Shown here: in pieces, positions 1-46,658 of the stretch
Numbering within the stretch: the first letter of the stretch is position 1
Layout of the letters: each line of letters starts with the position of its first letter
Assembly: GCF_003287455.1 (NCBI RefSeq)
Contig: NZ_PRLC01000021.1
Coordinates: forward strand, 1 to 46,658
DNA: 46,658 bases
Direction: 5' to 3'
DNA from: Faecalibacterium hattorii
Lineage (GTDB): Bacteria; Bacillota; Clostridia; Oscillospirales; Ruminococcaceae
Notes under the pieces: model-generated
Database searches by the model: none
What the model saw: the letters and a program-made list of their open reading frames with translations, nothing else
Told to the model about the DNA's origin: nothing
Program-made: the position numbers and the translations under genes

Positions 1-245
1 TGCCAAGGCCTCTCACTTTGGGAGAGGTGGCATCGCGAAGCGATGACGGAGAGGGCAAGCCCGCTCACGGCGGCGCACCGCGTAAGTTTAGATCAAGCCT
101 TTCGGAAGTCTGCCCCATCGTAAGCGCCAGTTAAAACGGGGCGACAGGGCCTTTGTTTAGCACTGCGTCAGATGAGGCCGAGGCCAAGCCCGGCAGAGGG
201 AGTCCTGCGCCTTTGTTTCGCACTGCGCAAGATACGGCAGGGGAA
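1..245. repeat. Dispersed intergenic repeat, copy 1 (cut by window edge)
   Basis: The window opens inside a structured repeat. Bases 2-78 recur almost exactly at 46558-46634 in the same orientation, and parts recur near 7.1, 8.9, 14.7-15.0, 17.5 and 22.5 kb. Modules include the hairpin around CCTCTCACTTTGGGAGAGG, the GCATCGCGAAGCGATG hairpin, and a GCCTTTGTTTAGCACTGCG module near 150 and again near 210. I see no gene here. Confidence 0.8.
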
Positions 246-296
246 AGAAACCACGAAAATTCAAAATCATTCAGAAATTCAAAGAGGGATCATACC

Positions 297-779
297 ATGG
301 GCAAAGAAGCAAAAACGAACGCAATGAGGATCTTGGAGCGGGCAAAGGTGGCCTACACGGCCCACGAGTACCCCCACGAGGAGGGGGTGGCCGTGGACGG
401 CATCCATGTGGCGCAGAGCTTGGGCGAGGACCCGGCGTGCGTGTACAAGACACTGGTGACACAGGGGGCGAGCCGGAACTACTTCGTCTTCGTGATCCCG
501 GTGGCAGCGGAGCTGGACCTGAAAGCTGCCGCCCGCAGCGTGGGCGAAAAGAGCGTCGCCATGATCCATGTGGCCGACATCAACAAGGTGACGGGCTACG
601 TCCGGGGCGGCTGCAGCCCGGTGGGCATGAAAAAGCAGTATGTGACCGTTTTTGACGAAAGCGTGCTGGCGCAGGAGAAGGTCTACGTCTCCGGCGGCCG
701 CATCGGCACGCAGGTGTGCTGCGCTCCCGCCGACCTCATCAAGGCGGCGCGGGCTACGACGGCGAAAATTATTTTTTGA
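297..779 (+). CDS. ybaK: Cys-tRNA(Pro)/YbaK-EbsC family aminoacyl-tRNA deacylase
   Basis: Predicted 160-residue cytoplasmic deacylase of the YbaK/EbsC family, which hydrolyses mischarged Cys-tRNA(Pro) in trans after prolyl-tRNA synthetase errors. The sequence shows the family pattern: an N-terminal helix (MRILERAKVAYTAHEY), a VYKTLV motif carrying the conserved lysine, the GCSPVG segment, and a C-terminal GGRIGTQVCCAPADLI block. ATG 297 is chosen because AGAGGG lies 8-10 bases upstream. The frame stays open back to 153, but that part reads through the dispersed repeat and lacks a ribosome site. It stands alone between the repeat and the purE leader. Family assignment is confident; substrate is from family knowledge. 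Confidence 0.88.
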   Translation: MGKEAKTNAMRILERAKVAYTAHEYPHEEGVAVDGIHVAQSLGEDPACVYKTLVTQGASRNYFVFVIPVAAELDLKAAARSVGEKSVAMIHVADINKVTGYVRGGCSPVGMKKQYVTVFDESVLAQEKVYVSGGRIGTQVCCAPADLIKAARATTAKIIF

Positions 780-853
780 GGTCGTACATCCTTAAAAAAT
801 CATACCCTACAAATAAGTCATACTTAAAAAGAAAATGAATGTCGAAACTGCAC

Positions 854-876
854 AAAACTTTTGAAAGTTTTTTGGA
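854..876 (+). terminator. Weak AT-rich hairpin after ybaK
   Basis: AAAACTTT and AAAGTTTT (854-871) form a short A/T stem followed by three more T. It could end ybaK transcripts, but the stem is weak and the call is tentative. Confidence 0.3.
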
Positions 877-913
877 GCAAGAGAACACAAGGGAGAAATT
901 GCCCAAACACCCT

Positions 914-941
914 TTGCAAAGCGGATATTTTGCCGTAAACT
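914..941 (+). promoter_or_regulatory. Candidate sigma-A promoter of the pur leader
   Basis: TTGCAA (914-919) and TAAACT (936-941) are separated by 16 bases. Transcription would start near 948, giving a leader of about 260 nt before purE. Confidence 0.45.
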
Positions 942-1031
942 GTATCTATCAGAAGGATGGTGCGGGTCTGCCGCGCCGTTTGCAGAGGGTGGAAAAGTGA
1001 GTTTCCCATAGAAGTTCGGAGGGGTTACGGA

Positions 1032-1151
1032 ATGCTGGAAATGCTGCATGAGGTCATTCGTCGTCCGCGTGCGGGTGCAGTGCAGGGAACCCGTGTAACT
1101 TTGTGTGGGAACACTTTGCAGATTTCGCAGGAGCAGAAGGCCGTGGTGTAG
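1032..1151 (+). CDS. 39-residue leader peptide upstream of purE
   Basis: A short frame starts at ATG 1032, seven bases after GGAGGGG, a near-ideal ribosome site, and ends at TAG 1149-1151. It begins MLEMLHEVIRRPRAGA and ends EQKAVV. The stop codon overlaps the last stem base and the loop of the purE terminator, so a ribosome finishing this frame would cover the 5' arm of the hairpin. I recognise no domain and no run of a single regulatory codon. It may be a true leader peptide whose translation controls termination, or a chance frame; the ribosome site and the position of the stop favour the former. Confidence 0.55.
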   Translation: MLEMLHEVIRRPRAGAVQGTRVTLCGNTLQISQEQKAVV

Positions 1152-1170
1152 GCACACCACAGCCTTTTTT
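1139..1170 (+). terminator. Intrinsic terminator upstream of purE
   Basis: GGC (1139-1141) and GTGGTGT (1143-1149) pair with ACACCAC (1154-1160) and GCC (1162-1164), with one internal mismatch and a four-base loop, followed by six T. It lies 42 bases before the purE start and so can only act as an attenuator of the operon. Confidence 0.8.
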
Positions 1171-1211
1171 GTTTGTGTGGACACGGGAAAGAGAAAGAGA
1201 GGCTTCGGAAT

Positions 1212-1712
1212 ATGATTCGTAAAGTTGCTGTGATCATGGGTTCGGACAGTGATTGGCCGGTGGTAAAGGGTGCGTGCAGCCAGCTCAAGGCGCTGGGCAT
1301 CCCCTTTGAGGCGCACATCCTTTCGGCCCACCGCACCCCTGCTGAGGCGGCGGCTTTCGCCAAGAGCGCCAAGGACAACGGCTTCGGCGTCATCCTGTGT
1401 GCGGCGGGCATGGCGGCGCATCTGGCCGGCGCTTTTGCAGCCAACACCACCCTGCCGGTCATCGGCATCCCCATGAAGGGCGGCGCGATGGACGGCATGG
1501 ACGCGCTGCTGGCCACAGTGCAGATGCCCAGCGGCATCCCGGTGGCCACGGTGGCCCTGAACGGCGCGAAGAACGCCGCATGGCTGGCGGCGGAGATCCT
1601 CGCTCTGAGCGACGACGAGCTGGCTGCCAAGCTGACCGACGAGCGCGCCGCGATGGCATGGCAGATCGCCGCCAAGGAACAGAAACTGCAGAAAGAAATT
1701 GAGGAACTCTAA
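1212..1712 (+). CDS. purE: 5-(carboxyamino)imidazole ribonucleotide mutase
   Basis: PurE, 166 residues, interconverts carboxylated forms of AIR to give CAIR in de novo purine synthesis. The start is ATG 1212 (MIRKVAVIMGSDSDWPV); GAGAGG lies just upstream. Visible motifs are GSDSDW for phosphate and substrate binding, SAHRTP, and PVIGIPMKGGAMDGMDALL followed by QMPSGIPVATVALNGAKNAA, all typical of the small bacterial class I enzyme. No purK is next to it, as it usually is in enterobacteria. The stop TAA overlaps the purF ATG by one base (TAATG), so the two are translationally coupled. It is the first gene after the attenuator. Confidence 0.95.
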   Translation: MIRKVAVIMGSDSDWPVVKGACSQLKALGIPFEAHILSAHRTPAEAAAFAKSAKDNGFGVILCAAGMAAHLAGAFAANTTLPVIGIPMKGGAMDGMDALLATVQMPSGIPVATVALNGAKNAAWLAAEILALSDDELAAKLTDERAAMAWQIAAKEQKLQKEIEEL

Positions 1713-3190
1713 TGTCTGATTTTGCATATCCGCTTCACGAAGAGTGCGGCGTTTTTGGCATCTATGACCGCGCGGGCACCGAGGATGTGGCGGCTGCCGC
1801 CTACTCGGCGCTGTACGCGCTGCAGCACCGCGGGCAGGAGAGCTGCGGCATCGCGGTGAACGAGGACGGCGTTATCACCGGCCACCGGGACCTCGGCCTT
1901 GTGAACGAGGTGTTCACCCCGGCGGTGCTGGCCAGTATTTCCAGCCCGGCAGCCCACATGGCCACCGGCCACGTCCGCTACGCAACGGCGGGCAGCCGGG
2001 TGCGGGCCAACGCCCAGCCCATGATCGTCCGGCACGGGCGGGGCACCATGGCCCTGTGCCACAACGGCAACCTGACCAACGCCTTGGAGCTGCGCCGCCA
2101 GCTGGAAAATGAGGGCGCCATCTTCCACGGCTCCTCCGATACCGAAGTCATCTGCTACCTCGTCACCCGGAACCGGCTGCGGATGGGCAGCATCGAGACG
2201 GCAATCAGCAAGACCATGGATGTTTTACAGGGAGCCTACAGCCTTGTTATCATGTCGTCCACCAAGCTCATCGCGGTGCGGGACCCCCGCGGCTACCGGC
2301 CCCTGTGCATCGGCGCGCTGCCCGGCGGCGGCTACGTCTTCGCCAGCGAGAGCTGCGCGCTGGACGCCGCCGGAGCGACCCTGCTGCGGGACGTGGAGCC
2401 CGGCGAGATCGTCGTGGTGGATGCCCGCAGCGGTGAGCTGCGGAGCATCAAGGATCACTGCGGCCGGAAGGATACCCAGATGTGCGTCTTCGAGTACATC
2501 TATTTCTCCCGCCCGGACAGCATCATTGAGGGCTGCTCGGTCCACGAGGCACGCAAACAGGCGGGCCGGTTCCTTGCACAGGAACACCCCGTGGAGGCCG
2601 ATGTGGTCATCGGCGTGCCGGATTCCGGTCTGGACGCCGCGCTGGGCTACTCCGAGGAGAGCGGCATCCCCTACGGCATCGGCTTCATCAAGAACAAATA
2701 CATCGGGCGCACCTTCATTCAGGGCAGCCAGAAGCAGCGCGAGAACAGCGTGCGCATCAAGCTGAACGTGGTGTCCAGCACCGTGAAGGGCAAACGGGTG
2801 GTGCTGGTGGATGACTCCATCGTGCGCGGCACCACCTCCGCCCGCATCATCAAGCTGCTGCGGGACGCCGGGGCGGCGGAGGTCCACTTCCGCGTGTCGG
2901 CACCCCCCTTCAAATACCCCTGCTACTTCGGCACCGACATCCCCGACCAGAAGCTGCTGGTGGCCACGGGCCGCACCGTGGCCCAGATCAACGAGATCAT
3001 CGGGGCGGACACGCTGGGCTACCTTTCCACGGAGCATGTGGTCCAGCTGGCCAAGGGTGCCAACTGCGGCTTCTGCACCGCCTGCTTCACCGGGGAATAT
3101 GCCGTGAAGCCCGACGAGGTGCTTTCGACCGATATTCACGAACGCCACCTGAACGACCGTCCCAAGGACGAGAAAAAGTTAGGAGAGTAA
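1712..3190 (+). CDS. purF: Amidophosphoribosyltransferase
   Basis: PurF (492 residues) makes 5-phosphoribosylamine from PRPP and glutamine, the committed step. The N-terminus MSDFAYPLHEEC fits the Bacillus-type enzyme: a short propeptide would be removed to expose Cys12 as the glutamine amidotransferase nucleophile. The glutaminase domain (HRGQES, GHVRYAT, CHNGNL) is followed by the phosphoribosyltransferase domain with the PRPP loop VVLVDDSIVRGTTS near residue 362. A late NCGFCTAC motif (about 450) agrees with the 4Fe-4S form of the family. The end of the gene contains the AGGAGA ribosome site of purM. Feedback by nucleotides is family knowledge. Confidence 0.97.
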   Translation: MSDFAYPLHEECGVFGIYDRAGTEDVAAAAYSALYALQHRGQESCGIAVNEDGVITGHRDLGLVNEVFTPAVLASISSPAAHMATGHVRYATAGSRVRANAQPMIVRHGRGTMALCHNGNLTNALELRRQLENEGAIFHGSSDTEVICYLVTRNRLRMGSIETAISKTMDVLQGAYSLVIMSSTKLIAVRDPRGYRPLCIGALPGGGYVFASESCALDAAGATLLRDVEPGEIVVVDARSGELRSIKDHCGRKDTQMCVFEYIYFSRPDSIIEGCSVHEARKQAGRFLAQEHPVEADVVIGVPDSGLDAALGYSEESGIPYGIGFIKNKYIGRTFIQGSQKQRENSVRIKLNVVSSTVKGKRVVLVDDSIVRGTTSARIIKLLRDAGAAEVHFRVSAPPFKYPCYFGTDIPDQKLLVATGRTVAQINEIIGADTLGYLSTEHVVQLAKGANCGFCTACFTGEYAVKPDEVLSTDIHERHLNDRPKDEKKLGE

Positions 3191-3194
3191 GACC

Positions 3195-4241
3195 ATGGAA
3201 AAGAGCTATTCGGAAAGTTATGCAGCCGCCGGTGTGGATATCACCGCCGGTTACCGCTCTGTTGAACTGATGAAGCAGTATGTCGCCCGCACCATGAACG
3301 AGCACTGCATCGGCGGTCTTGGCGGCTTCGGCGGCCTGTTCGAGCTGGACTGCACGGGTTACAAGCACCCCGTCCTGATCTCCGGCACCGACGGCGTGGG
3401 CACCAAGCTGAAGATCGCCATGATCATGGACAAGCACGATACCATCGGCATTGACTGCGTGGCTATGTGCGTCAACGATGTCATCTGCGCCGGTGCCAAG
3501 CCGCTGGTCTTCCTCGACTACATCGCATGCGGCCGGAATCTCCCCGAAAAGATCGCCGAGATCGTCAAGGGCGTGGCTGAGGGCTGCGTTCAGGCCGACT
3601 GCTCCCTCGTGGGCGGCGAGACGGCTGAGCATCCGGGCATGATGCCGGAGGACGAATACGATCTGGCCGGTTTCACCGTGGGCGTCGTGGACAAGGAGAA
3701 GATCCTGAACAACGACACCATGAAGTCCGGCGACGTCATCCTCGCCCTGCCCTCCACCGGTGTGCACTCCAATGGTTTCTCGCTGGTGCGCAAGATCTTT
3801 GATATCGACAAGGACCCCGACGTGTTGAAGACTGCCCCGGCAGAGCTTTCCGGCAAGACGCTGGGCGAGGCTCTGCTGGCCCCCACCAAGATCTACGTCA
3901 AGCCGGTGCTCAAGGTGCTGGAAGAGGTGGACGTCAAGGGCATCTCCCACATCACCGGCGGCGGTTTCTACGAGAACATCCCCCGCAGCCTGAAGAAGGG
4001 ATGCTGCGCCCGCATCAAGAAAGCGGACGTCCGCACCCCGGCCCTCTTCCACCTGATGCAGAAGGTGGGCAATATCTCCGAGCACGACATGTTCAATACC
4101 TTCAACATGGGCGTCGGCATGGTGCTGACCGTGCCCGCCCAGCAGGCCGACAAGGCACTGGACATCCTCCACGCCAACGGTGAGCCGGAGGCTTACAAGC
4201 TGGGCGTCATCGCAGAGGGCGAGGGGGTCGAACTGTGCTGA
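3195..4241 (+). CDS. purM: Phosphoribosylformylglycinamidine cyclo-ligase (AIR synthetase)
   Basis: PurM, 348 residues, closes the imidazole ring of FGAM using ATP to give AIR. The protein shows the family pattern: LLGG-like GLGGFGGLF near the N-terminus, GTDGVGTKLKIA, the metal/ATP segment DCVAMCVNDVICAGA, the GGETAEHPGMM motif, LPSTGVHSNGFSLVR, and ITGGGFYENIPR. ATG 3195 is four bases after the purF stop with AGGAGA inside the purF end. The 3' end overlaps purN by seven bases. Length is normal for the family. Confidence 0.97.
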   Translation: MEKSYSESYAAAGVDITAGYRSVELMKQYVARTMNEHCIGGLGGFGGLFELDCTGYKHPVLISGTDGVGTKLKIAMIMDKHDTIGIDCVAMCVNDVICAGAKPLVFLDYIACGRNLPEKIAEIVKGVAEGCVQADCSLVGGETAEHPGMMPEDEYDLAGFTVGVVDKEKILNNDTMKSGDVILALPSTGVHSNGFSLVRKIFDIDKDPDVLKTAPAELSGKTLGEALLAPTKIYVKPVLKVLEEVDVKGISHITGGGFYENIPRSLKKGCCARIKKADVRTPALFHLMQKVGNISEHDMFNTFNMGVGMVLTVPAQQADKALDILHANGEPEAYKLGVIAEGEGVELC

Positions 4242-4831
4242 ACATTGCCGTGTTAGTGTCCGGCGGCGGCACCAATTTACAGGCCCTGCTGGACAGCGAG
4301 GCCCGCGGGGAGAACCCCAACGGCAGGATCACGCTGGTGGTGGCCTCCAAGCCCGGCGTCTATGCGCTGGAGCGGGCCGCCAAGGCCGGGGTGGAAGGCG
4401 TGGTGGTCCGCCGCAGGGACTACGAAAGCAGCGAAGATTTCGACGCCGCTCTGCTGAACCAGTTGAAAACCCACCACATCGACCTTGTGGTGCTGGCCGG
4501 GTTCCTCTCCGTGCTGGGGCCCAGCGTCATTGCGGCCTACCCGCGCCGCATCCTGAATGTCCACCCGGCGCTCATCCCGTCCTTCTGCGGGCCGGGCATG
4601 TACGGTCTGCGCCCCCACGAAGCGGCGCTGGCCCGCGGCTGCAAGGTGACCGGTGCCACCGTCCACTTTGTGAATGAGGAGTGCGACGGCGGGCCCATCC
4701 TGCTGCAAAAGGCCGTGGACATCCTGCCCGGCGACACCCCCGAAGTGTTGCAGAAGCGGGTGATGGAACAGGCGGAGTGGAAGCTCCTGCCCAAGGCCGT
4801 TGCCATGGTTTGCAGTGGAGAGATCGAATAA
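4235..4831 (+). CDS. purN: Phosphoribosylglycinamide formyltransferase
   Basis: PurN, 198 residues, formylates GAR with 10-formyltetrahydrofolate. The start is GTG 4235 inside GTGCTGA, overlapping the purM stop, so coupling to purM is expected. Motifs seen: LVSGGGTNLQALLD for phosphate binding, VVLAGFLSVLGP, the ILNVHPALIPSF segment with the catalytic Asn and His, GATVHFVNEECDGGPI with the catalytic Asp. Length and order match the family. Downstream is a short repeat and then purO. Confidence 0.96.
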   Translation: MLNIAVLVSGGGTNLQALLDSEARGENPNGRITLVVASKPGVYALERAAKAGVEGVVVRRRDYESSEDFDAALLNQLKTHHIDLVVLAGFLSVLGPSVIAAYPRRILNVHPALIPSFCGPGMYGLRPHEAALARGCKVTGATVHFVNEECDGGPILLQKAVDILPGDTPEVLQKRVMEQAEWKLLPKAVAMVCSGEIE

Positions 4832-4885
4832 CCTCTCAGTCGAGCCTTCGGCTCGCCAGCTCCCCTAATAGGGGAGCCCTTGGCA
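4832..4885. repeat. Short intergenic repeat with hairpin (purN-purO)
   Basis: The stretch contains GAGCCTTCGGCTC and AGCTCCCCTAATAGGGGAGC hairpins and ends in CCCTTGGCA, the module boundary of the larger repeats elsewhere in the window. It interrupts an otherwise tight operon and may act as an mRNA-processing or stability hairpin. Confidence 0.55.
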
Positions 4886-4961
4886 GGACGGCAAACAAGT
4901 GCGAAAAACAAAAAATGTCGGGCTCCGCTGTGAGACGAAGCGTGTGCTAAAGGAGAACCTT

Positions 4962-5756
4962 ATGGAGAAAATCAATCTGAACGAGTATCTGGCATCCAAC
5001 GAGTACCCCGGCCGCGGCATCGCGGTGGCGATGGCCCCGGATGGGCGGCAGATGTTCATCGGCTATTTCATCATGGGCCGCAGCGAGAACAGCCGCAACC
5101 GGGTGTTCGACCCCATCCCGGAGCGGGGCGGCATCTGCACCATGGCCGCCGACCCCGACAAGCTGGAAGACCCCAGCCTCATCATCTATAACCCCGTGCT
5201 GACGCTGGGCAGGACCCAGATCGTGACCAACGGCGACCAGACCGACACCATCTACGACCTCATGAGCCGGGGCAAGAGCTTTGCGGACGCTTTGCGCACC
5301 CGCACCTTTGAGCCGGACGGCCCCAACTACACCCCCCGCATCTCGGCGGTGGTGTACGAGGACGGCAGCTACCAGATGAGCATCCTGAAATCGGCTGACG
5401 GCAACGGCGACAGCGTCCAGCGCTATTTCTTCGATTACCCGCAGCCCGTGGCCGGTGAGGGTCATTTCATCAGCACCTACAAGCACAACGGCAGCCCCAT
5501 CCCCAGCTTTGAGGGGGAGCCGCTCCGTTTTGCGTGCCCCCGCACCATCGGCGATTTCGCCCACGGCCTGTGGCAGAACCTGAACCCCGATAACAAGGTC
5601 AGCCTGTTCGCCCGCGTCATCGACCTTGACACCGGCGAGACCGGCGACATGATCTTCAACAAATACGACGCCGTCTATAACGACGACGAAGACCCCGAAG
5701 AACCCGCCCTGCTGCCCGAAGAGCTGGAGGCTCTGGCCGCAGAGAAACAGAACTAA
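4962..5756 (+). CDS. purO: IMP cyclohydrolase, PurO (archaeal-type) family
   Basis: 264-residue protein of the PurO/COG3363 family, which closes FAICAR to IMP and is unrelated to the cyclohydrolase half of bifunctional PurH. The N-terminus NEYPGRGIAVAMAPDG, followed by YFIMGRSENSRNRVF, is the family hallmark; later blocks include NYTPRISAVVYEDG and PSFEGEPLRF. ATG 4962 is set by AAGGAG seven bases before it; a longer frame back to 4899 has no ribosome site. It lies 12 bases before the stand-alone AICAR formyltransferase, so the two replace a fused PurH. The acidic tail (DDEDPEEPALLPEELEALAA) looks disordered. Confidence 0.9.
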   Translation: MEKINLNEYLASNEYPGRGIAVAMAPDGRQMFIGYFIMGRSENSRNRVFDPIPERGGICTMAADPDKLEDPSLIIYNPVLTLGRTQIVTNGDQTDTIYDLMSRGKSFADALRTRTFEPDGPNYTPRISAVVYEDGSYQMSILKSADGNGDSVQRYFFDYPQPVAGEGHFISTYKHNGSPIPSFEGEPLRFACPRTIGDFAHGLWQNLNPDNKVSLFARVIDLDTGETGDMIFNKYDAVYNDDEDPEEPALLPEELEALAAEKQN

Positions 5757-5768
5757 GGAGGAAGACCC

Positions 5769-6950
5769 ATGAACGAACTGGCATTGAAGTACGGCTGCAA
5801 CCCCAACCAGAAGCCCAGCCGCATTTATATGGAAGATGGCTCCGACCTGCCCGTGACCGTTCTGAACGGCAAGCCCGGCTACATCAATTTTCTGGATGCC
5901 CTCAACTCCATCCAACTGGTCAAGGAGCTGAAAGCGGCCTGCGGCCAGCCCGCAGCGGCCTCCTTCAAGCATGTGTCCCCGGCGGGCGCAGCGCTGGGTC
6001 TGCCCCTGACCGAGGTGGAGCGGAAGATGTACCACATCGCCCCGGACGCTGTGCTCTCCCCGCTGGCGTGCGCCTACGCCCGCGCCCGCGGTGCCGACCG
6101 GATGTCGTCCTTCGGCGATTGGATCGCCCTGTCCGATGTCTGCGACGTGCCCACCGCAAAGCTCATCCAGCACGAAGTGTCGGACGGCATCATCGCCCCC
6201 GGCTATGAGCCGGAAGCACTGGCGATCCTTGCCGGCAAGAAGAAGGGCAACTACAACGTGGTGGCCATCGACCCGGACTACAAGCCCAACCCCGTGGAGC
6301 ACAAGCAGGTGTACGGCATCACCTTCGAGCAGGGCCGCAACGAGCTGACCATCAACGCCGACACCATGCTGACCAACTGGGTCACCGAGAACAAGGCCGT
6401 CTCCGACGAGCAGAAGCGTGATCTGGTCCTCGCCCTCATCACCCTGAAGTACACCCAGTCCAACAGTGTCTGCTACGCCTACAACGGCCAGACCATCGGC
6501 GTGGGCGCGGGCCAGCAGAGCCGCATCCACTGCACCCGCCTCGCGGGCCAGAAGGCCGACAACTGGCAGCTGCGCCACATGGACAAGGTGCTGAACCTGC
6601 CCTTCCGGGACGATGTCTCGAAGCCCAACCGCGACAACGCCATCGACGTTTACATCGGCGACACGCCGGAGGATGTCATCGGCGACGACGTCTGGGCCGA
6701 GACCTTCACCGAGCAGCCCGCCCCCCTGACGGCCGAGGAAAAGAAAGCCTACCTCAGCCAGATCACCGGCGTGTCCCTCGGCTCGGATGCGTTCTTCCCC
6801 TTCGGCGACAACATCGAGCGGGCCCGCCGCTCCGGCGTGACCGCCATCGTCCAGCCCGGCGGCTCCATCCGCGACCAGCAGGTCATCGACACCTGCAATA
6901 AATACAACATCGCGATGGCCTTCTGCGGCATCCGGTTGTTCCATCACTAA
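5769..6950 (+). CDS. purH: AICAR formyltransferase (stand-alone, PurH C-domain type)
   Basis: 393 residues; formylates AICAR with 10-formyl-THF to FAICAR, the step before ring closure. It matches only the transformylase part of PurH: LKYGCNPNQKPS at the N-terminus, SFKHVSPAGAA with the catalytic Lys-His pair near residue 66, SNSVCYAYNGQTIGVGAGQQSR, SDAFFPFGDNIERA and the C-terminal PGGSIRDQQVIDTCN / MAFCGIRLFHH. The MGS-like cyclohydrolase domain expected at the N-terminus of bifunctional PurH is absent; that job is given to PurO just upstream. AGGAGG lies 6 bases before ATG 5769. Confidence 0.93.
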   Translation: MNELALKYGCNPNQKPSRIYMEDGSDLPVTVLNGKPGYINFLDALNSIQLVKELKAACGQPAAASFKHVSPAGAALGLPLTEVERKMYHIAPDAVLSPLACAYARARGADRMSSFGDWIALSDVCDVPTAKLIQHEVSDGIIAPGYEPEALAILAGKKKGNYNVVAIDPDYKPNPVEHKQVYGITFEQGRNELTINADTMLTNWVTENKAVSDEQKRDLVLALITLKYTQSNSVCYAYNGQTIGVGAGQQSRIHCTRLAGQKADNWQLRHMDKVLNLPFRDDVSKPNRDNAIDVYIGDTPEDVIGDDVWAETFTEQPAPLTAEEKKAYLSQITGVSLGSDAFFPFGDNIERARRSGVTAIVQPGGSIRDQQVIDTCNKYNIAMAFCGIRLFHH

Positions 6951-7011
6951 AAATGCTTCCTTGCAGGAACATGCGGTTTCTGTCGCATTTGGCATATCGT
7001 AGGCCCGCTTG

Positions 7012-7360
7012 AAACGCCCTCTCCCCACCGCAAGCACCCGCTAAACCGGGGCCCAGCGGCCACGGCGGCGGGCTTGCCCTCTCCGTCATCGCTTCGCGAT
7101 GCCACCTCTCCCAAAGTGAGAGGCCTTGGCAGTCCGTAAAGTTCCCAGTTTATACTTTACGCCCTGCTGTCGCAAGGGGAGCCGAAGGCGCTGCGCTCAG
7201 ACTTCACGCCTTTGCCAAGGGCTCCCACTTTGGGGGAGCTGGCGCGAAGCGCCTGAGAGGGCGAGCCCGGCAGAGGGAAGGCTGCGCCTTTGTTTAGCAC
7301 AGCGTACCGCAAGGCAGAGAGGGCAAGCCCACGGACGGGTTTAGCGGGGGTCTAGGATAG
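7012..7360. repeat. Dispersed intergenic repeat, copy 2 (purH-purD)
   Basis: The 455 base gap after purH has no gene. It carries the full repeat: a CCTCTCC...GAGAGG module, an internal core bounded by CCTTGGCA (7124-7131) and TGCCAAGG (7213-7220), a GGCGCGAAGCGCC hairpin and the GCCTTTGTTTAGCACAGCG tail. Core orientation here is the common one, shared with copies at 8.9, 22.5 and 46.5 kb. Confidence 0.85.
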
Positions 7361-7405
7361 AAAAATGAAACCGTATGCTCAGCAGAAAGGTTGGGAGGTT
7401 ATAAA

Positions 7406-8707
7406 ATGTCTAAAAAAATACTGGTCGTCGGCGGCGGCGGGCGGGAGCACGCCATCATCAAGGCGCTGAAGAAGAGTCCGGACTGCGGCGAGATCTGGTG
7501 CGCGCCGGGCAACGGCGGCATCGGCTACGACGCCAAGTGCAAGAACATCAAGGCCACCGATGTGGAGGCCATGGTGGCCTTTGCGGCGGAGGAAAAATTC
7601 GATTATGTGGTGGTGGCGCAGGACGACCCGCTGGCACTGGGCATGGTGGATGCGCTGGCGAAGGTCGGCATCCCGGCCTTCGGCCCGGACAAGGCGGCTG
7701 CCCGCATCGAGGCCTCCAAGGTCTTCTCCAAAGACCTGATGAAGAAGTACGGCATCCCTACCGCCAAGTATGAGACCTTCGACGACCCCGCCAAGGTCAT
7801 GGACTACATCAAGGCCGAGGGCAAGTACCCGGTGGTCATCAAGGCGGACGGTCTGGCGCTGGGCAAGGGCGTGCTCATCTGCGAGGACGAGCAGCAAGCC
7901 GCTGACGGCGTCAAGGAGATCATGCTGGACAAGAAGTTCGGTGCGTCCGGCAACCACGTAGTCGTGGAGGAGTTCCTCACCGGCCCGGAGGTCAGCGTGC
8001 TGAGCTTTACCGACGGCAAGGTGGTCAAGCCCATGGTGTCGTCCATGGATCACAAGCGGGCCAACGACCACGACACCGGCCTGAACACCGGCGGCATGGG
8101 CACCGTGGCCCCGAACCCCTACTACACCCCGGCCATCGCCGCCGAGTGCATGGAGAAAATTTTCCTGCCCACCATCAAGGCCATGAACGCCGAGGGCTGC
8201 CCCTTCAAGGGCTGCCTTTACTTCGGCCTGATGCTGACCCCGGACGGCCCCAAGGTCATCGAGTACAACTGCCGCTTCGGCGACCCGGAGACGCAGGTGG
8301 TGCTGCCGCTGCTGGAGAGCGACCTGCTCAAGATCATGACCGCCTGCACCGAAGGCACGCTGGCCGACACCGAGGTGAAGTTCTCGGACGGCGCGGCGGC
8401 GTGCGTCATTCTGGCGTCCGGCGGCTACCCGGTCAGCTATGAAAAGGGCAAGCCCATCTCCGGCCTGACCGACGGCCAGCTGGCAGGGGAGGCCAACATC
8501 ACGGTCTACCACTCCGGCACCGCCATCCGGGAGGACGGCACCCTCGTCACCAACGGCGGCCGTGTGCTGGGCGTCACCGCCACGGCTCCCCGCCTGACCG
8601 CCGCCATCACCCAAGCCTATGCCGCCGCCGAGAAGATTCACTTCGAGAAGCTGCATAAGCGGACGGATATCGGCCTGCGGGCGCTGAAGGCGATTGCGGA
8701 GCAATAA
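7406..8707 (+). CDS. purD: Phosphoribosylamine-glycine ligase (GAR synthetase)
   Basis: PurD, 433 residues, joins glycine to phosphoribosylamine with ATP. The start is ATG 7406 (MSKKILVVGGGGREHAI) after GGGAGG; an earlier TTG at 7391 would overlap that ribosome site. ATP-grasp features are visible: N-terminal GGGGREHAIIKAL, PVVIKADGLALGKGV, VVVEEFLTGPEVSVLSF, and the metal-binding YNCRFGDPETQVVLPLL. It is preceded and followed by large repeats, so it may be transcribed separately or by readthrough from the upstream genes. Confidence 0.97.
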   Translation: MSKKILVVGGGGREHAIIKALKKSPDCGEIWCAPGNGGIGYDAKCKNIKATDVEAMVAFAAEEKFDYVVVAQDDPLALGMVDALAKVGIPAFGPDKAAARIEASKVFSKDLMKKYGIPTAKYETFDDPAKVMDYIKAEGKYPVVIKADGLALGKGVLICEDEQQAADGVKEIMLDKKFGASGNHVVVEEFLTGPEVSVLSFTDGKVVKPMVSSMDHKRANDHDTGLNTGGMGTVAPNPYYTPAIAAECMEKIFLPTIKAMNAEGCPFKGCLYFGLMLTPDGPKVIEYNCRFGDPETQVVLPLLESDLLKIMTACTEGTLADTEVKFSDGAAACVILASGGYPVSYEKGKPISGLTDGQLAGEANITVYHSGTAIREDGTLVTNGGRVLGVTATAPRLTAAITQAYAAAEKIHFEKLHKRTDIGLRALKAIAEQ

Positions 8708-8744
8708 CAAAGGCCTGATATCCAAACTGAGGTGCAGCCTTGCC

Positions 8745-9175
8745 GGAAGCGGGCTTGCCATCGCCCCGGTTTAGCTGGCGCGAATGATGGGGCAGACTTC
8801 CGAAAGGCTTGATCTAAACTTACGCGGTGCGTTCTTGTCAGCGGGCTTGCCCTCTCCGTCATCGCTTGCGCGATGCCACCTCTCCCAAAGTGAGAGGCCT
8901 TGGCAGTCCGCCAAGTTTCCGGTTTTATACTTTACGCCCTGCTGCCGCAAGGGGAGCCGTCAGGCGCTGCGCGGAGACTTTCCGCCTTTGCCAAGGGCTC
9001 CCACTTTGGGGGAGCTGGCGCGAAGCGCCTGAGAGGGCAAGCCCGCTGCCGTGGCCGCTGAGCCCCAGTTTAGCGGGTGCTTTCGGTAGGCCGAGGGCAA
9101 GCCCGGCGGAGGGAAGGCTGCACCTTTGTTTAGCACAGCGTACCGCAAGGCAGAGAGGGCAAGCCCGTGGGCAGT
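8745..9175. repeat. Dispersed intergenic repeat, copy 3 (purD-purL)
   Basis: The 496 base gap is almost wholly repeat. It contains the CTTCCGAAAGGCTTGATC module, the GCATCGC hairpin, the core between CCTTGGCA (8898-8905) and TGCCAAGG (8989-8996), and two tail modules. No gene is seen. Confidence 0.85.
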
Positions 9176-9203
9176 TGAATTTGAACATATGGAGGAAAAT
9201 CCT

Positions 9204-12200
9204 ATGGTATATCGTATCTACGTTGAAAAGAAACCCGGCTTCGATGTGGAAGCCGAGGGGCTGAAGAAGGAGCTGGTGAGTCTGCTGGGGGTAGCGGGCC
9301 TGACGGGGCTGCGGCTGCTGAACCGGTACGACGTCGAGGGCATCGACGAGGCGCTGTTTGAGCAGTGCGCCTCCACGGTGTTCAGCGAGCCGCCGGTGGA
9401 CAACACCTACGCCGAGCTGCCCCAGTCCGAGGGCGTGTCCTTCGCGGTGGAGTACCTGCCCGGCCAGTTCGACCAGCGGGCCGATTCCGCCGCCGAGTGC
9501 ATCCAGCTCATCAGCCAAGGCGAGCGCCCGCTGGTGCGCTCCGCCAAGGTCTACCTGCTGCAGGGCAGCCTGACCGAGGCCGAGGTGGCCGAGATCAAAA
9601 AGTACGTCATCAACCCGGTGGAGGCCCGCGAAGCCTCGCTGGAACCCAAGACCACCCTCAAGATGGAGTACCCCGTCCCCACGGCGGTGAAGGTGCTGGA
9701 CGGCTTCAACCAGCTGGACGAGGAGGGCCTGAAGGACTTCATCGCAAAGCAGGGCCTTGCCATGGACCTCGGCGACATCAAGTTCTGTCAGGAGTACTTC
9801 CGCAGTGAGAAGCGGGACCCCACCATCACCGAGATCAAGATGATCGACACCTATTGGTCCGATCACTGCCGCCACACCACCTTCGGCACCATTCTGGATG
9901 ATGTCCAGATCGACGACGAGGTGGTTCAGGCTGCGTTCGACCGCTATATGGCCATGCGGAAGGACCTTGGCCGGGAGAACAAGCCCCGCTGCATGATGGA
10001 TCTTGCCACCATCGGTGCCAAGGAGCTGAAGAAGCAGGGCATCCTGAAGAACCTCGACGAGTCCGAGGAGATCAACGCCTGCACCGTCAAGATCAAGTGC
10101 GACGTCAACGGCAAGGACGAGGATTGGCTGTTCCTGTTCAAGAACGAGACCCACAACCACCCCACCGAGATCGAACCCTTCGGCGGCGCGGCTACCTGCA
10201 TCGGCGGTGCCATCCGCGACCCGCTGTCCGGCCGCAGCTACGTCTATCAGGCCATGCGCGTGACCGGCGCGGGCGACCCGCTCAAGCCCGTCAGCGAGAC
10301 GCTGCCCGGCAAGCTGCCCCAGCGCAAGCTGGTGACCACTGCCGCCGCCGGTTACTCCTCCTACGGCAACCAGATCGGCCTTGCCACCGGGCAGGTGGAT
10401 GAGATCTACCACCCCGGCTATGTGGCCAAGCGGATGGAGATCGGCGCAGTGGTGGGTGCAACGCCCGCTTCCCACGTCCGCCGGGAGTGCCCGGCCCCCG
10501 GTGATGTCATCGTCCTGCTGGGCGGCCGCACCGGCCGTGACGGCATCGGCGGCGCTACCGGCTCCTCCAAGGCCCACAACCTTGAGAGCCTCGACCACTG
10601 CGGTGCCGAGGTCCAGAAGGGCAACGCCCCCATCGAGCGCAAGCTCCAGCGCCTGTTCCGCCGCGAGGATGCGTGCAAGATGATCAAGCGCTGCAACGAC
10701 TTCGGCGCGGGCGGCGTGTCCGTGGCCATCGGTGAGCTGGCGGACGGTCTGTACATCGACCTGAACAAGGTTACCAAGAAATACGACGGCCTCGACGGCA
10801 CCGAGCTGGCCATCAGCGAGAGCCAAGAGCGCATGGCCGTGGCCCTTGCCCCGGAGGACGTGGACAAGTTCATCGCCATTGCCACCGAAGAGAATCTGGA
10901 GGCTACCCCTGTGGCGAAAGTCACCGAGGAGAAGCGCCTGAACATGGTGTGGAACGGCGTGTCCATCGTGAACATCAGCCGCGAGTTCCTGAACTCCAAC
11001 GGTGCCGAGAAGCACCAGAACGTCCACATCGAGAAGGGGACGGTCTGGCAGCCCCAGTGGTCCGGCATCACCTTTGCCCACAAGATGAAGGCGATGGTGG
11101 GCGACCTGAACGTGTGCAGCAAGAAGGGCCTTGCGGAGCGGTTCGACTCCACCATCGGCGCGGCCACCGTGCTGATGCCCTTCGGCGGCGCCTACCAGCT
11201 GACCCCGCAGAACGCCATGGTGGCAAAGCTGCCTGTGGACGGCGAGACCAGCACCTGCTCCGGCATGGCATGGGGCTACAACCCCTATCTGATGAGCGCC
11301 AACCAGTACGTCGGCGCCCGGATGGCTGTGGTGGAGAGCGTGACCAAGCTGGTGGCCACCGGCTTCCGGTATGAGGACGCTTACCTGACCTTCCAAGAGT
11401 ACTTCGAGCGTTTAGGCTCCAAGCCTGAACGCTGGGGCAAGCCGCTGGCCGCTCTGCTGGGCGCACTGGATGCCCAGATTGGCCTCGGCATCGGCTCCAT
11501 CGGCGGCAAGGACAGCATGTCCGGCTCCTTCGAGCAGCTGGATGTGCCCCCGACGCTGGTCTCCTTCGCCACTGCCATCGGCAAGGCCAACCGCGTGGTC
11601 TCCACCGAGTTCAAGAAGCCGGAAAGCACCGTCGTGCTCATCCGGCCCATTCTGGACCCGGAGACCGGCTGCCCCAACTTCTTCTCCCTGAAGGCCAACT
11701 ACAAGATGGTCGAGCAGATGATCGAAGAGGGCATGGTGGCGGCGGCCTGTTCCGTGGGCTACGGCGGCTTGGCCGAGGCCCTGTTCAAGATGGGTCTGGG
11801 CAACCGCATCGGCTTCAAGATGATGGCCGACAAGTCCACCGCCGAGATGTTCGCGCCCATGTACGGTTCCATCGTGCTGGAAATGGTCTCCGATTCGCCC
11901 GCCGGTGAGCTGCTGGGCGAGACCACCAAGGAGTACACCTTCGAGTGCTGCGGTGAGAAGATGGATATGGCCGAGCTGCAGGAGATCTGGGAAGCCAAGC
12001 TGGAGCCGGTGTACCCCTACCGCAAGGCCGGGGCCAACGTAGAACCCATCGACGGCAAGCTGGCGGCTCCCGCAGCCGCGCCCAAGATCGGCATCGCAAA
12101 GCCGAAGGTCATCATCCCGGTCTTCCCCGGCACCAACTGCGAGTACGACACCGCCAAGGCCTTTGCACGGGCCGGTGCAGACCCTGAGATTCTGGTCATC

Positions 12201-12899
12201 CGCAACCTGACCCCGGCGGACGTTACCGCCAGCTGCGAGGCACTGGTGAAGGCCATTGGGGAGAGCCAGATCGTCATGCTGCCCGGCGGCTTCTCCGGCG
12301 GCGACGAGCCGGACGGCAGCGCCAAGTTCATCGCCTCCTTCTTCCGCAGCCCCGCCGTCACCGAGGCGGTTCGCGAGCTGCTGCACCAGCGCGACGGCCT
12401 GATGCTGGGCATCTGCAACGGTTTCCAAGCCCTCATCAAGCTGGGTCTGGTGCCCTACGGCGATATCCGCCCCATCACGGCCTATGATCCGACCCTGACC
12501 TTCAACACCATCGGCCGCCACCAGAGTATGCTGGTGCGCACCCGCATCGCCTCCACCGGCAGCCCGTGGCTGTCCAAGTGCGCGGTGGGCGACGAGCACA
12601 CCGTGGCCATCAGCCACGGCGAGGGCCGTTTCGTGGCCCCGCAGAATGTGCTGGACGAGCTGGTGAAGAACGGACAGGTCGCCACCCAGTACGTTGATCT
12701 GGATGGTCAGCCCACCATGGACCAGAGCTACAACCCCAACGGCTCGCTGCTGGCCATCGAGGGCATCACCAGCCCCGACGGCCGTGTCTTCGGCAAGATG
12801 GGCCACTCCGAGCGCAGCGGGGAGTACCTGTACAAGAACGTCACCGGCGATAAATATCAGCCGATCTTTGAAGGCGGCGTAGACTATTTCAAGATTTGA
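9204..12899 (+). CDS. purL: Phosphoribosylformylglycinamidine synthase, single-chain
   Basis: 1231 residues; converts FGAR to FGAM with ATP and glutamine. It is the large single-chain form: an N-terminal PurS-like region, two AIR-synthetase-like halves (first with WSDHCRHTTF and ETHNHPTEIEPFGGAATCIGGAIRD, second with GIGSIGGKDSMSGSF), and a C-terminal glutaminase with FPGTNCEYD, MLPGGFSGGDE, the nucleophile Cys in GICNGFQAL and a late HGEGRF with the catalytic His. ATG 9204 is preceded by GGAGG. Many low-GC Firmicutes instead use separate PurS, PurQ and PurL, so the fusion is a useful lineage marker. Confidence 0.96.
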   Translation: MVYRIYVEKKPGFDVEAEGLKKELVSLLGVAGLTGLRLLNRYDVEGIDEALFEQCASTVFSEPPVDNTYAELPQSEGVSFAVEYLPGQFDQRADSAAECIQLISQGERPLVRSAKVYLLQGSLTEAEVAEIKKYVINPVEAREASLEPKTTLKMEYPVPTAVKVLDGFNQLDEEGLKDFIAKQGLAMDLGDIKFCQEYFRSEKRDPTITEIKMIDTYWSDHCRHTTFGTILDDVQIDDEVVQAAFDRYMAMRKDLGRENKPRCMMDLATIGAKELKKQGILKNLDESEEINACTVKIKCDVNGKDEDWLFLFKNETHNHPTEIEPFGGAATCIGGAIRDPLSGRSYVYQAMRVTGAGDPLKPVSETLPGKLPQRKLVTTAAAGYSSYGNQIGLATGQVDEIYHPGYVAKRMEIGAVVGATPASHVRRECPAPGDVIVLLGGRTGRDGIGGATGSSKAHNLESLDHCGAEVQKGNAPIERKLQRLFRREDACKMIKRCNDFGAGGVSVAIGELADGLYIDLNKVTKKYDGLDGTELAISESQERMAVALAPEDVDKFIAIATEENLEATPVAKVTEEKRLNMVWNGVSIVNISREFLNSNGAEKHQNVHIEKGTVWQPQWSGITFAHKMKAMVGDLNVCSKKGLAERFDSTIGAATVLMPFGGAYQLTPQNAMVAKLPVDGETSTCSGMAWGYNPYLMSANQYVGARMAVVESVTKLVATGFRYEDAYLTFQEYFERLGSKPERWGKPLAALLGALDAQIGLGIGSIGGKDSMSGSFEQLDVPPTLVSFATAIGKANRVVSTEFKKPESTVVLIRPILDPETGCPNFFSLKANYKMVEQMIEEGMVAAACSVGYGGLAEALFKMGLGNRIGFKMMADKSTAEMFAPMYGSIVLEMVSDSPAGELLGETTKEYTFECCGEKMDMAELQEIWEAKLEPVYPYRKAGANVEPIDGKLAAPAAAPKIGIAKPKVIIPVFPGTNCEYDTAKAFARAGADPEILVIRNLTPADVTASCEALVKAIGESQIVMLPGGFSGGDEPDGSAKFIASFFRSPAVTEAVRELLHQRDGLMLGICNGFQALIKLGLVPYGDIRPITAYDPTLTFNTIGRHQSMLVRTRIASTGSPWLSKCAVGDEHTVAISHGEGRFVAPQNVLDELVKNGQVATQYVDLDGQPTMDQSYNPNGSLLAIEGITSPDGRVFGKMGHSERSGEYLYKNVTGDKYQPIFEGGVDYFKI

Positions 12900-12914
12900 T
12901 GGTATGATATAAGA

Positions 12915-13022
12915 AAACTCCTTCCGTCACGGCTGACGCCGTGCCACCTCCCTCAGGGAGGGAGGCTCAAGGCCCCCTCTGTGAGGGGGCTGTCGCCGGA
13001 GGCGACTGGGGGAGTGATTTCA
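12915..13022. repeat. Short intergenic repeats (purL-purB)
   Basis: Two hairpin modules differ from the larger family: one around CACGGCTGACGCCGTG with CCTCCCTCAGGGAGGGAGG, one around CCCCCTCTGTGAGGGGG with GTCGCCGGAGGCGAC. They fill the gap up to the purB ribosome site CAGGAGG. Confidence 0.6.
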
Positions 13023-13036
13023 GGAGGAAACCTTAA

Positions 13037-14482
13037 ATGTCTCAGCATGACCGCTATATCAGCCCGTTTTCGACCCGCTATTCCTCCGACGAGATGCAGT
13101 ACATCTTCTCGGACGACAACAAGTTCCGCACGTGGCGCCGCCTGTGGGTGGCGCTGGCCCGCGCGGAGATGAAGCAGGGCCTGACCAACATCACCCCCGA
13201 AATGGTGGCAGAGCTGGAAGCCCACGTGGATGACATCAACTACGATGTGGCCATCGCCCGCGAAAAGCTGGTGCGCCACGACGTGATGAGCCACGTCTAC
13301 GCCTACGGCCAGCAGTGCCCCAAGGCCGCCGGCATCATCCATCTGGGTGCTACCAGCTGCTATGTGGGCGACAACACCGACATCATCGTGATGCGGCAGG
13401 GGCTGGAGCTCATCCGCAAAAAGCTGATCGGCGTGCTGGCAAAGCTGGCCCGCTTCGCCGAGGAGTACAAGGACATGCCCTGCATGGCTTACACCCACTG
13501 CCAGCCCGCCCAGCCCACCACCGTGGGCAAGCGCGCGACCCTGTGGGCCAACGAGCTGGTGATGGACCTTGCCGAGATCGACCACCGCCTCGCGACGCTG
13601 CAGCTCCGCGGCGTCAAGGGCACCACCGGCACACAGGCCTCCTTTATGGAGCTGTTCAAGGGCGATGCGGACAAGATCCGCGCCGTGGATGCGTCCATTG
13701 CGTCGGAGATGGGCTTCGACCCCGAAGCCGTCATCCCCGTGTCCGGCCAGACCTACAGCCGCAAGGTGGATTCCTTCATCCTCAACGCGCTGGCGGGCAT
13801 CGCCCAGAGCTGCATGAAGTTCGCCACCGACCTGCGTCTGCTGGCCAACTTCAAGGAGATGGAAGAGCCCTTTGAGAAAAACCAGATCGGCTCCTCCGCC
13901 ATGCCCTATAAGCGCAACCCCATGCGGTGCGAGCGCATCTGCGCCCTCGCCCGCTACCTGATGGTGGATGTGCTGAACCCCAGCTTCACCACCGGCACCC
14001 AGTGGTTCGAGCGCACGCTGGACGACAGCGCCAACAAGCGCGTCGCCATGGCGGAGGGCTTCCTCGCGGCGGACGCCATCCTGAACATCATGCTCAACGT
14101 CACCGACGGCATCGTGGTCTACCCCAAGGTCATCCGCAGCCGCCTGATGGCCGAACTGCCCTTCATGGCCAGCGAGAACATCATGATGCAGGCCGTGGAG
14201 AAGGGCGGCAACCGGCAGGAACTCCACGAGCGTCTGCGCCAGCACGCCATCGCGGCGGGCAAGCAGGTCAAGGAAGAGGGTCTGCCCAACGATATGGTGG
14301 ACCGCATCGCCGCCGACCCGGCTTTCGGCCTGACCAAGGAAGAGATCGTGGCGGGCCTCGTGCCCGAAAACTTCGTGGGCCGCGCTCCCCAGCAGGTCGA
14401 GGAGTTCATCGCCCACATCCTCAAGCCCATCTTTGATGCCAACCCCGATGCCGTGGAGCAGCATGCAAGCTTGAGCGTGTAA
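13037..14482 (+). CDS. purB: Adenylosuccinate lyase
   Basis: PurB, 481 residues, cleaves fumarate from SAICAR (giving AICAR) and from adenylosuccinate (giving AMP). It belongs to the fumarase/aspartase superfamily, shown by the signature SSAMPYKRNP near residue 287, by HLGATSCYVGDN with the conserved substrate-binding block, and by TYSRKVD. ATG 13037 follows CAGGAGG at a normal distance. It is the last purine gene of the cluster and ends before a probable terminator. purC, which makes its substrate, is not in the window. Confidence 0.95.
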   Translation: MSQHDRYISPFSTRYSSDEMQYIFSDDNKFRTWRRLWVALARAEMKQGLTNITPEMVAELEAHVDDINYDVAIAREKLVRHDVMSHVYAYGQQCPKAAGIIHLGATSCYVGDNTDIIVMRQGLELIRKKLIGVLAKLARFAEEYKDMPCMAYTHCQPAQPTTVGKRATLWANELVMDLAEIDHRLATLQLRGVKGTTGTQASFMELFKGDADKIRAVDASIASEMGFDPEAVIPVSGQTYSRKVDSFILNALAGIAQSCMKFATDLRLLANFKEMEEPFEKNQIGSSAMPYKRNPMRCERICALARYLMVDVLNPSFTTGTQWFERTLDDSANKRVAMAEGFLAADAILNIMLNVTDGIVVYPKVIRSRLMAELPFMASENIMMQAVEKGGNRQELHERLRQHAIAAGKQVKEEGLPNDMVDRIAADPAFGLTKEEIVAGLVPENFVGRAPQQVEEFIAHILKPIFDANPDAVEQHASLSV

Positions 14483-14505
14483 TTTCTCTATAAAATCGTA
14501 CAGGT

Positions 14506-14551
14506 CCCGTCCTCGTTGGCAGCGGTCAGTGGGGGCGGGGCTTGCTTTTTT
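14506..14551 (+). terminator. Probable terminator after purB
   Basis: CCCGTCC (14506-14512) pairs with GGGCGGG (14533-14539) with one G-T pair and a 20 base loop; a T run (14546-14551) follows. It would end the purine cluster. Confidence 0.5.
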
Positions 14552-14645
14552 GGGGAGATTGCTTTTTAACGGGGAGCGGAGGGGGTTGCACTCTCCCTGA
14601 TGTAAGCTCAAGCTAAACCGGGGCGAAGTCTCCCCGGCAGCGTCC

Positions 14646-14885
14646 TCGCCCTCTCAGGCCGCCTAACGGCGTCCAGCTCTCCCAAAGGGAGAGCTTTTTC
14701 GAGAAGGCAAACTTTCCGGTATATCCAAAACCTCTCACTTTGGGAGAGGTGGCATCGCGAAGCGATGACGGAGAGGGCGAGCCCGCTGACAAGAACGCAT
14801 CGCGTCCGTTCAGATCAAGGCTTTCGGAAGTCCGCCCCATCGTAAGCGTCATCTAAACCTACGCCCTGCGCCGCCTCTGCCGGGC
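14646..14885. repeat. 240 bp tandem repeat, first unit
   Basis: This unit and the next are in exact 240-base register, for example TCGCCCTCTCAGGCCGCC at 14646 and 14886. It contains CCTAACGGCGTCCAGCTC, GAGAAGGCAAACTTTCCGG, the CCTCTCACTTTGGGAGAGG hairpin and the CTTTCGGAAGT module. The 702 base gap between purB and rsuA holds these two units, flanking repeat scraps (14600-14645) and no gene. Confidence 0.85.
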
Positions 14886-15110
14886 TCGCCCTCTCAGGCC
14901 GCCTAACGGCGTCCAGCTCCCCCAAAGTGGGAGCTTTTTCGAGAAGGCAAACTTTCCGGTATATCCAAAACCTCTCACTTTGGGAGAGGTGGCATCGCGA
15001 AGCGATGACGGAGAGGGCAAGCCCGCTGACAAGAACGCACCGCGTAAGTTTAGATCAAGGCTTTCGGAAGTCTGCCCCATCGTAAGCGCCAGCTAAACCG
15101 GGGCCTCGCT
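14886..15110. repeat. 240 bp tandem repeat, second unit
   Basis: Second copy of the unit at 14646, diverging only at scattered positions until about 15100, where the copies part company. Its last 110 bases are closer to the copy at the window start (CGCACCGCGTAAGTTTAGAT) than to the first unit, which suggests exchange between copies. Confidence 0.85.
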
Positions 15111-15122
15111 GCCAGCGAGACT

Positions 15123-15150
15123 TTGCATTGCGATAGATGAATCGTATGAT
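15123..15150 (+). promoter_or_regulatory. Candidate promoter of rsuA
   Basis: TTGCAT (15123-15128) and TATGAT (15145-15150) are 16 bases apart, 35 bases before the rsuA ATG. Confidence 0.5.
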
Positions 15151-15184
15151 AAGATTGAAATCAAGATAAAAAGGAGATCAACCT

Positions 15185-15886
15185 ATGCGCCTAGACAAAT
15201 ACCTATCCGAAACGGCCCAATGCACCCGGAGCGAGGCGAAGACGCTGTTAGCGAAGGGGAAGGTGACGGTGAACGGGGCGGTCTGCAAAAAGGGCGACGT
15301 GCAGGTGAAGGAGGGCGACGCAGTGGCCGTGGAGGGCCGGGCGCTGCGCTACCAGAGATTCGTCTACCTGATGCTGAACAAGCCCGAAGGGGTGGTCAGC
15401 GCATCCACAGACAAGCGGGATACCACGGTGGTGGACCTTGTGGGGGACGCCTACCCCCGGCGGGAGCTGTTCCCGGCGGGTCGGCTGGACAAGACCAGCA
15501 CCGGCTTCGTGCTGCTGACGGACGATGGCGGCTTCGCCCACGACATTTTGGCCCCGAAGCGCCATGTCTCCAAGACCTACACGGTGGAGATCGACACGCC
15601 GCTGACCGACGAGATGGTGGAAGGCTTTGCCGCGGGCGTGACGCTGGCGGACGGCACCGCCCTCTCCCCGGCGGTGGTGGAGCCGGTGAGCGCGGACAAA
15701 TGCACCGTGCGGGTGCTGCTCAAGCAGGGGGTCTACCACCAGATCAAGCGGATGTTCGGCGTCTACGGCGCGGGGGTGAACAAGCTCCACCGGGACGCCA
15801 TCGGCGGCCTTGCCCTCGACCCGGCGCTGGCACCGGGGCAGTGGCGGGAGCTTTCGGACGCTGAAGTGGCAAAAATTACTGGATGA
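15185..15886 (+). CDS. rsuA: 16S rRNA pseudouridine synthase, RsuA type
   Basis: 233 residues. An N-terminal S4 RNA-binding domain (MRLDKYLSETAQCTRSEAK, about residues 1-60) precedes an RsuA/RluB/E/F catalytic domain with the signature GRLDKTSTGFVLLTDDG near residue 100, where the Asp is the catalytic residue. A late QIKRMFGVYG block is also typical. RsuA modifies U516 of 16S rRNA in E. coli; exact target here is by homology and could instead be an RluB-like site. The ribosome site is AAGGAG just before ATG 15185. It appears monocistronic. Confidence 0.88.
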   Translation: MRLDKYLSETAQCTRSEAKTLLAKGKVTVNGAVCKKGDVQVKEGDAVAVEGRALRYQRFVYLMLNKPEGVVSASTDKRDTTVVDLVGDAYPRRELFPAGRLDKTSTGFVLLTDDGGFAHDILAPKRHVSKTYTVEIDTPLTDEMVEGFAAGVTLADGTALSPAVVEPVSADKCTVRVLLKQGVYHQIKRMFGVYGAGVNKLHRDAIGGLALDPALAPGQWRELSDAEVAKITG

Positions 15887-16038
15887 AAGGGTCGGCTTTT
15901 CACCACGATTTCAAAAAACCGTCACATTTTCCCGGTAGAATACAGGTAAGAACCACGCAAAAAGGTGCTTTTTCGGCCGGTTGGAGGCCCCGAAAGATAA
16001 TTTCAACAAGAAAGATAAAAATTTTTTGGTGAAATATG

Positions 16039-16067
16039 TTGCAAAAGTAAATTCTTTTGTGTAAAAT
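16039..16067 (+). promoter_or_regulatory. Strong sigma-A promoter of the PucR/CdaR-type regulator
   Basis: TTGCAA (16039-16044), a 17 base spacer and TAAAAT (16062-16067) lie in an AT-rich stretch that contrasts with the GC-rich surroundings. Confidence 0.75.
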
Positions 16068-16150
16068 AGAAAATGTAATGCGGCGAAATTGTGTAAAAAT
16101 AACAATCTCGCCCCTGCGGCTTGCACAAAAGAGAAAAGGGGTATCCATTT

Positions 16151-17236
16151 ATGGCCAATAGAGTATTCCAGAGCGTGATCTACCAGATGAAAGACGCCAT
16201 CGACCGTGTGGTGGGCGTGGTGGATGAGACCGGCGCTGTGATCTCCTGCTCGGAGCTGAATCTGATCGGTGAAGTGCGTGAAGGTTTTATGGCCGAGCGC
16301 CTGACAGCGGGCGACCGCTTCGTGCGCGATGGCTACACCTACCAGCAGTTCTCCAGCGCAAAGCACAACGACTACGCCGTCTTCGTGGAGGGTGCCGACG
16401 AGACCGCCGGCCAGTTCGCGGCGGTGCTGTCCATCAGCTTGCAGAGCATCAAGCAGTACCACGACGAGAAGTTCGACAAATCCAACTTCATCAAGAACGT
16501 GGTGCTGGACAACATCCTGCCCGGCGACATCTATGCCAAGGCCCGTGAGCTGCACTTCGCCACCGACGTGTCCCGCGTGGTGTTCATCGTGCGGGTGACC
16601 AGCGGCGGCGACATCTCCGCTTACGATGTGGTCAGCAGCCTCTTCCCCGACAAGCAGAAGGACTTCGTCTTCAACATCAGCGAGACGGATACCGTGCTGG
16701 TCAAGGAGATCCGCAAGGGCATCGACCGCACCGACATGGAGAAGCTGGCTGCCAGCATCGTGGACACCCTCTCCGGCGAGCACTACATCAAGGCAGTGGT
16801 GGGCATCGGCACCCCCATCTCCAACGTGAAGGATCTGGCCACTTCCTTTAAGGAAGCCCAGATCGCCATGGAGGTGAGCAAGGTCTTCGATACCGAGAAG
16901 CAGATCATCCGCTACGACAACCTCGGCATCGCCCGCCTGATCTACCAGCTGCCCACCACCGTCTGCGAGATGTTCCTGCGGGAAGTGTTCAAGCAGGGCA
17001 GCATCGAGAGCCTCGATCAGGAGACGCTCTTCACCATTCAGCGCTTCTTCGAGAACAACCTGAACGTCTCCGAGACCAGCCGCGGCCTGTTCGTCCACCG
17101 CAACACGCTGGTGTATCGTCTGGAAAAGATCAAAAAGCTGACCGGTCTGGATCTGCGTGAGTTCGACGACGCAATCGTCTTCAAGGTAGCCTTGATGGTC
17201 AAGAAGTACCTGTCCAACAACCCGGCCAAATATTGA
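16151..17236 (+). CDS. PucR/CdaR-type transcriptional regulator
   Basis: 361-residue probable DNA-binding regulator. The C-terminal 60 residues, with NNLNVSETSRGLFVHRNTLV, then YRLEKIKKLTGLDLREF, are the helix-turn-helix of the PucR/CdaR family (HTH_30 type). The upstream half resembles the variable sensory plus GGDEF-like region of CdaR proteins, but I cannot name a ligand. ATG 16151 is preferred because AAAAGGGG lies about ten bases before it; an in-frame ATG at 16121 overlaps that site. It has its own strong promoter and terminator and no obvious metabolic neighbour, so its regulon is unknown; CdaR relatives control sugar-acid use. Confidence 0.75.
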   Translation: MANRVFQSVIYQMKDAIDRVVGVVDETGAVISCSELNLIGEVREGFMAERLTAGDRFVRDGYTYQQFSSAKHNDYAVFVEGADETAGQFAAVLSISLQSIKQYHDEKFDKSNFIKNVVLDNILPGDIYAKARELHFATDVSRVVFIVRVTSGGDISAYDVVSSLFPDKQKDFVFNISETDTVLVKEIRKGIDRTDMEKLAASIVDTLSGEHYIKAVVGIGTPISNVKDLATSFKEAQIAMEVSKVFDTEKQIIRYDNLGIARLIYQLPTTVCEMFLREVFKQGSIESLDQETLFTIQRFFENNLNVSETSRGLFVHRNTLVYRLEKIKKLTGLDLREFDDAIVFKVALMVKKYLSNNPAKY

Positions 17237-17272
17237 TGCACACGCTGCGCGGCATTCCCCGCCGGCGTACCC

Positions 17273-17309
17273 AACCGGCCGCTCGAAACCGATGCTGGCC
17301 GGTTTTTTT
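17273..17309 (+). terminator. Intrinsic terminator after the PucR/CdaR-type regulator
   Basis: AACCGGCC (17273-17280) pairs with GGCCGGTT (17297-17304) and runs into a T7 tract. Confidence 0.85.
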
Positions 17310-17334
17310 GTGGGTCTTGGCCCAGCGGAAGCAT

Positions 17335-17750
17335 AGCCCCATCGGAAGCACGATCTGAACCGAGGCTCCGCGCCGCCGTCAGCGGGCTTGCCCTCTCCCT
17401 ACCGAAAGCATCTGCTAAACAAAGGCCCTGCCGCCCCGTGAGCGGGCTTGCCCTCTCCGTCATCGCTTGCGCGATGCCACCTCTCCCAAAGTGAGAGGCC
17501 TTGGCAAAGGCGTGAAGTGTGAGCGCAGCGCCTGACGGCTCTTTTTGCGGCAGCAGGGCGTAAAGTATAAAATGGGAAACTTAGCGGACTGCCAAGGGCT
17601 CCCACTTTGGGGGAGCTGGACGCCGTTAGGCGGCCTGAGAGGGCGAGCCCGCTGGCGGGAACTCTGCGCCTTTGTTTGGCACAGCGTAAGATAAGGCGAG
17701 GGCACCCCTTCTGCCGGGAACGCGGCACATTGGTTTAGAACAGGCCAAAA
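17335..17750. repeat. Dispersed intergenic repeat, copy with inverted core
   Basis: The 577 base gap before ftsE is filled by the repeat. The flanks have the usual order, but the segment from CCTTGGCA (17499-17506) to TGCCAAGG (17590-17597) is the reverse complement of the same segment in the copies at 7.1, 8.9 and 22.5 kb. No gene and no clear promoter for ftsE are seen. Confidence 0.85.
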
Positions 17751-17813
17751 TAGGCCGAAAACAAAGGAAAATCAAGCGATCTTTAGACGAAATAATTATC
17801 GGGAGTAAGACTC

Positions 17814-18578
17814 ATGATCGACTTTGAACACGTTACGAAGCAATACAAGCACGGCGAGAAGCCCGCGCTGGAAGACATCAACTTCCATGTGGACGACGGC
17901 GAGTTCGTATTTTTGCTGGGCCACAGCGGCGCGGGCAAATCTACGCTGCTCAAGCTGATCCTGCGGGAGGAGCGGGCTACCAGCGGCCAAGTCCTTGTGG
18001 ACGGCAAGGACGTGGCCAAGCTCCGCCGCCACAAGATCCCCTATCTGCGCCGCCAGATGGGCATTATTTTTCAGGATTTCCGGCTCATCCCCACGATGAC
18101 CGTTTACGAGAACATCGCGTTTGCGATGCACGTCACCAACATCGGCCGTAAGCAGATCAAGGAGCGTGTGCCCTACATGCTGGAGCTGGTCCACTTGGAG
18201 GACAAGGCCAACGTCTACCCGGAGTTCCTCTCCGGCGGCGAGCAGCAGCGCGTGGCCGTGGCCCGTGCGCTGGCCCATGCCCCCAAGCTGGTCATCGCGG
18301 ACGAGCCCACCGGCAACATCGACCCGGAGCTGAGCCTTGAGATGATGGAGCTGCTGGAACGGGTGAGCGATATGGGCATCACCGTGCTGGTGGTCACCCA
18401 CGAACACGAGCTGGTCCACCGGTTCCACCGCCGAGTGGTGACGCTGAAGGGCGGCCAGATCATTTCCGACATCCCTGCCGACGGCAGGGCCGACCTTGAC
18501 CTGCCCCTGAACGGGCTGGACACCACCGGCGAGATCACGCTCAAACCCGCCGCAGAGGGAGAGGAGGCGCTGGTATGA
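17814..18578 (+). CDS. ftsE: Cell division ATP-binding protein FtsE
   Basis: 254 residues. ABC ATPase of the FtsEX complex, which sits at the inner face of the membrane and drives activation of cell-wall hydrolases outside. It shows Walker A GHSGAGKST (residues 36-44), the FtsE-typical QDFRLIPTMTVYEN, signature LSGGEQQRVAVARAL and Walker B LVIADEPTGNID, then the H-loop VVTHEHELV. The protein has about 25 extra C-terminal residues after the usual end. Its stop overlaps the ftsX start by four bases (ATGA), so the two are coupled. Confidence 0.95.
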   Translation: MIDFEHVTKQYKHGEKPALEDINFHVDDGEFVFLLGHSGAGKSTLLKLILREERATSGQVLVDGKDVAKLRRHKIPYLRRQMGIIFQDFRLIPTMTVYENIAFAMHVTNIGRKQIKERVPYMLELVHLEDKANVYPEFLSGGEQQRVAVARALAHAPKLVIADEPTGNIDPELSLEMMELLERVSDMGITVLVVTHEHELVHRFHRRVVTLKGGQIISDIPADGRADLDLPLNGLDTTGEITLKPAAEGEEALV

Positions 18579-19480
18579 AACTTTCCACCTTTGGGTTCCT
18601 GACCCGCCGCGGCGTGCGCAACCTTGGCAAACACTGGGCCATGACCATTGCGTGCATCGCCTCCCTGAGCGTCTGCATGACGCTGAACACCTTTGCCACG
18701 CTGGCTGAGGTCAACGTGGACAGCATGGTCAACTATCTGGGCCAGCAGAACGAGATGGTCGTCTTCGTGGACCCGGCGGCCGACGACGCCACCACCGCTT
18801 CGGTGGGGGAGCGGATCACCGCCACCCCCGGCGTCAGCAGCGTGCAGTACATGTCCAAGGAGGACACCCTGAACGCCTACCGGGGCTTCCTGTCCGACTA
18901 TGCGTCCCTGCTGGACGAGTTTGAGAACGACAACCCCTTCAAAGCCAACTACCGGGTCTCCCTGAGCGACCTGAGCCAGATGTCCGCCATCAGCCAGCAG
19001 TTCCAGACCATCCCCGGCGTATACAGCGTGTCCGCGCCGGTGGAGATGACCAACACCTTCGTGGAGATCCAGAAGGTCGTCACCAAGGGCGGACAGGCCA
19101 TCATCGCGGTGCTGATGATCGTCAGCATCATCACGGTGGGCAGCACCATCCGCCTCAGCGTCTTTGCGCGGCGGCGGGAGATCGAGATCATGAAGTACGT
19201 CGGTGCCACCAACGCCATGGTCACCCTGCCCTTCTTCATGGAGGGCCTGACCATGGGCCTGATCTCCGGTGCCATCACCTCGGCAGCGGGCATCGGCGGC
19301 TACTATTATATCGTGGAAGCATCCAGCACCTTCGGCGGCCTGTGGCAGATGCTCATGGGCGCAGCCCTTGTGCCGGTGGAGAACGTCTGGCTCACCATCC
19401 TGACCTACAGTCTGGCGGGCGGCGCACTGGTCGGTGCGCTGGGCAGCACCTTCTCCATCCGCAAGCATCTGAACGTGTAA
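18575..19480 (+). CDS. ftsX: Cell division protein FtsX
   Basis: 301 residues. Membrane partner of FtsE. One transmembrane segment near residues 22-44 (MTIACIASLSVCMTLNTFA), an extracellular domain of about 130 residues, then three membrane segments at the C-terminus, which is the FtsX topology. MKYVGATNAMVTLPFF is the conserved cytoplasmic coupling loop. The external domain is where FtsX binds its hydrolase or hydrolase activator; the gene immediately downstream encodes a secreted coiled-coil M23 protein that is the obvious candidate. Confidence 0.93.
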   Translation: MKLSTFGFLTRRGVRNLGKHWAMTIACIASLSVCMTLNTFATLAEVNVDSMVNYLGQQNEMVVFVDPAADDATTASVGERITATPGVSSVQYMSKEDTLNAYRGFLSDYASLLDEFENDNPFKANYRVSLSDLSQMSAISQQFQTIPGVYSVSAPVEMTNTFVEIQKVVTKGGQAIIAVLMIVSIITVGSTIRLSVFARRREIEIMKYVGATNAMVTLPFFMEGLTMGLISGAITSAAGIGGYYYIVEASSTFGGLWQMLMGAALVPVENVWLTILTYSLAGGALVGALGSTFSIRKHLNV

Positions 19481-19496
19481 GGGAGGGGAACAGAGC

Positions 19497-20837
19497 ATGA
19501 AAGCACGCCATTCCGCCGGTTTCCGGCTCTACCACCGCCCCGAACACGCCAAGCCCTCCCGGCATCACAACCGGGCCATGCGGGCGGCCAGCCTCTTTCT
19601 GGCGGCGGCCTGTCTGCTGCTGAGCGTGTCGGTCTACCCGGCCACGGCGGCCACCAGCATGTCCAGCCTCCAAAATAAGCTGAATAAGCTGAGCCAGTCC
19701 ATCGAACAGCACAAAAAAGAACTGTCCGACGCGAAAAAGAAGGAACAGGCCGCGAAAGCCCTCGAATCCGAGCTGAAGGAGAAGGTCACGGTGGTCCAGA
19801 GCCAGATCGGTGTGCTCAAGAGCCAGATCGCCGTGGTGCAGAACAGCATCGGCGTCAAGGAACAGGAGATCGCCGCCAAGGAGCAGGAGATCACCGCCAA
19901 GAAGCAGGAGATCACCGCCAAGCAGGGCGAGATCGACACCCAGTGGACGGCCTTCAAGGGCCACATGGCCGCCATGCAGGAGCTGCGGGAGGGCGGCAGC
20001 GTCGCCATGCTCTCCTCGGTGACGAACCTGTATGAGCTGCTCACCTTCAACCAAGCCCTGCAGGACATCTCGGTGAAGGATACCGAGATCCTGACCAATA
20101 TGCGCAACGCCAAAGAGGCGCTGGAAAACGACAAGGCCCAGCTCGAAGAGCAGAAGACCCAGTTGAACAGCCAGCGGGCGGAGCTGCAGAGCAAGAAGAG
20201 CGAGCTGGACAGCCAGAACGCCCAGATGACCGCCAAGCAGAGCGAGCTGAACTCCAGCGTGGCTGCGGCCAAGCTGAGCGCCGCCGAGGCCCAGAAAGCC
20301 CAGAAGGACGCCCAAGCCGCCATCGAGTCGGACGAGATGAACTATGAAGCCGTCAAGAAAGAGGTCCAGAAGCTCATCGCAGCCGCGGCCTCCTCCAAGC
20401 CGCAGCTGAGCTTCACCGGCTTTATCTGCCCCCTCAAGAGCTATACCCGCATCTCCAGCGAGTATGGCTGGCGCAAGAATCCGGTCTCCGGCGTGAACAA
20501 GCTCCACGCGGGCACGGACTTCGCCGCCCCGGGGGGCACCCCCATCTACGCAGCCGCCAGCGGCTATGTGCAGGTGGCAGGCTGGTCCAGCGGCGGCTAC
20601 GGCAACTATGTCATCATCTACCACGGCAAAATGTCCGATGGCCAGCAGTACAGCACCCTGTACGGCCATATGAGGTCGGTGGCTACCTCGGCGGGCAAGT
20701 ATGTCCAGCAGGGCGAACTCATCGGCTACGTGGGTTCCACCGGCAACTCCACCGGCAACCACCTCCACCTCGAAGTCTGGAAGGGCGGTTCCAAGGCCAA
20801 TGCCGTGAATCCTAGAGGTTATATCCCCATGAAATAA
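19497..20837 (+). CDS. Secreted coiled-coil M23 peptidase (EnvC/PcsB-like role)
   Basis: 446 residues. An N-terminal export signal with an unusually long basic lead (hydrophobic core AASLFLAAACLLLSVSVY, cleavage likely after TAA) is followed by a long coiled coil (about 55-280) with near-repeats such as KEQEITAKKQEITAKQGEI, and a C-terminal LytM/M23 domain. The zinc ligands appear intact: His in LHAGTDFAA near 336, Asp four residues later, and HLHLE near 422. So it may be an active endopeptidase rather than a degenerate activator. GGGAGGGG precedes ATG 19497. Its place after ftsEX suggests it is the hydrolase that FtsEX controls. Confidence 0.88.
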   Translation: MKARHSAGFRLYHRPEHAKPSRHHNRAMRAASLFLAAACLLLSVSVYPATAATSMSSLQNKLNKLSQSIEQHKKELSDAKKKEQAAKALESELKEKVTVVQSQIGVLKSQIAVVQNSIGVKEQEIAAKEQEITAKKQEITAKQGEIDTQWTAFKGHMAAMQELREGGSVAMLSSVTNLYELLTFNQALQDISVKDTEILTNMRNAKEALENDKAQLEEQKTQLNSQRAELQSKKSELDSQNAQMTAKQSELNSSVAAAKLSAAEAQKAQKDAQAAIESDEMNYEAVKKEVQKLIAAAASSKPQLSFTGFICPLKSYTRISSEYGWRKNPVSGVNKLHAGTDFAAPGGTPIYAAASGYVQVAGWSSGGYGNYVIIYHGKMSDGQQYSTLYGHMRSVATSAGKYVQQGELIGYVGSTGNSTGNHLHLEVWKGGSKANAVNPRGYIPMK

Positions 20838-20870
20838 TTCCTGTCTGTATCAAAGGAGGTCGTTCGGACG

Positions 20871-20978
20871 ATGAACGATAAAAAACGCAAGCGCATCCTG
20901 CGCGTGGGCTGCCTGATCTTGGCATGCGTGTTCGGCCTGTCCCTGCTGGGCAGCTTGGTCATGATGCTGCTGGTCTGA
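20871..20978 (+). CDS. 35-residue single-span membrane peptide in the ftsEX operon
   Basis: A very short gene between the M23 protein and the S41 protease. It begins MNDKKRKRILRVG and continues into a hydrophobic segment of about 20 residues rich in Leu, Val, Ala and Gly up to the end, with two Cys and no domain. AAAGGAGGT (20852-20860) lies ten bases before the ATG and the stop is 19 bases before the next gene, so it fits the operon exactly. A basic N-terminus and one membrane span predict an N-in anchor. Function unknown; a regulator of the division or protease complex is possible. Confidence 0.7.
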   Translation: MNDKKRKRILRVGCLILACVFGLSLLGSLVMMLLV

Positions 20979-20997
20979 GCGGGAGGGAAAAGCAACT

Positions 20998-22404
20998 ATG
21001 AATCGCAAGATATCCGTTGGCATGGCGGTCAGCATCGTCATCCTTGCCATGACCGTGACCTTCTCCATCACCATGCTGGTGGCGATGCGCCTGTTCGACA
21101 GCACCGTTTCCAGCGTGAAGGAAAAGGAGAGCATGTACAATAAGATCGCGGAGGTGGACCGCTACGTCCGCAGCAACGATTATTATACCATCGACGAAAC
21201 GACCCTGTACGACCGCCTGACGGCGGGCTACCTGCTGGGCACCGGCGATAAATACGCTCGGTATTATACCGCCCAAGGTTATACAGACCTGATGAACACC
21301 CAGAACGGAACCCTCGTGGGCATCGGCGTGGAGCTGGCCATCGACCAGTCCGGCTACGCCAAGGTGACCAAGGTCTATGATGACTCCCCGGCCCATGAGG
21401 CGGGCATCACCGTGGGGGATTACCTCACCGCCGTGGACGGCACCGACATCAAGAACCTGACCGGCGTGGAAGCCGTCCAGACCAAGCTCCGGGGCGAGAG
21501 CGGCACCACCGTGAACGTCACGTGGCTGGACAGCGAGGCCACCGAGCACACCGCCGACCTGACCCACTCCGGCTATAATACCACCACCGTAGATTATGAG
21601 ATGCTCCAAGACAACGTGGGCTACATCCGGATCCGCCAGTTCGACGGCTCCACCCCCAGTGAGCTGGACTACGCCCTGCGCAGCCTGAATGCGGGCGGCG
21701 CGGTCAGCTTCGTGTTTGACCTGCGGGACAACGGCGGCGGCATCCTCGACGACGCCATCAGCTGCATCGACCTCATCGTGCCCGAAGGCACCGTGGCCTA
21801 CGCCGAGGACAAGAACGGCAACCGCACCGCGCTGGGTTCCAGCACCGGCGACAGCATCATCACGCAGCCGCTGGTCTGCCTCGTCAACGGCAATACCGCC
21901 AGCGCGGCGGAGCTTTTCGCCAGCAGTCTCCGCACCATGAGCGGCGCCCGCCTTGTGGGCACCACCACCATGGGCAAGGGCACCATCCAGAGCAGCCCCC
22001 AGCGCCTGTCCGACGGCAGCGCCGTGGTGGTCACCGTGGCAAAGCTGCTCTGCGGCGACGGCTCGTCCTTTGACGGCACCGGCCTGACCGTGGATGTGGA
22101 TCGTACCCTGACCGCCGACGAGCAGACCGCCTACTACGACTACACCACCTCCACCGACCCCCAGATCCAGCGCGCCGTGGCCACCGCCCAGCAGATGACC
22201 GGCACCACCACCGTCTCCGGCGTCAATGAAGCCGACAGCACCGCTGACAGCGCCGCTGACAGCGCCGCCGCCGCACCCGCCGCACCCGCCGAAGGTGAGG
22301 CAGAGAGCGAAGCCGCCAGCGCAACGGAAAGCGAAGCCGCCAGTGGGAGCGAACCCGCCGCCAGCAGCGAACCCGCCGCCAGCAGCGAGGGAGCGGGGGA
22401 ATAA
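20998..22404 (+). CDS. CtpA-type S41 C-terminal processing peptidase
   Basis: 468 residues. An N-terminal membrane anchor (about 8-30) is followed by a PDZ domain (about 105-185, GIGVELAIDQSG through AGITVGDYLTAVDG) and the S41 protease domain with DLRDNGGG, catalytic Ser near 302 in NTASAAE and Lys near 327 in MGKGT, the usual 25-residue spacing. The last 60 residues are a low-complexity Ala/Ser/Glu tail probably exposed at the surface. GGGAGGG precedes ATG 20998. Such proteases cut cell-wall hydrolases and other envelope proteins; its operon partners make the M23 protein or FtsX plausible substrates, which is inference. Confidence 0.9.
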   Translation: MNRKISVGMAVSIVILAMTVTFSITMLVAMRLFDSTVSSVKEKESMYNKIAEVDRYVRSNDYYTIDETTLYDRLTAGYLLGTGDKYARYYTAQGYTDLMNTQNGTLVGIGVELAIDQSGYAKVTKVYDDSPAHEAGITVGDYLTAVDGTDIKNLTGVEAVQTKLRGESGTTVNVTWLDSEATEHTADLTHSGYNTTTVDYEMLQDNVGYIRIRQFDGSTPSELDYALRSLNAGGAVSFVFDLRDNGGGILDDAISCIDLIVPEGTVAYAEDKNGNRTALGSSTGDSIITQPLVCLVNGNTASAAELFASSLRTMSGARLVGTTTMGKGTIQSSPQRLSDGSAVVVTVAKLLCGDGSSFDGTGLTVDVDRTLTADEQTAYYDYTTSTDPQIQRAVATAQQMTGTTTVSGVNEADSTADSAADSAAAAPAAPAEGEAESEAASATESEAASGSEPAASSEPAASSEGAGE

Positions 22405-22790
22405 GGGCCTGTCGGAAGCACAATCTAAACCTAGGCTCTGCGCCGCCTCTGCCGGGCTTGCCCTCTCCGTCATCGCTAACGCGATGCCACCTCTCCCAAA
22501 GTGAGAGGCCTTGGCAGTCCGGGAAGTTTCCCAGTTTATACGTTACGCCCTGCTGCCGTAAGGGGAGCCGAAGGCGCTGCGCGGAGACGTTTCGCCTTTG
22601 CCAAGGGCTCCCCCTTTGGGAAAGACTCCCTCCGGCCGGAGGGAGATGTCGCATATGCGACAGAGGGAGGACAGCTGGCGCGAAGCGCCTGAGAGGGCGA
22701 GCCCGGCAGAGGGAACCCTGCGCCTTTGTTTAGCACTGCGCAAGATAAGGCAAAAGCAAGCCCGCTTCCGGCGAGACTTCGCCCCGGTTT
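22405..22790. repeat. Dispersed intergenic repeat, copy near rsmA
   Basis: The 452 base gap holds one repeat with its core at CCTTGGCA (22509-22516) to TGCCAAGG (22609-22616) plus an added CTCCGGCCGGAG / GTCGCATATGCGAC module. Most of it recurs as an inverted copy at 46318-46600. No gene is seen. Confidence 0.85.
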
Positions 22791-22856
22791 CGCTTGAGCT
22801 TACGACAAGACCCCCCAACCGATCCACGAAAAAAATCTACCAACAAAGGAGCCCCT

Positions 22857-23714
22857 ATGCCAGAACTCACCGACCTGTCCTATGTCCGTGCGCTGTGCGA
22901 AAAGTACGATTTCGCGCTGTCGAAGGGCTTCGGCCAGAACTTCATCATCAACCCCGGTCTGCCCATCAAGATCGTGGACGCCAGCCGGGTGGACAAGCGC
23001 TACGGCGTCATCGAGATCGGCCCCGGCATCGGCGTGCTGACCCGCGAGCTGGCCAAGCGCGCGGCCAAGGTGGTCTCCATCGAGGTGGACGAGCGGCTGC
23101 CGCCCCTGCTGACTGAGACGATGGCCGGCGTGGACAACTTCAAGCTGGTCATGAACGACGTGCTCAAGGTGGACCTGAAGGCCCTCATCGCCGAGGAGTT
23201 CCCCGGAATGCCGGTGGCCGTCTGCGCGAACCTGCCCTATTACATCACCAGCCCCATCGTCATGAAGCTGCTGGGCGACCGCCTCCCGGTGGAGAGCCTG
23301 ACCGTCATGGTCCAGAAAGAGGCCGCCGACCGGCTGGCCGCAGCCCCCGGCACCCGCGCTTCCAGCGCCATCAGCTGTGCGGTGAGCTACTACGCCCAGT
23401 CGAAGATGATGTTCACCGCCGCGCCGGGCAGCTTCTACCCGGCCCCCAAGGTGACCAGCGCCGTGGTACGGATGGACATCCGCCCCACCCCCGCCGTGGA
23501 GGTGGCCGATGAGGAGGGCTATTTTGCCCTCATCCGCGCCGCCTTCGGCCAGCGCCGCAAGACCGCCGCCAACGCCATCGCCAGCGGCCTTTCCCGCCCC
23601 AAGGAGGGCATCATCGCCGCCATCGAGGCTGCGGGTTTCGACGCCCGCATCCGCCCCGAAGCCCTCACGCTGGAGGACTTCGCGAAGATCCAAGCGGCAC
23701 TGGCAGACCAATAA
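22857..23714 (+). CDS. rsmA: 16S rRNA dimethyladenosine transferase
   Basis: RsmA/KsgA, 285 residues, dimethylates two adjacent adenosines near the 3' end of 16S rRNA late in 30S assembly. Visible motifs: GFGQNFIINPGL at the N-terminus, the SAM-binding EIGPGIGVLTREL near 58, the acidic EVDERL, the catalytic NLPYYITSP near 124, and FYPAPKVTSAVVRM. ATG 22857 is chosen for the AAAGGAG site; an upstream frame from 22794 starts in the repeat. Loss of the enzyme gives kasugamycin resistance in other bacteria. Monocistronic, ended by a good terminator. Confidence 0.95.
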   Translation: MPELTDLSYVRALCEKYDFALSKGFGQNFIINPGLPIKIVDASRVDKRYGVIEIGPGIGVLTRELAKRAAKVVSIEVDERLPPLLTETMAGVDNFKLVMNDVLKVDLKALIAEEFPGMPVAVCANLPYYITSPIVMKLLGDRLPVESLTVMVQKEAADRLAAAPGTRASSAISCAVSYYAQSKMMFTAAPGSFYPAPKVTSAVVRMDIRPTPAVEVADEEGYFALIRAAFGQRRKTAANAIASGLSRPKEGIIAAIEAAGFDARIRPEALTLEDFAKIQAALADQ

Positions 23715-23722
23715 CGCCCTGC

Positions 23723-23755
23723 GCCCTTCGGCCCCTGCCGGAGGGCTTTTGTTTT
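23723..23755 (+). terminator. Intrinsic terminator after rsmA
   Basis: GCCCTTCGGC (23723-23732) and GCCGGAGGGC (23737-23746) form a ten pair stem with one G-T, then TTTTGTTTT. Confidence 0.85.
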
Positions 23756-23785
23756 GCCGCCCGGCCCAAAACCCGAAAATCAGCC

Positions 23786-23814
23786 TTGCCAAACCCGCCC
23801 GCCAGTGGTATACT
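23786..23814 (+). promoter_or_regulatory. Promoter of tRNA-Thr
   Basis: TTGCCA (23786-23791), 17 bases, TATACT (23809-23814), 15 bases before the tRNA. Confidence 0.75.
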
Positions 23815-23829
23815 ATTCAGGTAACGTGT

Positions 23830-23904
23830 GCTAGTGTGGCGCAATGGCAGCGCAACTGATTTGTAATCAGTGGGTTGCAGGTTCAACTCCTGTCACTAGC
23901 TCCA
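23830..23904 (+). tRNA. tRNA-Thr (anticodon TGT)
   Basis: Acceptor GCTAGTG pairs with CACTAGC; the anticodon stem ACTGA/TCAGT encloses TTTGTAA with anticodon TGT. The T arm GCAGG-TTCAACT-CCTGT is normal and CCA is encoded (23902-23904). Its last 17 bases recur with one change at 24788-24804, marking it as an integration target. Confidence 0.95.
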
Positions 23905-23906
23905 AG

Positions 23907-23957
23907 AAAAATCCTACGATATACCGTTAGAATGACGGCGTGTATCGTGGGATTTTT
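23907..23957 (+). terminator. Terminator directly after tRNA-Thr
   Basis: AAAATCC and ACGATA (23907-23920) pair with TATCGT and GGATTTT (23943-23956), ending in T's. A second terminator follows the displaced tRNA end at 24815, as expected if an insertion brought its own. Confidence 0.65.
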
Positions 23958-24018
23958 GCTTTTCTATGCGCTGCAAACTGCACAATGTTAACGGTTCTGT
24001 TTGATGCAAATTATACGT

Positions 24019-24047
24019 TGACGGTTATATCATGAACGGTTATACTA
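24019..24047 (+). promoter_or_regulatory. Promoter with direct-repeat operator of the tRNA-Thr island
   Basis: TTGACG (24019-24024), 17 bases, TATACT (24042-24047). ACGGTTATA occurs twice (24022-24030 and 24037-24045) across the promoter, a likely binding site for the ribbon-helix-helix product just downstream. Confidence 0.65.
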
Positions 24048-24068
24048 TAGTAAAGAGGGGGTGCTGTA

Positions 24069-24374
24069 ATGGCTGTATCTGATGCACACAAAAGAGCATC
24101 GGTCAAGTACAACGCAAGCAAGGATAATATCATGCTCCGCCCATCCAAAGAGGATGGGGCAAGGATTCGCAAGGCTGCTGCGGACGCTGGCAAGAGCGTT
24201 CAGCGGTATTGTCTGGATATTCTGCTGAAGTCTGTACCAGATGAAACGCCGAACGCTGACACTCTGGAAGCCTTTGAAGAACTGGATAACGGTGGTGGGG
24301 AACATTTCAGTGGAACGGCAGAAGAACTTTTCAAAAAGATTCTTTCTGAACCAGATGGAGAGGAAACCGCCTGA
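24069..24374 (+). CDS. Ribbon-helix-helix-like protein, probable antitoxin or regulator
   Basis: 101 residues. The N-terminal half (NIMLRPSKEDGARIRKAAAD, then AGKSVQRYCLDILLKS) has the strand-helix-helix pattern of Arc/CopG-type DNA-binding proteins; the acidic C-terminal half (ALEAF-like EAFEELDNGGGEHF...) would suit partner binding. The stop overlaps the next start (TGATG), so it is coupled to the deleted toxin-like gene. It probably binds the repeats in its own promoter. Family call is from pattern, not from a search. Confidence 0.55.
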   Translation: MAVSDAHKRASVKYNASKDNIMLRPSKEDGARIRKAAADAGKSVQRYCLDILLKSVPDETPNADTLEAFEELDNGGGEHFSGTAEELFKKILSEPDGEETA

Positions 24375-24522
24375 TGGAATTGACAATAGAGAATCTGCGC
24401 ACACTAGCCAGCAGCGGAGAAATCTTCCTTACAGCGCACTCACAGGCTCGCTTGTATGAGCGCGATATCCTGCTGGCAGACATTCGGCAAGCCATCCAGA
24501 GCGAAAGAAGAAAGGGGAATGA
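24374..24522 (+). pseudogene. DUF4258-like toxin gene with internal deletion
   Basis: The first 45 residues (MELTIENLRTLASSGEIFLT, AHSQARLYERDILLADIRQ) look like the start of DUF4258 proteins, which normally run about 100 residues and end in a charged tail just before a YgiT-type gene. Here the frame jumps from AIQSE straight to an RRKG tail and the ribosome site of the next gene, then reads on out of phase into it to 24634. The central block with the usual YPDDYPYPS-like motif is missing. I read this as a deletion of roughly 150-180 bases that shifted the frame; the size is inferred from family length. Confidence 0.55.
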
Positions 24523-24524
24523 AC

Positions 24525-24755
24525 ATGACTTGCTTTTTCTGCAAAGGCGAAATGAAGCCCAGCACCACCATTCACACGGTACAACTGAAAAACTGCGTTG
24601 TCGTTATCAAAAATGTTCCCTGCATGAAGTGTGAACAATGCGGCGAGGTGGTTCTGTCTGCTGCTACGGTGGAGAAGATAGAACGCATTTTGCAGACCGT
24701 TGAAAAGGCTGTGGCGGAGATTACTGTGGTGAACTACCCGGACTGTGCAGCCTGA
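24525..24755 (+). CDS. YgiT-type zinc-finger protein (MqsA-like antitoxin N-domain)
   Basis: 76 residues starting MTCFFCKGEMKPS. Two CxxC pairs (CFFC-like C3/C6 and CMKCEQC) form the zinc site seen in the N-terminal domain of MqsA/YgiT antitoxins; the usual C-terminal HTH is absent, as in the short form paired with DUF4258 proteins in Firmicutes. ATG 24525 sits seven bases after AAAGGGG; ATG 24519 is too close to it. Its toxin partner upstream appears destroyed, so this is probably an orphan antitoxin. Confidence 0.7.
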   Translation: MTCFFCKGEMKPSTTIHTVQLKNCVVVIKNVPCMKCEQCGEVVLSAATVEKIERILQTVEKAVAEITVVNYPDCAA

Positions 24756-24787
24756 TAGAGTGAAAGGAGCGGTGCTGGAATGTCGTT

Positions 24788-24804
24788 TCCTGTCACTCGC
24801 TCCA
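24788..24804 (+). repeat. Copy of the tRNA-Thr 3' end (att remnant)
   Basis: 17 bases equal the last 17 of tRNA-Thr including CCA, with one change (A to C). It is followed by A/G-rich sequence and a terminator, like an original tRNA downstream flank. It bounds a roughly 890 bp island inserted at tRNA-Thr. Confidence 0.7.
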
Positions 24805-24814
24805 CGAAAAAAGA

Positions 24815-24844
24815 CCCCAGAGCTTCACTGCTCTGGGGCCTTTT
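24815..24844 (+). terminator. Terminator after the displaced tRNA-Thr end
   Basis: CCCCAGAGC (24815-24823) and GCTCTGGGG (24830-24838) make a perfect nine pair stem, then CC and TTTT. Probably the original terminator of tRNA-Thr. Confidence 0.8.
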
Positions 24845-24908
24845 GCATCCCTACTGCAAGCTGGTTTGGTGGCCAACATCGGAAATAATAGCGAAGCATC
24901 GCCGTAAA

Positions 24909-24970
24909 TCGAACTTGGCCAGCATGGCCGGGTTCAACAGGGGGGTGACCAAGTTCGAACTTGGCCAGCA
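24909..24970. repeat. Iteron- or operator-like repeats beside the AAA helicase gene
   Basis: TCGAACTTGGCCAGCA occurs at 24909-24924 and 24955-24970, 46 bases apart. The second lies in a perfect 16 bp palindrome, CCAAGTTCGAACTTGG (24949-24964). GTTGGCCAAC follows at 24978-24987. The 266 bases between the zinc-finger gene and the helicase gene hold no other feature. Confidence 0.6.
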
Positions 24971-25021
24971 ACCGAAGTTGGCCAACCAGACCAACATTCA
25001 AATTAAAACATAAGAACGTAG

Positions 25022-26371
25022 TTATTTTTTAAGTTGGTCATCGGATTTACTCCAGTCGGAGAAGGAGTACCACCGGTTGCAGCCATCTCTCTCCCGGATC
25101 GCCTTCTTCGTGATGCGGCCGCTCTTTACCAGCTCCGCGTAGGCGCGGTTGTAGGTCTTCTCGCTGCACCCGACCTCCTTGGTGACGGCGGCGCGCAGCT
25201 CGCTGCTGGCCATGCTGCCAAGGCGGCTCTCGGCCAGCGCGTTGAGGATGGCGGCGGTGGTGTCGTCCTTGGTCTGGGCAAGGCGGAGGCGGCGCTCCTC
25301 CATGAAGTCCGCGTCCTTCTTGTCGGTGGAGCCGTCGAAGATGGCCCGCGCGGTGGGCACGCCGTCCACGGTCACGTCCTCGATGTGCATCAGCACGGTC
25401 TGGGCGGGCTTGGAGTAGCTGCTCTTCTCGTGGCTGAGGTAGATCTGGCCCTCGGTGCTGTTCTTGCAGCGGCCCATCATCAGCACGCTGCGGGCGATGT
25501 CCCACAGGTCCGAGCTGTCGGCGAGGCGGCCACGGCCCGAAACGCCCGGCCGCTTGTTGGTGTGCATGGAGATGAGGGTGGCGAGGTGGTACTTGGTGCT
25601 CAGGCTCTTCAGGGGCAGCACGGCGCCGCGCATCTGGTTGCGGCTGGCCATCTCCACGTCAGGGGGCAGAAAGCTTTGCAGCGGGTCTAAGATCAACAGG
25701 ATGGGGTTGATCTTCGCCACAAAGGTGGTGATGTCGTCGTCTCCGATGCAGAGCTGGTGGCCGGTGCGCAGGTAGTAGTCGTCGGCACTGACGACCATCA
25801 CCTTGGACATGTCGGCTCCGGCGGCGGCGATGCGGCCCTTGAGCACCTTGCCGGGGTCGTCCTCGCCCGCAAGGATGAGCACCCGGCCGGTCTGGGCGGG
25901 CGGTTCGGGGAAGAAGCCGCTGGTCTGCCCGGCGGTGACGTAGGCGATGAGCTGGGCTTGCCAGATGCCCTTGCCGGTGCCGCCGTCGGCACCCAGCAGG
26001 GAGATCTCGCCCCGCGGCAGGACGTCCGGCACCAGCCATTCGGTCTCCTCGCAGGGCACATCGCTCAGGCAGTAGGGCTCCGGGGCCTTGGCGTAGTGGT
26101 GGTCGTGCCATGCCATTGCGGATTCCCAAAATGCGTTGTCGTCCTCACGCTGGCGCTTGGCGCACCCGGCACGCCATGTGTCGACCTGAGAAAACTTCGT
26201 GCCTACGGTAGAAACGGCATCCACAAGGTACTGGTATCGTTCTTGCTCATCGTAGGGGTCGTGATTGATGTATATCAACAAATAGGTGTAGTCGTTCAGC
26301 AGTTCCACAGCCGGGGTGGTGGCAAGATACTCCTTGAACGATGCGAGAAATGCTTCGCGGTCAGTCGTCAT
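25022..26371 (-). CDS. RepA-like AAA ATPase/helicase of mobile elements
   Basis: 449 residues. The core is a RecA-like ATPase (AAA_25/RepA helicase type): Walker A GADGGTGKG at about 127-135, then LILAGEDDPGKVLKGRI, Walker B LLILDPLQSF near 210, and ISMHTNKRPG. The N-terminus (MTTDREAFLASFKEYLATTP) is helical and unassigned; the C-terminus (ELRAAVTKEVGCSEKTYNRA) looks like a winged helix. The start at 26371 is set by AGAAAGGAG. It lies between two tRNA insertion sites with its own strong promoter. It probably loads or acts as a replicative helicase for an element that is otherwise missing here. Codon use is as GC-rich as the host. Confidence 0.75.
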   Translation of the reverse strand: MTTDREAFLASFKEYLATTPAVELLNDYTYLLIYINHDPYDEQERYQYLVDAVSTVGTKFSQVDTWRAGCAKRQREDDNAFWESAMAWHDHHYAKAPEPYCLSDVPCEETEWLVPDVLPRGEISLLGADGGTGKGIWQAQLIAYVTAGQTSGFFPEPPAQTGRVLILAGEDDPGKVLKGRIAAAGADMSKVMVVSADDYYLRTGHQLCIGDDDITTFVAKINPILLILDPLQSFLPPDVEMASRNQMRGAVLPLKSLSTKYHLATLISMHTNKRPGVSGRGRLADSSDLWDIARSVLMMGRCKNSTEGQIYLSHEKSSYSKPAQTVLMHIEDVTVDGVPTARAIFDGSTDKKDADFMEERRLRLAQTKDDTTAAILNALAESRLGSMASSELRAAVTKEVGCSEKTYNRAYAELVKSGRITKKAIRERDGCNRWYSFSDWSKSDDQLKK

Positions 26372-26409
26372 AAAGAATAGTCTCCTTTCTGTTTTAATTT
26401 GTGCGTCTG

Positions 26410-26457
26410 AACCACAATCATTGGTTGTAGTATACACCGGCTGACAAAAGATGTCAA
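26410..26457 (-). promoter_or_regulatory. Strong promoter and operator of the AAA helicase gene
   Basis: On the minus strand TTGACA (26452-26457), 17 bases, TATACT (26429-26434). Just downstream, AACCA and TGGTT (26410-26414, 26422-26426) form an inverted repeat at the start point, a possible operator. Confidence 0.75.
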
Positions 26458-26477
26458 GATTTTTTTGCAAAAAATGG

Positions 26478-26506
26478 TTGACAAATTTCAGATTCGATGG
26501 TAAGAT
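26478..26506 (+). promoter_or_regulatory. Promoter of tRNA-Tyr
   Basis: TTGACA (26478-26483), 17 bases, TAAGAT (26501-26506), divergent from the helicase promoter with 20 bases between the two -35 boxes. Confidence 0.75.
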
Positions 26507-26545
26507 ATACAGGCGGTAAGCGATGGCCGCGTAAAAAATGAATCT

Positions 26546-26631
26546 GGGCGTGTTCCCGAGTGGCCAATGGGGACAGACTGTAAATCTGCTGCTTTTCAGC
26601 TTCGGTGGTTCGAATCCACCCGCGCCCACCA
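26546..26631 (+). tRNA. tRNA-Tyr (anticodon GTA)
   Basis: A class II tRNA of 86 bases with a long variable arm. Acceptor GGGCGTG pairs with CGCGCCC, anticodon loop CTGTAAA carries GTA, the T arm is GGTGG-TTCGAAT-CCACC, and CCA is encoded. The last part is the left copy of the 21 bp direct repeat that bounds the mobile element. Confidence 0.95.
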
Positions 26632-26633
26632 AA
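26613..26633 (+). repeat. attL core: 3' end of tRNA-Tyr
   Basis: 21 bases from the T arm through CCA plus two A's are identical to 38294-38314, and the match stops at both sides. This is the left end of an 11.7 kb element. Confidence 0.85.
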
Positions 26634-26637
26634 CAAG

Positions 26638-26682
26638 AAAAATCCGAACCTGTTTCCGATTGGAGAAGGGTTCGGATTTTTC
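26638..26682 (+). terminator. Terminator after tRNA-Tyr (element-borne)
   Basis: AAATCCGAACC (26640-26650) pairs with GGTTCGGATTT (26669-26679), then T's. It lies inside the element, so the element supplies a terminator to the tRNA it enters. Confidence 0.8.
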
Positions 26683-26783
26683 GTTTTCTTCGGGTACAAC
26701 AATGAAGGCTCCCGTGGACGGCACAAAACTCCGATACCTTGTCATAGACCGTAAGACAATCACAAGATTTGGAGGGTATGATT

Positions 26784-27035
26784 ATGAAGTACGATGCAAG
26801 AGCTTGCCATTTCAACATGGATACCGGGTGCGTGGAACTGCTACTCCGGGATGGGAGAAAAATTTCCATTGACTGCACCGGGGCCGAGGATGCTCTGGAT
26901 GTTACCATGGAGCAGAGGTCAGAACTGGACTACCTCATCTACAATGACCCGCTGGGCTATGCGGACTTGATTTTGAATGGCGACCCAGAGGAATATTTGA
27001 AAAATGCAACCGGGAGCCATGGGCTAGAAGATTAA
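26784..27035 (+). CDS. Small acidic protein, DUF6061-like
   Basis: 83 residues, starting MKYDARACHFNMDTGCVELL. It resembles a small family (DUF6061, from memory) common in mobile elements of gut Firmicutes. No catalytic motif or membrane segment is visible; the protein is acidic with a short beta-rich start and a helical end. ATG 26784 is seven bases after GGAGGG. It is the first gene inside attL, transcribed into the element and ended by two hairpins. Function unknown. Confidence 0.6.
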   Translation: MKYDARACHFNMDTGCVELLLRDGRKISIDCTGAEDALDVTMEQRSELDYLIYNDPLGYADLILNGDPEEYLKNATGSHGLED

Positions 27036-27095
27036 GGACAAAAAAATAAGAGGTGTGCCCAACTGGACACACCTCGGTGAGATACATCTATATAA

Positions 27096-27135
27096 GGCAG
27101 GGCGTTCCCTTTACTGGGAGCGTCCTGCTGTTTTT
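27096..27135 (+). terminator. Terminator after the DUF6061-like gene
   Basis: CAGGGCGTTCCC (27098-27109) pairs with GGGAGCGTCCTG (27116-27127), then TTTTT; another hairpin GAGGTGTG/CACACCTC lies just before (27050-27075). Confidence 0.75.
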
Positions 27136-27310
27136 ATGCGGCAACAGGCAAGGCTTGTAGTGCTTCCTGCTCTTTCAGCCATTCCTCATATTCGCGCTGG
27201 CCTTCCTCGCTGTTGAAAAACTCAACCATGGAGGGATAAAAGCAGCGTGCAAGGATTTTGATGGCTTCATCCGGGTAGCCGGATTTGTTCGACTTCTTCT
27301 TTTTGTTCAA
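27134..27310 (-). CDS. Small hypothetical protein downstream of mobV
   Basis: 58 residues with a lysine-rich start (NKKKKSNKSGYPDEAIK) and a helical, acidic remainder ending EEWLKEQEALQALPVAA. There is no in-frame ATG near the ribosome site; TTG 27310 lies seven bases after GGAGG and is the likely start. It begins 17 bases after the mobV stop, so it is in the mobilization transcript. I do not recognise a family; an accessory mobilization role is only a guess from position. Confidence 0.5.
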   Translation of the reverse strand: MNKKKKSNKSGYPDEAIKILARCFYPSMVEFFNSEEGQREYEEWLKEQEALQALPVAA

Positions 27311-27327
27311 ATGGTATCCTCCGAAAA

Positions 27328-28593
27328 TCAAAGTTCCATATCCTGCCCACGCTTGCGGTTTCGCTGCGGCACATTCATGGTGCGCTCCTGCTTGGGGGCA
27401 AGAATCTTTTCCAGAAAGCCGCGCACCAGTTCGGGCGCACGGTGGAGAGCATCCAGATAGGGTTTCACGTCGTACCACAGGTCGTGGTACTTGTTGCTCC
27501 AACGAACGGCCTCCTTCTTAGCGGTGAAAAGTTCTTCTTTCAAGCGGCGGTTCTCCACGTCCATCATATAGCCGTGGTCAGCCTGTTTTTTCAGTTTGGA
27601 AAATTCTTCTTCGGTCAGCGAGTAGTTGCCGAGGAAGGTGCGCTTGCCGATATAATCCAGATCGCGCGCGTGAATGAGGGCTTCTTTCGTGAGCGTGGCC
27701 TTTTTCTGCACAGCGGCAAGTTCCTTTTCGGTCTTGGAGAGGGTTTTGTTGGTTTGGGTGAGGTGCTGCTCTTTCTGGTCAATCTGGGCGGTCAGGCTGT
27801 CCAGCCGCTCCTGCTCCCGCTGGACTTTGAACTGGGTGACGGTCAGGTGTTCTTCGGTACTGCCGCGCTCGCCGCGCTCCACATCCGTGTATCCGGCGTT
27901 GCGCATATAGTTGAAGAAATCGTCTTGCAGGATGCTGTACGACTTCTTCAGGACTGGTTTGCCGTTCTTTTGCAGGACGGGCTCTCCAGCATCGTCCATC
28001 AGGGGCTTGGATGCCCACTTCTTGCTCCGGCTGACCTGCATGACGGTCTCCTTGACTGTGCCGACCAGTGCCTTATCCTTGCAGCGTTTCGACCAGAGGA
28101 TCTGCTTTTCCACCACAGGCACATAGACCACATGGAGATGGTAGTGGTAGACCTCCCGGCCTAATGCTTCTGTCATGGCACGGTTGATCTCATCGGCATG
28201 CATGACAGCCGAGAGGATATACTGCTCACCGCCTACGATTTGGATAGCAGCTTTGTAGGCATCTGCATAGAACTGCTTAGCGAACTCATAGCCGCCGTGG
28301 TTGTCAAAGTAGGCCGAGTTGACATCAAAGACAAGCTCGCAATAATGGGTGGCATCCGGCTTCAGGCCGCGCGTTGAAATCGTACCAGCGGTTTCCAGTT
28401 GGGCGAACAGGTCAGTGTAGCTGGCGGTTGGCTTTTTGAAGTGGACGTTCCATGCAGTGCGCTGGGGGATAATGTCGGGGTTCCGATAGCTGTCCTTTTC
28501 GCGCTCATTGTGCTGCTGAGTGTTGCCAACGGCCTTATCCGAAACGGCGAGATTTCGGACACTGGTGCGGTCAATACCATCATTTCTTGCCAA
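27328..28593 (-). CDS. MobV/Pre family relaxase (plasmid recombination/mobilization)
   Basis: 421 residues. Relaxase that would nick oriT and stay bound to the transferred strand, using transfer machinery from a helper. The N-terminus ARNDGIDRTSVRNLAVSDKA, then HNEREKDSYRNPDI is the MobV hallmark; the metal-binding histidine motif appears as YHYHLHVVYVPV near residue 140. The C-terminal half is coiled coil (RLDSLTAQIDQKEQHL onward). TTG 28593 is the likely start, six bases after AAAGGAGGG; ATG 28599 abuts that site and is too close. An oriT-like repeat lies just upstream. Confidence 0.85.
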   Translation of the reverse strand: MARNDGIDRTSVRNLAVSDKAVGNTQQHNEREKDSYRNPDIIPQRTAWNVHFKKPTASYTDLFAQLETAGTISTRGLKPDATHYCELVFDVNSAYFDNHGGYEFAKQFYADAYKAAIQIVGGEQYILSAVMHADEINRAMTEALGREVYHYHLHVVYVPVVEKQILWSKRCKDKALVGTVKETVMQVSRSKKWASKPLMDDAGEPVLQKNGKPVLKKSYSILQDDFFNYMRNAGYTDVERGERGSTEEHLTVTQFKVQREQERLDSLTAQIDQKEQHLTQTNKTLSKTEKELAAVQKKATLTKEALIHARDLDYIGKRTFLGNYSLTEEEFSKLKKQADHGYMMDVENRRLKEELFTAKKEAVRWSNKYHDLWYDVKPYLDALHRAPELVRGFLEKILAPKQERTMNVPQRNRKRGQDMEL

Positions 28594-28640
28594 GGGCATC
28601 CCTCCTTTCAAGGTTCATCGAGAGGTGACGGGGAACGGAG

Positions 28641-28712
28641 ATGCACTTCTGCGGAAGTGTAATAACCCACTATGACACTTTCATCCCTATGGTCTGCAAA
28701 GTGTAGTGGGCT
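28641..28712 (-). other. Candidate oriT of the MobV relaxase
   Basis: CCCACTATGACACTTT (28666-28681) and AAAGTGTAGTGGG (28698-28710) form a long inverted repeat next to a second hairpin, GCACTTC/GAAGTGT (28643-28660). Read on the minus strand it gives TAGTGGGTTATTACACTT, close in form to the TAGTGTGTTATACTTT nick region of the pMV158 family. It lies 50-120 bases upstream of mobV, the usual place. Confidence 0.7.
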
Positions 28713-28745
28713 CTCCGAGGGGGAACGTCTCCTGCGGGAGAGTTA

Positions 28746-28776
28746 CAATCAAGTTCGCACAATGCGAACTTGATTG
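28746..28776. repeat. Perfect 14 bp inverted repeat
   Basis: CAATCAAGTTCGCA (28746-28759) and its exact complement (28763-28776) are separated by CAA. There is no T run, so it is more likely an operator or origin structure than a terminator. Confidence 0.75.
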
Positions 28777-28778
28777 CT

Positions 28779-28936
28779 CCGTACGCATCTGAAAAAATTG
28801 CGTACGGACTTCAAATAACCTGTACGGTTCGTACGACGTACGGAAATGCGAAATATAAACGATAACACGTTTTAAAACGCTTTAATTCGCCGTACAGATG
28901 CGTACAAGTACAGACCGTACAGGTTGTACGAACTTC
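28779..28936. repeat. GTAC-rich repeat array, candidate origin or operator of the element
   Basis: About nine GTACG/CGTAC or GTACA/TGTAC motifs lie within 160 bases before the helicase stop. Two pairs are inverted copies: CCGTACGCATCTG (28779-28791) against CAGATGCGTAC (28906-28916), and AACCTGTACGG against CCGTACAGGTT. A short AT-rich stretch with GATAACACGTTTTAAAAC lies between them. The 364 base gap between mobV and the helicase gene holds only these elements. Confidence 0.6.
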
Positions 28937-28957
28937 TTCCGTGAAAAAATGCACTTT

Positions 28958-30274
28958 TTACGGACAGGGGTGGACAAGCGGCTCGATGCCTACAAAACCC
29001 CGCACCCTGCGGCCACCGGGCAGATAGATATTGTTGGTGGCTTCAAGGTTGTAGCGGCGGTCATTCTGGCGCAGTTCTGCGCTGAAACGGATCGCCGATA
29101 CGCTGTGACAGGCGTTATCTTCGCACCACAGTTTGTAGATTTCATAGAAATCTTTGGAACTGATGGAGTAGTCTGCCTTAAAGCGGAAGTAGCCCTCGGA
29201 TTCCATGAAGTCAATGACATTGTTGCTGCTGCGCTTGATGGTGTCCACGTTGGCGGCGGCTCGTTCGCTGACCGTGAAGCGGAAATCGTTCTGCACCAGC
29301 CGGTGCAGCCCTTCCAGACACCAGAGCAGGATACCCTCCAATTCGGCGCACATCTTCTCCACAAGGAAGGGGTCATCCATGCGGTCGGCAGGCTTGTCCT
29401 TGGTGGTCAAGATAAGCTGGCGGCGAAAGAAACCGTCCGAATGGTCGTACAGTGAGGTCAGCGTACCGTTGCCGAAACAGAGGAACCGGGCATAAATGTC
29501 CCGCTGGTAACTCTGGACACCTTTGCGCTCCAAGTCCAGCTTGGCTTCGGCGGTCACGATGGTCTTGATATAGTTGGTCTTGGGCAAGGCGTTCATGTCC
29601 ATATCATCGTCGATCATCAGCAGGCGGCGTTCCAGATCGGCACGGGCAAAGCGGTTGTTCTCCACTTTCTGGACGCTGCCATTGCTGGCGGCATCTCCCA
29701 TGAGCCGTTTCAGCACCAGCCCGATGCGGGACTTGCCCTCGCCGCCCTTGCCGACAATGAGCATCATCTTCTGCCCTTTGGTGCTGGGGATCAGGCAGTA
29801 GCCCAGATACTCCTGCAAGGTGGGGATGTCAGCATCGTCCAACAGCTCGTGCAGAAAGGTCAGCCAGCGGTCAGGGCTGGCGGCTTTGGGGTCATACTTC
29901 ACAGGCAGGCGGTTCTGGCAGAACAGGCGGCTCTCCTGAAAAGAGCCGTCCGGCAGATGGTACACACCGTTCTGGAGGTGGATGCAGTCCTGCTCGATGG
30001 GGAACGGGTCGGAAAAGGCCAGCAGCTTGATGGTCTCCAGAATGTTGGTGACCTTTTTTGACAGGCCGGAGGTGACATATTCCTCGATGTTCTCCAAGAT
30101 GCGCTGCTTGATCTCGCTCTCATCCTCTACCGGGCCGTCCAGCGTATACAGCGTTCCGTTGACGCATTTCAGCGGCCACTGTTCCAGAAAGGCACGGCCA
30201 AACTGGACTTCATCGATCTTCTTTCCGTTGTACCAGTCCGGCCATAAGGGGTTGCGGGAAATGTTTTTCTTCAT
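28958..30274 (-). CDS. D5/SF3-type phage-plasmid primase-helicase
   Basis: 438 residues. Contains an N-terminal D5_N-like domain and an SF3 helicase domain with Walker A VGKGGEGKSRI at about 175-183, Walker B-like RLLMIDDDMDMNALP, sensor LCFGNGTLTSLYDHSDGFFRRQL and a C-terminal winged-helix-like part. Such proteins unwind the origin of satellite phages, plasmids and integrative elements. The start is ATG 30274 after AAAGGAG. It lies downstream of the CHC2 gene on the same strand; together they would make a two-part replication module. The active primase half is probably provided separately. Confidence 0.8.
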   Translation of the reverse strand: MKKNISRNPLWPDWYNGKKIDEVQFGRAFLEQWPLKCVNGTLYTLDGPVEDESEIKQRILENIEEYVTSGLSKKVTNILETIKLLAFSDPFPIEQDCIHLQNGVYHLPDGSFQESRLFCQNRLPVKYDPKAASPDRWLTFLHELLDDADIPTLQEYLGYCLIPSTKGQKMMLIVGKGGEGKSRIGLVLKRLMGDAASNGSVQKVENNRFARADLERRLLMIDDDMDMNALPKTNYIKTIVTAEAKLDLERKGVQSYQRDIYARFLCFGNGTLTSLYDHSDGFFRRQLILTTKDKPADRMDDPFLVEKMCAELEGILLWCLEGLHRLVQNDFRFTVSERAAANVDTIKRSSNNVIDFMESEGYFRFKADYSISSKDFYEIYKLWCEDNACHSVSAIRFSAELRQNDRRYNLEATNNIYLPGGRRVRGFVGIEPLVHPCP

Positions 30275-30347
30275 AGGGTGGTTCTCCTTTAGAAAAGTGA
30301 AGTGGTGGGTCTCACGGTGAGACCCACCACTTCGGGTGAATAAATTA

Positions 30348-30947
30348 TCAGGCGCACTTTGCCAGAGCAAGGCGGTTGGTGCGCTCTTCCAGCATCAGCA
30401 GGTACGACCCGGACAGCAGCCGCGCAGCGGCGTCGGCCTTCTGCTGGGGCGTCCCAAATACAACGCAGTCCGTCAGGTGCTCGATGGTCTCGGTCGTGTG
30501 GAGGGCTTCTTCAAACCGTGGGTCATGCGGCTCCTCCGGGGTGGCGGGCTTGTAGCGCTCCTGCCAGTCGTGCAGCAGGTCAAGATAATCGGTCAGCACC
30601 CGCAGGCAGTAGGCGATGTCTGCCCACTGCTCGTCCGTCAGGCCACGCTTGGGCGGCAGGGCGATGGCATTGGCGGGCGGCTTATCCGGGTCAAGCCCGA
30701 AGTCACTTGCGAGCTTCTCGGCGGCTTGCCGGGGGTTCAGGTCAAACAGCTTGGCGGTGAGGTCGATGGCATCTCCGTTGGCTCCACAGCCGAAGCAATA
30801 ATAATAGGTGTCGTTCAGCTTCATGCTGGGGTCGCTGTCGGAATGGAACGGACAGCACACCATGCTATGGCGGTCGGGCTCCATGCCATACATTTCTCCC
30901 ACCTGCCGAACGGTGATGGCGGACTTGACAGTTTGATACAGACTCAA
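30348..30947 (-). CDS. CHC2 zinc-finger primase-like protein
   Basis: 199 residues. The N-terminal 70 residues carry a DnaG-type zinc ribbon: VCCPFHSDSDPSMKLND then YYYCFGCGANGDAIDL, with the expected Cys-His-Cys-Cys ligands. The rest is helical without a TOPRIM domain, so it is a DNA-binding or priming cofactor, not a full primase. TTG 30947 is preferred (eight bases after GGAG); ATG 30953 is only two bases from it. The same ATGCCCTTG arrangement is seen at mobV. It is transcribed away from the XRE gene. Confidence 0.75.
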   Translation of the reverse strand: MSLYQTVKSAITVRQVGEMYGMEPDRHSMVCCPFHSDSDPSMKLNDTYYYCFGCGANGDAIDLTAKLFDLNPRQAAEKLASDFGLDPDKPPANAIALPPKRGLTDEQWADIAYCLRVLTDYLDLLHDWQERYKPATPEEPHDPRFEEALHTTETIEHLTDCVVFGTPQQKADAAARLLSGSYLLMLEERTNRLALAKCA

Positions 30948-30975
30948 GGGCATTTCTCCTTTGTTTCGTGCGTTG

Positions 30976-31013
30976 CACCAGAGTACCCCAAAGTGGGAAC
31001 TCTGGTGTTTTTT
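30976..31013 (+). terminator. Terminator-like hairpin in the divergent regulatory region
   Basis: CACCAGAGT (30976-30984) pairs with ACTCTGGTG (30999-31007), followed by TTTTTT on the + strand. No + strand gene precedes it, so it may be a relic, or a 5' leader hairpin of the CHC2 transcript. Confidence 0.6.
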
Positions 31014-31091
31014 GCTTCCTGCCTGAATATACGGAAAATTTTGCAGGAAAGGCGAAAAAGCGGCAGAACTGCAACGGAAAAAGAAAAATGC
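31010..31091. repeat. 82 bp segment repeated outside attR
   Basis: This stretch matches 38399-38480 at about 80 percent over 82 bases (TGCCTGAATATACGGAAAAT here, TGCCTGAAGATACGGAGGAT there). The 16-mer TGAATATACGGAAAAT also occurs at 35851-35866. No function is evident. Confidence 0.65.
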
Positions 31092-31141
31092 CCTCACTGG
31101 TTGCAGGACTGCAACAGCAAGGGCGGAGCGGTAACCGTATA

Positions 31142-31170
31142 TTGAACAAAACGGCAGAGCGTATTATAAT
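31142..31170 (+). promoter_or_regulatory. Promoter of the XRE-sigma pair
   Basis: TTGAAC (31142-31147), 17 bases, TATAAT (31165-31170), 33 bases before the XRE start. Confidence 0.75.
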
Positions 31171-31202
31171 GAGGAAAAAGCTCAAAAAGGAGGGCCGACC
31201 AC

Positions 31203-32033
31203 ATGGCACAGGAATATCTGCCCGCACCATCCAACATCCGTCTTGCGGACTTGATGAAAGAGCACAACATCAGCCAACCAGAACTTGCCAAGGAACTCGG
31301 CTGCTCCAAAAGCACCATCAGCCGCTTCATAAGCGGTGCAAAAGGGACGCTGACCCATGAGCAGGTGCTGAAAATCGCAAGGCTGTTTAATGTGTCCACG
31401 GATTTCCTGCTGGGAGAAACCAACATCCCCGACCGCAAAAATTACGACATTGCCGAACTGGGCTTGTCCGTAGAAGCCGCAAAGAACCTCTACACAGGGC
31501 GTGTCAATGCAGAGGTGGTCAACCTGCTGTTGGAAAACGCCCGCTTTGCAGAGCTTACTTACCGCATAGCGCAGTATTTTGATGATACCTTCGCATCCGG
31601 CATCGCAGCACAGAATGCCATGCTCACGACATTGAGCACCCTGCTGCGCACAAAGGTCAAGACCCCGGAAGCAGCCAAAGCCGCAAAGGACATCAGTCTC
31701 CGAAGAAAGCCAGTGTACCAAGGCGACCTTGATGACATTGAAATGTACTTCATGGCAACGGTCAAGGAAATCAAAAAGGACATCGGGAGCCATTACGCCG
31801 AACAGGAAGCCATGAGCAAGAAAGTGGCGGAGAAGATGTTCACCGAATTGACCAAAGGGCAGGATGTGCAGCACCCAACGATTACGGCAGAGCAGTTGAC
31901 AGATGCAATGTTGGACAGCGTTTCGGGTATGGAAGGAGCCACGCCGGAAGCACTGGAACAGCTGCGGAACGGTCTGCTGGGAATCTTGCAGTCTGCCGCA
32001 GAGCAGGAAAAAGCCCATGAAGCAGACGAATGA
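31203..32033 (+). CDS. XRE-family transcriptional regulator of the element
   Basis: 276 residues. An N-terminal helix-turn-helix of the XRE/Cro type (IRLADLMKEHNISQPELAKE, then LGCSKSTISRFI, about 12-66) is followed by STDFLLGE, the usual end of this domain, and a long helical C-terminal region of unknown role. AAGGAGG lies at a normal distance before ATG 31203. It faces away from the CHC2-helicase-mob genes and overlaps the sigma gene by 17 bases. It is the likely switch between quiet and replicating or transferring states; that is inference from position. Confidence 0.8.
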   Translation: MAQEYLPAPSNIRLADLMKEHNISQPELAKELGCSKSTISRFISGAKGTLTHEQVLKIARLFNVSTDFLLGETNIPDRKNYDIAELGLSVEAAKNLYTGRVNAEVVNLLLENARFAELTYRIAQYFDDTFASGIAAQNAMLTTLSTLLRTKVKTPEAAKAAKDISLRRKPVYQGDLDDIEMYFMATVKEIKKDIGSHYAEQEAMSKKVAEKMFTELTKGQDVQHPTITAEQLTDAMLDSVSGMEGATPEALEQLRNGLLGILQSAAEQEKAHEADE

Positions 32034-32682
32034 ACGGCTTTGTGCGCTGGCGCAGAAAGGCGATGCCGCCGCACTGGACAGCCTGATCGACAACAACAAG
32101 TCCTTTATTGGCAAGGTGGCAAATGACCTTTTCCGCAGCATGAATCTGGCACAGTCCGGCCTGAACCTTGACACGGACGATTTGAAACAGGCAGGGAATA
32201 TGGGCTTGTGGAGGGCCGTGCCAAAGTTCGATGTAGCGCGCGGCATGAAGTTCCTGACTTATGCGGCTCCTGCCATCCGCAACGCCATGATGGATATGGT
32301 TCGGGATGCCTTTACTGCTTTTGAGCAGCGGATGGTGACAGAGGACAAGGATGGTATCTGCTACCAGCGTATTTCGCTGGACGATGTTCTGTCGGGAGAA
32401 GAACAACTACGGCGCATTGAAGCCATAGCCGACCCCTACGCCATGCAACCGCAGAGCATTATAGAGGAGCAGGAATCGCGCCGGGAACTGTACGATGGCC
32501 TGAAACGGCTGACCCAACGGGAGCAGACCTATTTGCTGTATCGTTATGGCTTTACCGATGGCGAGGAACATCCGCTGATTGGCACGGCGATATACTTTCA
32601 CCTGACGAAAGGCCGCGCCAAAAAGACCGAGGAACAAGCTATGGATAACCTGTGGCTGGAACTGCCGTGGTGGTTTATCTGA
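32017..32682 (+). CDS. Sigma-70-like factor overlapping the XRE gene
   Basis: 221 residues. A region 2 block is clear (DTDDLKQAGNMGLWRAVPKF followed by FLTYAAPAIRNAMMDMVRD), and region 4 is present but loose (LKRLTQREQTYLLYRYGF, then TKGRAKKTEEQAMDNLW). The start ATG 32017 lies inside the end of the XRE gene in another frame with a weak AGGAAA site, so it depends on upstream translation. Element-borne sigma-like proteins of this kind probably direct polymerase to element promoters. No matching promoter consensus could be derived from this window. Confidence 0.72.
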   Translation: MKQTNERLCALAQKGDAAALDSLIDNNKSFIGKVANDLFRSMNLAQSGLNLDTDDLKQAGNMGLWRAVPKFDVARGMKFLTYAAPAIRNAMMDMVRDAFTAFEQRMVTEDKDGICYQRISLDDVLSGEEQLRRIEAIADPYAMQPQSIIEEQESRRELYDGLKRLTQREQTYLLYRYGFTDGEEHPLIGTAIYFHLTKGRAKKTEEQAMDNLWLELPWWFI

Positions 32683-32692
32683 ATGGGCAGAG

Positions 32693-32721
32693 AGGAATTG
32701 TGTCAAATTGACATAATTCCT
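32693..32721. promoter_or_regulatory. 29 bp palindrome upstream of the ECF sigma gene
   Basis: AGGAATTGTGTCAA (32693-32706) and TTGACATAATTCCT (32708-32721) are complementary at 13 of 14 positions around one A. There is no T run. It lies 25 bases before the ECF start and includes TTGACA and TGTCAA, so it could be an operator or hold the promoter. Confidence 0.6.
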
Positions 32722-32746
32722 CCCGATAAGAGGGATGTGGGCGAAA

Positions 32747-33277
32747 ATGCTGGCAATGTATCTGGCAGTTCTGGATGACCGGAGCAGCGAAGAACAATTT
32801 ATAGATGTATATAATACCTACAAGCGGCTGGTCTACCATACTGCTTACAAAATCATGGGCGATTCGTATCTGGCAGAGGATGTGCTGCAAGAGGTGTTTT
32901 TATACGTCACCAAAAATTTTTCTAAAATTCATCGAGAAAACTGTCACGAACTCGCCGCTTATCTCGTTAGTTGTAGTAGAAGCCGTGCATACGATATGCT
33001 TCGCAAGCAGCGAGAAGAACCGCTGGAAGAAGTCCCGGACGCACCAGATGATGCCCCGGTGCCGGATGATGCCGTAGTCAGCACCGATAACATCCAACAC
33101 CTGACAGAACTGATCGGACAGATGAAACCGATGTACCGTGATCCTCTGCGCCTTTTGGCGATGGGCTACACCAACCGGGAGATTGCCGAATCGCTTGGAC
33201 TGACAGATGAAGTGGTTCGGATGCGGCTTTTCCGTGGAAGAAAATTATTGTGGAAGGAGTTGAACAGCCATGAGTGA
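32747..33277 (+). CDS. ECF-type RNA polymerase sigma factor
   Basis: 176 residues. Region 2 (YNTYKRLVYHTAYKIMGDSY, LAEDVLQEVFLYV) and region 4 (YRDPLRLLAMGYTNREIAES, then LGLTDEVVRMRLFRGRKLL) are both clear and nothing lies between them, the ECF layout. ATG 32747 (MLAMYLAVLDD) matches the usual start of this type; ATG 32735 overlaps an AGAGGG sequence. The gene overlaps the anti-sigma gene by eight bases. It probably responds to an envelope signal and may drive the two exported-protein genes downstream. Confidence 0.82.
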   Translation: MLAMYLAVLDDRSSEEQFIDVYNTYKRLVYHTAYKIMGDSYLAEDVLQEVFLYVTKNFSKIHRENCHELAAYLVSCSRSRAYDMLRKQREEPLEEVPDAPDDAPVPDDAVVSTDNIQHLTELIGQMKPMYRDPLRLLAMGYTNREIAESLGLTDEVVRMRLFRGRKLLWKELNSHE

Positions 33278-33959
33278 GCGGACAGAAGTTTCTTTTGATG
33301 CAGCGTTGATGATGGCACTCCGTGCAGATGCACAAAAAGAACTGGACGAGCTGCCAACTCCGGCACAGCTTAAGGAACGCTACCCGGACACTTCCCGATG
33401 GGATGCTCGCCTGAAAGCAGCATTGCATAAACGCCGTCCGGTGCTGAAACGAGTGCTTGTTGCAGCCATGACGCTGGTAATTTTAACTCTCGGCGCGCTT
33501 GCAGTAAGTGCAGACTTCCGCAAGGCAGTCTATACGATGATTCAGAAGTTCCTGCCCATTGAGATGCAGCTGACGTATCAAGTGGATGGAGAACCATTGG
33601 AACAGCTTCCGAATGGATACAGCGATTATTATGTGCCGGATGGATTTGAACGAGATCGTGAGCAGGAATTTGAAAGAGCAGAAAACTTTTTGCACGTTTA
33701 CTCGTCAAAAGAAAGCGGCAAGGGATATACTGTTCGCTGCTCCATTATACAGCCGGGGCAGCAGTCCTCGTTTGATAATGAGCATACAACTTATGAGAAT
33801 GTAAAAGTTGGAGACGCAGATGCAACTTTGGGAACGAGTGCAAGCGAAAACGGAGACACCGTTTATATTTTAAGCTGGGAGCAAGGAGGCGTTTCAAACA
33901 CGATTATGGGAAACATTTCACGAGATGAGATTATGAAAATTGCTGAAAACGTATTTTAA
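33270..33959 (+). CDS. Anti-sigma factor with DUF4367-like external domain
   Basis: 229 residues. The cytoplasmic N-terminus (about 1-48) is followed by one membrane span (about 50-75, LVAAMTLVILTLGALAVSAD) and an external domain of 150 residues with the pattern of DUF4367 proteins (YYVPDGFERD, then NTIMGNISRDEIMKIAENVF). DUF4367 proteins commonly pair with ECF sigma factors. Overlap with the sigma gene ensures balanced synthesis. A strong terminator follows. Gene GC content falls along its length toward the AT-rich cargo. Confidence 0.75.
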   Translation: MSERTEVSFDAALMMALRADAQKELDELPTPAQLKERYPDTSRWDARLKAALHKRRPVLKRVLVAAMTLVILTLGALAVSADFRKAVYTMIQKFLPIEMQLTYQVDGEPLEQLPNGYSDYYVPDGFERDREQEFERAENFLHVYSSKESGKGYTVRCSIIQPGQQSSFDNEHTTYENVKVGDADATLGTSASENGDTVYILSWEQGGVSNTIMGNISRDEIMKIAENVF

Positions 33960-33966
33960 TATGAAA

Positions 33967-34012
33967 CTCCATGCTATTTGTTAGAATCAACAAATAACAT
34001 GGAGATTCTTTG
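33967..34012 (+). terminator. Terminator after the anti-sigma gene
   Basis: CTCCATG and TATTTGTT (33967-33982) pair with AACAAATA and CATGGAG (33989-34004), then ATTCTTTG. A long stem of 15 pairs with one bulged position per side. Confidence 0.75.
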
Positions 34013-34140
34013 TATAAGCGTACAAACATAACGAAAAGCAGAGATTTTTTCAAAAAAGCTGTCACAAACATAAGGCGTGCTACGTTGACTAAGCAAAAGC
34101 TCCTATTAGGAGCAAAAGATTGGAGGTGTATTGTCTATTT

Positions 34141-34614
34141 ATGATGAGAAAAAAAGAAAAAGTAATCACAATGACTGTGACCTTGATTTTGGTGGTCATA
34201 CTGATTTGTATAAAAGTCACTCACTTTGTGATAATAGAACGTCCATTGAAACAATGCAGGATAGTATCAGCATACCATCTTACAGTAGACACTAATGGTG
34301 CTCAAATTGACCAGTCTTGGCTATTTGAAAAGGATGACCTGACATATATAGATATTGCCAAAACTTTTGAGCAGACATATTTTGTCACTGATTATGCTGG
34401 TGGTTCTGGTGATAGCGGTGCACTCAATGAACTCACGATAGCTTTTGGTGAAACAATGGACGGAATGCCAGATATTCGCATAACGGTTTCTGAAAATGGC
34501 TACATTCAAATCAATGGTAAAAGAGCATATCCGCTTTCTCTTAAATATGCAGGCAATAGGCTTTATGGACATCTTTTGGAGTGCTTGCAGGATGGAGCTG
34601 ATCGGCAGCAATAA
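34141..34614 (+). CDS. AT-rich membrane-anchored hypothetical protein
   Basis: 157 residues, starting MMRKKEKVITMTVTLILVVI. A basic start and one membrane span (about 9-33) predict an N-in anchor with an external domain of about 120 residues. That domain has no motif I recognise (KDDLTYIDIAKTFEQTYFVT near its middle). Base composition is far more AT-rich than the rest of the window, suggesting recent transfer into the element. TGACTAAGCAAAAG lies 42 bases upstream and again before the next gene. A possible cargo or immunity protein under control of the ECF factor; function not known. Confidence 0.55.
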   Translation: MMRKKEKVITMTVTLILVVILICIKVTHFVIIERPLKQCRIVSAYHLTVDTNGAQIDQSWLFEKDDLTYIDIAKTFEQTYFVTDYAGGSGDSGALNELTIAFGETMDGMPDIRITVSENGYIQINGKRAYPLSLKYAGNRLYGHLLECLQDGADRQQ

Positions 34615-34767
34615 GAATGACTAAGCAAAAGTTCATGTGGAAGGTAAATGCATAAAAGTTTGCGTAGAGGTGATTCCGATGCAGAATTAAAGAGAAAAGA
34701 ACATGAAACATAGCCAAAGTAATTGCAACAGTTAATAAAACATAAGGAGAAAATCACCATAAAAAAG

Positions 34768-35265
34768 ATGACTCGTAACGAATTCCTCAAAATGGCTGGA
34801 ACGAGTGCTGCGCTGGTCGTAATCAACACTGCTTTAGTGCCTACTGCTATTGCGGCTGAACCTATCGGTACAGTACTTTCTGCAAAAAAGTCAGTTAATA
34901 CGGGAACGGCTGTAAGCTCTGCAACGTTCGAACTTGTTCCAATTTCTCGCCAAACTTTCTGGGGCGATTCTGGTTCATGCACACTCGATTATCTGTCTGA
35001 AGGATATATCCAATGGACGATTACCATCCCCGGCACAGTAATCACTTCCTTTGAAGCTAATCTACATTTCAATAAACTTGGAACACCCTTCGGTACATTT
35101 GATTATGCTATCTCTACACGTAGTACAAGCGGTACGGAAGATGTAAAATACGGGCTGTCTAAGGGAAAATGGGAGGTTGAATTTACAGGAATTGCAACCG
35201 CTGCCAACGGCGATATGTATAGTGTTGTCGATGGCGCAAAGCTGACTTTCAGTGTTACTAAATAA
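34768..35265 (+). CDS. AT-rich secreted hypothetical protein
   Basis: 165 residues. The N-terminus MTRNEFLKMAGTSAALVVIN has a Tat-like layout but lacks the second Arg of the twin pair, and ends in PTAIAAEP, a good signal peptidase site. The mature part of about 130 residues is beta-rich with no Cys pairs except a single Cys and no known domain. The start is uncertain: AAGGAG (34745) is 18 bases before ATG 34768, while an in-frame ATA sits at a better distance, so the original start may have been lost. Ended by a good terminator. Foreign base composition like its upstream neighbour. Confidence 0.5.
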   Translation: MTRNEFLKMAGTSAALVVINTALVPTAIAAEPIGTVLSAKKSVNTGTAVSSATFELVPISRQTFWGDSGSCTLDYLSEGYIQWTITIPGTVITSFEANLHFNKLGTPFGTFDYAISTRSTSGTEDVKYGLSKGKWEVEFTGIATAANGDMYSVVDGAKLTFSVTK

Positions 35266-35334
35266 TCCGATTGTCACGAAACACTATATAACTTATATGT
35301 GCAATCCTTTATAAAGCAGTATATAGTATAAAGT

Positions 35335-35391
35335 GAACCCCATCTGCAACAGGCATTTCAATTAAAAGAGTCTGTTTCAGGTGGGGTTTTA
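35335..35391 (+). terminator. Terminator after the secreted protein gene
   Basis: ACCCCATCTG (35337-35346) pairs with CAGGTGGGGT (35378-35387) and runs into TTTT. The loop of about 30 bases is long. Confidence 0.65.
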
Positions 35392-35437
35392 GAATGAGCA
35401 TGATTCCTCAGGCTACCTTTAAGAACTGAAGACTTTT

Positions 35438-35794
35438 TTACAATTGATGACTTTCTTGTTCAGCCAACCAAGCGAGTTTATTCCATCCGTTTGCATGACA
35501 CTGTTTATTGATAAATTCCAAGATTTTTTTGTGATTTTCTTTTGATAGAGTATCGCCATTATGACATGCAAGAAATGTAAAAGGCTTCGGAATATCTTCT
35601 TTTTTGTCGGCTAGTAATAAAATATATCCGATATATTTCCCGTTTTCAGATATTACATAAAATTCAGGCAAGGTTCCTTCTTTGCTGCTCCGAACGAATT
35701 TTTCAAAAGTATCAAGTGGTATTTGTTTAGGAACCGCATAATCGTAGACGTAATGGATAGCGTCAACTTCCGTATTTAACCATACAATCTCCAT
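35438..35794 (-). CDS. Hypothetical protein, possible GNAT-like fold
   Basis: 118 residues, beginning MEIVWLNTEVDAIHYVYDY. The middle (EFYVISENGKYIGYILLLAD) and the end (ENHKKILEFINKQCHANGWN) have the strand and helix spacing of a small acetyltransferase-like protein, but the acetyl-CoA loop is not evident, so the class is uncertain. ATG 35794 follows AAAGGGG. It is the only minus-strand gene in the right half of the element, is AT-rich, and sits between two + strand modules, so it is probably another cargo gene. Confidence 0.45.
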   Translation of the reverse strand: MEIVWLNTEVDAIHYVYDYAVPKQIPLDTFEKFVRSSKEGTLPEFYVISENGKYIGYILLLADKKEDIPKPFTFLACHNGDTLSKENHKKILEFINKQCHANGWNKLAWLAEQESHQL

Positions 35795-35980
35795 AATTAT
35801 CCCCTTTGTGTTTTTATAAATATTGGTAAAGCGACAAATATATAATCTAATGAATATACGGAAAATGCGTTTTATTTGTTGCAAATAAAATAGCAGCTTG
35901 AAAATGTTTGGTACTTTAACCAATATATCACGAGAAATATTGTGCAACTGAGAGAACTTTGATTGAGGTTGCGCACTCGG

Positions 35981-36009
35981 TTGACTTGTAAAGCAAAAAG
36001 CATTACAAT
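35981..36009 (+). promoter_or_regulatory. Promoter of the RelBE-type pair
   Basis: TTGACT (35981-35986), 17 bases, TACAAT (36004-36009). Upstream, TTTTATTTG and CAAATAAAA (35870-35890) form a nine pair inverted repeat, perhaps ending minus-strand or serving as an operator. Confidence 0.7.
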
Positions 36010-36027
36010 AATTTCGAGGTGATAACC

Positions 36028-36333
36028 ATGGAAAAAACGATGATGCTGAACGTCCGAGTCAGCCCCAGCGTTAAACAGCAAGCCGAGGATGTGCTGAAGC
36101 AGCTCGGCATCCCAATGGCAACAGCCATTGATATGTACCTGCGCCAGATTACCCTGACTGGCGGCATTCCGTTCTCGCTGTCCCTGCCGAAGGCTCCGGC
36201 TGCGCTGAACGCTGACACTATGACCGATGACCAGCTCCATGCAGACTTGCAGGTGGGCATCAAAGAAATACAGAACGGTGACACCGTGGATGCCGCAAGC
36301 GCATTCGCCCAGTTCAGGGAACAGCACAGATGA
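36028..36333 (+). CDS. RelB/DinJ-family antitoxin
   Basis: 101 residues. The N-terminal MMLNVRVSPSVKQQAEDVLK, then LGIPMATAIDMYLRQI is the ribbon-helix-helix of RelB/DinJ antitoxins, followed by GGIPFSLSLP, a hallmark of this family. The C-terminal part would wrap the toxin. ATG 36028 follows GAGGT; the stop overlaps the toxin start by four bases (ATGA). It should repress its own promoter and neutralise the toxin. Confidence 0.88.
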   Translation: MEKTMMLNVRVSPSVKQQAEDVLKQLGIPMATAIDMYLRQITLTGGIPFSLSLPKAPAALNADTMTDDQLHADLQVGIKEIQNGDTVDAASAFAQFREQHR

Positions 36334-36650
36334 AACAGTATGATGTGAAAATTTCCCGGATGGCACTCAGCGATATGGAGCAGATCTACAGCTACATTGC
36401 CGACCGTCTGTTGGAATCTGACACCGCAATGCGACAGTATGACCGCATTGCAGAAGCAATCCAGTCGCTGAACATCCTGCCGGAACGCTGTGCGCTAGTG
36501 GAAAGCGAGCCGGAGCGCACCCAAGGGCTGCGGCAGATGCTGGTGGACAACTACTCGGTGTTCTACATCGTGAGCGAGGATGCGGTGTCGGTAGCCCGTG
36601 TGCTGTACAGTGCATCCGACCTTGTGCGCCGCCTGCGGAGAATGAAGTGA
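36330..36650 (+). CDS. RelE/ParE-superfamily toxin
   Basis: 106 residues, starting MKQYDVKISRMALSDMEQIY. The helix-helix-sheet plan and the ends (LRQMLVDNYSVFYIVSEDAV, RVLYSASDLVRRL) match RelE/ParE toxins; whether it cuts mRNA or blocks gyrase cannot be read with confidence. Coupled to the antitoxin and only 13 bases before the recombinase gene, so the pair likely stabilises the element. A 28 base piece of a near-identical gene end lies outside attR at 38377. Confidence 0.85.
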   Translation: MKQYDVKISRMALSDMEQIYSYIADRLLESDTAMRQYDRIAEAIQSLNILPERCALVESEPERTQGLRQMLVDNYSVFYIVSEDAVSVARVLYSASDLVRRLRRMK

Positions 36651-36663
36651 AAGGGGTGTTTGC

Positions 36664-38157
36664 ATGACCGCCGTGATTTATGCTCGCTATTCCAGCGATA
36701 ACCAGCGCGAAGAATCCATCGAAGGTCAGATTCGCGAGTGTACGGCCTACGCCGAAAAGAACGGCATTACCGTGGTCAAGCACTACATTGACCGCGCCCT
36801 TTCCGCCAAAACCGACAACCGCCCGGACTTCCAGCAGATGATCAAGGACAGCGAGAAACGGTTGTTTGACATTGTGCTGGTCTGGAAGCTTGACCGTTTT
36901 GCCCGAAACCGCTATGATTCGGCCCACTATGAGTATCAGTTGGAACGAAATCATGTCAAGCTGGTATCTGCCACGGAGCCTATCTCTGACAGCCCTGCAG
37001 GTATCATGGTCAAGAGTATGCTCACCGGCATGGCTGAATATTACTCGGCAGAACTTTCTGAAAAAGTCGTGCGCGGCATGACCGAGAATGTTCTGAAGGG
37101 GAAGTACAACGGCGGCACGATTCCCATTGGTTTTAAGGTGGATGAGGAGAAGTTCTTTCAAGTCGACCCGCTGAAAGCTCCCTTTGTGGTAGAAGCCTTT
37201 CAGCGGTACAACGATGGCGCGACCATGAAAGAATTGATGAACTGGCTGAACGACAGCGGCGTGACCACCAACCGCAACCAGAAGTTTACCTACAACAGTG
37301 TTCAGACGCTGCTGACGAACAAACGGTACATCGGAGAAAACCACTTCAAGGACATTGTGATGCCCGACAGCATCCCGGCCATCGTGGACAAGGACTTGTT
37401 TGAAGAAGTGCAGCAAAAAATCAAGAAGAACAGCCGCGCTCCTGCCCGTCACAAGGCCGAGGATGATTATCTGCTCACCACCAAGCTGTTCTGCGGAATG
37501 TGCGGTGCCATGATGTTCGGCGAGTGCGGCACAGGCCGGAACAAGGTCGTTCATCATTATTATAAGTGCTCTACTGCTAAGCGTTTCAAGACCTGTAAGA
37601 AAAAGACCGTTCGTAAGGAATGGCTGGAAGATTTGGTCGTGGCTGAAACCATGAAGCTGATTCAGAACGATGCCGTGATTGATGCCATCGTTGCGGAAGT
37701 GATGGAGCTGCAGGATCAGGAAAACACCACGCTCCCTTTGCTGGAAAAGCAGATGCGCGAGGTAGAGAACGGCATTGAAAATATGCTGAACGCCATTCAA
37801 GCAGGTGTGCTGACCAACTCCACCAAATCGCGTTTGGAAAAGCTGGAAGCCCAGCAGAAAGAACTTGAGGTTCGAATCGCCGAAGAAAAAATCGCTCGGC
37901 CTCGGTTAAGCGAAAATCAGGTTCGTTTCTGGCTGACCCGGTTCCGCAAGCTCGACCCGAACGTGAAAAGCCACAGGGAGACGCTTATCAACACGTTCGT
38001 GAACGCGATTTATCTCTATGATGAAAAAGTTTTGATTACATTCAACTATAAAGACGGCACAAAAACCATCACTTTCGATGAAATTGCCGCCAAAGATGCC
38101 CCAGAGGGCAATGGTTCGGATTTAGGTTGCTTCGCTCCACCAAAAAAACCAGCGTAG
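36664..38157 (+). CDS. Large serine recombinase (integrase of the element)
   Basis: 497 residues. N-terminal resolvase domain with YARYSSDNQ (catalytic Ser10), then ALSAKTDNRPDFQQM and VWKLDRFARNRYDS; a recombinase domain around 150-265; a zinc ribbon with CGMCGAMMFGECG near 277 and YYKCSTAKRFKTCKKK; a coiled coil (about 345-420) and a C-terminal tail. ATG 36664 follows AAAGGGG. The gene ends 137 bases before attR, the usual place for an integrase. It is the only site-specific recombinase seen between the 21 bp repeats, although tRNA 3' ends are more often targets of tyrosine recombinases. The last codons overlap a terminator. Confidence 0.92.
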   Translation: MTAVIYARYSSDNQREESIEGQIRECTAYAEKNGITVVKHYIDRALSAKTDNRPDFQQMIKDSEKRLFDIVLVWKLDRFARNRYDSAHYEYQLERNHVKLVSATEPISDSPAGIMVKSMLTGMAEYYSAELSEKVVRGMTENVLKGKYNGGTIPIGFKVDEEKFFQVDPLKAPFVVEAFQRYNDGATMKELMNWLNDSGVTTNRNQKFTYNSVQTLLTNKRYIGENHFKDIVMPDSIPAIVDKDLFEEVQQKIKKNSRAPARHKAEDDYLLTTKLFCGMCGAMMFGECGTGRNKVVHHYYKCSTAKRFKTCKKKTVRKEWLEDLVVAETMKLIQNDAVIDAIVAEVMELQDQENTTLPLLEKQMREVENGIENMLNAIQAGVLTNSTKSRLEKLEAQQKELEVRIAEEKIARPRLSENQVRFWLTRFRKLDPNVKSHRETLINTFVNAIYLYDEKVLITFNYKDGTKTITFDEIAAKDAPEGNGSDLGCFAPPKKPA

Positions 38158-38180
38158 AAAATACGCTGGTTTTTTGTTTT
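38142..38180 (+). terminator. Terminator overlapping the end of the recombinase gene
   Basis: AAAACCAGCGTA (38145-38156) and TACGCTGGTTTT (38162-38173) form a perfect 12 pair stem, then T's. The stem begins within the last codons. Confidence 0.88.
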
Positions 38181-38207
38181 GCCCGGCATCTTAAGTCACA
38201 CCCACGA

Positions 38208-38221
38208 GGGTGGATTCGAAC
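38208..38221 (-). repeat. Inverted 14 bp copy of the tRNA-Tyr T arm
   Basis: GGGTGGATTCGAAC is the complement of 26608-26621 in tRNA-Tyr. It lies inside the element between the recombinase terminator and attR and may be an arm site or a recombination scar. Confidence 0.5.
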
Positions 38222-38251
38222 AGCATCGACCCGCCGAACAGTCCGGCGGGG

Positions 38252-38276
38252 AAAAAAGCCCCTGCGGGGCTTTTTT
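38252..38276. terminator. Bidirectional terminator at the right end of the element
   Basis: AAAAAAGCCCC (38252-38262) and GGGGCTTTTTT (38266-38276) form a perfect 11 pair stem with A and T runs on either side. A second hairpin, CCCGCCG/CGGCGGG (38230-38250), precedes it. Confidence 0.8.
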
Positions 38277-38293
38277 AGATGCGCGGCTCGCGT

Positions 38294-38314
38294 AATCCAC
38301 CCGCGCCCACCAAA
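38294..38314 (+). repeat. attR core: copy of the tRNA-Tyr 3' end
   Basis: 21 bases identical to 26613-26633. Only the 3' tail of the tRNA is present here, so this is not a second tRNA gene but the right end of the element. Confidence 0.85.
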
Positions 38315-38350
38315 AAGCTCAACGCATGAACGTGCGCTGAGCTTTTGTTT
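38313..38350 (+). terminator. Probable original terminator of tRNA-Tyr
   Basis: AAAAGCTCA and CGCA (38313-38326) pair with TGCG and TGAGCTTTT (38333-38345), then GTTTT. It follows attR directly, as it would follow tRNA-Tyr in an uninserted chromosome. Confidence 0.75.
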
Positions 38351-38376
38351 TGGCAGAAGGTTTTCTTATTGCGAGG

Positions 38377-38404
38377 GTGCTGTACCGTGCATCCGACCTT
38401 GTGC
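38377..38404 (+). pseudogene. 28 bp remnant of a relE-type gene end outside attR
   Basis: 27 of 28 bases equal 36600-36627, the end of the RelE-type toxin gene in the element (GTGCTGTAC then GTGCATCCGACCTTGTGC). It is joined directly to the segment that resembles 31010-31091. Probably debris of an earlier related element at the same tRNA. Confidence 0.7.
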
Positions 38405-38480
38405 TTCTTGCCTGAAGATACGGAGGATTTTGCGGAACGGGCGAAAACGCGGCAGGATGGCGGCGGAAAAAGAAAAAAGC
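38399..38480. repeat. 82 bp segment resembling 31010-31091
   Basis: About 80 percent identity over 82 bases without gaps to the stretch before the XRE promoter inside the element. It lies between attR and the tRNA-Pro terminator and holds no gene. Confidence 0.65.
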
Positions 38481-38507
38481 ACGTCAATCCTCAATGGATC
38501 AACGTGC
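38472..38507 (-). terminator. Terminator of the tRNA-Gln/tRNA-Pro transcript
   Basis: On the minus strand GCACGTTGATCC and GGATTGACGTGC (38507 to 38479) form a stem with two central non-Watson-Crick positions, followed by a seven-T run. Confidence 0.8.
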
Positions 38508-38512
38508 AATTT

Positions 38513-38588
<76 letters not shown>

Positions 38589-38616
38589 AAAATACCGCAG
38601 CTTTTCGGCTGCGGTC

Positions 38617-38690
38617 TGGTTGGGGATGAGAGAATCGAACTCCCACAAGTAGAGTCAGAGTCTACCGCACTACCACTATGCAAATCCCCA
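38617..38690 (-). tRNA. tRNA-Gln (anticodon CTG)
   Basis: Starts with T as tRNA-Gln does: acceptor TGGGGAT pairs with ATCCCCA, anticodon stem GTAGA/TCTAC encloses CTCTGAC with CTG, CCA encoded. A hairpin, CCGCAGC/GCTGCGG, lies between it and tRNA-Pro (38594-38614) and may guide processing. Confidence 0.93.
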
Positions 38691-38734
38691 ATATTCGGTT
38701 TTGTCAGGAGCGGTAAGCGCCGCTGACAAGGGAT

Positions 38735-38763
38735 ATTATACTATCAAACACCCCTCTTGTCAA
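38735..38763 (-). promoter_or_regulatory. Consensus promoter of the tRNA-Gln/tRNA-Pro transcript
   Basis: On the minus strand TTGACA (38758-38763), 17 bases, TATAAT (38735-38740): both boxes are exact consensus. Confidence 0.9.
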
Positions 38764-38817
38764 CACTTTTTTCGAAGTTTTTTTCGTGGGCTCCGAGCTG
38801 GCGCTGCATCGTTTTAT

Positions 38818-38846
38818 TTGAACAATTCCTCTCAATATGGTACAAT
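38818..38846 (+). promoter_or_regulatory. Promoter of the CPBP protease gene
   Basis: TTGAAC (38818-38823), 17 bases, TACAAT (38841-38846), 34 bases before the start codon and divergent from the tRNA promoter. Confidence 0.75.
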
Positions 38847-38879
38847 AAAAGCAACATTTCAGCAACGGAGGAAATCGCC

Positions 38880-39707
38880 ATGCTCAAACGTCTGCGCAAG
38901 AACCATCCGCTCCTCTATTGTATCGGGGCGGAGGCAGTGTTTCTGGGGAGCCTGTTCGTTTCATCGTATCTTGTGGTGATCGCCCTGCTCCTGTTCCGCT
39001 TCAACTTTGCCTATGCGGATGATTACCTGCTGGGCTGCATTCAGGAGCTGGTGGGCATCGGCGTGGCGGTGGCGCTGCTGCGGCGCACGGGCAAGGCGCA
39101 ATTGCTGACGCGGCGGGGCTGCGGCTTTTTCAATGGGCTGCTGGTGGGCATGTACCCGGCGGCGCTGCTGGCCTATAACCTGTACGCCAAGCTCTTGTTC
39201 GGCCTCCCGGCGGACGGCACCCTGCTGCCCCTGTGGCGCATCCTGTGCTTTTTCGCCAACATGATGCTGGTGGGCGTCGCGGAGGAGTTTCTGTTTCGGG
39301 GCGTCGTCGCGGAAACGCTGCTGGAGCACTTCGGCACCAGCCGGGGCGGCATCTGGAAGGCGTGTCTGCTGTCCGGCGTGCTGTTCGGCTGCGCCCACCT
39401 GACCAATCTGTTCACCAGCGCCCCGCTGGGGGTGCTGATGCAGTGCGTCTTCGCCACGTCGCTGGGCGTGCTGTATGGGGCCATCTATTTCCGCACCGGC
39501 AACCTCTGGGTCACGGTCTTCCTCCACGGCGGGATGGACATTCTGTCCATGCTGATGGGCGGGCTCTACGGCACCGAGACGGTGGCCGAAAGCGTCAGCG
39601 GCTACGACATCACGATGCTCTCGTCGGTGCTGGTCTACCTCATCCCGGCGGCCTTCCTGCTGCGGAAAAAGAAGATCGGCGAGGTCCGGTTCTATTTCAA
39701 ATACTAA
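38880..39707 (+). CDS. CPBP-family intramembrane metalloprotease
   Basis: 275 residues with about six to eight membrane segments. The family motifs are in order: EEFLFRG (motif 1, Glu-Glu and Arg), FGCAHLTNLF (motif 2, His) and HGGMDIL (motif 3, His and Asp). Such proteins are related to type II CAAX proteases; in bacteria they are linked to bacteriocin immunity or to membrane protein cleavage, and the substrate here is unknown. ATG 38880 follows GGAGG. Monocistronic with a shared terminator against tsaD. Confidence 0.85.
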   Translation: MLKRLRKNHPLLYCIGAEAVFLGSLFVSSYLVVIALLLFRFNFAYADDYLLGCIQELVGIGVAVALLRRTGKAQLLTRRGCGFFNGLLVGMYPAALLAYNLYAKLLFGLPADGTLLPLWRILCFFANMMLVGVAEEFLFRGVVAETLLEHFGTSRGGIWKACLLSGVLFGCAHLTNLFTSAPLGVLMQCVFATSLGVLYGAIYFRTGNLWVTVFLHGGMDILSMLMGGLYGTETVAESVSGYDITMLSSVLVYLIPAAFLLRKKKIGEVRFYFKY

Positions 39708-39722
39708 CGTGGAACAGGAAAA

Positions 39723-39757
39723 AGCAAGAGGTCTGCGCGTGGCGCAGACCTCTTGCT
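39723..39757. terminator. Bidirectional terminator between CPBP gene and tsaD
   Basis: AGCAAGAGGTCTGCGC (39723-39738) and its exact complement (39742-39757) form a 16 pair stem with a GTG loop. T-rich on the + side and TTTTTCC on the minus side, so it serves both converging genes. Confidence 0.88.
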
Positions 39758-39764
39758 CTCTTTC

Positions 39765-40772
39765 TTATTCGTAGTCGATGGGCAGGGTGGGCAGACCGTT
39801 CAGCTCCAGCCCGGCGGTGTGGCCGGCGATGTACTGGTAGTAGCCTTGGGCTGCGATCATGGCACCGTTGTCGCCGCAGAACTTCAGCTCCGGTAAGTAG
39901 ACCTTGGCCCCAAGCTTCTGGGCCCCATCGTTGACCAGTTGGCGCAGACGGCCGTTGGCGGCTACGCCCCCCGCAAGGCAGACCTGCTTCGCCCCGGTGT
40001 CGGCGGCGGCGAGGAGCAGCTTTTCGGCAAGGATGCCCGCGATCCGCTCTTGGAAGCTGGCCGCGAGGTCGGGCACGTTGACTTCCGTGCCCTTCATCTG
40101 GGCCTGATTCACTTCGTTCAGCACGGCGGTCTTCAGGCCGGAGAAGCTGACGTTGTACTTGCCCTCTACGTGGGGCACCGGCAGGCGGTAGGCCTTGGGG
40201 TTGCCGGTCTTGGCGGCGTTGGCCACGCTGGGCCCGCCGGGGTAGGGGAGACCCAGCGTCCGGGCCACCTTGTCAAAGGCCTCGCCCGCCGCATCATCGA
40301 CAGTGTGGCCGAGGATGTGGTAGTGGGTGTAGTCCTGCACTTCCACGATGTGACTGTGGCCGCCGGAGGCCACAAGGCAGAGGAAGGGCGGCTTCAGCTC
40401 CGGGTGGGTCAGGTAGAGGGCGGCGATGTGGCCCCGCAGATGGTGCACGGGGACCAGCGGCTTGTCTGCCGAATAGGCCAGCCCCTTGGCGAAGTTCACC
40501 CCCACCAGAACGGCCCCGATGAGGCCGGGCGCAAAGGTCACGGCCACGGCATCCACGTCGTCGATGGTCTTGCCCGCGTCCAGCAGGGCCTTTTTCACGG
40601 TGGCGCTGATGAACTCGCAGTGGCGGCGGCTGGCGATCTCCGGCACGACGCCGCCGTACAGCGCCTGTTCCTTCACGCTGGTGGAGATGACGTTGCTCAG
40701 CAGCTTCCGTCCGTCCTCCACAAGGGCTGCGGCGGTCTCGTCGCAGGTGGATTCGATTCCTAATACGATCAT
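39765..40772 (-). CDS. tsaD: tRNA N6-adenosine threonylcarbamoyltransferase
   Basis: TsaD, 335 residues, transfers the threonylcarbamoyl group to A37 of ANN-decoding tRNAs with TsaB and TsaE. The N-terminus MIVLGIESTCDETAAALVED, the metal-binding HHLRGHIAA, the ASGGHSH motif, and GEAFDKVARTLGLPYPGGP are diagnostic, as is LAGGVAANGRLR with FCGDNGAMIA at the end. It starts three bases after the polA stop, so polA and tsaD are cotranscribed. Confidence 0.97.
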   Translation of the reverse strand: MIVLGIESTCDETAAALVEDGRKLLSNVISTSVKEQALYGGVVPEIASRRHCEFISATVKKALLDAGKTIDDVDAVAVTFAPGLIGAVLVGVNFAKGLAYSADKPLVPVHHLRGHIAALYLTHPELKPPFLCLVASGGHSHIVEVQDYTHYHILGHTVDDAAGEAFDKVARTLGLPYPGGPSVANAAKTGNPKAYRLPVPHVEGKYNVSFSGLKTAVLNEVNQAQMKGTEVNVPDLAASFQERIAGILAEKLLLAAADTGAKQVCLAGGVAANGRLRQLVNDGAQKLGAKVYLPELKFCGDNGAMIAAQGYYQYIAGHTAGLELNGLPTLPIDYE

Positions 40773-40775
40773 GAT

Positions 40776-43343
40776 TCAGTGGGCCTCCAGCCAGTTTTTG
40801 CCGATGTGGACGTCGGTGCTCAGGGGCACGGCGTACTGCACACAGCCTTCCATCTCTTCCCGCAGGATGGCGGCGGCCTTTTCGGCCTCCGCTTCCGGTG
40901 CCTCCACGATCAGCTCATCGTGGACGGTCAGGATGAGACGGCTCTCCATTTTTTCGTCCCGCAGCCGCCGCCAGACCCGCACCATGGCCAGCTTGATGAC
41001 GTCCGCTGCGGTGCCTTGGATGGGGGTGTTGCGGGCCATCCGCTCGCCGCTGGCCCGGATGTTGTGGTTGGTGCTGGTCAGCTCCGGCAGGGCGCGGCGG
41101 CGTCCGAACAGGGTGGAGACGTAGCCGCAGGCCCGCGCGTCGGCGATGGTCTTGTCCATATAGCCGCTCACCTTGGGAAAAGCGGCCAGATAGCTCTTGA
41201 GGAAGGCGTCGGCCTCTTTCACCGACACGCCGATGTCCTTGGAAAGGCTGTAGGCACCCTTGCCGTACATGATGCCGAAGTTGATGGCCTTGGCCGAGGA
41301 GCGGATGCGGGGCGAGACCTGATCCGGCGGCAGATTGTAGATCCGGGCCGCCGTGGAGCGGTGGATGTCCTCGCCGGAGAGGAAGGCGTGCTGCATGTGT
41401 TCGTCGCCGGTGACATGGGCGAGGATGCGCAGCTCGATCTGGCTGTAGTCGGCGTCCACCAGCACCCAGCCGGGCTTCGCGATGAAATAGGCCCGGAGCT
41501 GGCTGCCCAGCTCGGTGCGGATGGGGATGTTCTGCAGGTTGGGGTTGTCGGAGGAAAGGCGGCCCGTCCGGGCCTCGGTCTGGTTGAACCGGGTGTGGAC
41601 CCGGTCATCCTCGCCCATGACCTTCAAAAGCCCTTCCACATAGGTGGAATTCAGCTTTTGGTAGGCGCGGTACTGCAAAATGTCCTCCACCAGCGGGTAG
41701 TCCCGCAGGGCTTCCAGCGTTTCTGCGTCGGTGGACCAGCCGCGCTGGGTCTTTTTGCCGTGGGGGAGGCCCATGGTGTCGAAGAGCATTTCGCCCAGTT
41801 GCTTGGGGCTGTTGGGGTTGAAGCTGGTGCTGCCGGTCTCCATCTGGATGCGGGCCAGCACCTGCGAAAGCTCGGTGCGCATCCGCAGCCCGAACTCCTC
41901 GATGCCCTGCCGGTCCACAAGGATGCCGGTGCGGGTCATGTCGGCCAGCACCTGTGCCAGCGGGAATTCGATCTCGTTGTAGAGCTTGTCCTCGCCCAGC
42001 GCGGTGATCTCGGCCTTCATCTTGGCGAACAGGTCGGCAAGGCCGCCTGCGTCGGGCCACGCCTCACAGGTGAAGGCGGCCTTGGCGCGGTAGCTGGTCA
42101 GCAGCTCGGTGACCTGATACTTGGAGGCCGAGGCGTCCAGCAGGTAGGCAGCCAGCTTGCCGTCCCAGACGATGCTGCTGCCCCAGCCGCCGTGGGCCAT
42201 GGCCAGCGCGTAGAGGGGAGCGGAGTCGAAGACGTCCAGCGTCACGCCGGGGGCGTCCAGCAGCTGCACCAGCGCGCCGCTGTTCAGGGGGTAGACGGTG
42301 CTGCCCTGCACGGCGTACCACGCTTCCGGCTGCAAAACGACATTTTTCACGCCCGCGCGGCCCATGACGGCGGGGCGGGTGGCCACCAGATAATGTCCGG
42401 CGGGGGTTTCGGGCAGCTGGGAGACGGTGCCCTCCAGCGTGGGGACCTCTTCGGGCCCGGCCTCCGGGGCTACGCCGTCCAGCCCGAACCGGGGGATGAG
42501 GCTGTGGAGCTCCAGCTCCTGCATCAGCCGCACGGCGGCGGCCTTGTTTCCTTCGCCGACCTTGTAAGCCCCCTCGGCGGTGTCGATGGGCGCATCGGTG
42601 CGGATGGTGCCGAGCACATGGCTCAGTTCCGCATCGGCCCGGCACTCCAGCAGGTGTTCCCGCTGCTTGGGCTTGATGATCTTATCGTCGAGGTTGGCGT
42701 AGACGTTTTCCAGCGTGCCGAACCTCTGCACAAGGGCGAGGGCGGTCTTTTCGCCGATGCCCCGCACGCCGGGGATGTTGTCGGACGCATCGCCCATCAG
42801 GCTCTTCACCTCGATGAGCTGCCTCGGCTGGATGCCGTACTTTTCCTCGATGGCGGCCACATCCATGGCCACGGTCTTGCTGCGGCCCAGCGCCGTGGTA
42901 GCCAGCAGCACGGTGGTGGTCTCGCTTACCAGCTGCAGGCTGTCGCGGTCTCCCGTGGCAAGGAAGCAGTCGTCCTTCCGGGCGTCACAGGCAGCGGCCA
43001 GTGTGCCGAGGATGTCGTCGGCCTCCCAGCCTTCGGCGGTGACCTGCCGGTAGCCGAGGTCGGTCAGGAGCTCCTTCAGCACCGGCATCTGCTGGGCCAG
43101 CTCGTCAGGCATCCCGTGGCGGGTGGCCTTGTAGCCGTCGTACATCTTGTGGCGGAAGGTGGGGGCTTTGAGGTCGAATGCCACGGCGACCTCGTCCGGG
43201 GAGCACTCCTTGAGCAGGGAGTTCAGAATATTCAGAAAGCCGAAAATGGCGTTGGTATAGCGGCCGTCCTTGGTGGTCAGCAGCTTGATGCCGAAAAAGG
43301 CGCGGTTGGCAATGCTGTTGCCGTCAATGACCAGTAAACGCAT
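40776..43343 (-). CDS. polA: DNA polymerase I
   Basis: 855 residues. The 5'-3' exonuclease domain (LLVIDGNSIANRAFF, EADDILGTLA, LATGDRDSLQL, SLMGDASDNIPGV) and the polymerase domain (VLVDADYSQIELRILAHVTG, RSSAKAINFGIMYGKG, LILTVHDELIVEAPEA) are complete. Between them (about 300-440) the 3'-5' exonuclease fold is present only in outline: the DTET-type motif I is absent, so proofreading is probably lost. Start ATG 43343 follows GGAGG; an upstream ATG at 43373 lies before that site. A TATACT -10 box is at 43381-43386 on the minus strand. Function: gap filling, primer removal and repair. Confidence 0.96.
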   Translation of the reverse strand: MRLLVIDGNSIANRAFFGIKLLTTKDGRYTNAIFGFLNILNSLLKECSPDEVAVAFDLKAPTFRHKMYDGYKATRHGMPDELAQQMPVLKELLTDLGYRQVTAEGWEADDILGTLAAACDARKDDCFLATGDRDSLQLVSETTTVLLATTALGRSKTVAMDVAAIEEKYGIQPRQLIEVKSLMGDASDNIPGVRGIGEKTALALVQRFGTLENVYANLDDKIIKPKQREHLLECRADAELSHVLGTIRTDAPIDTAEGAYKVGEGNKAAAVRLMQELELHSLIPRFGLDGVAPEAGPEEVPTLEGTVSQLPETPAGHYLVATRPAVMGRAGVKNVVLQPEAWYAVQGSTVYPLNSGALVQLLDAPGVTLDVFDSAPLYALAMAHGGWGSSIVWDGKLAAYLLDASASKYQVTELLTSYRAKAAFTCEAWPDAGGLADLFAKMKAEITALGEDKLYNEIEFPLAQVLADMTRTGILVDRQGIEEFGLRMRTELSQVLARIQMETGSTSFNPNSPKQLGEMLFDTMGLPHGKKTQRGWSTDAETLEALRDYPLVEDILQYRAYQKLNSTYVEGLLKVMGEDDRVHTRFNQTEARTGRLSSDNPNLQNIPIRTELGSQLRAYFIAKPGWVLVDADYSQIELRILAHVTGDEHMQHAFLSGEDIHRSTAARIYNLPPDQVSPRIRSSAKAINFGIMYGKGAYSLSKDIGVSVKEADAFLKSYLAAFPKVSGYMDKTIADARACGYVSTLFGRRRALPELTSTNHNIRASGERMARNTPIQGTAADVIKLAMVRVWRRLRDEKMESRLILTVHDELIVEAPEAEAEKAAAILREEMEGCVQYAVPLSTDVHIGKNWLEAH

Positions 43344-43439
43344 GGGCGATTTTCCTCCGATCCATAATTTCACACCTTACAGTATAGCACAAAATCGCAG
43401 GGATCGGAGGGATATTTGAAAATTTTCAGGGAGTTTTCC

Positions 43440-43628
43440 TTATTCCGAGACCGTGATCGCCGAGACGGGGCAATTCTGCGCCGCGTCGATGGCGGCGGGG
43501 ACCAGTTCGCCGGGGAGTTCGCCGGGCTGGGCCACGGCCAGCGTGCCCTCCATGGAGAACACCTCCGGGCAGATACCGGCACACTGGGTGCAGCCGATGC
43601 ACAGGTCAGGGTCAACGAATGCTTTCAT
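43440..43628 (-). CDS. Small [4Fe-4S] ferredoxin
   Basis: 62 residues, starting MKAFVDPDLCIGCTQCAGIC. The CxxCxxCxxxCP cluster motif and a later NCPVSAI motif fit a single-cluster ferredoxin; the Cys in the third position, where many monocluster proteins have Ala or Asp, leaves one Cys spare. A cytoplasmic electron carrier with no dedicated partner next to it. GGAGGT lies seven bases before ATG 43628. Monocistronic between polA and the ArsC-like gene, which diverges from it. Confidence 0.88.
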   Translation of the reverse strand: MKAFVDPDLCIGCTQCAGICPEVFSMEGTLAVAQPGELPGELVPAAIDAAQNCPVSAITVSE

Positions 43629-43746
43629 AAAACATACCTCCAAACTTCAGTCTGCCGCTAGTCTGCCCGGCGGGGCCGTGAAATATCCCTATGCAACCGG
43701 GCCGGAGTATGATACAATGAAAAGAGACTTTTGGGAGGACAAACGC

Positions 43747-44088
43747 ATGAACATCCAGATCTTCGGCACGAGCAAGTGCTTCGATACCAAAAAGGCCCAG
43801 CGCTACTTCAAGGAGCGGGGCATCCGGTTCCAGATGATCGACCTGAAGGAAAAGGAGATGAGCCGCGGCGAGTTCGAGAACGTCGCCCGCGCGCTGGGCG
43901 GCTGGGAACAGATGGTGGACCCGGCGGCCAAGGACAAGCAGACCCTCGCCCTGCTGGACGCCCTCGTGGACTGGCAGAAGGAGGATAAGCTCTTCGAGAA
44001 CCAACAGCTCTTCAAGACGCCCATCGTCCGCAACGGCCGCAAAGCCACCGTGGGCTATCAGCCGGATGTCTGGAAAACGTGGGAATAA
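43747..44088 (+). CDS. ArsC/Spx-family thioredoxin-fold protein
   Basis: 113 residues, starting MNIQIFGTSKCFDTKKAQRY. The single Cys in SKCFDTKKAQ corresponds to the active Cys of the ArsC-like family; KTPIVRNGRKATVGYQPD is the conserved C-terminal block. The second Cys of Spx-type CxxC is absent. A true arsenate reductase role is uncertain: no arsR or arsB is near, and many such proteins are annotated only by fold. GGGAGG lies before ATG 43747. Divergent from the ferredoxin gene. Confidence 0.75.
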   Translation: MNIQIFGTSKCFDTKKAQRYFKERGIRFQMIDLKEKEMSRGEFENVARALGGWEQMVDPAAKDKQTLALLDALVDWQKEDKLFENQQLFKTPIVRNGRKATVGYQPDVWKTWE

Positions 44089-44122
44089 AACGCGCTTTCA
44101 CAAAAAATCCACTCCCCGGATT

Positions 44123-44151
44123 TTGCACTTCGGGGCAAAACGTGGTATACT
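44123..44151 (+). promoter_or_regulatory. Promoter of the anchored low-complexity-tail protein
   Basis: TTGCAC (44123-44128), 17 bases, TATACT (44146-44151), 49 bases before the start codon. Confidence 0.7.
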
Positions 44152-44200
44152 AAGACCCGGTATGACCGACTACAGTCCAATTTAGGAGACGAAAATCAAG

Positions 44201-45124
44201 ATGAAAACCTATATGACCCCGGAAGAACACGCCCGGCTTCACCGCCGCCGTGCCCGTCAGGCCCTTGGCCTGTTGGTGGCAGTGCTGGTGCTGGTGGGCG
44301 CGGTCACCGTGGTGCGCGCGGGTGTGCGCACCGTGGCAAAGCTGTTTGACGATACCCAGCAGCGGCAGGAATACGAGGATGAGCTGGAAGGCCTTGTCCT
44401 CTTCGACCCCGTGCCCTTCGACGGCATTGAGAACATCGACGACCTGACCCTCCGCGAAGCGGCGGTCTGGGGCTGCGTGTACAGCATTCAGGAGACGCAG
44501 GGCAGTTTCGACAACTACAACACCGACCCCGACACCGAGCAGCTCCTGCTCCCCTCGGTGGATGTGGACGCCTACCTTGCCAAGCTGGTGGGCCCCAGCT
44601 TCAAGATGAACCATAAGACCTTCGAGATGGAGGATATGACCGTCGAGTTCGACGAGACGACCCAGTGCTACAAGATCCCCGTCACCGGCAGTGTGGGCAG
44701 CTACAGCGCCACCGTGACCAAGCTGTTCAAGAAGGACGGTCTGCTCCATGTCACCGTGGGCTACATCCCCACCCAGAGCACCGACGACAGCATCCTGAAC
44801 ACCTTGTCCGACACGCCCACCAAGTATATGGATTATCTGTTCCGCCGCCAGAACGGCAGCTGGTATCTCACCGGCCTGACGGACAGCGAGACCAAGCCCG
44901 AATCCACCGCCGCAGCCGCCTCCGAGCCGGCCCCCATGGCCGAGAGCGAGGTGCAGGACGCCATCCTCGCCGCCGCCGGTGACTCCACCGTCTCTTCCGA
45001 GGCGGCCGCCCCCGCTGAGTCCGCGGCCAGCACCCCGGCGGAGAGCACTCCCGCTGCCGACAGCACCGCTGCGGAAAGCACCGCTGCTTCCGGCGAGGCC
45101 GCTGCGGCGAGCACCGCCGCGTAA
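44201..45124 (+). CDS. Membrane-anchored protein with Ala/Ser/Glu-rich tail
   Basis: 307 residues. A basic start (HARLHRRRARQ) and one membrane span (about 21-43, LGLLVAVLVLVGAVTVV) lead into an external domain of about 190 residues with no family I recognise (FDGIENIDDLTLREAAVWGC, then YKIPVTGSVGSYSATVTKLF). The last 75 residues are almost only Ala, Ser, Thr, Glu and Pro, like the tail of the S41 protease at 20998. GGAGA precedes ATG 44201. Probably a surface-exposed protein with a flexible stalk through the wall; function unknown. Confidence 0.65.
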   Translation: MKTYMTPEEHARLHRRRARQALGLLVAVLVLVGAVTVVRAGVRTVAKLFDDTQQRQEYEDELEGLVLFDPVPFDGIENIDDLTLREAAVWGCVYSIQETQGSFDNYNTDPDTEQLLLPSVDVDAYLAKLVGPSFKMNHKTFEMEDMTVEFDETTQCYKIPVTGSVGSYSATVTKLFKKDGLLHVTVGYIPTQSTDDSILNTLSDTPTKYMDYLFRRQNGSWYLTGLTDSETKPESTAAAASEPAPMAESEVQDAILAAAGDSTVSSEAAAPAESAASTPAESTPAADSTAAESTAASGEAAAASTAA

Positions 45125-45144
45125 GGCAAACCGCAGAAACAAAA

Positions 45145-45200
45145 CACCACCCCGGCTCCAAGGCGCTTGCAGCGCCCGGAACCGGGGTGGTTCTGCTTTA
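45145..45200. terminator. Terminator between converging genes
   Basis: ACCACCCCGG (45146-45155) pairs with CCGGGGTGGT (45182-45191), with an inner GGCGC/GCGCC hairpin. T-rich downstream on + and AAAACA (TGTTTT on minus) on the other side, so it likely serves both strands. Confidence 0.7.
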
Positions 45201-45207
45201 TGGGAGA

Positions 45208-46206
45208 TCATTTCAGATCGAACCGCACCACGACCAGCCGATACCACAAATAGGGGATCATGTTCCAGATCATCCACACCTCCATGAGCAGGTAGTGGGG
45301 CAGGTCCTTCAGCCGGAAGGGGCGCTTGCCGAGGTTGCCGGAGCGGAGCAGGTCGAAGGCTTCGTGCATCCCCTTGTCCCATGCGCTGCCGAAGCCCTGC
45401 TTGTGGAACTTGTAACACTTGAGCAGATAGCCCAGCGCCAGCGGGAGAAAGTTGACGATCAGCATCAGCAGCGGCTCGTTCTTGAGCGGGAGCAGGATGC
45501 TGTTGCGGCCGCTCTGCTGGCTCTTGAAGGCGTTATACTTGACCGCACCGGTGCTGGCTCCGCAGATGTGGTAGCACTTGGCGGTGGGGCAGAGGATGTT
45601 TTTGTAGCCCGCATTGTTGGCCCGCCAGCTCAGGTCCACATCCTCGAAGTAGGCGAAGAAGTTCTCGTCGAAGCCGCCGATCTCGTCCAGAATGCGCTTG
45701 CGGTAGAGCGCCGCGCCGCCGCACGCCGAGAAGATCCGCTTCTGCTTGGTATAGCGGCTGGCCCGGCGGCCGTCGCCGGTCTTGCAGGCAAAGCCCATCC
45801 ATGTCACATAATCGCCCGCATCGTCGGCCAGCTCCCGGTCAAAGTGACGGATCATCAGGCTTTGCACCGCAAAGATCTTGGGGTCGCTCTCGGCGGCCCG
45901 GATCAGCTCGGCCAGCCATTCCGGCTCGGCGAAGGCGTCGTTGTTGAACAGCACCACGAATTCGCTCTCTGCCCGTGCAATGCCCTGATTGACCGCGTGG
46001 GAAAACCCGGTGTTCCGCCCGTTTTCGATCAGCGTGAAGTTGGGGCGGCTGCAATAGCTGCGGGCCTGTTCCAGACTTTCGTCGGTGGAGCCGTTGTCCA
46101 CCACGATGAGCTGGAAGTCCTGCTCGGTCTGGGCATAGACGGACTCGATGGAGTCCTTCAGCCAGCCCTTGCCGTTGATGTTGGGGATGACGATGGTTGC
46201 TTTCAT
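45208..46206 (-). CDS. Family 2 glycosyltransferase (rhamnosyltransferase-like)
   Basis: 332 residues. A GT-A fold enzyme: N-terminal ATIVIPNINGKGWLKDSIES, the nucleotide-binding IVVDNGSTDES, the DXD-equivalent FNNDA, and the acceptor-side GGAALYRKRILDEIGGFDEN with FAYFEDVDLSWRAN. The C-terminal 90 residues contain two hydrophobic stretches that may touch the membrane. It most resembles enzymes that extend surface polysaccharides with rhamnose or similar sugars, but donor and acceptor cannot be read. GGAG precedes ATG 46206. Monocistronic. Confidence 0.88.
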   Translation of the reverse strand: MKATIVIPNINGKGWLKDSIESVYAQTEQDFQLIVVDNGSTDESLEQARSYCSRPNFTLIENGRNTGFSHAVNQGIARAESEFVVLFNNDAFAEPEWLAELIRAAESDPKIFAVQSLMIRHFDRELADDAGDYVTWMGFACKTGDGRRASRYTKQKRIFSACGGAALYRKRILDEIGGFDENFFAYFEDVDLSWRANNAGYKNILCPTAKCYHICGASTGAVKYNAFKSQQSGRNSILLPLKNEPLLMLIVNFLPLALGYLLKCYKFHKQGFGSAWDKGMHEAFDLLRSGNLGKRPFRLKDLPHYLLMEVWMIWNMIPYLWYRLVVVRFDLK

Positions 46207-46240
46207 AAATGCGCTCCTGCAAAGTTTCGATTTCGGGGCA

Positions 46241-46249
46241 AGTATACCA
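46241..46249 (-). promoter_or_regulatory. Extended -10 promoter of the glycosyltransferase gene
   Basis: On the minus strand TGGTATACT gives an extended -10 (TATACT at 46241-46246) 35 bases before the start; no clear -35 box. Confidence 0.5.
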
Positions 46250-46317
46250 TATTTGCAGGAGAAATGGAATAGGTGAGTCGGGGCGGCCTCTTTCGACCGT
46301 AAGCAAGCATCCTCGCT

Positions 46318-46658
46318 TTTGCCTTCTCTTGCGCAGTGCTAAACAAAGGCGCAGGGTCCCCTCTGCCGGGCTCGCCCTCTCAGGCGCTCCGCGCCAGCTG
46401 TCCTCCCTCTGTCGCATATGCGACATCTCCCTCCGGCCGGAGGGAGTCTTTCCCAAAGGGGGAGCCCTTGGCAAAGGCGTGAAGTCTGAGCGCAGCGCCT
46501 GACGGCTCCCCTTGCGGCAGCAGGGCGTAAAGTATAAAACCGGAAACTTTGCGGACTGCCAAGGCCTCTCACTTTGGGAGAGGTGGCATCGCGAAGCGAT
46601 GACGGAGAGGGCAAGCCCGCTCACGGCGGCGCAGGGCCTAGGTTTAGATCGTGCTTCC
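46318..46658. repeat. Dispersed intergenic repeat, right-edge copy
   Basis: The 452 base gap after the glycosyltransferase gene contains an inverted version of the repeat at 22420-22770, with its core at 46466-46564. It ends in sequence identical to the first 77 bases of the window. No gene is seen. Confidence 0.85.

Follow-up and report, generated by a model that had tools for sequence, protein, structure and literature searches.

A leader open reading frame at purE in Faecalibacterium and many relatives through which purine supply may be gauged by a ribosome reaching the polymerase

Introduction

To our knowledge, the control of purine synthesis is known mainly in the form of repressors (PurR) or aptamers. 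In the pyrE attenuator of Escherichia coli, the stop codon of rph lies just before the terminator. In the trp leader, a pause synchronises the polymerase with the ribosome, and TnaC and SpeFL are regulatory arrest peptides. For the E. coli pyrBI operon, excerpts of the published work describe that the polymerase pauses when UTP is scarce and that the coupled ribosome then prevents the terminator hairpin from forming (PMC10135430, PMC5021804). The leader open reading frame (ORF) mgtM of the Salmonella mgtCBR operon is described as sensing ATP, with a conserved adenine stretch and alternative stem-loops (PMC3641672, in excerpt). The bacterial elemental-pause consensus is given as G-10Y-3G-2Y-1G+1 in one such excerpt (PMC8096220), and the elemental-pause motif of the pyrBI leader as G-11G-10Y-1G+1 in another (PMC10135430). 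Among the titles and abstract openings listed in searches of open-access literature, which mostly leaves subscription journals outside, none dealt with a purE leader ORF or a pyrBI-like attenuator for purines.

We analysed a stretch of 46,658 nt of Faecalibacterium-like DNA, hereafter called the window, in which a first-pass annotation had proposed a leader-peptide terminator switch in front of the purine operon that would depend either on translation or on a ligand. The leader was compared with the purE leaders of the genus, of the family and of more distant lineages.

Results

The purE leader in the window

The PurE protein encoded in the window shared 81-93% identity with its counterparts in 30 further genomes of the genus and, among the matches listed, 87-90% identity with Faecalibacterium PurE. 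The pur operon that it heads is complete (Table 1). Positions 4959-6950 encode a separate purO-like IMP cyclohydrolase and a stand-alone AICAR transformylase, with no bifunctional purH; the purO-like model is of the archaeal type, and the match of the operon protein scored under the curated NCBIfam cut-off. A dispersed intergenic repeat was also observed at 18-134, 8771-8950, 14740-14856 and 14980-15096 of the window, and its chance frames translate to sequence resembling MGEVASRSDDGEG or RSSLSEVCPI.

Table 1. Features of the purE leader and operon in the window, and loci carrying a ZTP riboswitch
Feature	Position	Strand	Basis
Promoter, TTGCAA 914-919, 16-nt spacer, TAAACT 936-941 (predicted)	914..941	+	read directly
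5' untranslated stem-loop, 11 bp	955..981	+	MFE fold
Shine-Dalgarno sequence GGAGGGG of leader frame	1018..1024	+	anti-SD duplex energy -12.3 kcal/mol
Leader ORF, 39 codons, ATG 1032, stop TAG 1149-1151	1032..1151	+	read directly; comparison
Pause-consensus site GGN6TGCA, +1 = A1048	1037..1048	+	sequence
Pause-consensus site GGN6TGCA, +1 = A1084	1073..1084	+	sequence
Pause-consensus site GGN6TGTA, +1 = A1097	1086..1097	+	sequence
Intrinsic terminator, hairpin 1138-1165 (-16.6 kcal/mol), T tract 1165-1170	1138..1170	+	fold, terminator scan, covariation
Pause-consensus site GGCCGTGGTGTA in terminator 5' arm, +1 = A1150	1139..1150	+	sequence
purE, first gene of controlled operon	1212..1712	+	TIGR01162, 186.7 bits, cut-off 149.6
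Operon remainder: purF, purM, purN, purO-like, AICAR transformylase (PRK07106), purD, purL, purB	1712..14482	+	NCBIfam
ZTP riboswitch loci L296, L299, L300, L302, L305, L306, L308, L316, L322, L327, L331, L334, L337			

The ribosome site, the 39-codon frame and the intrinsic terminator that had been placed between a promoter and purE could all be read directly in the window. The promoter itself also held up as a prediction: a TTGCAA/TAAACT-type pattern with a 16-nt spacer was kept in 18 of 20 deduplicated genus leaders, and it stands upstream, not downstream, of position 1170, with a transcript start predicted near 948. A simple promoter scan of the window did not report the promoter at 914-941, and a simple terminator scan gave a single match, the purE terminator. 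The hairpins described in the same interval fared unequally, the terminator being conserved and the other two not being kept throughout; counterparts of the 5' untranslated stem-loop occurred in many genus members and were absent, for example, in L121 and L122, whose untranslated leaders are just 29 and 28 nt long. Genus leaders such as L094, L102 and L119 carry a GC-rich 5' stem-loop of varying sequence between promoter and Shine-Dalgarno (SD) sequence.

The stop codon had been described as sitting at the top of the terminator stem. This is so in the window, where the frame reads past the usual stop to a TAG inside the hairpin, with T1149 paired and A1150-G1151 in the loop, and likewise in L110 and L116, whereas in most relatives the stop codon lies at the base of the stem.

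Conservation of frame, stop position and terminator

The DNA preceding purE was gathered from 31 genomes of the genus (30 loci), from 298 genomes of the family (269 of them with PurE; 24 further loci and 60 regions) and, as a third source, from at least 80 contig loci. Similarity and length filtering reduced 197 upstream regions to 155, and a second set from 267 to 203. A terminator hairpin lay within 135 nt of purE in 103 of the 155 regions; the 52 regions of this set and the 64 of the second set in which no hairpin was detected were left out. Leader starts were chosen by SD duplex energy and start-codon type alone. Loci outside the genus were divided into the Rum group, which is the remainder of the window's family together with similar loci, and group O; we take the families concerned to be Ruminococcaceae and Oscillospiraceae.

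In 89 of 103 leaders, the stop codon of the frame fell within -15 to +17 nt of the foot of the terminator hairpin; 20 rounds of dinucleotide shuffling gave a mean of 14.9 and a maximum of 21, although the leaders share ancestry, so that their independence is overstated when they are compared with shuffles. In the other two frames, read from the same starts, only 13 and 15 stops were near the hairpin. Outside Faecalibacterium, 64 of 77 leaders had the stop at the hairpin (11.1 in shuffles), and under a relaxed hairpin rule the stop was in range in 18 of 20 genus, 53 of 70 Rum and 19 of 49 O leaders, the Rum and O labels here resting on PurE similarity. For the motif, spacing and +1 counts below, L036 and L037 (Fournierella) were moved to Rum by hand, whereas L054 was left in group O despite its near-identical leader L198 in the window's family. 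The stop codons were TAA in 58 leaders, TAG in 16 and TGA in 15. Furthermore, over pairs sharing ancestry, to which the pN/pS counts given below also refer, indels were multiples of three in 22 of 27 cases within the frame versus 22 of 174 outside it.

In a chosen set of 16 terminators with distinct 28-nt sequences, 99.4% of the stem cells were paired, and 4 of 11 pairs had changed on both sides; 29 of 500 shuffles reached four pairs and none reached the nine cells. These data indicate conservation across genera of the leader frame, of the place of its stop and of the terminator; the frame and stop first seen in the window recur in the purE leaders of relatives, and the covarying stem is that of the terminator.

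A repeated pause-consensus motif with A at +1

GTGTA occurred in 78 of 155 upstream regions, versus 21 expected. A de novo motif search of the leader DNA of 73 Faecalibacterium and Rum leaders, from which SD and terminator were excluded, yielded GG-N5-GTGYA-N-C with a log-likelihood of 240.7 (50 starts) versus 94-105 for five shuffles (20 starts each). The Rum group alone gave 182.5 versus 80-101 for shuffled sequence, and the G at -10 and TGYA were retained. As a candidate pause signal, this leader motif is the elemental-pause consensus except for A, not G, at +1. In the surroundings of TGYA in non-Faecalibacterium frames, -11 and -10 were the most informative upstream positions (0.19 and 0.20 bits), followed by -6 (0.15 bits). 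The spacing in GG-Nk-TGYA peaked at k=6 in both groups, with 16 and 31 sites in frames (31 being the Rum count) and 25 and 20 in terminators; Rum frames had 23 sites at k=5 and 14 at k=7, and terminators showed further peaks at k=0 and k=12.

At least one GGN6TGYA site was present in 18 of 18 Faecalibacterium leaders and in 37 of 55 Rum leaders, the other 18 having none. The window holds four in its leader and 69 on both strands together (93,316 nt), and the site at 1086-1097 has a counterpart in other genus members that precedes the hairpin by about 40 nt. Copies fall in all three reading frames, and others lie past the stop codon in the arm of the terminator; for 22 of these 43, the +1 base is twelve bases into the hairpin. 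Among the 45 rows of terminator-like hairpins in the window, in which a few hairpins are listed twice, only the hairpin of purE holds a pause-consensus site. Over the 120 nt that precede the frame, GGN6TGYA showed no clear excess (6 versus 2.9; 1 versus 1.1).

The base at +1 was A in 41 of 47 GGN6TGY sites of the 18 Faecalibacterium leaders and in 51 of 78 sites of the 55 Rum leaders, compared with 69 of 345 in a whole-window control. The remaining Rum sites had C (13, above the 4.8 expected by chance), G (10) or T (4), and +1 = C was found at 7 sites versus 1.3 in the 120 nt upstream of genus frames. GG-N6-TGYA with A at +1 is enriched in the leaders and is regarded here as a set of candidate nucleotide-specific pause sites. 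In the group round L014, +1 was G in 7 of 10 sites (17 leaders); six are frame sites, in L014, L029, L031, L058 and L284, and the seventh belongs to the L302 terminator, at a locus with a ZTP riboswitch (in the spacing and +1 counts, group O also includes L302 and L308, both carriers of that riboswitch). The leader of L014, from Candidatus Enterenecus, has a near-identical counterpart in Pseudoflavonifractor (L018). On thin evidence, +1 = G might be taken as GTP sensing in this group.

These counts bear on a different use of the same parts, namely a coupled attenuator in which the pauses merely synchronise polymerase and ribosome and the input is initiation rate, (p)ppGpp or the general translation state. 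Such a device would account for the frame, the stop position, the weak constraint on the peptide and a pause consensus in which +1 has no role, but it leaves the preference for A over the consensus G at +1 unexplained in both groups and does not account for the presence of the leader at a purine operon. We consider it rather unlikely.

The leader peptide

In the frame, pN/pS pooled over near-distinct members was 0.86, versus 0.99 and 0.93 in the other frames. It ranged from 0.37 to 1.21 in 16 small clades and was below 1 in 13 of them; a 17th clade had zero synonymous changes and hence no pN/pS. The leader peptide thus appears at most weakly constrained. When the 31 genus genomes were searched with the window peptide, no convincing second leader site was found: 10 genomes matched at E<=1, and the two best matches outside the window (G014, G012) were those genomes' own purE leaders.

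The presence of a leader ORF together with a terminator would also fit amino-acid attenuation through regulatory codons. However, the longest run of a single residue was at most three in 90 of 90 frames, and no residue was present in all of them. In 54 non-genus peptides, Asp was depleted (27 versus 56 expected), Gln was near expectation (56 versus 47), and Gly was raised (166 versus 116), in part because of the GG of the motif; Lys (107 versus 50) and Cys (124 versus 68) were the most enriched. On composition and residue runs we rejected this explanation, to which we give hardly any credence.

A protein-motif search returned G-[IH]-x-[AV]-[ST] with 212 bits in frame, compared with 193 and 204 in the other frames and 128-153 in shuffles, and the variants QGIRVS, GISASK and YGISAYK were found in distant genera. 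An arrest peptide of the TnaC or SpeFL kind, whose nascent chain would stall the ribosome at or near the stop on a purine-related metabolite, looked strong at first on these grounds, and stalling at the stop would block the hairpin too. It is favoured by the weak in-frame motif G-[IH]-x-[VA]-S, by the residues found at -9 (Gly in 15 of 71 peptides) and at -4 (Lys in 14 of 71), by the clades with pN/pS below 1, and by the distribution of GG-type frame sites over the three frames (16/8/5 and 10/4/2), of which 26 of 45 are in one frame and therefore leave some room for a role of the peptide. On the other hand, the pooled pN/pS differs little between this frame and the other two, the motif scores are nearly equal there, the distance from motif to stop varies among leaders, and copies lie past the stop, in the terminator. 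A DNA-level motif explains the pattern about as well; the frame controls and the copies past the stop place most of the motif signal at the DNA or RNA level. The arrest-peptide reading was set aside as improbable.

Riboswitches and PurR at purE

The window leader gave no Rfam match at gathering score, and at E up to 10 it gave four matches, all far under the gathering scores. Forty leader-ORF loci, 38 of which had the stop in the range given above and two of which (L103 and L170) were taken as leaders by eye, gave zero Rfam family matches. The earlier statement that no known purine-linked riboswitch class is recognisable thus stands for the window leader and for these 40 loci. Likewise, 19 folded leaders shared no structure beyond the terminator, and folding them with and without the 3' arm revealed no common alternative pairing by eye.

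These results also weigh on the idea that the leader contains the aptamer of an undescribed riboswitch. The fold of the window leader is stabler than that of shuffles (z -2.71), and loci of a sister lineage use a ZTP aptamer at this very place, both of which would suit an aptamer; the widely varying sequence and length of the leaders stand against it, as do the missing Rfam matches at gathering scores and the 19 folds with only the terminator in common. We rejected a riboswitch on the Rfam results and on the absence of shared folds, and regard its probability as very low.

A purine riboswitch was found in 2 of the 31 genus genomes, and none was found in the window's own genome, in a search that for most genomes scored only 89 of the first-look candidates. 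PurR_Bsub scored above cut-off in none of the 31 genomes, and the listed matches span only positions 74-239 of the model. In the family of L014, PurE was present in 121 of 150 genomes, and the leader ORF was present at most loci close to L014. Of 19 loci chosen from this sister lineage, 13 had a ZTP riboswitch (RF01750) directly before purE, where the leader ORF would otherwise lie (Table 1); the 19 had been picked from 52 more distant loci (L292-L343) largely for absence of the leader ORF. Since some lineages have a leader ORF without Rfam match and others a ZTP riboswitch, purE appears to be under two kinds of control.

Other purine and pyrimidine loci

No comparable leader was seen by eye at purA (5), pyrB (8) or guaB (6) loci of the genus. 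Near guaB, the window's own genome has an IMPDH RNA (RF02994) in place of a leader ORF; this RNA lies 5' of the IMP dehydrogenase gene (L363, 3185-3295, minus strand), as it does in a relative (L346, 3172-3283, minus strand). A block round CCCRGGCAAGGTGCACGGAAAAGGCTG, for which no Rfam model reached its gathering score, is conserved in the genus within about 100 nt before purA (L219, L223, L226 and L230); the L219 and L230 copies include a GGN6TGCA pause-like site. One of the two purA copies of the window's own genome (L220) follows a seemingly shortened frame that has an internal TGA and resembles, by eye, argininosuccinate synthase, and is itself followed by a copy of aspartate carbamoyltransferase.

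Discussion

The purE leader is very probably a translation-coupled transcription attenuator. Of the two forms in which an undescribed attenuator had been proposed, the translation-dependent one agrees with the conserved frame, stop and terminator, and the ligand-dependent one, which would require an aptamer, found no shared fold among 19 leaders. Comparison of the leaders supports a translated frame and shows a kept geometry of stop and terminator, a weakly constrained peptide and a conserved pause consensus with A at +1. The repeated pause consensus was absent from the earlier reading and suggests how purine level could be the input. We favour, as the somewhat more probable account, an attenuator of the pyrBI/pyrE kind rebuilt for purines; within it, we infer that the polymerase pauses at the sites, that ATP or GTP sets the pause, and in which direction the leader responds.

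According to this proposal, the polymerase would start near 948, transcribe the leader ORF and meet four elemental-pause signals, the last of them in the terminator's 5' arm. To leave a pause, the polymerase would need the next nucleotide: A (ATP) for Faecalibacterium and the rest of its family and, on the thin evidence above, G (GTP) for the L014 group. With ample purine nucleotide, pauses would be short, the polymerase would run ahead of the ribosome, and the hairpin would fold and stop transcription before purE. With scarce purine nucleotide, pauses would be longer, and the ribosome would be at the stop codon at the hairpin as the polymerase enters the T tract, keeping the 5' arm single-stranded so that transcription continues into purE. 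As longer pauses would let the ribosome block the terminator, low ATP would be expected to open purE. If the RNA 3' end at the pause lies eleven bases into the hairpin, the polymerase would be held there as the ribosome approaches; on release, the ribosome would have few codons left to the stop while the polymerase completes the hairpin and the T tract. The general footprint sizes of ribosome and polymerase underlie this proposed geometry. As far as we know, the polymerase in Bacillota is thought to outrun ribosomes, which makes the coupling less certain.

A further reading, which we advance tentatively and with some doubt, is that in gut Clostridia the polymerase itself gauges ATP (Faecalibacterium and its family) or GTP (the L014 group) directly, with repeated pause modules, their +1 base adapted to whichever purine is sensed, replacing PurR and the purine and ZTP riboswitches at purE. 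It is weakened because one of the seven +1 = G sites lies in a ZTP-riboswitch leader.

If the proposal is true, the transcription machinery of common gut bacteria would itself sense the nucleotide pool for purines, as it does for pyrimidines, and the purE leader would be a purine counterpart of pyrBI made of discrete, reusable pause modules. In a gut bacterium and many relatives, purine supply may then be gauged by whether the ribosome reaches the polymerase. The leaders also form a natural collection of candidate elemental pauses in which the +1 base appears selected, so that how far escape from a pause depends on the incoming NTP becomes directly testable in vivo. They are relevant, furthermore, to the question whether ribosome-polymerase coupling exists in Bacillota.

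The nearest known relatives of this leader are pyrBI/pyrE and the ATP-sensing mgtM leader. In Bacillota, polymerase pausing is likewise described in the control of the Bacillus subtilis tlrB and vmlR leaders (PMC12288461, PMC6851288, PMC9226507, in excerpt), but these answer antibiotics, and their pauses are given as NusG-dependent with a TTNTTT motif (PMC12288461). The ZTP riboswitch shares with the leader ORF its position, its operon and a purine-related control, but is an aptamer RNA, whereas the 40 leader-ORF loci had no aptamer match. As in mgtM, coupling to a leader ORF would be combined with proposed pausing, there at adenines, and with a peptide sequence that is not conserved; in mgtM, however, the excerpt describes high ATP as raising expression via alternative stem-loops (PMC3641672), whereas here expression would be expected to rise at low purine, through a ribosome that occludes the terminator directly. 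The purE leader places its stop codon near the hairpin. E. coli pyrE similarly has a stop codon a few nucleotides ahead of the hairpin, but there the ORF is a full upstream gene and the operon is not a purine operon, in contrast to the dedicated short leader of purE. The likeness to E. coli pyrBI, with its leader ORF pyrL, covers a short leader ORF, an intrinsic terminator and the elemental-pause motif with which the excerpt describes pyrBI P1 (PMC10135430); it would further include a ribosome that keeps the terminator open and polymerase pausing proposed to be set by an NTP of the operon's own product. Unlike pyrBI, the leader described here would respond to a purine in place of UTP and belongs to a Bacillota host, and instead of a U-rich leader (49% of pyrL; PMC10135430, in excerpt) it carries discrete copies of a pause consensus, one of them inside the terminator.
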